Shown here: in pieces, positions 1 to 28,370 of the stretch | Position numbering within the stretch: the stretch's first letter is position 1 | Layout: each line of letters opens with the position of its first letter | IMG/VR virus record: IMGVR_UViG_3300031576_001281 | Span: 1 to 28,370 of that record | DNA length: 28,370 nucleotides | From: a virus | Strand: one strand, 5' to 3' | The notes under the pieces: model-generated | What the model saw: the letters and a program-made list of their open reading frames with translations, nothing else | Told to the model about the DNA's origin: nothing | The model's database searches: none | Program-made: the position numbers and the translations under genes

Positions 1-1161
1 TCACGCCGTTATATGGGTACCTGCGGCAATAATTTGCACGTAGCTACTCGCGAGTGTTGACCAAGAAGTTGCCACATCTACACATATCAAGTCATTGAGA
101 TTCCCTGTGATAGTTGCTCCTGTGCCATTCACATAGCCGCCGCCTTCAACCCGTACGCCATAGCCAGTATTGCCAGAGCCAACCCAACCAACCCCTGCTT
201 GCTCGGCGCGCATGCAAGACTCAAATTTGATGCCATCGCCTGTAGCATTACTTACAGCACACCCCGCATCAATAGACTGGCATGAAAAAAACCATACGGG
301 TGTTGACGAACCACCTTTGGCATCAACATCGGTATCCACCTTTACGCATGAATCAAATTTGACTTTGCCTGTATCCATCACATTAGAATCAAACTCGACT
401 CTGTTTGCAGCTTGGATAATGACACTTGCTGCTGCATCTACGTAACAGTTGTTGATGCGCACGACGTTGTCGTTTTGTGTAAGTACTGAACCATTTACAT
501 TTGGTGTATTAAAGTGGCAGCCATCGCACACAATCTCAGTATTCGAATCAGTCACAAGACGTGTGATTTTGACGCCTACAAATTTAAACTTGGCACTGTT
601 TCTCGTGAGCGTAACAGTGCCGAGAATACTTGCAGCATCCACAATCTCAAACGTCGAACCTGAAGCAAGGCCAACAACAGGCCAACACGTAATGGCCGTT
701 GTGGTATTGCTGCGAATACGCACCGCTGCGCCTGCACCACCACCTGCAGTGATGCGCAAATATTTGCCACGCAGATTATTTGCTGTCCAATTGGCTGCAC
801 CTGTTGGTTTGTTTAATGTGGTGCTGTTTGAAGCGCTACCGGCAATACCTGTTTGAACTCCAGAGGCGATTGTAGAAGGTGTATAGGTACCTTGAATCGT
901 GATAATGCCTTTTCCTGAAATACCATCTGCCGTGAAATTGCCTTCGTTACCTGCTGCCAATGTAAACACAGCATCTGTATCTTGACGCTTGGCCACTGTG
1001 ACATTCGTTGACAAAACGACATTTGGATTATGCACCGAGCCACTTACAGAATTGAGTGTGATAAATTTAGCTGGCTCAGACGATATTGAAACAACATTGG
1101 TAGGTGAACTTGTAAGAGTGACCGAAGTAAGAGGCGTTGATGCGAGTGCTACGAGACTCAT
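1..1161 (-). CDS. Tail fibre/spike-like protein with beta-solenoid region
   Basis: This 386-residue protein is probably a host-binding fibre or spike at the tail tip. After a Thr/Ser/Val-rich N-terminus (about 1-60) the chain shows short irregular beta-strand repeats, with turns such as IVCDGCHF, VRINNCYVD, VEFDSNVMD, VKFDSCVKV and IKFESCMRA (about residues 180-330). This N/D/C-rich pattern is typical of right-handed parallel beta-helices in phage spikes and polysaccharide-degrading tailspikes. No catalytic motif is identifiable. The ATG overlaps the stop of the upstream 98-residue gene by four bases (ATGA), so translation is probably coupled. It is the last gene of the leftward operon in the window and its TGA occupies bases 1-3. 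The fold call is from pattern only. Confidence 0.6.
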   Translation of the reverse strand: MSLVALASTPLTSVTLTSSPTNVVSISSEPAKFITLNSVSGSVHNPNVVLSTNVTVAKRQDTDAVFTLAAGNEGNFTADGISGKGIITIQGTYTPSTIASGVQTGIAGSASNSTTLNKPTGAANWTANNLRGKYLRITAGGGAGAAVRIRSNTTTAITCWPVVGLASGSTFEIVDAASILGTVTLTRNSAKFKFVGVKITRLVTDSNTEIVCDGCHFNTPNVNGSVLTQNDNVVRINNCYVDAAASVIIQAANRVEFDSNVMDTGKVKFDSCVKVDTDVDAKGGSSTPVWFFSCQSIDAGCAVSNATGDGIKFESCMRAEQAGVGWVGSGNTGYGVRVEGGGYVNGTGATITGNLNDLICVDVATSWSTLASSYVQIIAAGTHITA

Positions 1162-1454
1162 GTCAAAATTCTCACCTTAAGGTTTCTAAAAATATCGATG
1201 CCACCGGCATTATCATTGGCTTTGATGTAGCCTGGATGTAATCCTTCACTTGGCAATTCAGACAGCAACAAACCAAATTGAAAATCACCATTGGGCCCAT
1301 CGGTAATTACACCAGTTTTCGTAAGCGATATACCGCTCGTAAAATTCAATACCAAGGTCATGGTGTAGCCCGTGATATTTTTGCCAGTCCAAGTGCATTC
1401 CATCGTCGGATTACCTTTAAGCGTGTCGACCACAAAGACTGCTTCGTAGCTCAT
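1158..1454 (-). CDS. Small Ig-like phage structural protein
   Basis: This 98-residue, beta-rich protein has the order W-x-G-K-x-I-T-G-Y, then alternating hydrophobic strands, a TDGPNGDFQFGL turn, and a final IFRNLKVRIL strand. The layout resembles small immunoglobulin-like or baseplate-upper-protein-like modules found beside phage fibres, where they often act as connectors or adaptors. It lies between the membrane-anchored small protein and the fibre gene and overlaps the fibre start by four bases. The ATG at 1454 has only a distant AAGG as a possible ribosome site. No family is named with confidence and the role is inferred from position and composition. Confidence 0.5.
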   Translation of the reverse strand: MSYEAVFVVDTLKGNPTMECTWTGKNITGYTMTLVLNFTSGISLTKTGVITDGPNGDFQFGLLLSELPSEGLHPGYIKANDNAGGIDIFRNLKVRILT

Positions 1455-1471
1455 ACGACATCATGCCTTGC

Positions 1472-1873
1472 TTATTTGCATTCCTGTATGCGACAAGAAC
1501 CAACACCTACTGTTAAAATGCCTGCAAAATAGCGGCTGCCTGTGCCTGTATAAAAACGAAACAAAGTATTTGCTGACAACAAAAAATCAGTGGTTAAAGC
1601 AGTCGGCGCACTTGCTCCCCATCTGACAAAGGTGGCTGTATCACAAACCACATAAGCCATAACTGCCAAATCCATCTGGGCGCTGGCTGCAGAGGCAATG
1701 CCCGTGGTGATGTTGTGCCGCGCACCATGAGGTGAACAAGCACGTGTGGCATTTTGTGCTTGCTGCATACCGTAGGAGTCCATGCCGGCAAGTGCTTGCA
1801 TGCCAAATACAACTGTAAAACCAATCAACAAACCAATAGAGATCGATAGAAAATAACGTATGGAACTACGCAT
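1472..1873 (-). CDS. Small protein with N-terminal membrane anchor and phage beta domain
   Basis: The protein has 133 residues. The first ~30 (MRSSIRYFLSISIGLLIGFT and onward) form a basic start followed by a long hydrophobic helix, either an uncleaved signal anchor or a signal peptide ending near ALAG. The rest contains YVVCDTATFVRWGASAPTA, TDFLLSANTLFRFYTG and a final short strand. This pattern, a strand with an RWG/RFG turn, a 'ffLpa' loop and an RF-x-TG strand, occurs in small soluble phage proteins of unknown function near tail genes. The ATG is preceded by TAGGAG at good spacing. The hydrophobic N-terminus is unusual for that type and suggests an exported or membrane-bound product. Function unknown. 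Confidence 0.6.
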   Translation of the reverse strand: MRSSIRYFLSISIGLLIGFTVVFGMQALAGMDSYGMQQAQNATRACSPHGARHNITTGIASAASAQMDLAVMAYVVCDTATFVRWGASAPTALTTDFLLSANTLFRFYTGTGSRYFAGILTVGVGSCRIQECK

Positions 1874-1882
1874 CGCATTCTC

Positions 1883-4273
1883 CTACAACGCGAGCTTTTG
1901 CCCACGGGTGAGATAAGTTTCAGTGTCTATTTTGATTTGGCCGGACCTTGGCCTGACAGTTGGAGCAGAGCTCTTTTCTTGATTGGTTAGATTATACCCA
2001 GATTGCACTGACAACACAAATGAAGGTTGTAATGTTGGGTCTGTGGGTACTTCTGGGAGCAAAATACCAAGCTGAATTCTTTGGCTGTAATGAAGTTTTG
2101 TTTTAATTTCTGGCAAGCGTTCGATGAGTTCGCTCACAATGTCCTGATACATGCGGGGATAGACCGTGCGTAGCGAGTCGGCAGCTTCATGGGTAAGCTT
2201 GCCGTTCGTTAAATCATCCAGCACAGTTTGTGGTTCTCGCACCGCACGTTCGTAGCGTTCCCAGGATATAAGCTCGTCGTGCGTTGGCTGCCATTCTTTT
2301 TCAAACAATGTTGTAGGAGCTTCTGGTGGTTTGGGCGCTTTATCGTATAAAAAACGACTCGCAACAATGGCTTTTTGTTGTAATGCGGCTGCCAGTTCTT
2401 GATCGCTCTGGGCAAGAAATTCAGTAGCCGAAGACAATCTCTCTGCCATCATGTGTTGGTCGGCTAAATTTTCCTGCAATTCTCTAAACCGCTTGTGAAA
2501 TTTTTGGATGCGGTCTTGTTGTGCTGGTGGTGCTGGTGGTGATTTTTTTGGCGTCTTTACACGTTCGCTATCGATACTTGTTGTGTCGGCACCTACTTTG
2601 GCCGCAATCAAAGCCGATGCTGTGGCAGTGGCCGGTGCGCCAAATGAGACTGCCTTGATAAATTTGTCGAGCTTTTGACCCAATTCATTGGCACTATCAA
2701 CTGCCACCTTGCGCGCTGCAGAAATGCTGCTCCGTTCTTCAATGGTCTTGGCAATGTGCGCTGCTACACCAAGCCCACGCTCTTTGATGACTTTCGTGGC
2801 GAGAGCTGTAGCCACGGCACCTGGTATACCGCCAATCGTTGCACCAATGGTTCCGCCAAACATTTCTGACATGCCAAAGATATTATTGCCAAGCGACCGC
2901 GCCACACCTTGTTTTGCCAAGGGCACCAATGTTTCCATGGCACCATATTTGCGATTGGCCTCTAGAAAGTTATCAAGCAAAGTAGCGTTACCAGTAGCCT
3001 CACTTAACGCCTTGGCTTTATTTTCAATTTCCTCGCGCACAATACGCACAGCATTGATTTTGGCTTTATCAAGTGGTGTTTGTTTGGCTTTGTTGTATTT
3101 TTCTTCGATCAAATCATAGAGCATCTGTTTTTGTTTATTGGCTTTGTGAAAGGTCATGTCACCAATATCGTCGAACTCTTTGGCCAAAGTTTCAACTTGC
3201 GATTGAATATTTTTGTAACCTGCAAATTCTTGCATGGGAACTATCACTTCTTTGCGAATTCTGTCGGCGATGCCTTGACCTGTAACCATAACACCTGATT
3301 TTGATGAAGCGGCTGTGTCTAAATTCTGTACGGCAAGGGCGATGTCTTTGCCTGCAGATTTTTTGACTGTCTCAATATTTTCTAAGGTCTTTGTGCGTGA
3401 GCCACCCTTGTGTAAAATAGTTTTGCCAGACAGTGCTTCTTGCGGCTTGGTTAATTCATCGGCCACCTCATCGTAACGTTTACCAAGTTTGCTAATACGA
3501 CTTTGGGTAGCTCCGGTACCGCGAATTGATAATTCACGACGAAGTTTAGTGGTGATGCCGTCACCTGCTTCTTCTGATGTTTTTGCTGCTTTCTTTAGGA
3601 TAGCTGCAGCTGCTGGACGCACAGATTTCACAAGCGGTCCCAGAGCACCAAACGCTACACCCGCACCGCCACCAAATAATATTGCTGATTTAACATTGGC
3701 GGCAATCAGCTCTGCTGTGAGTTCTTTGTCTTCAAGAACGGCCTCATCAACTGCTTGACCGACACCATATAACGATGACTCTGCTGCGCCAACAGCACCA
3801 TACCCTACAGCACTTGCAGCAATTTGTTTGGCAAGTGTCTTCTTTGTGGCAGCCGACAGTAATTTACCGGCAGCCCACTTGCCGACGCCGCCTGCAATTC
3901 CACCTGTTGCAAGAGCACTCCCCACAAGGCCAATACCACCACCAATAGCAGTTTCAGTTGGTCTGTGTTTTTCATAACGTCTTAATAACTCAGTGTCTGC
4001 ACCAAGAGATTTAAGAATTTGACTGCCAAAGCCAAGTGTACATTCACGAAAGGCACCAACTGCAGCAGCTTTCACGCCATGCGCAACACCTGCAACTGAT
4101 TGTTTTTCTAAATATTGATTAAATTCATCCTGCGTCTCAAGTCTAAAACCGCGTTTGGTAAGCTCTGGCATTTCAGAAACATCGACCATGCCATGTTTAC
4201 CATCAGGCGCAACAACTCTGACACGCGGAGTATTCTCTGCGTCTGCATTAGGCGAATCGTATACATCAACCAT
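1883..4273 (-). CDS. Large internal virion / DNA-ejection-like protein
   Basis: I place the start at 4273 (796 residues). That ATG lies two bases after the stop of the upstream gene and has AAGG ten bases ahead, while the in-frame extension runs through the neighbour's coding sequence. The N-terminal ~65 residues form a basic/acidic segment. Residues ~80-240 hold long Ala/Gly-rich hydrophobic helices (for example TAIGGGIGLVGSALATGG), which look like glycine-zipper membrane-inserting segments. Long charged helical stretches follow (~270-470), then a second Gly/Ala-rich stretch (~470-570) and a Pro-rich linker. Size, hydrophobic patches and its place after the nozzle-like gene match podovirus ejection proteins that cross the envelope during DNA delivery. 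No lysozyme or transglycosylase motif was recognised. Confidence 0.6.
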   Translation of the reverse strand: MVDVYDSPNADAENTPRVRVVAPDGKHGMVDVSEMPELTKRGFRLETQDEFNQYLEKQSVAGVAHGVKAAAVGAFRECTLGFGSQILKSLGADTELLRRYEKHRPTETAIGGGIGLVGSALATGGIAGGVGKWAAGKLLSAATKKTLAKQIAASAVGYGAVGAAESSLYGVGQAVDEAVLEDKELTAELIAANVKSAILFGGGAGVAFGALGPLVKSVRPAAAAILKKAAKTSEEAGDGITTKLRRELSIRGTGATQSRISKLGKRYDEVADELTKPQEALSGKTILHKGGSRTKTLENIETVKKSAGKDIALAVQNLDTAASSKSGVMVTGQGIADRIRKEVIVPMQEFAGYKNIQSQVETLAKEFDDIGDMTFHKANKQKQMLYDLIEEKYNKAKQTPLDKAKINAVRIVREEIENKAKALSEATGNATLLDNFLEANRKYGAMETLVPLAKQGVARSLGNNIFGMSEMFGGTIGATIGGIPGAVATALATKVIKERGLGVAAHIAKTIEERSSISAARKVAVDSANELGQKLDKFIKAVSFGAPATATASALIAAKVGADTTSIDSERVKTPKKSPPAPPAQQDRIQKFHKRFRELQENLADQHMMAERLSSATEFLAQSDQELAAALQQKAIVASRFLYDKAPKPPEAPTTLFEKEWQPTHDELISWERYERAVREPQTVLDDLTNGKLTHEAADSLRTVYPRMYQDIVSELIERLPEIKTKLHYSQRIQLGILLPEVPTDPTLQPSFVLSVQSGYNLTNQEKSSAPTVRPRSGQIKIDTETYLTRGQKLAL

Positions 4274-4274
4274 G

Positions 4275-5858
4275 TCAGTCTGCCTTAAATGTTTTTGCCT
4301 GATATTTCTGGGTGTCCTTGGCGATACGAGAGATGTCATAGCCTGACTGACCAAGGGTTTCGATGAGTGCTGCTTCTTTTTGCGCAAACATCTCCTCTAA
4401 AGCATCCCATTTATTTTTAGCAGTACCGCCTAAATCTGAAAGGTTCGGGAAAAACCCGCGTATGCGCTCTTTTTCGTCTTCTGGAGCAGCAGCACCCGTA
4501 AGCGCCCGCAACAAGATTTCACTACCTGTGTCTTTGAGCTTGGCGTAACCTTGAGCGTCAGTGCCAGGTATAAGCTGCTTTGCGGTTTCACCTGTCCCCG
4601 TTGTAGCTGCCGCGTATTTTTCTTTCATGCGGCTAAGCATTTTTCTCCCTGATGCCAGCTCGCTTATTTGTTTCAGGGTTGCTTCATTGACTTGTTTTCC
4701 TTGTTTGTCTTTTGCAGATTTAGCAATTGTTTCTAAAACACGGGCATGATTTGCAGCCATGGTAGAGGCGGCTTGTCCACGTTCTTGTTCCGCGGCCAGG
4801 CCTATTTTGGCACGGTCAAGAATTCGTTGTTCTTGTTCCTGTACGTTTTGTTGCCGTAGGTCAGTCGTTATTTTTTGTGCTTCAAGACCAATTTTGGTGT
4901 CTTTAAATTTATTGGCAATCGCTTCTGCGGCTCTGGCATAGCGTTCTTTTGTCACCATCTTTTGCTGAACAAAAGCCTCTTGTTCTGTCATCCACGCTTG
5001 GGAGAATTCATTACTTTGCTGCAAGTAGGCATTAGCAGCTTTGCGATTGCGTTCGATATCGTCTTTTTGTAATTCAATGTCGCGGTCAATGTTGTCTTGC
5101 AGGATTTTAGCTGAAGCTAAAGTACCACGGCCTGCCATGGCTGAGCCAAGGACATCGAGAGTCATGCCAATTGCAGCTAAGATTTTATTGCTGGTTTTGT
5201 TCATCAGACGCTCCGGGTCAACTGTTCCTGCAGCAGCCATGCGATTGTAAGTTTCGTACTTCTTTCGCGCAGCGTCTGCCTCCCTGGTAAATATTTCCCG
5301 CTTTTTGTTTTGCACGGCATCAAGACGCGTTAGTTCTTTATCTTGTTGCTCAAATATTTCAGCCTGGCGCTTAACAACGGTCTTGTCGATTTGAGCTTGT
5401 TCGTTAATCGCTTTGATTTTGGCTTGGGTGTTAACTTCAGAAAGTCCTGCTAAATTTTCTTGGCCTTTGGTAAATTGCTCACCGATTTTGCGAACACGTG
5501 CATCATAGTTTTGTAACGGAATGTTATAATCTTTGATCGCACTGTCAGTAGATGTTTGCATGCCACCCATGCCAGCGCCAACAGCTGCAGAAGAACCAGA
5601 TGGAATTCCTGGCTGAGCATTATTACCAAGGGCTGTTGCTGCTTGTTCTGGCGTCAAAACACCTGGTTCAGGTTGGCCTTGTTCAGCCTTGAGAACATTG
5701 GCTAAAATCCCTGCATTGTCTGCACCAGATGCTGCTGCAACTGGATCATACGATTCTCGCGTTTGTTGTTGCCCACGCCCCGCCCCAGCAAAATCAGCCA
5801 TACCTTGCGCTTCGAGCTCTTCCTCATTTGCAAAGTAGGGATTTACAAACTCAGCCAT
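4275..5858 (-). CDS. Internal virion-like protein, coiled-coil
   Basis: This is a 527-residue, very Gln/Ala/Lys/Glu-rich protein. Residues ~1-110 are flexible and Gly/Ser/Pro-rich. Residues ~120-400 are almost continuously helical with heptad-like spacing (for example EIFEQQDKELTRLDAVQNKK), broken by a short hydrophobic Gly-rich stretch (ILAAIGMTLDVLGSAMAGRG, ~230-250). The C-terminal ~120 residues are more globular. This composition is usual for the middle member of the three ejection proteins of short-tailed phages. Its start overlaps the upstream stop as TAATG, with only a weak GGTAAG ribosome site, so re-initiation is likely. No sequence family is named. Confidence 0.55.
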   Translation of the reverse strand: MAEFVNPYFANEEELEAQGMADFAGAGRGQQQTRESYDPVAAASGADNAGILANVLKAEQGQPEPGVLTPEQAATALGNNAQPGIPSGSSAAVGAGMGGMQTSTDSAIKDYNIPLQNYDARVRKIGEQFTKGQENLAGLSEVNTQAKIKAINEQAQIDKTVVKRQAEIFEQQDKELTRLDAVQNKKREIFTREADAARKKYETYNRMAAAGTVDPERLMNKTSNKILAAIGMTLDVLGSAMAGRGTLASAKILQDNIDRDIELQKDDIERNRKAANAYLQQSNEFSQAWMTEQEAFVQQKMVTKERYARAAEAIANKFKDTKIGLEAQKITTDLRQQNVQEQEQRILDRAKIGLAAEQERGQAASTMAANHARVLETIAKSAKDKQGKQVNEATLKQISELASGRKMLSRMKEKYAAATTGTGETAKQLIPGTDAQGYAKLKDTGSEILLRALTGAAAPEDEKERIRGFFPNLSDLGGTAKNKWDALEEMFAQKEAALIETLGQSGYDISRIAKDTQKYQAKTFKAD

Positions 5859-6631
5859 TACGTCTTACCACTGGTTGCATAAGCAGTTGCAGCCTGACCG
5901 CCGAGCGACAACAAATTGCCAAGGTATTGGTTTTGCGCGCCAACATTGCCAGTTTGAATACCGAGCTCCATTTGTTGTTTGCGCCACAAATCTTCGCTTT
6001 CAAATTGTTGACGTCTAATTGCTGCTTCCATGGCAGTTTTATCAAGGTCTGCGATGCCACTTAAGCCAAAGCGCTGCATAGCATTTTGCTCAGCTTGCAA
6101 TTGTAATTGCCTATCCATAAGCGATAGTGCCCCTTGTTGTGATTGACCAAGGACCCCTGCAAGTTGCGCTTGGGCTTGCTGTTGTTCTTGTAAGCGCATC
6201 ATGGCTGCGTCTGCTGCCGTTGTTTGTCCCATAGTTGCTGCATTGGCCAACACCTGTCTACGCGCAACACCAGGTGCGCCAACACCACTTTTCATTAAAG
6301 CCAATTGTTGTGCCATGGTGTTGTCCAAGTTTTTTCGATACTGCATTTCAGCAAGACTTGGAGCTTGGCCGGAAGCTGAAGCCTGCAATTGGTTGGCTAA
6401 GGCAAGCTGGCGATTCATGATGTCTGTTTGATTTCCGGTGTCGAGTTTGCGTCTGCCTGCTTCACCCATGATTTGCTGCAGATAGGCCTTGTTCATCATC
6501 GCCTGATTAGAAAAATCAAACGCCCTTGGGTCATAGCCACCAGTGTCTTTAAATGAGCGAACGTTGTAGTCGACCTTTTCTGGACCACCGATAAGACCAC
6601 TTGCCAGTTCACCAACAAAACCCAAAGCCAT
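5858..6631 (-). CDS. Internal virion-like protein, Gln/Ala-rich helical
   Basis: The protein has 257 residues. A short hydrophobic Gly-rich N-terminus (MALGFVGELASGLIGG) is followed by a long Ala/Gln/Met/Leu-rich helical body (for example MMRLQEQQQAQAQLAGVLGQ) and a Gly/Ala-rich tail. It begins with a strong AAAGGAG ribosome site and is the first of three consecutive probable ejection proteins downstream of the nozzle-like gene. The size gradient (257, 527, 796 residues) and order recall podovirus internal-protein cassettes. That comparison is positional, since these proteins diverge too fast to name from sequence alone. A minor tail protein is the alternative. Confidence 0.55.
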   Translation of the reverse strand: MALGFVGELASGLIGGPEKVDYNVRSFKDTGGYDPRAFDFSNQAMMNKAYLQQIMGEAGRRKLDTGNQTDIMNRQLALANQLQASASGQAPSLAEMQYRKNLDNTMAQQLALMKSGVGAPGVARRQVLANAATMGQTTAADAAMMRLQEQQQAQAQLAGVLGQSQQGALSLMDRQLQLQAEQNAMQRFGLSGIADLDKTAMEAAIRRQQFESEDLWRKQQMELGIQTGNVGAQNQYLGNLLSLGGQAATAYATSGKT

Positions 6632-6643
6632 AAACGTTCTCCT

Positions 6644-9643
6644 TTATAATGTTGCTGTAGGCGCCTGTCTGAATATCCCAGGCTTCAAGCCTACTTGCAC
6701 TTGCATATGCGACAATGAAAATGATTCTTCTGTGCCTGTGGGACTTGTGTCTTTGATTACGAGTTGCAGCGCTTCTACTTTTTGTCGTGCAGGCTTAAAA
6801 CGTATTTGTAACGGCGCAGGGTTAGAACTTACAACCAAGGTCTTGGTTTCAACAATGGTACTTTCATCGTAGTCAACATACATATCGATTGTGAATGTGT
6901 GTGCAGCTTTGTATTCGCCGACAAGGCCTATCCAATAGGCCCGAAAATAGCCTTGAATGTCTTTGGGTCTAAACCATGCCGTGCGCAAACTAAACACATA
7001 GCTTGTGCCCGCATCGTCAAAGTTTAGCTGATTTTCTTTCCACGTTGTTCCATCAGTTTTACATAGAACATATGTGTTGTTCCATAAGGTGGCGCCAACG
7101 GCTTGAATATTGGGATAGGTGCTCCATTGATTAAAATGATAATTGTAGACAATCATGTCACCCGTATCCGAGGTAAATCTGACTTCGTTTTGGTCTTGAA
7201 TGACAACGCTACTTGTAATGTTGCCTGTAACCTGGTCTTCTACTGCCGCACCAAAATGCGGTATTACATTAAGACTTCTATCCAATAATTCAATGCCACG
7301 CTTGGAGATAAAAAATACGCCAATCGATGTGACAGCAATAGGACTGCCGCGTACTGCACCCACTGGTGTTGAAATATTTCTTGGCTGTGTCATGCCACCG
7401 ATACCTTGGGAATTTGGTGGCTCACCATCGCGGTAGTGAATACCGTTTTCTGTAAACACAATCAGCCTTCCATCCATAGATGCAAGTGAAGTCACTTTAC
7501 CTGTGCCAACATCGGCGTCCATAAGCATGCTTTCGTCATTGGAAAATGCCACGCCAAAACCATCTGGGGTGGGCTTTGATATCCAGAGTTCGTTGTTACC
7601 AACATCAAGAATGACTCGGTCTCGATGCACGACCGCAGTATTCACCGCAGGTGGTGCAATATTGGCGAGTTCTCCACCTAGCGTATACAAAACTTCATTG
7701 TCCTGGATATCGGCATCGGATTTAGCAAGCCAGGCATAGTCAGTGCCACCAAAATCAGGATAGCCATAGCGGTAATAAGTGGTCCCTGCATTCAATGTCC
7801 TGTAGAAAACCGTACGAATGCTTGGCATTGCAAAGGCATTGGGCCCAGACATGGTGCCGGTAATAAAACTTGAATCACCAGGTGCGCTCGACCTGTGCAC
7901 ATAGACCAAAATCCGTTGTGTAGAGCCGCCAAGATTTAAAGTATGTGACAATGGCGCAGAAGGAGCAGACCTATGCACTCTGCCAAAAGCATCGGTATAT
8001 TCAAAAATAGCTACAATGCTGTAGATACCATCGGACATACTGCCACCTGTGTTGATTTGTGCAGTAGCACGTAGTCTTGGTGGTTGGATAAATCCCAAAG
8101 GTACGGCATTAGCGCCGTCATAGAGCAAAGGCACGCCACCTGTCATAATCAGTGAATTTTTGTATTGAATGGCTTTGGGTTGCAGCGAAGAAGCCGTGGT
8201 ATTGACTGCCATAAATTCATAAGCCCATTTTTCGATGCTGCGTTCAGTGACGACTGGAATACGTGGAATGGAATTGACTGTCACCCACGTTGGCAAAATA
8301 TGGCGTTTGAATGTGGTACTTGCGACTGTTAGCACAACACCGGCATTACCTGCATAAGCACGCGCTACAACATGACCCAGTTCAGAAATTAATGCCACAT
8401 ACGGGTCTTGTGCATCTGGGGAGTAGCAGAGAATATGATTGTTACCACCAATAACAATAGGCCTTGAGCCAAGAACAGCTCCGTGAGTTAACGGAGACAA
8501 GGGTGCAGCAGAAATCACCCCTGCGTTATTAACAAGTACTGCTCTGACTTCATTGGCATATTGGTTTGCACCATCAAGCTGATAAAACCAATGAATATTG
8601 GTGCCGTCTGCTATGCCTGTGGCTTTTTCACATCTGACTCCTGCTGTAAGCACCGTTGCAGAATGGGTAAATGCTGGGACATGGGGCGCATATTCAAGCA
8701 CATAAGTATTGCCAGCAGCACCACCGGATGTAAACACCACTTGGGCATGAGTTCCATCAAGTGCTACAACATCTAAAATATCACGAATCGTATCTACCCC
8801 AGTACCTGCATAAATGACCACTGGCCCCACAAAGCCTGTGCTGTCTACTTTGTAAGCAACGACATTCAAGGTCGTAGCATTGGTATGATAAACCAAAGTT
8901 GCAAATGTGCTTGTTACAAAACATGCATCCCAACCAGCTGGTGTAATACTTGGTGCATAATTGACAAACACCGGTGCAGTTTGAGGAGTGCTCGTATTCC
9001 AGGTAAATAATTCGATTCTGGAAAGACTGTTTACACCTGTAAGAATAAGTAATTTCGTACCATTAGGAATTACCCGAATGCGTGAGTAATAGCTGTGAAC
9101 GGCACCTGCTACTGGAGTTAAAACAAACGCTGAATAAATCCAAGCGCCTGAAGTTAAGTCTTTGATGCTAACATAGGCCCCAGCATCTGGTGAATAGGTA
9201 CTTTCAGGGGCAATGATGTGGCCAAAGACAAGATAATTGCCAACCACACAGGTATCGCAGGAAAACACCCCAAATTCTTCGTCATGAAAGGACCCCATCT
9301 CAGTTGAATAACCAATCGGTTCAAAATCAATATCGATAATTCGCTGCGTACCGCGCTCTGCCCATGCGTCACTGGCTTGGGTTCGTGAATACACTTTGCC
9401 ATTGGCAAAAAGAATGACTTGGTCATCTAAACCATGAACACCGTCTGCAGAGGAGACAGTCCCGCCACTCAAGATGCTTTTGCTGATATTGTCAAAGCCA
9501 GGGCGTTTTTTAATAGCACCACCTTTGCTAAATTGGGCGTGCTGCAAATCTCGAAGTTTTCCAGGTGGTAGAAGTTTGGGATCGATTTTGTCGTCAATGC
9601 CTTCAGCAAACGGAATACCGATGTCGATTTTTTCAAGTGACAT
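6644..9643 (-). CDS. Tail nozzle / DNA-stabilisation-like protein (~1000 residues)
   Basis: This 999-residue protein is predicted to be almost all beta strand. It opens with IPFAEGIDDKIDPKLLPPGK and a KRPGFDNI turn (about residues 10-55). An N-terminal stretch telling of 'genes with all-input slots joined to a GAIKKRPGF turn' is known to me from short-tailed phage stabilisation and nozzle proteins. Many repeated blade-like segments follow (for example VVAYKVDSTGFVGPVVIYAG and MDGRLIVFTENGIHYRDG), suggesting one or more beta-propellers. The start at 9643 follows TTGAGGT and overlaps the preceding stop by one base. The position after the adaptor and before the internal proteins fits the tube-closing nozzle (compare T7 gp12 or P22 gp10 by role only). 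A receptor-facing role for part of it is possible. Confidence 0.6.
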   Translation of the reverse strand: MSLEKIDIGIPFAEGIDDKIDPKLLPPGKLRDLQHAQFSKGGAIKKRPGFDNISKSILSGGTVSSADGVHGLDDQVILFANGKVYSRTQASDAWAERGTQRIIDIDFEPIGYSTEMGSFHDEEFGVFSCDTCVVGNYLVFGHIIAPESTYSPDAGAYVSIKDLTSGAWIYSAFVLTPVAGAVHSYYSRIRVIPNGTKLLILTGVNSLSRIELFTWNTSTPQTAPVFVNYAPSITPAGWDACFVTSTFATLVYHTNATTLNVVAYKVDSTGFVGPVVIYAGTGVDTIRDILDVVALDGTHAQVVFTSGGAAGNTYVLEYAPHVPAFTHSATVLTAGVRCEKATGIADGTNIHWFYQLDGANQYANEVRAVLVNNAGVISAAPLSPLTHGAVLGSRPIVIGGNNHILCYSPDAQDPYVALISELGHVVARAYAGNAGVVLTVASTTFKRHILPTWVTVNSIPRIPVVTERSIEKWAYEFMAVNTTASSLQPKAIQYKNSLIMTGGVPLLYDGANAVPLGFIQPPRLRATAQINTGGSMSDGIYSIVAIFEYTDAFGRVHRSAPSAPLSHTLNLGGSTQRILVYVHRSSAPGDSSFITGTMSGPNAFAMPSIRTVFYRTLNAGTTYYRYGYPDFGGTDYAWLAKSDADIQDNEVLYTLGGELANIAPPAVNTAVVHRDRVILDVGNNELWISKPTPDGFGVAFSNDESMLMDADVGTGKVTSLASMDGRLIVFTENGIHYRDGEPPNSQGIGGMTQPRNISTPVGAVRGSPIAVTSIGVFFISKRGIELLDRSLNVIPHFGAAVEDQVTGNITSSVVIQDQNEVRFTSDTGDMIVYNYHFNQWSTYPNIQAVGATLWNNTYVLCKTDGTTWKENQLNFDDAGTSYVFSLRTAWFRPKDIQGYFRAYWIGLVGEYKAAHTFTIDMYVDYDESTIVETKTLVVSSNPAPLQIRFKPARQKVEALQLVIKDTSPTGTEESFSLSHMQVQVGLKPGIFRQAPTATL

Positions 9644-9963
9644 CAAAATACCTCAAGTTTAATGGTGGCATTGCCACTGGCTTTCAGAGGTAAGAATTTG
9701 GTGATGTCTGCCGTGCTTGAACTGTCATGATACACAACAACATTGGCGTTGATGTCGACAACCCGCCACCCTTGAAAAGCTCTGCCAAGGCCATGTTCGA
9801 CAAGCACAACCGTTGTTGAAACTGCTATATTCGATATCAATCGCGTATCCAGACCAGGTTGAGTAGTCAGTTGTTTCGTAAACTCTTCAATGCGGTCTTG
9901 GAGTTGCTCGACGAATCTCTCTGGGTCACCACTTGGCGCTCTGTCGAATGCCCGTAGTGTCAT
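9643..9963 (-). CDS. Small head-tail region protein
   Basis: I choose the ATG at 9963 (106 residues). It forms an ATGA overlap with the adaptor gene and has GGGGAT upstream, while the longer frame would need a TTG. The first half is helical (ERFVEQLQDRIEEFTKQL). The second half is beta-rich with VVLVEHGLGRAFQGWRVVD and a final ATIKLEVF strand. Small proteins with this 'HgLGR.f.GW.vvd' strand pattern commonly sit between the adaptor and the large nozzle protein in podovirus-like genomes. The exact role is unknown, and a trimeric tail accessory is one possibility. Confidence 0.55.
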   Translation of the reverse strand: MTLRAFDRAPSGDPERFVEQLQDRIEEFTKQLTTQPGLDTRLISNIAVSTTVVLVEHGLGRAFQGWRVVDINANVVVYHDSSSTADITKFLPLKASGNATIKLEVF

Positions 9964-10667
9964 GGATAAACATCCCCAGCGCCATCCCAAATATTATCAG
10001 AGTAATAGCGTTCAACATCTACGACTCGATGGGGTTCCGTTGCATCGCGATTAGCGGCCGCTTCTTCAATGCGACGTGTGATAAGACTTTTCTCTGCCAT
10101 CAATAAACTTGTATCGGATTCTTCTTTGTCTCTGGCAGCAATGGCCGCGGTTATGACCATAAACTGCTCCCAGCTTAAGGCAAGTCTGTCTGAAACAATG
10201 TCTTGGTCTGTTGCCAGGCGTTCAAATTGTGGGATGTACCAAAGTTTTAAAGTACCTGAGCCTTGCGGTGTTGGGACAAGCTTCAATTTGTTGCCAATGG
10301 TTCGATACATGAGATTGGCAAATCCTGATGAAATCGTCGTAGTTAAAAACTGTCGTGTGTGACGCTCTTCAAACTCAAAGCGACGTAAAGCACAGCTTGT
10401 AGTATTTGACGCCACATGATCGATACCACGAATTTTCAAGAAATCAGACGGCAGAGTGTATTCGTCGGTGCCAGCCACTACAGATATGGTGCTACTTTTG
10501 ATGTAGTAATCATCGCCAAATTTCGACACCAAAATATCATGTAATTCGCCAGCCGCAGCATTGATATAGTCATTCCATTCGGCGTCTGAAACATAGCCGG
10601 AGTTTTCCATGTCAGCCCGGCGCTTGGCCATGTTGCGCAAATCTGCAAGGGTTGTGGTATTGGCCAT
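9960..10667 (-). CDS. Head-tail adaptor-like protein
   Basis: The protein has 235 residues. Features I can see are an N-terminal helical segment (TLADLRNMAKRRADME), the SDAEWNDYINAAAGELHDIL helix (~25-45), then DEYTLPSDFLKIRGID (~70-85). That order, an 'IN.a..el.d.l' helix followed by a 'Y.LP.DF.k..gv' strand, is typical of connector/adaptor proteins that attach below the portal in short-tailed phages. The C-terminal third is helical (LALSWEQFMVITAAIAARDK and onward). The ATG has AAGGAT upstream, and the gene ends in an ATGA overlap with the next one. The precise family is not certain, but the role is well supported by position. Confidence 0.65.
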   Translation of the reverse strand: MANTTTLADLRNMAKRRADMENSGYVSDAEWNDYINAAAGELHDILVSKFGDDYYIKSSTISVVAGTDEYTLPSDFLKIRGIDHVASNTTSCALRRFEFEERHTRQFLTTTISSGFANLMYRTIGNKLKLVPTPQGSGTLKLWYIPQFERLATDQDIVSDRLALSWEQFMVITAAIAARDKEESDTSLLMAEKSLITRRIEEAAANRDATEPHRVVDVERYYSDNIWDGAGDVYP

Positions 10668-10693
10668 GGACGCATCCTTGTTTTCTCAGAACG

Positions 10694-10912
10694 TTAAGTT
10701 ACCCGGTTTACACATTGCTCAACCATGCTGGTGAGTGCTTCGATAAATGCATCTCGACTGCCTTTTTTAAACGCTGTAAATACCTCGTCAGCAGATGCCT
10801 TGATGCCGCCATCGTCATCATCATCATCATAAGTGTCGCTTGTGTCTTTCTCTGGTTTTGCCTTGGCGACAATAAGCGCAGCCAAGGGTTTGCCTTTGAG
10901 TACAGACTTCAT
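10694..10912 (-). CDS. Small acidic-linker protein of head region
   Basis: The protein has 72 residues. A short basic/hydrophobic start (MKSVLKGKPLAALIVAKAKP) is followed by an acidic run (YDDDDDDGG) and a helical C-terminus with ADEVFTAFKKGSRDAFIEALTSMVEQC. Short phage proteins ending in an 'F.a...gd...f..al..li..c' helix are frequent next to capsid genes and have no assigned function. It starts inside the previous gene's stop (ATGA), with GGAG nine bases upstream. The Asp run comes from a trinucleotide repeat (CAT units on the plus strand, near 10811-10828), which could vary in length by slippage. Confidence 0.55.
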   Translation of the reverse strand: MKSVLKGKPLAALIVAKAKPEKDTSDTYDDDDDDGGIKASADEVFTAFKKGSRDAFIEALTSMVEQCVNRVT

Positions 10913-11265
10913 CGCACGTCACTCCTACGTAAGGCCAACACAAAGTAATAGGTCTGAGTGCTCGAAGGATTCGCCAATGCTGGTGTGGCGTTCACATTGC
11001 AGAACTCAACTGTGCCTGCTCCCATGTTTACCGCACCAAGCTGCTGGCGTTCAGCGCTGGCGGTGGTCAGACTTAATTTGCAATCGGCGTACAGCAACCT
11101 CGGGTATTTTTCTTGGAGAGTAACAAGGACTTTGCCGGTTGCGCTATGCGCAATGGTGTAGCCACGGCCAATGACTTTCGTGACAGTTGTCCCGTTCCAG
11201 CTAAATTCACCAAATACAAATTTCACTTCGTTTTCTAAAGCCTGAACATCTCTAAATATTCCCAT
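10909..11265 (-). CDS. Small beta-rich head protein, possible capsid decoration
   Basis: The protein has 118 residues with an excellent GGAGGT ribosome site. It is beta-rich: a helical start (MGIFRDVQALENEVKFVFGE), then VTKVIGRGYTIAHSATGKVLVTLQEKYPRLL, and a C-terminal YYFVLALRRSD strand. The GRG turn, a 'G.~~vtl...yp.l' strand pair and a final 'f.~~~r.s' strand resemble small beta-sandwich proteins encoded just after the major capsid gene, where decoration or head-fibre roles are common. No family name is claimed. It lies directly downstream of the capsid gene and overlaps the following small gene by four bases. Confidence 0.5.
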   Translation of the reverse strand: MGIFRDVQALENEVKFVFGEFSWNGTTVTKVIGRGYTIAHSATGKVLVTLQEKYPRLLYADCKLSLTTASAERQQLGAVNMGAGTVEFCNVNATPALANPSSTQTYYFVLALRRSDVR

Positions 11266-11284
11266 GGGTGACCTCCAGCCTCGA

Positions 11285-12505
11285 TTAACTTGGCACAGCC
11301 AAAGAATGGACTACACCGTTGTAGCCCGGCGCATTGCAGCCCAAGTTGAAATACGATGATGTGCGTAACTCTACCGCATCAGCATTGGCTTCACGCAACA
11401 TCTTCTGGTCATTGTCACGGTCTTGGATATGTGGGGCTTCATACAATGAGTACAGCTTCCACGTGTCTTTTTGTAAGCAATAAGCCCGAGTCGCAGGACA
11501 GTTATGGTCGGCATAGACTTCTACAACTCCTGCACCTCCTTGTAACTTTATGCCTTCAAAAGATACACGCGCTGTAATTGATTTTTCGCCAGTATACTCA
11601 ACTTTGCTTGAAAGAGATTTTTGCAGTTGGCGGTATTGAACGTGATTTAAGAATATACAATCAGGTCTACCTCCTTCGCGGCATATTTTTGAATCAATGT
11701 TGATAAGATTTTCTTCAATCGACGCATTCGAAGAACCATCCATGCGCAGGCCACCCAAACGCACTTTATCAACTGACCGGTCAACATTAAAATACAAGGT
11801 GGATGTTGGTGCTGTATCTGGGACCCAACCTTCAAGCCCTGCGCATTTTAAGTTTCTATCGCCATCGATATAAACAAAATCATTGACTGCAAACGCAGTG
11901 ATTTGCGCGGTCCAGTTACTGTCGCTTTCCATGGTGCCTAAATCGCGGTCAATGGCCGTAATAGTAGCTGAACCTGCGCGCAAAGAACCTGTAGATTTCG
12001 CAGCTGCAGCCACAACTTCATCACCTACTTCGAAACTCGTAATGTCGTGAATACTTGAAAGTGTGAGTGTCGTTGTTGAAATAGTCCCGGCTTGACCTAA
12101 GGCACCTGAGCTGTCGCGAAATAATGAAAACGCCATCGAACGCGAGAGCGACAACAACGCACCATCGATATTGACTTTCGATGCACGTAAGAATGCTCCT
12201 TTGTCATCTTCAGATGCAAGCATGGTCTCGCGGCTAATCGATGCCAGGCCGTAATCACTGACACGTGTCAGCTGAAAAACCACTGAAGACGATTGGCCTT
12301 TGTGACCAAGCGCCGTTGGGAAATCAGCTGACCGACCACGTGTTGTTCCATGAATCACGGGGATAGGTAACACATCACCAAAGAATTTGGTCATCTTTGG
12401 CACCATGGCAAAAAATGGTTCGTTACGCGCCACAAGATTAAAAATGCGTTGGTCGGTGTAATATTCTTTTAAGAGTGCCGCATAGTTGGCGAGTGTCTGA
12501 CTCAT
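11285..12505 (-). CDS. Major capsid protein
   Basis: I choose the ATG at 12505 (406 residues), preceded by GGGGGT at good spacing. Another in-frame ATG 18 bases upstream is possible but has no ribosome site. The N-terminal 30 residues are helical. VLPIPVIHGTTRGRSADFPTA and then a helical FDRSSGALG-type region match the arm and spine-helix layout of HK97-fold capsids. The middle holds a strand-rich insertion (~180-240) and the C-terminus has ATRAYCLQKDTWKLYSL, typical of the strand before the A-loop. It follows the portal and scaffold-like genes, as in tailed phages. A strong inverted repeat covers its ribosome site (see 12507-12541). Confidence 0.8.
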   Translation of the reverse strand: MSQTLANYAALLKEYYTDQRIFNLVARNEPFFAMVPKMTKFFGDVLPIPVIHGTTRGRSADFPTALGHKGQSSSVVFQLTRVSDYGLASISRETMLASEDDKGAFLRASKVNIDGALLSLSRSMAFSLFRDSSGALGQAGTISTTTLTLSSIHDITSFEVGDEVVAAAAKSTGSLRAGSATITAIDRDLGTMESDSNWTAQITAFAVNDFVYIDGDRNLKCAGLEGWVPDTAPTSTLYFNVDRSVDKVRLGGLRMDGSSNASIEENLINIDSKICREGGRPDCIFLNHVQYRQLQKSLSSKVEYTGEKSITARVSFEGIKLQGGAGVVEVYADHNCPATRAYCLQKDTWKLYSLYEAPHIQDRDNDQKMLREANADAVELRTSSYFNLGCNAPGYNGVVHSLAVPS

Positions 12506-12506
12506 A

Positions 12507-12541
12507 AGGTACCCCCACAACATCCAAAACAGGGGGAACCT
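12507..12541 (-). promoter_or_regulatory. Hairpin overlapping the capsid gene ribosome binding site
   Basis: Ten-base arms (12507-12516 and 12532-12541) pair at nine of ten positions around a 15-base loop. The arms carry a run of five G opposite a run of five C. In the mRNA the downstream arm contains the GGGGGT ribosome site of the capsid gene, and the ATG at 12505 starts one base after the stem. There is no U-run after the stem, so it does not look like an intrinsic terminator. It could limit capsid translation or protect RNA ends. Confidence 0.5.
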
Positions 12542-12552
12542 ACAAAATAAGT

Positions 12553-13593
12553 CTATCCCCTGTGGATATTGGCTTTGCGCACCAGAAAGTCGAGGGCGTC
12601 ATCATCGCTCATTTCATCGATTTTGAGCGTGCGCCCCGGAGTTCGGTTCGCGTCATTGGTTAAAGTTTTGTTATTTTTTACGCCCTTTAAACTTGGGCTG
12701 TCAGAATTTACCTTGGGTGTCTCTAGAACTTGAGACGTAGCAGAAGAGGCCGTTACCTGTGCCTCACTATTCACCTCAGTATTTAAATGATGCACGAATG
12801 CAGCAATGGCGTCAAGTGATTCTTCAATGGTCACGCGCTCTGGGTGCATGCCTTTGGCAATCAGTTCTTGGGCCGTGAGCACGACTGTTTCAGGGTCATC
12901 AAACCCCAGTTGTTTGATACGGCCATATTTTTGTGGATTTGCGGCAATGACTGATTGAATGGCATCGCCATATTGCGCAACGGTTTGTTTGAATTGTGTT
13001 TCTGTTGGTTCTGGTTGTTGTTTGCGATTTTCTTTTGCTGCTTGTTCTTCGTGCAAACGCCGTTCAAGTGCAGCAATGCGCATGTCGGCAGTAGGTTTTC
13101 CGTCTGAGCCATGAAAATTGATAATGTCTGCGAATGTTACCCCAAGCGCGTCTAGTGCTGCTTGTGGGTCAAGCTTGGCATTGCGTTTGAGTTTATCAAA
13201 TTCTAGAAGTTTGCTTTCTGTTTCTTTGATTTTGTTTTCACGTTCAAGGATTTTGCGCTCACGTCTGGATAACGCTGCAAATCTGGCTGCGGTGCGTTTT
13301 GATTCTTCGTCTTCGGCAGATGGGATGATGGGTGCTTCTGGCTCTGTTTGGGCTTTTACATCAGTCTCTACCTTTTCTGTTGCCTCGTCATTTGCAGGTT
13401 CTTTTGCTTGAATAATTTCATCTTGATTTTTTTGTTCAATAGATTTGTCAGAAACATCCTTGATCTCTAGCGATGCTTCAGTTGCTTGTTGGGTACCTTC
13501 AGCCAAAACTGGTGTTGCCATGGGCTCTTCACCAATGAGCTGCGCCATAGTTGGCTGGGGTTTTGTCGACGTATTTTCGGTTTGAGTTTCCAT
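12553..13593 (-). CDS. Scaffolding-like capsid assembly protein
   Basis: This 346-residue, highly charged protein sits between portal and major capsid, the normal place for the scaffold. Residues 1-110 are acidic and disordered (many E, Q, T, P). Residues ~110-170 form a strong coiled coil (FAALSRRERKILERENKIKE and onward), followed by LDPQAALDALGVTFADIINF. The pattern 'aFaaL.rrE~~l....' followed by a 'lG.t..di.' motif is familiar in scaffolding proteins of short-tailed phages. A second helical stretch (~185-285) precedes a basic C-terminal ~60 residues that could contact the capsid. The ATG at 13593 has AGGAGGT upstream. The scaffold role is inferred from position and composition. Confidence 0.65.
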   Translation of the reverse strand: METQTENTSTKPQPTMAQLIGEEPMATPVLAEGTQQATEASLEIKDVSDKSIEQKNQDEIIQAKEPANDEATEKVETDVKAQTEPEAPIIPSAEDEESKRTAARFAALSRRERKILERENKIKETESKLLEFDKLKRNAKLDPQAALDALGVTFADIINFHGSDGKPTADMRIAALERRLHEEQAAKENRKQQPEPTETQFKQTVAQYGDAIQSVIAANPQKYGRIKQLGFDDPETVVLTAQELIAKGMHPERVTIEESLDAIAAFVHHLNTEVNSEAQVTASSATSQVLETPKVNSDSPSLKGVKNNKTLTNDANRTPGRTLKIDEMSDDDALDFLVRKANIHRG

Positions 13594-13615
13594 TGACTGC
13601 TACCTCCTGTTTGCG

Positions 13616-15457
13616 TTACGCAACCACCGGTTGCGGTGATGGCGTTGGTGGTGGAACGGCAAGCGTATTTACATCTTGCGGCATAGACGGTGACATGGGT
13701 TGGGATATTGGTTGCGGCATTGCAGCTGCTTGTGCCTTATCCATATTCTTCTGCAACTCAACTAAGAAATCTCTCAATATCTGAATACGCTCCTGGGGAG
13801 CATTAGCGTTTTCAGCACGCGTGATCGCAAGCGGCAACACACGAAATGCCAGCTCTGCTTTGATAAATGGGTCTGGACGAATGGCTTTGCCTTTATTAAG
13901 TGCCATCTCGACAATGAGCTTTAGCCTTTGCATGGGTGCATTCAAATAACTTGTGACCGCATTGATATCTGGGTAATCAAGCAAATTGGCTGCTTCTTCT
14001 TGTGGGATAAATCCATCATTGATTAAATTTGCCGCTGCTTGGTATTTACCTGCTGGTGTGTCTGGCAAAAAGTTAGTCGGGAAGATTTTCATGACAAAGC
14101 CATCTTCGCGGCCTTTGATATCCGAGAATTTAATTTTTTCTGCGCTCTTACTGTCGCTCGTCACCACTTCAAGACCACCCTCAAGCTCATTGTCCAAATC
14201 TTCTGCCAAATCCAAAATACGCCGGGACGCTTCCAGAAAGAAATCTTCCCAAGCAATGGCAACTTGTGCAAAGCGTTCAGTTTCAATGTCGTGATATTCT
14301 AAAAGCGCTTTGCCGCTGTTGAGCCCTGCTGGTTTTTTAGAACCAGCCGAAAGCTGACTGACACCTGCAATTTCATAGGCTGTCTGCATCAAAAACTGTA
14401 AATATTGCAAACGCTCGCCGCCTAAATTACCTGGCGAATACACTTGTGGAGGCGTACCTGTGTATTCAGTAATGCCAGCCAGTTCATTATTCAAATGGCT
14501 TTTGACAATCTTGGCGCCACGTTCAACAAAGTACTTGGGTTTAAACATATGAAATGAACGCTGAATATCAAGAGCGGTTTTCGATATCTCATGCTGAATG
14601 CCTTCAAGCTGCTCAACTAAGCCTTGACCCCAAAAGCCTAAAACAGGCTCTGAGAATTTGAAGGGTAAAAATGGCGCGTATGATTTTGTATATTCTTCCT
14701 CAAGCAAGGTTTCATTTTCCGTACAAATGACATGCAAGCCTTTGCTATCACTCTCATCATCACCTGACGCCAAATACCAAGCCTCAAATACTTCCACATG
14801 TTCAGACACAAGTTTGTTTCCGGTCATGCGCATTTCTAATTCATTGGCGGCAATGATTTTGTTTTTGTGTTCCGGAAACTGCTCAATCAGTTCTTCTTTA
14901 TGCACAGGCTTGCGGCGAAAAAAACTGCGAGGATTGCCGTGGACTGCATCGAGGTCGTCGATAAAAATCTCACCAGGAAATACCCGCTCTGCACATAACT
15001 TCTGTCCGTCTTGCCAGAGGTGCAAGAGACCAGCATCAAACACACAGGCGTCACGAAACACAGTGGTGGCGATTTTATACAAATTCAGTTCATAAAATGC
15101 ACCGCTGATGAACTTGGTGCGTTTCTTGGCTTTCTCTTGCAAAGACCAATCACCCTCGTCGGTTAGAAATACGGTCTTGGGTTTGTTCTTGGTGATTTTG
15201 CTGGTAAGTGTATCCGTCATAGACTGGCAGACGTTGTAGAGAAGTTTAAAGTCACTTGTGGCACTGATACGGCTGTAGGTATCAATGCCTGTACCTAAAA
15301 CATTTCTGTCTTGGTACAGGCGAATGTGTCTAACATTGGCGCGTTTACGATAGGTTTGGTTTTCATGGATATTGCGTACGGTTGAAGCAATGGCACCGGC
15401 CTTGTCATCCTCTTCCCACCAACGCGTGGTGTAAATTTCTCCATCAAAGCTTGGCAT
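13616..15457 (-). CDS. Portal protein
   Basis: The protein has 613 residues, the usual size for podovirus portals. Between an N-terminal region with NVRHIRLYQDRNVLG (~40-55) and a Pro/Gln/Met-rich tail (~575-613) lie features common in these portals. They include a wing-like region with VFEAWYLASGD (~215), a stem/clip region with EQLEGIQHEISKTALDIQRS (~290) and SQLSAGSKKPAGLNSGKALLEYHD (~370-395), a conserved loop before the long crown helices. TAG-GAG at good spacing precedes the ATG. It follows the large terminase and a tiny protein and precedes the scaffold-like gene, the standard packaging-head order. It forms the DNA channel at one capsid vertex. Confidence 0.8.
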   Translation of the reverse strand: MPSFDGEIYTTRWWEEDDKAGAIASTVRNIHENQTYRKRANVRHIRLYQDRNVLGTGIDTYSRISATSDFKLLYNVCQSMTDTLTSKITKNKPKTVFLTDEGDWSLQEKAKKRTKFISGAFYELNLYKIATTVFRDACVFDAGLLHLWQDGQKLCAERVFPGEIFIDDLDAVHGNPRSFFRRKPVHKEELIEQFPEHKNKIIAANELEMRMTGNKLVSEHVEVFEAWYLASGDDESDSKGLHVICTENETLLEEEYTKSYAPFLPFKFSEPVLGFWGQGLVEQLEGIQHEISKTALDIQRSFHMFKPKYFVERGAKIVKSHLNNELAGITEYTGTPPQVYSPGNLGGERLQYLQFLMQTAYEIAGVSQLSAGSKKPAGLNSGKALLEYHDIETERFAQVAIAWEDFFLEASRRILDLAEDLDNELEGGLEVVTSDSKSAEKIKFSDIKGREDGFVMKIFPTNFLPDTPAGKYQAAANLINDGFIPQEEAANLLDYPDINAVTSYLNAPMQRLKLIVEMALNKGKAIRPDPFIKAELAFRVLPLAITRAENANAPQERIQILRDFLVELQKNMDKAQAAAMPQPISQPMSPSMPQDVNTLAVPPPTPSPQPVVA

Positions 15458-15467
15458 GCAATTACTC

Positions 15468-15662
15468 CTACAAACTTACCGGGTAATCCATGGAGTCATC
15501 TAAATCTGGGTCGTCAGTGTTGTATTGGTTTTTTGCTAAGGTTTGTGATTCTAAAGCTACGGGCTCGTGATTAACCACTGCCGATGGATGTAGGTTAAAC
15601 TCTAAACCATTAAATTTGAGATGTAACACACCACTTGATTTGGCAAAGGTGATTAATTCCAT
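15468..15662 (-). CDS. Tiny protein between large terminase and portal
   Basis: I place the start at the ATG at 15662 (64 residues), four bases after the large terminase stop, with GGTGA ahead. An alternative ATG at 15758 would overlap the terminase by ~90 bases. The product begins MELITFAKSSGVLHLKFNGL and ends in an acidic tail rich in D. Short proteins starting with a helix and a 'gv..lk..g.ef.f.p' beta hairpin are common between terminase and portal in short-tailed phages. Their function is unknown. Confidence 0.55.
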   Translation of the reverse strand: MELITFAKSSGVLHLKFNGLEFNLHPSAVVNHEPVALESQTLAKNQYNTDDPDLDDSMDYPVSL

Positions 15663-15666
15663 GGCT

Positions 15667-17142
15667 TCACCAATCTTCAGTGTCTGCAAAGTCAAAGACG
15701 GTGCTGTCATTTGTGTATTCAAAGGGAGACTTGTCCCACCAGGATTGTTTTTCTTCATGTTGCATTTTCTCCGCAAGTTGCCGCTCGATCTGGCGGGCTT
15801 CTTCTGCAGGGCCGGTAGGTATGTCTAATGCCGGTTCGTAGAGGTAGTGTTTGCACTCCCTATAAGCGTATAATGCCGCATCTGCCAGGTGATTGGCAAA
15901 TCTTTCATCTTCTTTTTTACGGTCTTCGTCCCATTGCAATAATTTCCATTCGTCAATGAGCTGTGAATGAATCAGCGCCTTGACTCGGCCAGCACGTAAG
16001 TCGCCGTTTAATAGTTCGATGTTCGTAAACTTGGCGGTTTTTTCTGCTGGCTTGATAGCAATACCAAATCGTTGCCGCAGCTCCATGGCAATAGATTTGC
16101 CTAACCCTCCGGTGTCACAAACAATAGATGTAAAGTTGTAGCGTTTGTCTAACACTTGAACCGCTTCACCTATTTCAGTAGGTATCATGTGTTGCTTTTT
16201 AATCGACTCGCCAAAATAGACATTGGGCAAGTCGCGTGAGAATGACGCAACTTGAAATGCGGTTGCGTCTTCAAAGCCTAAATCAATGCCAAGCACATGT
16301 TCCCAATCTTCTCCATCTGGCAATACAACATAATCATTCAACCCTTCTGTGTAGCGATACACCAGGGAATCAATTGACCTCACCCATCTACCACACCATT
16401 CACGCAAGTACGTCGGATGCTCTTCGTCCCAACCTTTGACACGCATGCGTTCTTGCAACCAGGCTTTGGCATGTGGAATGTGCGGGTTTTGTAGTACGGT
16501 CCACTTGTGGATAGACCAGCCTTGATTTAGGTCAGTGGTTATTTCAAAGAATTTGCCAGCGCATGCAGCGTTCGGGGTACCAATCATACACATGGAGCCA
16601 TCCAAATCGAGCATGGTGGGCTCTAAGATATCTTCGATTAAGTCTGTAATATACGCACCAAACGACGCGCATTCATCAAGCACTGCAAGCCTAAATTTAT
16701 GGCCACGTAACTTTTCAATTTCGGCACTGTCTTTGGCACCCGTGAGCCAAATCTGCGAATTGTTGGGTAAGGTGGCTTCAAGCTCGACGTTATTGAATTC
16801 GATATTGAGATTAAAATAGCGGTTGAAACGTTTAAGCTCTGCCCAAATTAGTCTCCGTGCATTTTTGCGACTGAGCGTAATATAGACACTGATGTTTTCA
16901 GGATAGAGCAACGAGACTATGAGCAAATAGGCACACACTGCATAGGTCTTGCCAGCGCGGCGTGAACAAAGGCCGGCTTTTCTGCGTGATGAATCTTCAA
17001 CAAAGGCCAGCTGCTTATCAAATAACTTGCCTTTAATTTTATGGGCTGTATCGGTGTCGCCTGTAAATAAGAGATTGCGCTTGGCGGCTTCACGAAGAAC
17101 GTCGTCTGGTGGCAACACCCCTGTTGTTGCAAATGAAATCAC
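15667..17142 (-). CDS. terL: Terminase large subunit (packaging ATPase/nuclease)
   Basis: This 491-residue motor protein pumps DNA into the procapsid and cuts it. The ATPase part shows a Walker A-like SRRAGKT (60-66), Walker B LAVLDE (152-157) with catalytic E157, and a coupling motif IGTPN (187-191). The RNase H-like nuclease part shows D287 in LGIDLGFEDATAF, D343 in IVCDTGG and D421 in HLADAALYAYR, the expected acidic triad. Translation probably starts at the GTG at 17142, which overlaps the previous gene's TGA by four bases (GTGA), with no strong ribosome site, so coupled initiation is likely. The last ~60 residues are Glu/Gln-rich and may contact the portal. Confidence 0.93.
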   Translation of the reverse strand: MISFATTGVLPPDDVLREAAKRNLLFTGDTDTAHKIKGKLFDKQLAFVEDSSRRKAGLCSRRAGKTYAVCAYLLIVSLLYPENISVYITLSRKNARRLIWAELKRFNRYFNLNIEFNNVELEATLPNNSQIWLTGAKDSAEIEKLRGHKFRLAVLDECASFGAYITDLIEDILEPTMLDLDGSMCMIGTPNAACAGKFFEITTDLNQGWSIHKWTVLQNPHIPHAKAWLQERMRVKGWDEEHPTYLREWCGRWVRSIDSLVYRYTEGLNDYVVLPDGEDWEHVLGIDLGFEDATAFQVASFSRDLPNVYFGESIKKQHMIPTEIGEAVQVLDKRYNFTSIVCDTGGLGKSIAMELRQRFGIAIKPAEKTAKFTNIELLNGDLRAGRVKALIHSQLIDEWKLLQWDEDRKKEDERFANHLADAALYAYRECKHYLYEPALDIPTGPAEEARQIERQLAEKMQHEEKQSWWDKSPFEYTNDSTVFDFADTEDW

Positions 17143-17768
17143 TGCAGTAAATTCACGCCGATGATTTGGCTTGTATCAATTGGCGCTTGTTGTTGATCGA
17201 GTAAGGCCACGAGACTTATTTTGAGCATGTCGTCTAAATCAGCATCGTTGTGTGACTTCATGATGTCGTACAAACGCTTTGGGATATTTCCAGGATCGAT
17301 CAATAAATCCATACGCTTAAGCCAACGTGGTCTATTGCTATTAGATGGTACTGGACCAACACGTAGTTCTACTTTGGACAAGCGGTCTTCTGGAAACCAT
17401 AGGTAGCATGGATTACTTACATTTCTTTCACCGCGGACAAGGAGTTTCCATATCGTGCGCAACACTCCCTTGAAGGCACGGATGCTTTCAAAATCAATAC
17501 CGCGTTGACCATGTTGCGAGACTTTGCCGCGCAACATATAAGTTGGCCTTTGGGATTTTATCTCTTCTAGAAATTGTTTGGTTTTGTAGTCTTCGATGAG
17601 TTTGCGTTTAATATGCGATGGATCAAGTGTGTGGATTTTACTGGTATCAGCATGTTCGTCTGTTACAAGCTCACTTGGTAACTTGCGTAAATCTTTGGCA
17701 ATCAGTCTTCCTTTGCCACGAAATTTCTTGGTTGCAACAATCTTGTGGTTGCTGTCGAACTCGGCCAT
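17139..17768 (-). CDS. Unknown protein upstream of large terminase (small-terminase candidate)
   Basis: I choose the ATG at 17768 (209 residues), preceded by CAGGAG. A longer frame lacks support. The protein is basic in its first half (for example HKIVATKKFRGKGRLIAKDL and HIKRKLIEDYKTKQF). In the middle it has YLWFPEDRLSKVELRVGP, then a helical C-terminus (PKRLYDIMKSHNDADLDDML). I recognise no family. Its place directly before, and coupled to, the large terminase is where a small terminase subunit normally sits, and its basic character fits DNA contact. The DUF5681 gene at 18528 is a competing candidate. Confidence 0.55.
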   Translation of the reverse strand: MAEFDSNHKIVATKKFRGKGRLIAKDLRKLPSELVTDEHADTSKIHTLDPSHIKRKLIEDYKTKQFLEEIKSQRPTYMLRGKVSQHGQRGIDFESIRAFKGVLRTIWKLLVRGERNVSNPCYLWFPEDRLSKVELRVGPVPSNSNRPRWLKRMDLLIDPGNIPKRLYDIMKSHNDADLDDMLKISLVALLDQQQAPIDTSQIIGVNLLQ

Positions 17769-17841
17769 GGTTTCTCCTGCTGGGTGTATGTGTTGTTGAG
17801 GCAACCTGCCGAATTCAAAATGAATCGAAAATTAAATTATG

Positions 17842-18108
17842 CTATGCAGCTTTGTTTGTGCGATTTGTTTTCTTTGTAGCTGGTGATGGTTCTTCCAGCT
17901 GTTCGTCTATCACCATGTAGGCAATATTGGATGAAGGCACGAACACGGTTTCAGTGTCGGTGTAGAACATCAAACCTGTATCAGTCTCTTTGATTTTTAA
18001 AGACACAATGCGTTTGAATGTATCAGCACTTACTGTTTCAAGGACACTGATGCCGTTTTTATGCCGAACATTCACTGGTGTTTTCAGTTTTACTTCTTTT
18101 ATCATCAT
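17842..18108 (-). CDS. Small hypothetical protein
   Basis: The start is taken at 18108 (88 residues), where GGAGGT stands four bases before ATG-ATG. A longer frame would lie deep inside the upstream GNAT-like gene. The sequence is beta-rich (KLKTPVNVRHKNGISVLETV, then LKIKETDTGLMFYTDTETVFVPSSNIAYMVI) and ends in a short basic tail. It looks like a small SH3-like or phage accessory fold, but no family is recognised. It overlaps the upstream gene by 50 bases. The 73 bases between it and the next gene (17769-17841) hold no gene I can support, only a weak CATAAT-like element. Confidence 0.5.
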   Translation of the reverse strand: MMIKEVKLKTPVNVRHKNGISVLETVSADTFKRIVSLKIKETDTGLMFYTDTETVFVPSSNIAYMVIDEQLEEPSPATKKTNRTNKAA

Positions 18109-18538
18109 CAAGACCTCCATAAAGATAAAGGGGGTAAGGGTTGTGAACGAGATACTGTTTTTTCTTGGCATATTTTTCAAGCCAATGGGTCACATGACAC
18201 AAATGGTGCAATTTATCGCCAATCAATATTTTACCGAGACCAAAGCCACGAAAAGGTTTTTTGACATACGCATAGTGAAACACTTCAAGACCCTTCCAGC
18301 GCTGTGAGCACACCCAGCCGTAAAGATGGTTGTCGTCTTCTTTATCACAAGCAATCATCACCTCTGATTGTTTCAACAGACGGTCAACCAAAGCATGTTG
18401 ATTGGGGAAATATACAGCAGGCGGCACAGATTTAGCCATCTTGCTTTCTTCGCGATATGAATGCACCCAGGTGTGTGCAACAAAAGGGAAATCACCCTCG
18501 CGTGCTGGACGAATATTGACTGGCAGTTCAGTGGACAC
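18059..18538 (-). CDS. GNAT-like acetyltransferase-fold protein
   Basis: Translation most likely begins at the GTG at 18538 (159 residues), six bases after GGAGG inside the end of the DUF5681 gene. The chain begins with an IRPAREGDFPFVAHTW strand-helix typical of the GNAT N-terminus (~8-25). YAYVKKPFRGFGLGKILIGD (~85-105) contains an R-x-x-G-x-G acetyl-CoA pyrophosphate-binding motif A. It is followed by a helix and a C-terminal segment rich in Lys/Tyr. GNAT-like proteins of this type occur near phage packaging genes, with substrates unknown. Enzymatic activity is inferred from the fold signature only; a structural role is possible. Confidence 0.65.
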   Translation of the reverse strand: MSTELPVNIRPAREGDFPFVAHTWVHSYREESKMAKSVPPAVYFPNQHALVDRLLKQSEVMIACDKEDDNHLYGWVCSQRWKGLEVFHYAYVKKPFRGFGLGKILIGDKLHHLCHVTHWLEKYAKKKQYLVHNPYPLYLYGGLDDDKRSKTENTSECSA

Positions 18539-18929
18539 TTGAGTCCTCCAAGATAGCTTCAAGTGTGGTGCCTATTTCCTCGGCACGTTTCTTTGCATAC
18601 GCCAAAGCGCCAGGTATATGCGTAAGCAGTTCGTCGTCGGATAAATCTTCAACTGTTTTCATTTCAATTTTATCTGGTACTTTACCCCAGGCGCGTTCAA
18701 GGACCAACTCAGCTGCTTTTATCGCGGCGTGTTCATTGCTACTTGCCATGATTTTCTCCAGAGCCTTCAATGCTTGGGGAGTAAGCTCACGTGCCAGTTC
18801 TACGACTTCTGCATAGGCTTTAGGCCTGCCACCGGGATTACCTGATTGGCCTTTTTTAAAACGACGCCCCTCAGGCATTTTACGAGGCATCTTGCATGCC
18901 CCTGTTTTATCGCTGTTCTGAGCCATCAT
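18528..18929 (-). CDS. DUF5681-domain protein
   Basis: The protein has 133 residues with GAGGT ahead of an ATG-ATG start. Residues ~14-37 show RRFKKGQSGNPGGRPKAY, the signature of DUF5681, usually found in phage or prophage genes. The rest is helical with repeats of A, E and L (AVIKAAELVLERAWGKVPDK-like, ~60-80). Such proteins lie in packaging regions and have been suggested as terminase-associated, so it could serve as a small-terminase-like or DNA-binding partner. That role is not shown by the sequence. It overlaps the RusA gene stop and the GNAT start. Confidence 0.75.
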   Translation of the reverse strand: MMAQNSDKTGACKMPRKMPEGRRFKKGQSGNPGGRPKAYAEVVELARELTPQALKALEKIMASSNEHAAIKAAELVLERAWGKVPDKIEMKTVEDLSDDELLTHIPGALAYAKKRAEEIGTTLEAILEDSSVH

Positions 18930-19327
18930 GGTGTTACCTCAGTCAGTGTAATTTCAACCCGTGGATGCAATGGGTCAGAGAGACGCCTGCTGCCATCATG
19001 GCTAATAATGCATGAGTCATTTTCAATAACACCTGCTTTTTGTAACGCGTCTTGTGGAGCTTCGTAGAGATTACTTGCATCACAGCGTTGATTTTTGCCT
19101 TGGTAGCTGACAATTTTGGCGTTGAGCTTGGTTGTCTTGGGAATAGGTGGCTTGTTTTGCCACCTGGCTTTTAATTCAAGTACTGCCTTATCCTCCCAGC
19201 GTTTATACAAACGATTGGCAATTAAAAACAAACGGGAATTTCGCTTGCGCGCTATTTGCATGGAGTTCTTTTTGACCACAGGGCGTCCAGTGATAGTCAG
19301 CTCAATGGGGAATTTGATCTCTGCCAT
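18926..19327 (-). CDS. rusA: RusA-family Holliday junction resolvase
   Basis: The start is set at 19327 (133 residues), where TTGAGG precedes the ATG; an upstream TTG in frame overlaps ssb. RusA cleaves branched DNA produced by recombination or replication. Visible signatures are a basic, strand-rich N-terminus (GRPVVKKNSM, 15-24), RCDASNL (81-87, D83 probably metal-binding), QDAL (92-95, D93) and GVIENDSCI (99-107, D104). These D residues match the acidic metal-binding set of the family. It lies directly downstream of ssb with an 8-base gap and upstream of the DUF5681 gene, so it belongs to the replication/recombination part of the operon. Confidence 0.88.
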   Translation of the reverse strand: MAEIKFPIELTITGRPVVKKNSMQIARKRNSRLFLIANRLYKRWEDKAVLELKARWQNKPPIPKTTKLNAKIVSYQGKNQRCDASNLYEAPQDALQKAGVIENDSCIISHDGSRRLSDPLHPRVEITLTEVTP

Positions 19328-19335
19328 CGGGTGCC

Positions 19336-19755
19336 TCAAATCTTCTCCCAATCATCCACCGGCGGTAGCTCAGAATCGTAAGGTTCCTGTGTGTCTGTTT
19401 CTTTGTCCTTGGTTTGTGATTCGGCGCTGCTGAGAAACACCACCTCTCGTGCAACAACTTCAGTGATGTACCGCTCGGTTTTGTCTTTGTCTTGCCACTT
19501 ACGTGTTTGCAGATGACCTTCGACATATGCCTTGCGGCCTTTGCTCAAGTATTGCGCACAAAGTTCGGCAAGTTTTCCCCAAGCAGTGATGCGATGCCAT
19601 TCAGTACGTTCTTGGCTTTTGCCTTGTTTGTTTTTCCAGGATTCACTGGTTGCGATACTAAAATTACATACTGGTTGACCCATGCCGGTAAAGCGCAGCT
19701 CTGGGTCTTTGCCGAGATTACCAATTAGAATTACTTTGTTGATTGAACCAGCCAT
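19336..19755 (-). CDS. ssb: Single-stranded DNA-binding protein
   Basis: The protein has 139 residues. The OB fold spans ~1-108: INKVILIGNLGKDPELRFT at the N-terminus, aromatic W40, W53 and W59 in the strands that stack on DNA, and YLSKGRKAYVEGHLQTRKW in the middle. The C-terminal ~30 residues are acidic and flexible and end DDWEKI rather than the bacterial DDDIPF, so partner binding may differ. GGAGGT stands five bases before the ATG, and the start overlaps the preceding stop by one base. It coats single strands during phage replication and recombination. Confidence 0.95.
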   Translation of the reverse strand: MAGSINKVILIGNLGKDPELRFTGMGQPVCNFSIATSESWKNKQGKSQERTEWHRITAWGKLAELCAQYLSKGRKAYVEGHLQTRKWQDKDKTERYITEVVAREVVFLSSAESQTKDKETDTQEPYDSELPPVDDWEKI

Positions 19756-20225
19756 TATCTACCTCCATTTCCGATGGGATGTTTGTCTAACAATGCGAAC
19801 AATTCTTTGAAGCGTTTTAAGCCAATTTCTTGGGGTGTATATTCATCTGGCTGCAAACCAAGTTCTTGGCTTTCCCTGCGCCATTTTTCTGCAAGTTGCA
19901 TAAATGGATTATCAAAAGGCAGTTGTCTTAGATCAGGTAGAGCTTTTCGTCCCCGGTCTACGCCAGATATCACCTGATGTTTGTCTTTCTCACGAGCAAT
20001 CAACTTGCATAAATCCATCAGTTCACCGGCGGCAGGAAAGAACGTTGGATTTTGTGAAAGGCCTCTACTCATCGCGCGAAATACGACATCACGGTCAAAC
20101 TGTTTAAGTGCCGAAAAATAGGCTTCAGCAATCGTTTCAAATAGATTTGGTTCTGGTGGTTTTGGATAACATAACCGAAATGCCATGAAGCGCTCGAAAA
20201 AATCGGCTCTGTCTGCGCTAAGCAT
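19755..20225 (-). CDS. Probable helicase-loader-type replication protein
   Basis: This 156-residue helical protein begins MLSADRADFFERFMAFRLCY and contains FETIAEAYFSALKQFDRDVVFRAM, then a PTFFPAAGELMDLC helix and a basic/polar C-terminus. The N-terminal helix pattern 'F..rf......Y...~~~~~~a..~~..L..~d..~v..a~..~~....~FP' is typical of phage helicase loaders or co-initiators (for example the G39P-like group, by resemblance only). It lies directly after the initiator gene, overlapping it by eight bases, and before ssb, which fits a loader. The exact family is not established. Confidence 0.55.
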   Translation of the reverse strand: MLSADRADFFERFMAFRLCYPKPPEPNLFETIAEAYFSALKQFDRDVVFRAMSRGLSQNPTFFPAAGELMDLCKLIAREKDKHQVISGVDRGRKALPDLRQLPFDNPFMQLAEKWRRESQELGLQPDEYTPQEIGLKRFKELFALLDKHPIGNGGR

Positions 20226-21084
20226 TTAATTCTCCACGCATGAGCAGTGGTGCAGCGATGATGTCGTCATCATGGCCTCTTGATGAAAACCGCATGGCCG
20301 CAGCTGCCAACTCTGATTTAAATTTCCCAGGACCCTTTGGTTGAGTGGCGAGAGCTTTGAATCGTTCTACTTTGGAACTATCCCGTACAATCAACTCTAG
20401 AGAATCGTAGATTGCACCATCGTCGTTGTTGCCTTGATGAAAATCTGACCGGTGACAACCGTCAATAGCAAGCTTGAGGTCTTCGACTGATTTTCCCTCT
20501 TGCAAGCGGTCTCTGATTTTTGTCCATTCAGTGAGACGAGAGTTTGGATTTTTGTGACGATCAGGATGGTAAGTTTGGTAATGCAAAAAAACATCGAGGA
20601 TATTTTCGCGATAATTTTCTTTCTTATCTTTTCTCCTCTTATCTATTCTTATCTCTTCTTTTCTTATCTTATCTGGGACGGGACTGTCGTGTGACTGTCC
20701 CGGGACATTCTTGGGACAATTTGTCTTTTTTGATTTTGTTGTCTTTGGGCTTCTCTGGGCCCGTTTACGAAGAGTATCAGCGTAACTTCCTGTTCTTTTT
20801 TTCCATCCATGAATTAAAAAAACATCATTATGTTGATCAATGAAACCATGTTCAATACATGCGTTGATGAACTGTTTTGGAGCCCCTTTCCAGCGAATTA
20901 TTGTCTCAATTACATCTGTCTCAAGTTGTCCCAGGACACCGTTGGGACAATGTCGAATAGACCAACTCCATAATCTTGCAAGCAACCCAAAGACGATATT
21001 TTCATCTTCAACTCCAAGATTCTGGGCTAGTTTCATAATTTTAACATCATCGCAGAAAGTATCTTCTAATTTGCACCAAGACAT
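20218..21084 (-). CDS. Replication initiator-like protein with winged-helix N-terminus
   Basis: I take the ATG at 21084 (288 residues), seven bases after GAGGAG. Residues ~1-115 are a winged-helix-like domain (VKIMKLAQNLG, then LWSWSIRHCPNGVLG, FINACIEHGFID and FLIHGWKKRTGSYADTLRKR). Residues ~115-155 are a very basic Lys/Arg linker. Residues ~158-288 form a C-terminal domain (VFLHYQTYHPDRHKNPNSRL, then LKLAIDGCHRSDFHQGNNDD) of the kind found at the end of many phage replisome organisers. The protein is expected to bind the phage origin. The DNA coding the linker carries iteron-like repeats (20623-20719), as in phages whose origin lies inside the initiator gene. Confidence 0.75.
   Translation of the reverse strand: MSWCKLEDTFCDDVKIMKLAQNLGVEDENIVFGLLARLWSWSIRHCPNGVLGQLETDVIETIIRWKGAPKQFINACIEHGFIDQHNDVFLIHGWKKRTGSYADTLRKRAQRSPKTTKSKKTNCPKNVPGQSHDSPVPDKIRKEEIRIDKRRKDKKENYRENILDVFLHYQTYHPDRHKNPNSRLTEWTKIRDRLQEGKSVEDLKLAIDGCHRSDFHQGNNDDGAIYDSLELIVRDSSKVERFKALATQPKGPGKFKSELAAAAMRFSSRGHDDDIIAAPLLMRGELNA
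20623..20719. other. Candidate phage replication origin (iteron cluster inside initiator gene)
   Basis: Five copies of CTTATCT (AGATAAG on the minus strand) begin at 20623, 20638, 20648, 20663 and 20668, in an almost pure pyrimidine stretch of ~55 bases. Start distances are 15, 10, 15 and 5. Not all are multiples of three, so codon repetition does not explain them. Immediately beside them lie GGGAC-core elements at 20675, 20680, 20702 and 20713 and a perfect 12-bp palindrome TGTCCCGGGACA (20696-20707). The cluster codes for the linker of the initiator, the place where lambdoid phages carry their origin. Function inferred. Confidence 0.5.
20926..20950. repeat. Second TTGTCCCA / TGGGACAA inverted repeat in initiator gene
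   Basis: Eight-base arms TTGTCCCA (20926-20933) and TGGGACAA (20943-20950) flank nine bases. The same GGGACA/TGTCCC core occurs in the cluster at 20675-20718, about 230 bases away within the same gene. A site for the initiator or another phage DNA-binding protein is plausible. Confidence 0.4.
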
Positions 21085-21094
21085 GGCTTTCTCC

Positions 21095-21466
21095 TCACAT
21101 AGAACTGTTGCGATTTGCCAAATGATTTGCAGCTGCCTGTTTGATTTGCCGAAAACGGTTACTATATGAAGCTGCCTCTGGGTTATGTTCGAGCCAGTCA
21201 TGTAGCATTAAATTGTTGTCTTTATCGTGTTCAAGCAAACCACATGAAATCAAGTCGTCAACGAAATGATATTCAGGGCCTTCCCAATCAGCTGCCATTT
21301 CTATCTGAATTGAGGACATATTGCTGAAAACACCGTCAGGTTTATATCTGGCTGCATGGCTCCACAGAACCAGCAAAGAATAAACGCCTTCTTTGCCAGC
21401 CCGCCGTTTGAGCATCTGAATTTTGGGGTGCGTATTAAAGCCGGTTTTTACACGAAAATCATCCAT
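21095..21466 (-). CDS. Winged-helix replication-like protein, paralogue of next gene
   Basis: The protein has 123 residues with GGAGATAG ahead of the ATG at 21466. It contains HPKIQMLKRRAGKEGVYSLL, then LWSHAARYKPDGVFSNMSS, DWEGPEYHFVDDLISCGLLE and LMLHDWLEHNPEAASYSNRF. This order lines up residue by residue with the N-terminal domain of the following initiator gene (K-I-x-x-L, LWS, P-x-GV, W-x-G, F-x-x-x-x-I-x-x-G, L-x-x-H-x-W, Y-x-x-x-x-R). The gene thus encodes only the winged-helix domain, without the linker and C-terminal part. It could compete for, or cooperate at, the same sites. It overlaps the upstream HTH gene by eight bases and ends in TGAGGAG, part of the next ribosome site. Confidence 0.65.
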   Translation of the reverse strand: MDDFRVKTGFNTHPKIQMLKRRAGKEGVYSLLVLWSHAARYKPDGVFSNMSSIQIEMAADWEGPEYHFVDDLISCGLLEHDKDNNLMLHDWLEHNPEAASYSNRFRQIKQAAANHLANRNSSM

Positions 21467-21782
21467 GACATTCTATCTCCATTTCATGTCCAGTATTGGT
21501 GGACATGTCTGTGTTGGTTAAAATTGGTTGTCCATTATTTTCATGATGCTGATTGTTGTCACGCCACTTGATCCAATCGACAGGCAACACACGGCCATTT
21601 GTAACCATGGCGATTTCAAGCTGTGAGTTTCGTGACGGAAAAGATATGCCAGTAGCCCAACGACTTACATGACTTTGCCAAGAACGAAACCCTCTTCTTT
21701 GTGCCAAGTCCCTGGCAAATTGTGTTTGAGTCAGGTTTTGTTGGCTAAGGTAGACTGCAAGTGGGGTAGGTATACGTTTCAT
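21459..21782 (-). CDS. Cro-like HTH regulator (first gene of leftward operon)
   Basis: This 107-residue protein has an N-terminal helix-turn-helix: PLAVYLSQQNLTQTQFARDL, then a WQSHVSRWATGISFPSRNSQ recognition-helix region (~34-55) and a helix ending in PVDWIKW. This is the usual layout of small Cro/C1-type regulators, and the 'W' after the third helix is typical. The C-terminal ~35 residues are polar and unstructured. As the first gene of the leftward operon, opposite the XRE repressor gene, it is likely Cro. A leftward promoter (21794-21822) would start RNA only about five bases before its ATG. Confidence 0.7.
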   Translation of the reverse strand: MKRIPTPLAVYLSQQNLTQTQFARDLAQRRGFRSWQSHVSRWATGISFPSRNSQLEIAMVTNGRVLPVDWIKWRDNNQHHENNGQPILTNTDMSTNTGHEMEIECHG

Positions 21783-21793
21783 GGCTACAAAAT

Positions 21794-21822
21794 AATCTAT
21801 GAATTTAGTAATATACAGTCAA
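21794..21822 (-). promoter_or_regulatory. Leftward early promoter (PR-like)
   Basis: On the minus strand TTGACT (21822-21817) and TAGATT (21799-21794) are separated by exactly 17 bases. They match the consensus at five and four of six positions. The ATG of the Cro-like gene lies 11 bases further on, giving a very short leader. The -35 overlaps that of the opposing promoter. Confidence 0.55.
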
Positions 21823-21840
21823 GTATTATTTTCATATAAT
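21812..21840 (+). promoter_or_regulatory. Rightward promoter for the XRE repressor (PRM-like)
   Basis: A perfect TATAAT (21835-21840) has TATACA (four of six) 17 bases upstream (21812-21817). It faces the XRE gene with a leader of about 85 bases. The -35 shares a base with the leftward promoter's -35, so the two polymerases would compete. Confidence 0.45.
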
Positions 21841-21847
21841 AATGAAA
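21830..21847. promoter_or_regulatory. Operator-like dyad covering the TATAAT box
   Basis: TTTCATATAATAATGAAA is an 18-bp site with six-base arms and a six-base centre. It includes the rightward -10 box, so a bound repressor would block that promoter. A weaker dyad, TTAATGATTGATTAA (21848-21862), follows directly. Confidence 0.45.
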
Positions 21848-21933
21848 TTAATGATTGATTAAGCTATTGCGTCGAATATAACTAAAGTATTAAATAGTAC
21901 ATAAGTCATGTCTCTCTTGGGGTAACAATACGT

Positions 21934-22383
21934 ATGAATGAAGGTAACCAGCCAACGCCAGATTCAACCCATATTGGCGTACGTTTGCGTCAAATACGCG
22001 AGGAACGCGGAATTTCACAAAGTACCTTGGCTAAACAAAGTGGTTTGTCACAGGCTGCTATTTCACGCATAGAAGCCTGTGAAGTAAGCCCTAGTATTTC
22101 TACGGTACGTGATATTGAAAAAGCTTTGGGTGAACCCAAAGTGAATTTACTTGTCCCTGGTAATGGTCTTGTTGAGCATATGCTTCACGAGTCTTTAGAA
22201 ATATTCTTAAATTCGGCGCTTGGTAAAGCATTAAACCTCTCTCTGGAAGAAATAGATGAAATTCGCTCTCTGCGTTGGTTTACGCCACAGGACGAGCTCC
22301 CTGGTGAGCAAGAATGGCTCGATTTTATTCGGCTGCGGCGATTTATGCGCAAGCAGCGTCGGCAAGAACCAGCACAAATTTAA
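21934..22383 (+). CDS. XRE-family repressor (CI-like, no peptidase domain)
   Basis: The protein has 149 residues. Residues ~11-65 form a textbook helix-turn-helix: VRLRQIREERGISQSTLAKQ, then SGLSQAAISRIEACEVSPSI and a supporting helix. The C-terminal ~80 residues are helical, possibly for dimerisation. There is no LexA/CI-type Ser-Lys peptidase domain, so induction probably does not use RecA-driven self-cleavage; an antirepressor is encoded nearby instead. The ATG at 21934 has a weak ribosome site (TTGGGG, too far). The stop overlaps the convergent small gene's stop within a TTAA. Confidence 0.85.
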   Translation: MNEGNQPTPDSTHIGVRLRQIREERGISQSTLAKQSGLSQAAISRIEACEVSPSISTVRDIEKALGEPKVNLLVPGNGLVEHMLHESLEIFLNSALGKALNLSLEEIDEIRSLRWFTPQDELPGEQEWLDFIRLRRFMRKQRRQEPAQI

Positions 22384-22613
22384 TGCAGCTGTGCGTTTTC
22401 TGCTGCGAGAAATCTTTTGGTACATTCAAACACATATTTGTTTTCTGACCACGATCCCCGGTCGATTATCATTATAATTTTAGAACATACCAAAACAAAT
22501 CCTGGTTGAATACTGCCATAGGGTGGTAGAATTTGTAGCTCATATTCGTCATAGTTGACTGATACTTCATCGTTATTTTCTGTTTTACGTTTAGGATTTA
22601 ATAAATATTTCAT
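22380..22613 (-). CDS. Small hypothetical protein in the switch region
   Basis: The start is uncertain. The ATG at 22613 gives 77 residues and one at 22637 gives 85; neither has a strong ribosome site. The product has SVNYDEYELQILPPYG and a FVLVCSKIIMIID strand pair and no recognisable family. It is convergent with the XRE gene and divergent from the antirepressor operon. A weak minus-strand promoter-like pair is seen just upstream. The frame is open and free of shadows from a real gene on the other strand, so it is probably real. Confidence 0.45.
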   Translation of the reverse strand: MKYLLNPKRKTENNDEVSVNYDEYELQILPPYGSIQPGFVLVCSKIIMIIDRGSWSENKYVFECTKRFLAAENAQLH

Positions 22614-22620
22614 GGTAGTC

Positions 22621-22679
22621 ACTGAACAAAAGTTCATTCGATCTAGAGTAATCTTGAATAGAGATCAAGACTGAACAAT
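22621..22679. repeat. Repeat cluster between the small gene and antirepressor operon
   Basis: A nine-base direct repeat ACTGAACAA occurs at 22621-22629 and 22670-22678. Between them lie TGAAC-AAAA-GTTCA (22623-22636) and TCTTGA-N7-TCAAGA (22652-22670). These small dyads resemble operator half-sites, but the region is AT-rich and the arms are short. Confidence 0.35.
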
Positions 22680-22721
22680 GAAAAAAATTTAGTTAATTAT
22701 TAAAAAAGTTATCAAATACGA

Positions 22722-22750
22722 TTGACGAATAATAACTATTTTCATATAAT
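22722..22750 (+). promoter_or_regulatory. Strong promoter of the antirepressor operon
   Basis: TTGACG (22722-22727) and a perfect TATAAT (22745-22750) are separated by 17 bases: five of six and six of six, with ideal spacing. The ATG at 22760 is only nine bases beyond the -10 box, so the transcript should be nearly leaderless. The last 14 bases of this promoter (TATTTTCATATAAT) also occur at 21827-21840. Confidence 0.7.
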
Positions 22751-22759
22751 TAAACTTCT

Positions 22760-23218
22760 ATGGATGAATTAGTCTCCAAAAACATTGCTTCCGCGTGGGG
22801 CGCTATAACGATTATCGATAAGTATCGCGCACTTACAGTTCGTATTTGCACAGATGAAGATGGTAAGCCGACCCAAGGCGATTTGGAGCAATACTCATAC
22901 CTCTGGAAATTACTCCAAGGTGCCGATCCAATTTTACTGCGAAAGTTTCGAGTCTATCACAAGAATAATCCCCACATATACGAACAATTCAAAGAACTTT
23001 CGTTGGCAATGTTTCGTTCAGGACGTCAGCATTACAGTGCCTGGTGTGTCATTAACAAAATCAGATGGGACTATGACTTAAAGGTCCAGGGCAAAGACAA
23101 GTTCAAAATATCGAACGGCTACATCGCATTCTTTGCACGTATGCTCATTGCTGAGCACCCGGAGATCGATGGTTTTTTTCAACTCAAGAAGCTTGGAGGC
23201 AACCATGACACAAAATAG
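22760..23218 (+). CDS. Conserved-looking phage protein of unknown function
   Basis: This 152-residue, largely helical protein begins MDELVSKNIASAWGAITIID. The central YHKNNPHIYEQFKELSLAMF and YSAWCVINKIRWDYDLKVQG, then ISNGYIAFFARMLIAEHPEI, recall a widespread family of small phage proteins with an 'NP.vY..F', an 'IRW' and a 'YaR....P....ff' motif. I know of no assigned function. It has no ribosome site and should be translated from a nearly leaderless mRNA. Its last 14 bases overlap the antirepressor start, so it is the first gene of that operon. Confidence 0.7.
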   Translation: MDELVSKNIASAWGAITIIDKYRALTVRICTDEDGKPTQGDLEQYSYLWKLLQGADPILLRKFRVYHKNNPHIYEQFKELSLAMFRSGRQHYSAWCVINKIRWDYDLKVQGKDKFKISNGYIAFFARMLIAEHPEIDGFFQLKKLGGNHDTK

Positions 23219-23999
23219 TGCAATCCAGATTTTTAATTTTGAAGCCAATCAAGTTCGTGTAGTTTTTGACGACCATGGAGAACCTTGGTGGGTAGCTGGT
23301 GACGTTTGTAAGGCTTTGGGGCTTGAGAATACAAGTAGGGCCGTAAGTCGTTTGTTATCAAATGAGAGGGGTATCATTTCAATTGACACCTCCTATAAGG
23401 GTATTACTTCAAGTAATACCCCTGGTAACACACAACATGTTATAACCATCAACGAATCTGGCTTATATAAGTTGGTTCTTGGTTGTCGCAAACCAGAAGC
23501 TGAAAGATTCAAAACATGGGTGACAAGCGAGGTTCTACCGCAAATCAGAAAAACTGGCGGCTACAACATCAATAAGCCAGCCCTGTCCATTAATGCCCGC
23601 GACCCATTAACCGTTAATAACTTCTGTTTGGCTCTCGCAGAATACAACAAAGAGCTACAGGCTGAGCTCGAAAAAACAAAACCCAAGGTAGATTTCTATG
23701 ATCAATTTACGGATGCCAATGGTCAGTATGGCTTACAAAATGCTGGCCGCTGTCTTGGTCTGCCGCCACGCAAATTTATCGATAGCCTGCAAGAGTATGG
23801 ATACCTGTTTCGTGAAGGCGGCCAACTTATCCCCAAAAGCCAGTACATCGAGCAGGAATTATTCACTGTAAAAACTACCCTCGTTGATAACAGAGCGTAT
23901 TTGCAAACTTTCGTGACACCAAAAGGCCTGCAGTATCTTGCAAGACAAGTCGACGCTGACCAGCAGATGATGTTGTTTGTGAATAAGGAGATGAACTGA
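23205..23999 (+). CDS. ant: Phage antirepressor (BRO-N + KilAC/ANT domains)
   Basis: The ATG at 23205 (264 residues) follows GGAGG; an upstream start in frame is not needed. Residues 1-115 form a BRO-N domain: FDDHGEPWWVAGDVCKALGL, NESGLYKLVLGCRKPEAERF and SEVLPQIRKTGGY. Residues ~140-260 form a KilAC/ANT-type C-terminal domain (TDANGQYGLQNAGRCLGLPP, then FIDSLQEYGYLFREGGQLIP and FVTPKGLQYLARQ). Antirepressors of this type bind or titrate repressors to start lytic growth. BRO-N carries an 18-residue insert (about 56-73) built from a 24-base imperfect repeat that forms dyads. It ends just before the convergent small HTH gene. Confidence 0.9.
   Translation: MTQNSAIQIFNFEANQVRVVFDDHGEPWWVAGDVCKALGLENTSRAVSRLLSNERGIISIDTSYKGITSSNTPGNTQHVITINESGLYKLVLGCRKPEAERFKTWVTSEVLPQIRKTGGYNINKPALSINARDPLTVNNFCLALAEYNKELQAELEKTKPKVDFYDQFTDANGQYGLQNAGRCLGLPPRKFIDSLQEYGYLFREGGQLIPKSQYIEQELFTVKTTLVDNRAYLQTFVTPKGLQYLARQVDADQQMMLFVNKEMN
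23370..23423 (+). repeat. Two tandem 24-base imperfect repeats forming dyads, in the antirepressor gene
   Basis: Copies start at 23370 and 23400, 30 bases apart, and match at 17 of 24 positions. Each is a dyad about a central C. The second (23399-23421) has perfect 11-base arms, GGGTATTACTT and AAGTAATACCC. The first has eight of ten pairs. Thirty bases is three helical turns, so two bound proteins would lie on the same face. Confidence 0.5.
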
Positions 24000-24012
24000 T
24001 GCACGCAGTGAA

Positions 24013-24276
24013 TTATTCTTTGGTGCGGCGTGGGGGTTCGGTCCATGCATCGATTGAGATGCCCATAGTACGCTTAAAATTTAATAGGCTTTTTATTGTT
24101 GCGTTAGGAGACTTATCACGCAGAAGTTTTTGCAGATTCGGTGGTTCCATAAGAGCTACCTTTCTTGCGACAGCTAAAAGGCTCATGTTTTGTTTGTTAG
24201 CCCATTGTAAGACTAGTTGTGCACCACGCGTGCCAGGTATCAATGTACTGGGTTTTCCCCTTCTGCCTGTAACCAT
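24013..24276 (-). CDS. Small HTH-like regulator of the rightward operon
   Basis: The start is the ATG at 24276 (87 residues); a longer frame would need TTG. The sequence has LVLQWANKQNMSLLAVARKV, then EPPNLQKLLRDKSPNATIKS and a final helix ending in GISIDAWTEP. This pattern (helix, 's...lA..v', a turn with 'n', 'l.~l..g.~~~~t...l.~~~gi....W') is that of small Cro/C1-type proteins, although the recognition helix is weak. It is divergent from the exonuclease-integrase operon and convergent with the antirepressor, so it may repress the recombination/integration operon. Confidence in the fold is moderate. Confidence 0.55.
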   Translation of the reverse strand: MVTGRRGKPSTLIPGTRGAQLVLQWANKQNMSLLAVARKVALMEPPNLQKLLRDKSPNATIKSLLNFKRTMGISIDAWTEPPRRTKE

Positions 24277-24324
24277 AACTGTCAAATATCTTATTTTTAA
24301 AAATACGTCTATTAATGTATTTTA

Positions 24325-24352
24325 TTGTTTGAATATTATGTTTTTATATAAT
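24325..24352 (+). promoter_or_regulatory. Promoter of the recombination-integration operon
   Basis: TTGTTT (24325-24330) and a perfect TATAAT (24347-24352) are 16 bases apart; the -35 is weak. The start codon of the exonuclease lies about 40 bases downstream, with GGAGG seven bases before it. Other -10-like boxes occur in this very AT-rich region (24286-24393), which otherwise holds no gene. Confidence 0.4.
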
Positions 24353-24370
24353 ATATTATTATATAACATA
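24337..24370. promoter_or_regulatory. 34-bp inverted repeat over the operon promoter
   Basis: Left arm TATGTT plus ATATAATA, interrupted by TTT, pairs with the right arm TATTATATAACATA: 14 pairs, a three-base bulge and a three-base centre. It overlaps the -10 box and probable start site of the rightward operon and sits between two divergent genes, as expected for an operator of the HTH protein at 24013. Confidence 0.5.
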
Positions 24371-24393
24371 AATCACTATATTGGAGGCACCTC

Positions 24394-25329
24394 ATGTTAA
24401 CCGAACAAGACCAAGAATTACGCAAAGGCAAAATAACTAGTACTCGTATTGCCATGATTGCAGGGTTATCCAAATATGGTGGTCCAATCGACGCATATCA
24501 GGAAATCCTGGGAATTGGTCCTGAAAAAGAAACCACGGCAGATATGCAACGCGGGCATTACCTCGAAGACGCATGTCTACATTGGTACAGAGATCAATAT
24601 GGCGTGGCCATTACGCCTGGCAAAACATCCATTCACCCACAATTTGAATGCTTTGCAGCAACGCCCGATGGTATTGCAGAGAATGGTAGTAACAAAATAG
24701 TCATCGAAGCCAAATCACCACGCGAAGCATCTCATTGGGGTGAAGCCAATACCGATGACATTCCAGATTACCACGTCTGCCAAGTGGCATGGGAAATGGC
24801 TTGCTTGGATATGTCCAAAGCCCATGTGGTAGCCTATGTAAACCATGAGTTTCGTTGCTACAAGATTGAGCGCGATAAGGATTTAGAAAACCAGCTCATC
24901 GAAATAGCCCATACGTTTTGGCAAAAACATATTCAAAGCAAAACACCTCCTGAAGCTGATGCGTCGAAATCTTATGCCGATTTTTTAGCACGAACATTTG
25001 CCAAGCATAGTGACAATCTGATTGCTGCTGATAACGAAGCAACAGCCTGGGCCATGGAATATTTCAAGAACCGTAAGCAACGAGAAACATTTGAAGAACG
25101 TGAAGAAAAAGCCAAAAACCATCTCAAGAAATTAATCGGTGACAACTATGGCATGCGTGGTGATGGCTTCACTATCGTTTGGCGCGAAGTCAAAGGTCAG
25201 AAGTCCATTGCCTGGCAAGAAATTGCCAACAAACTTGGTGTGACCCAAGACATGATTCATGAGCACACCTGCCTTGGTAAAGCTCATCGCCGATTCAATG
25301 CAACGTTGCTTGCGGAGTTGGTGCCATGA
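24394..25329 (+). CDS. YqaJ-type phage exonuclease (lambda-Exo-like)
   Basis: This 311-residue protein belongs to the YqaJ viral recombinase group of PD-(D/E)XK nucleases, which resect double-strand ends to leave 3' single strands. Residues in order: ITSTRIA (14-20), RGHYLEDA with E58, ATPDGI with D92, IEAKS with E105 and K107, then Q130 in HVCQVAWE, the expected catalytic set. The C-terminal ~110 residues are helical. The ATG has GGAGG seven bases upstream. It overlaps the RecT-like gene by ATGA and so forms an exonuclease-annealing protein pair. Confidence 0.9.
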   Translation: MLTEQDQELRKGKITSTRIAMIAGLSKYGGPIDAYQEILGIGPEKETTADMQRGHYLEDACLHWYRDQYGVAITPGKTSIHPQFECFAATPDGIAENGSNKIVIEAKSPREASHWGEANTDDIPDYHVCQVAWEMACLDMSKAHVVAYVNHEFRCYKIERDKDLENQLIEIAHTFWQKHIQSKTPPEADASKSYADFLARTFAKHSDNLIAADNEATAWAMEYFKNRKQRETFEEREEKAKNHLKKLIGDNYGMRGDGFTIVWREVKGQKSIAWQEIANKLGVTQDMIHEHTCLGKAHRRFNATLLAELVP

Positions 25330-26174
25330 GTACAAGAACACTTGTGCAACGCACAAATATGTACGTTTTGCGACCGACAAACTTCAACGAAGCATTACAA
25401 TTTGCAGAGTTGATTGCCAAAAGTGACTTTGTACCGAGAGACTACAAAGAAAAACCAGGCAATGTACTTGTGGCGATCCAAATGGGTTCTGAACTTGGCC
25501 TTGCTCCCATGCAAGCGCTACAAAATATTGCAGTTATCAATGGCAGACCAACAGTATGGGGTGATGCAATGTTGGCATTGGTTACTGCGCATAAAGATTG
25601 CGTGGATATCCAAGAAAGTATTGATGATGAAAAAGCCACGTGCACGATAAAACGCCGCGGTCGAAGTCCCATTACACGCACCTTTACAATAGCAGAAGCA
25701 AAGCATGCAGGACTCGCTGACAAACAAGGTCCTTGGAAACAGTATCCTAAACGCATGCTACAAATGCGAGCGCGAGCCTTTGCATTACGCGATGCGTTTC
25801 CAGATGCGCTGAAGGGTCTCAACATGACTGAAGAGGTCATGGATTATGATGAATCACCGGCAACGACAACTTTTACTTACGTGAATGGCCATGAACCACA
25901 AGATGAACAGGCATATGAAGTGGCGAATGAATCACAAACAATGGGCAAACCAAATTATCTGGAACTAATACAACAAGCACAAACTTGCGATGAGCTACAA
26001 AAACTTGGAGCTGACATCAAAGCTGCAGAGCTTAAACCTGAGCTTCGTGACGAGTTAAGACAAGCATATACAAAAAGATGGCAAGTATTATCCGTGCCCA
26101 AGACTCAAAAAGTATCAGCCAAACTTAAATCGCGATTACGAGCAGACACTCTCATCTCGGAACCAGTGACATGA
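25326..26174 (+). CDS. RecT-like single-strand annealing protein
   Basis: The protein has 282 residues. The region NVLVAIQMGSELGLAPMQAL with NIAVINGRPTVWGDAMLALV (~45-85), then PWKQYPKRMLQMRARAFALR (~137-157), is characteristic of phage proteins annotated in the RecT family. It anneals single strands that the adjacent YqaJ exonuclease exposes. The C-terminus is polar and includes a LELIQQAQTCDELQKLGADI helical segment. ATGA overlap with the exonuclease and a four-base overlap with the excisionase gene show tight coupling. The exact subfamily is not determined. Confidence 0.8.
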   Translation: MSTRTLVQRTNMYVLRPTNFNEALQFAELIAKSDFVPRDYKEKPGNVLVAIQMGSELGLAPMQALQNIAVINGRPTVWGDAMLALVTAHKDCVDIQESIDDEKATCTIKRRGRSPITRTFTIAEAKHAGLADKQGPWKQYPKRMLQMRARAFALRDAFPDALKGLNMTEEVMDYDESPATTTFTYVNGHEPQDEQAYEVANESQTMGKPNYLELIQQAQTCDELQKLGADIKAAELKPELRDELRQAYTKRWQVLSVPKTQKVSAKLKSRLRADTLISEPVT

Positions 26175-26383
26175 TGCCAAAAGAGGAAATTGTTTCTGAA
26201 GGATTGCTTTCTGTTAAGCAAGCAAAAAAATTTCTTGGCATTGGTCTTTCAACCACCTATCGCCTGATGGATGCTGGGAAATTGCGGTACGTTAAAATTG
26301 GTAGAATTCGCCGCATCCCCAAAAACGAATTGATTCGCATCTCGGCAGAAAATCTCCAGGGCGGTTGGGATAGCAAGGTGTAG
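26171..26383 (+). CDS. xis: Excisionase-like HTH protein
   Basis: This 70-residue protein has a MerR/excisionase-type winged helix: LLSVKQAKKFLGIGLSTTYR (12-31), then LMDAGKLRYVKIGRIRRIPK (32-51). This is the HTH_17-type signature of Xis and related regulators. It ends two bases before the integrase gene. It probably bends attachment-site DNA to favour excision, or regulates int. The name is by family and position. Confidence 0.75.
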   Translation: MMPKEEIVSEGLLSVKQAKKFLGIGLSTTYRLMDAGKLRYVKIGRIRRIPKNELIRISAENLQGGWDSKV

Positions 26384-26385
26384 CC

Positions 26386-27564
26386 ATGCCGCGAACAAGA
26401 CGAGGTAGGGGAGAAGGCTCGATTTATTATCGACCAGATCGAGGTGGCACTTGGGAAGCTCAAGTAAGTCTCGGTTACGATCAAAAGGGTCAGCGCATTC
26501 GTAAAACTATTTTTGGCAGATCGAAAAAAGCAGTACAAGACAAACTCGCGGCACTACAAAATGATGCAACAACAGGTCATGTGACTTCAACCCAAATGAA
26601 TATGGAACAATATCTAAAACATTGGATCGAAGCACGTACAAGTGAACTGCGAGTCACGACGGTTCTTCGCTATCAAGAAATCATACGACTCCATATCAAT
26701 CCGTTTATTGGCCAGTTGAAACTCACAAAAATTGAACCAAGCCACGTGCAACGACTTTACAATACGCTTAAAGAACAAGAACGCAGTAATCGTATTATGC
26801 AACTTGCTCATATTGTTTTGTCTGCTGCACTGAAGCAAGCGTGCCGATGGGGTTACTTGCGTATTAATGCATGTTCCTTGGTACAGAAACCAAAATATCA
26901 ACGCAAAGAAACAGATGTATGGACCGTTGATCAATGCCTCACTTTTTTTGAAGCATCAAAATTAGACCGCTATTATGCACTGTATGTTTTGGCAGCAACG
27001 ACCGGCGCAAGACTTGGAGAATTGTTGGGATTACAGTGGAAAGATATCGATCTTGAAAAAGGTCTGGTACACATTCGTAGAACTTTGATCGAATTGCCTG
27101 ACAAATTTGTACTTGGTGAGCCAAAAACCACTCGCAGTAAACGCCCCATATCACTACCAGAAATTGCCATCACTGCTTTCCGTGAACACCGCAAAAAAAT
27201 GTTTACTGAGGGGCATGCGGGTCCAAAAGTATTTTGTGATACAAAAGGTGGTTATGTCCATCGCGATAATTTACGTAATCGCTCGTTCTACAAAATCATC
27301 AAACAATCAGGTCTTCCTAAAATTCGCATTCACGATTTACGTCACACACTTGCAACATTATTACTCAAAGCTGGAACACATCCTTCTATTGTTGCAGCAC
27401 AACTTGGTCATGCCAGTACAAAAACTACCCTCGATATTTACAGTCATGTGCTGCCTGAAATGACTCGTGATGCGGCACAAAAAATCGATACTACATTTAA
27501 TGAAGCCCTGAGATTGGCAGGCATTAGGCAGGTAACGGATCAAAATGACGCACCTTCCAAATAA
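26386..27564 (+). CDS. int: Tyrosine integrase
   Basis: The protein has 392 residues. The N-terminus (1-60) carries an AP2-like arm-binding domain (EGSIYYRPDRGGTWEAQVSL and onward). Residues ~72-165 form a SAM-like core-binding domain. The catalytic domain shows R209 in TGARLGELLGL, K247 in EPKTTRSK, H316 and R319 in IHDLRHT, H342 in LGHAST and Y352 in IYSH, the full set. AAGGTG precedes the ATG. The gene ends 28 bases from the CCA of the tRNA, which fits integration at the tRNA 3' end. It is the last gene of the exonuclease-RecT-Xis operon. Confidence 0.95.
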   Translation: MPRTRRGRGEGSIYYRPDRGGTWEAQVSLGYDQKGQRIRKTIFGRSKKAVQDKLAALQNDATTGHVTSTQMNMEQYLKHWIEARTSELRVTTVLRYQEIIRLHINPFIGQLKLTKIEPSHVQRLYNTLKEQERSNRIMQLAHIVLSAALKQACRWGYLRINACSLVQKPKYQRKETDVWTVDQCLTFFEASKLDRYYALYVLAATTGARLGELLGLQWKDIDLEKGLVHIRRTLIELPDKFVLGEPKTTRSKRPISLPEIAITAFREHRKKMFTEGHAGPKVFCDTKGGYVHRDNLRNRSFYKIIKQSGLPKIRIHDLRHTLATLLLKAGTHPSIVAAQLGHASTKTTLDIYSHVLPEMTRDAAQKIDTTFNEALRLAGIRQVTDQNDAPSK

Positions 27565-27569
27565 CAATC

Positions 27570-27585
27570 TTCAATACATTCAATA
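27570..27585. repeat. Tandem TTCAATA repeat beside the attachment site
   Basis: TTCAATA occurs at 27570-27576 and 27579-27585 (nine-base period) between the integrase stop and the tRNA 3' end. Short direct repeats here could be arm-type or accessory-protein sites of the attachment region. The gap 27565-27592 holds nothing else I can identify. Confidence 0.3.
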
Positions 27586-27592
27586 GAGTTCA

Positions 27593-27670
27593 TGGCGCGC
27601 CCGGCATGATTCGAACATGCGACCTACGGATTCGTAGTCCGGCGCTCTATCCGGGCTGAGCTACGGGCGC
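27593..27670 (-). tRNA. tRNA-Arg (anticodon ACG)
   Basis: On the minus strand the cloverleaf is complete. It has acceptor GCGCCCG with CGGGCGC, discriminator G and encoded CCA (27595-27593). D stem GCTC/GAGC encloses a loop containing GG. The anticodon loop is CTACGAA (anticodon ACG), and the T stem GCATG/CATGC encloses TTCGAAT. One odd point is that the bottom anticodon-stem pair is C opposite T. It is 78 bases with CCA and reads Arg codon CGU and, with inosine, CGC/CGA. Its 3' end is the prophage boundary, so part of it may have come from the phage. Confidence 0.95.
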
Positions 27671-27679
27671 GTGGGGGTG

Positions 27680-27709
27680 TTTATAAACGAGTGGCCTAAG
27701 AGTTGTCTA
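27680..27709 (-). promoter_or_regulatory. Promoter of the tRNA-Arg gene
   Basis: On the minus strand TAGACA (27709-27704) and TATAAA (27685-27680) are 18 bases apart, each five of six to consensus. A C-rich stretch follows directly before the expected start, as in stringently controlled stable-RNA promoters. The tRNA 5' end is about ten bases after the -10 box. The -35 overlaps the end of the upstream gene. Confidence 0.5.
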
Positions 27710-28370
27710 GTAAAAGTTTGGGTAATGTTGGGTGTTCAAAATTAACATCTAAACCCGACACGATGGCCAAGCGATATAGCGCGAGTCCCTCCAAATGGAT
27801 GACGCTCGCTCCTCTCCCACCGACAGCTTGTGTCCACAGCTCAGATTCATAGCGACCCATTGCCTCTAAACCCGTAAGAAACACACCAAGGTCTTTTCTC
27901 ATCAATCCACTAAAACACATAACGTAACCACCGCGTAATCCTGATGCAAATTGGTGGTGGCGCAATAATTCAAATAATTGGCGACGATCTCCTGTAAGAT
28001 AAAGCCCAAGACTCCACAAACGGAATACGTTAAAAATTTCATGGAAATACAAATTAACATCGGTTGCCACTTGAAAAAGTCTTTTTGCAAGGTTGATGTC
28101 ACCAAGCGCCACGGCGCCGTATGCTGCTTGCACCGTCGCCAAAGCCCTTCCGCCCAATACGTCACTGTTTTTATCAATACGATATTTGCCAACACGCAAT
28201 TCATCGTGAAGGTCAACGATTGATTGAATGGACAAGCGAAGTGTACTTTCCCACAAATTCTTGTCGCGCTCTAAAAAAAATCGGCAATGGGCACGGGCCA
28301 ATGTTTTTTCAAACAGCTCCATCACCCATTGCGGTTTGGGCAATTGATCCTGTAAGCGATCAAGTTGACT
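27696..28370 (-). CDS. Host protein resembling the Imm49 immunity family (5' end outside window)
   Basis: At least 225 residues are visible. The frame continues to the window edge without a start, so the gene begins to the right. It is helical throughout (for example GRALATVQAAYGAVALGDIN, LAKRLFQVATDVNLYFHEIF) and ends HLEGLALYRLAIVSGLDVNF, then a short segment and LPKLLL. The closing 'leglAl.rLA...Gl.v....p.lP..Ll' pattern is that of Imm49-type immunity proteins, which protect against cognate polymorphic toxins. No toxin gene is visible. It ends 26 bases upstream of the tRNA 5' end on the same strand. Family assignment is from memory of the pattern and remains tentative. Confidence 0.45.
   Translation of the reverse strand, partial: SQLDRLQDQLPKPQWVMELFEKTLARAHCRFFLERDKNLWESTLRLSIQSIVDLHDELRVGKYRIDKNSDVLGGRALATVQAAYGAVALGDINLAKRLFQVATDVNLYFHEIFNVFRLWSLGLYLTGDRRQLFELLRHHQFASGLRGGYVMCFSGLMRKDLGVFLTGLEAMGRYESELWTQAVGGRGASVIHLEGLALYRLAIVSGLDVNFEHPTLPKLLLDNS

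Follow-up and report, generated by a model that had tools for sequence, protein, structure and literature searches.

A family-wide dyad inside BRO-N antirepressor genes, duplicated in a viral genome, as a probable binding site for the encoded BRO-N domain

Operators may lie inside genes, as do lacZ O2 and other auxiliary intragenic operators, which are found within the coding region and are auxiliary to a promoter operator. The lambda O protein binds iterons inside gene O, four in number, which act as origin. In Escherichia coli the purB operator is situated at approximately codon 62. Repression at this operator is ascribed to a transcriptional roadblock by PurR, in the accounts that cite the original work (He and Zalkin, 1992, cited in PMC10310618 and PMC4132739). 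The site that we describe here, in the gene for a phage antirepressor with a BRO-N domain, would resemble that of purB in being an operator within coding sequence where a bound dimer stops RNA polymerase. However, PurR is the product of a separate gene and acts at many further operators, whereas the BRO-N site would be inside its binder's own gene, in the DNA-binding domain, and conserved in a superfamily. The likeness to lambda O is that a phage DNA-binding protein has dyad sites in its own gene, with coevolving specificity, but lambda has four origin iterons and BRO-N genes usually have one dyad. With lacZ O2 the site shares its location in a coding region, although no promoter copy was found for the BRO-N site. 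By analogy, the purB roadblock and lambda O/ori may be taken as precedents for self-repression.

BRO-N, KilA-N and ORF6N have been grouped into one superfamily of domains found in phage and viral regulators (Iyer 2002, cited in PMC4862756), and BRO-N is like KilA-N, APSES and Mbp1 in domain family and perhaps in its predicted winged-helix fold. These domains count among the most frequent regulators of phages and viruses, and the DNA that they read is little known; for KilA-N this holds for recognition sequences outside fungi (PMC4862756). A literature search of open-access papers found no report of palindromes inside Bro-N, KilA-N or ORF6N genes.

The window, by which we mean the whole 28,370-base stretch of a virus record that was analysed, contains a plus-strand coding sequence for a protein of 264 amino acids (23205..23999), with Bro-N at residues 16-112 and KilAC/ANT at residues 152-248. 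Both domains scored over curated cut-offs (Bro-N PF02498, 88.5 bits; KilAC PF03374, 79 bits) and the PHROG match was anti-repressor Ant, so that by domain content the protein is a phage antirepressor of the Bro-N plus KilAC type. Searching for close relatives of the phage or gene gave distant antirepressors, plus one 5.3-kb contig. This contig (L093), whose terminase was 92% identical, was the only close phage relative found, and the antirepressor was not found on it.

A preliminary description of this DNA had placed two dyads within the Bro-N coding region, 30 bp apart from centre to centre, both centred on a C and one of them with perfect 11-base arms, and both were indeed present. Copy 1 (GGTATCATTTCAATTGACACC, 23370-23390) forms 8 of 10 pairs and has asymmetric half-sites, ATCA/GTCA. 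In copy 2 (GGGTATTACTTCAAGTAATACCC, 23399-23421) perfect 11-bp arms flank one C, and the half-sites are ATTA/ATTA. Copy 2 exceeds in length every other perfect dyad in the window's 28,370 bp (spacers of up to 8 nt), an arm of at least 11 was seen in just 0.3% of synonymous recodings of the antirepressor gene, and by recoding only 0.12 of 34 genes would be expected to have such an arm.

The two copies are identical at 16 of 21 positions with an offset of 30, and alignment showed that relatives lack a 10-residue insert at exactly the duplication point. The pair is therefore an imperfect 30-bp tandem duplication of 10 residues (GIISIDTSYK/GITSSNTPGN; 23370..23429, plus strand), present as a single unit in relatives. 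The duplication and the residues it adds to BRO-N had been recognized before, but the unit, given then as 24 bases, is better read as 30 bp (10 codons) with a best-conserved part of 21-24 bp. The spacing had also been taken as three helical turns that put both dyads on one DNA face, in the manner of paired operators; as it merely equals the duplication length, it is no independent evidence for helical phasing. The peptide insert, which might have been encoded elsewhere without a dyad, occurred in no relative, while most relatives have the dyad and no insert. No source for the insert was found elsewhere in the window, which held no further match to the dyad site with up to 3 mismatches allowed, and viral contigs contained no exact copies of the dyads; an inserted palindromic repeat element was rejected on these grounds.

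All five differences between copy 1 and copy 2 are in the arms and each keeps or creates pairing, and five substitutions made at random would yield a perfect dyad from copy 1 with a probability of about 1e-4. The differences resemble one template switch plus two point changes, as would be seen if the site had no present function here and a tandem duplication, followed by quasipalindrome (template-switch) correction, had acted on a dyad that conserved residues happen to encode. Such a process may explain how copy 2 became perfect in this phage. As an account of the site as a whole we consider it very unlikely, as mutation alone leaves unexplained the fixed place in the family, the frozen third codon positions and the covariation with a protein helix that are set out below.

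The dyad was assessed as a family feature in a wide set of 158 BRO-N genes with less than 80% nucleotide identity. About half to two thirds of these had a dyad in the corresponding position, its arms being entirely different in sequence, and in about a third of the genes sampled a clear dyad was absent within the region scanned. A best dyad score of at least 8 was reached by 44% of the 158 genes vs 1.3% of synonymous recodings and 1.3% of neighbouring windows, and a score of at least 10 by 18% vs 0.1% and 0.3%, respectively. Dyad centres clustered at approximately -40 nt from the NESGLY codons; the centre of copy 2 is at -41 nt, the family's usual distance. An alignment of 69 relatives on GIISIDT showed that the homologous 21 nt were often a dyad with differing arms (for example GGTCTGCAGACTGTGCAGACC, GGCCGGAATTCAATTCCGACC and ACCCTCGTTTCAATCGAGGGT). 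The 64 distinct homologous 21-mers had a mean of 6.30 of 10 pairs, compared with 4.07 ± 0.15 under synonymous recoding and 4.03 ± 0.17 when right halves were shuffled among genes (maximum 4.75 over 5000 shuffles). The encoded residues also pair as reverse-complement codons (V/D, R/P, V/H, L/Q, T/S) above shuffled halves. Measured against the recoding and shuffle nulls, a dyad within the gene of a DNA-binding protein exceeds coding needs, and in these alignments the twin dyads of the window are a duplicated copy of a family-wide intragenic site. The other clear tandem-dyad BRO-N gene (L072:2681-2734) has dyads 32 bp apart with different half-sites: a symmetric one, CTAA/CTAA, which fits its S-K helix, and an asymmetric one, GTCA/GTCG. 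On the strength of two cases only, duplicating the site may make it easier to change specificity.

Several properties of the dyad bear on whether it acts as DNA or as RNA. Its odd centre reads A/T-N-A/T whichever of the three codon frames it falls in. Almost all arms pair at offsets 4-7, 9 and 11, and fewer do so at 3 and 8. Among 26 independent pairs of close relatives, 94% of third codon positions were identical inside the dyad vs 77% outside, and changes were concentrated at -3, -2 and -8/-9. The arms were conserved within clades and switched between clades, as expected for a protein-binding site with a changing reader. The preliminary description had also allowed for an mRNA hairpin, and a stem-loop acting on the antirepressor mRNA through its translation, its decay or its pairing with an sRNA would agree with the folding of copy 2 (-11.8 kcal/mol, z -5.2) and with compensatory arm changes across the family. 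However, G-U was no commoner than other mismatches in the arms (GT 15, AC 25, other 62; in a second set GT 6, AC 8, other 15), the arm sequence and not pairing alone was kept within clades, and the arms change with the protein helix. No T-run comes after copy 2, which does not look like a terminator, and an Rfam gathering search matched no RNA family. A structured mRNA element was therefore rejected, stems not favouring G-U wobble and no Rfam family being found, and we hold the stem-loop to be highly improbable. On this sequence behaviour the family dyad behaves as a DNA protein-binding site and not as an RNA hairpin.

We then compared the dyad with the protein encoded around it. With overall protein distance removed, differences in the dyad arms (offsets 4-7) correlated with protein columns 12-17 (mean 0.33), whereas random third-position sets did not exceed 0.03, nor did other segments of the protein exceed 0.06. 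In an AlphaFold2 model (pTM 0.47, with low confidence in the insert) these columns correspond to residues 43-48, which form the second helix of the helix-turn-helix and are followed by a two-stranded wing that the dyad DNA partly encodes. In the window, the predicted recognition helix is at codons 42-48 (N T S R A V S; 23328..23348, plus strand), and its S44 and R45 occupy the positions that covary with the dyad half-sites. The predicted wing strands follow on the plus strand at codons 55-60 (23367..23384), partly encoded by copy 1, and at codons 77-82 (23433-23450). The structural neighbours of the BRO-N model included Orf22 (Z 9.4) and the DNA-binding domains of Mbp1 (Z 7.3) and, in a DNA complex, PCG2 (Z 6.8), where a Z below 8 can reflect a common arrangement; DdrC was also among the best, with a moderate Z. 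A sequence search of solved structures found no Bro-N relative.

Individual residues followed individual bases. In the HVD class, R at residue 14 went with GT at -7,-6 (8/8 vs 1/33) and D at residue 15 with G at -4 (9/10 vs 3/31). S or T at residue 14 accompanied AT or CT at -7,-6, and H, Q or A accompanied G at -6, while K, M or Q at residue 15 mostly accompanied A at -4. The best tracking was of column 14 with -7,-6 and of column 15 with -5,-4, as in RD/RM helices with GTCG/GTCA, SD/SM with CTCG/CTCA and QR/QK with TGAC/TGAA. The rules applied in the RLD class and in the HVD class taken one at a time; since the dyads of the two classes are read in different frames, a cause acting at the protein level only is less likely. 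As the automatic helix parse misplaced some RLD-class rows, most weight is placed on the HVD class and on 81 phylogenetically independent pairs. Among these 81 pairs, helix and arm both changed in 36 and neither changed in 41, with 4 exceptions (p = 2e-18), and the association persisted at tree distances of at least 0.2 (p = 5e-6). The window's helix, read by hand, is N42-T43-S44-R45-A46-V47. A relative with an S-R helix (L100) has GTTA/GTTA, which fits the ATTA/ATTA of copy 2; few relatives share this S-R pair, and two of the HVD class have CTAC and ATAG instead. Across these comparisons, site specificity is seen to track the predicted recognition residues of BRO-N. By itself, covariation of this kind would also be expected if the reader were a partner protein that always coevolves with BRO-N.

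The preliminary description had proposed an intragenic operator. With family-wide conservation and BRO-N helix covariation this is the best-supported reading, but the protein that binds is likely to be the antirepressor itself, through its BRO-N domain, and not the repressors at 21934, 21459 and 24013. That the dyads are bound by CI/Cro-like phage repressors, which would stop elongation of the antirepressor gene, has in its favour that helix-turn-helix regulators adjoin the antirepressor (21934-22383 and 21459-21782) and that an intragenic dyad is what such control needs. No second site was present at the repressor promoters or in the rest of the window, however, and within 2.5 kb of relatives' genes the best second matches were at chance level (12.44 vs 12.36 of 19); the only recognizable target is thus the gene itself. 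A paired operator of a phage repressor was rejected from the same searches. Moreover, site and BRO-N helix change together, and chromosomal genes of the dinD-like, KilA-N and ORF6N types contain palindromes of a similar kind, leaving control by these repressors extremely improbable. We consider it highly likely that the antirepressor's BRO-N reads the dyad inside its own coding sequence.

KilA-N and ORF6N genes, sampled in one phylum, were initially chosen as controls. Their domain palindromes proved even longer than those of BRO-N: a score of at least 9 was reached by 95% of KilA-N genes (L285-L314; 6% when recoded) and 81% of ORF6N genes (L315-L344; 1% when recoded), as well as by 76% of divergent DinD-like Bro-N genes (3.5% when recoded). 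HTH_3 domains from the same phylum had the dyad in 0/26, and Phage_pRha was discarded as a control family as it had too few members. Most KilA-N sites have the common form TTTTAA-N-CGAATTCG-N-TTAAAA with variable parts between, and most sampled ORF6N domains have TGAGGTC-like palindromes around LRSQxVTS. In four spirochaete genomes the ORF6N palindrome was matched only in ORF6N genes or their remnants. In dinD of E. coli K-12 MG1655, TGACCATTTCGAGGAGATCCTCGATATGGTCA lies within the Bro-N domain (L345:3934-3965, codons ~58-68) and has 15-bp arms with one arm mismatch.

On balance we lean slightly towards a general rule, in which the Bro-N, KilA-N, ORF6N and DinD superfamily embeds a cognate palindrome in the DNA coding for the domain. 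Site and reader would then be inherited as one unit and switch specificity together, sometimes via tandem site duplication with one copy following the new helix. If true, the self-site would offer regulators a general way of carrying their own address and of surviving horizontal transfer, with a coding sequence moulded at the amino-acid level by a DNA palindrome. If each gene holds its own site, thousands of protein-site pairs could be read from genomes, yielding a testable recognition code. It would also give phage lytic switches a likely mode of autoregulation and E. coli dinD, a well-known SOS gene suited to testing the self-site idea, a function to test.

In the mechanism that we propose, the BRO-N domain of the antirepressor would bind the dyads within its own gene. 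The predicted winged helix-turn-helix would, as a dimer, set two recognition helices on two half-sites at offsets 4-7 from the centre, approximately one helical turn apart, in DNA that doubles as code for the wing of the same domain. The bound protein would act on its own gene, in the simplest form as an RNA polymerase roadblock ~170-215 bp into the coding sequence, letting a lytic-switch antirepressor limit its own level. Of the site tandemly duplicated in this phage, the symmetric copy 2 would fit the present helix, and the asymmetric copy 1, which is perhaps older or weaker, could aid cooperative binding. Physical binding, dimerization, roadblock autoregulation and the role of the two copies are what we infer from the comparisons above, and the chances that autorepression is the main result of self-binding seem to us about even. 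The best sigma-70-like promoter, TTGACG-17-TATAAT (22722..22750, plus strand; a consensus match only), is upstream of 22760-23218 and the antirepressor gene and is a candidate start for the transcript that the roadblock would stop.

Self-binding might instead serve a replication origin, or mark the same gene for recognition in a rival phage. The own-gene location, type-specific coevolution and tandem copies are reminiscent of lambda ori, and RecE/RecT-like recombination genes (24394-26174) come after the antirepressor. Dyads are also found, though, in chromosomal E. coli dinD and in spirochaete ORF6N genes, which are not phage replication modules, and we regard an origin or mark as unlikely.

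Other features were noted around the antirepressor gene and in its relatives. A TATTTTCATATAAT stretch is present in both regulatory intergenic regions of the window (21826-21848 and 22734-22750), overlapping the best promoter-like sites; these stretches, together with AT-rich dyads at 21789-21858 and 24336-24371, are candidate promoter operators. A BRO-N antirepressor gene that also has the dyad, here GGTGTCGGTTCAATCGACACC, is closely preceded by isrK and C4 antisense RNA (L030:2204-2406). A tRNA gene on the minus strand (27596-27670) directly follows an integrase-like gene (26386-27564) and is a likely attachment site.
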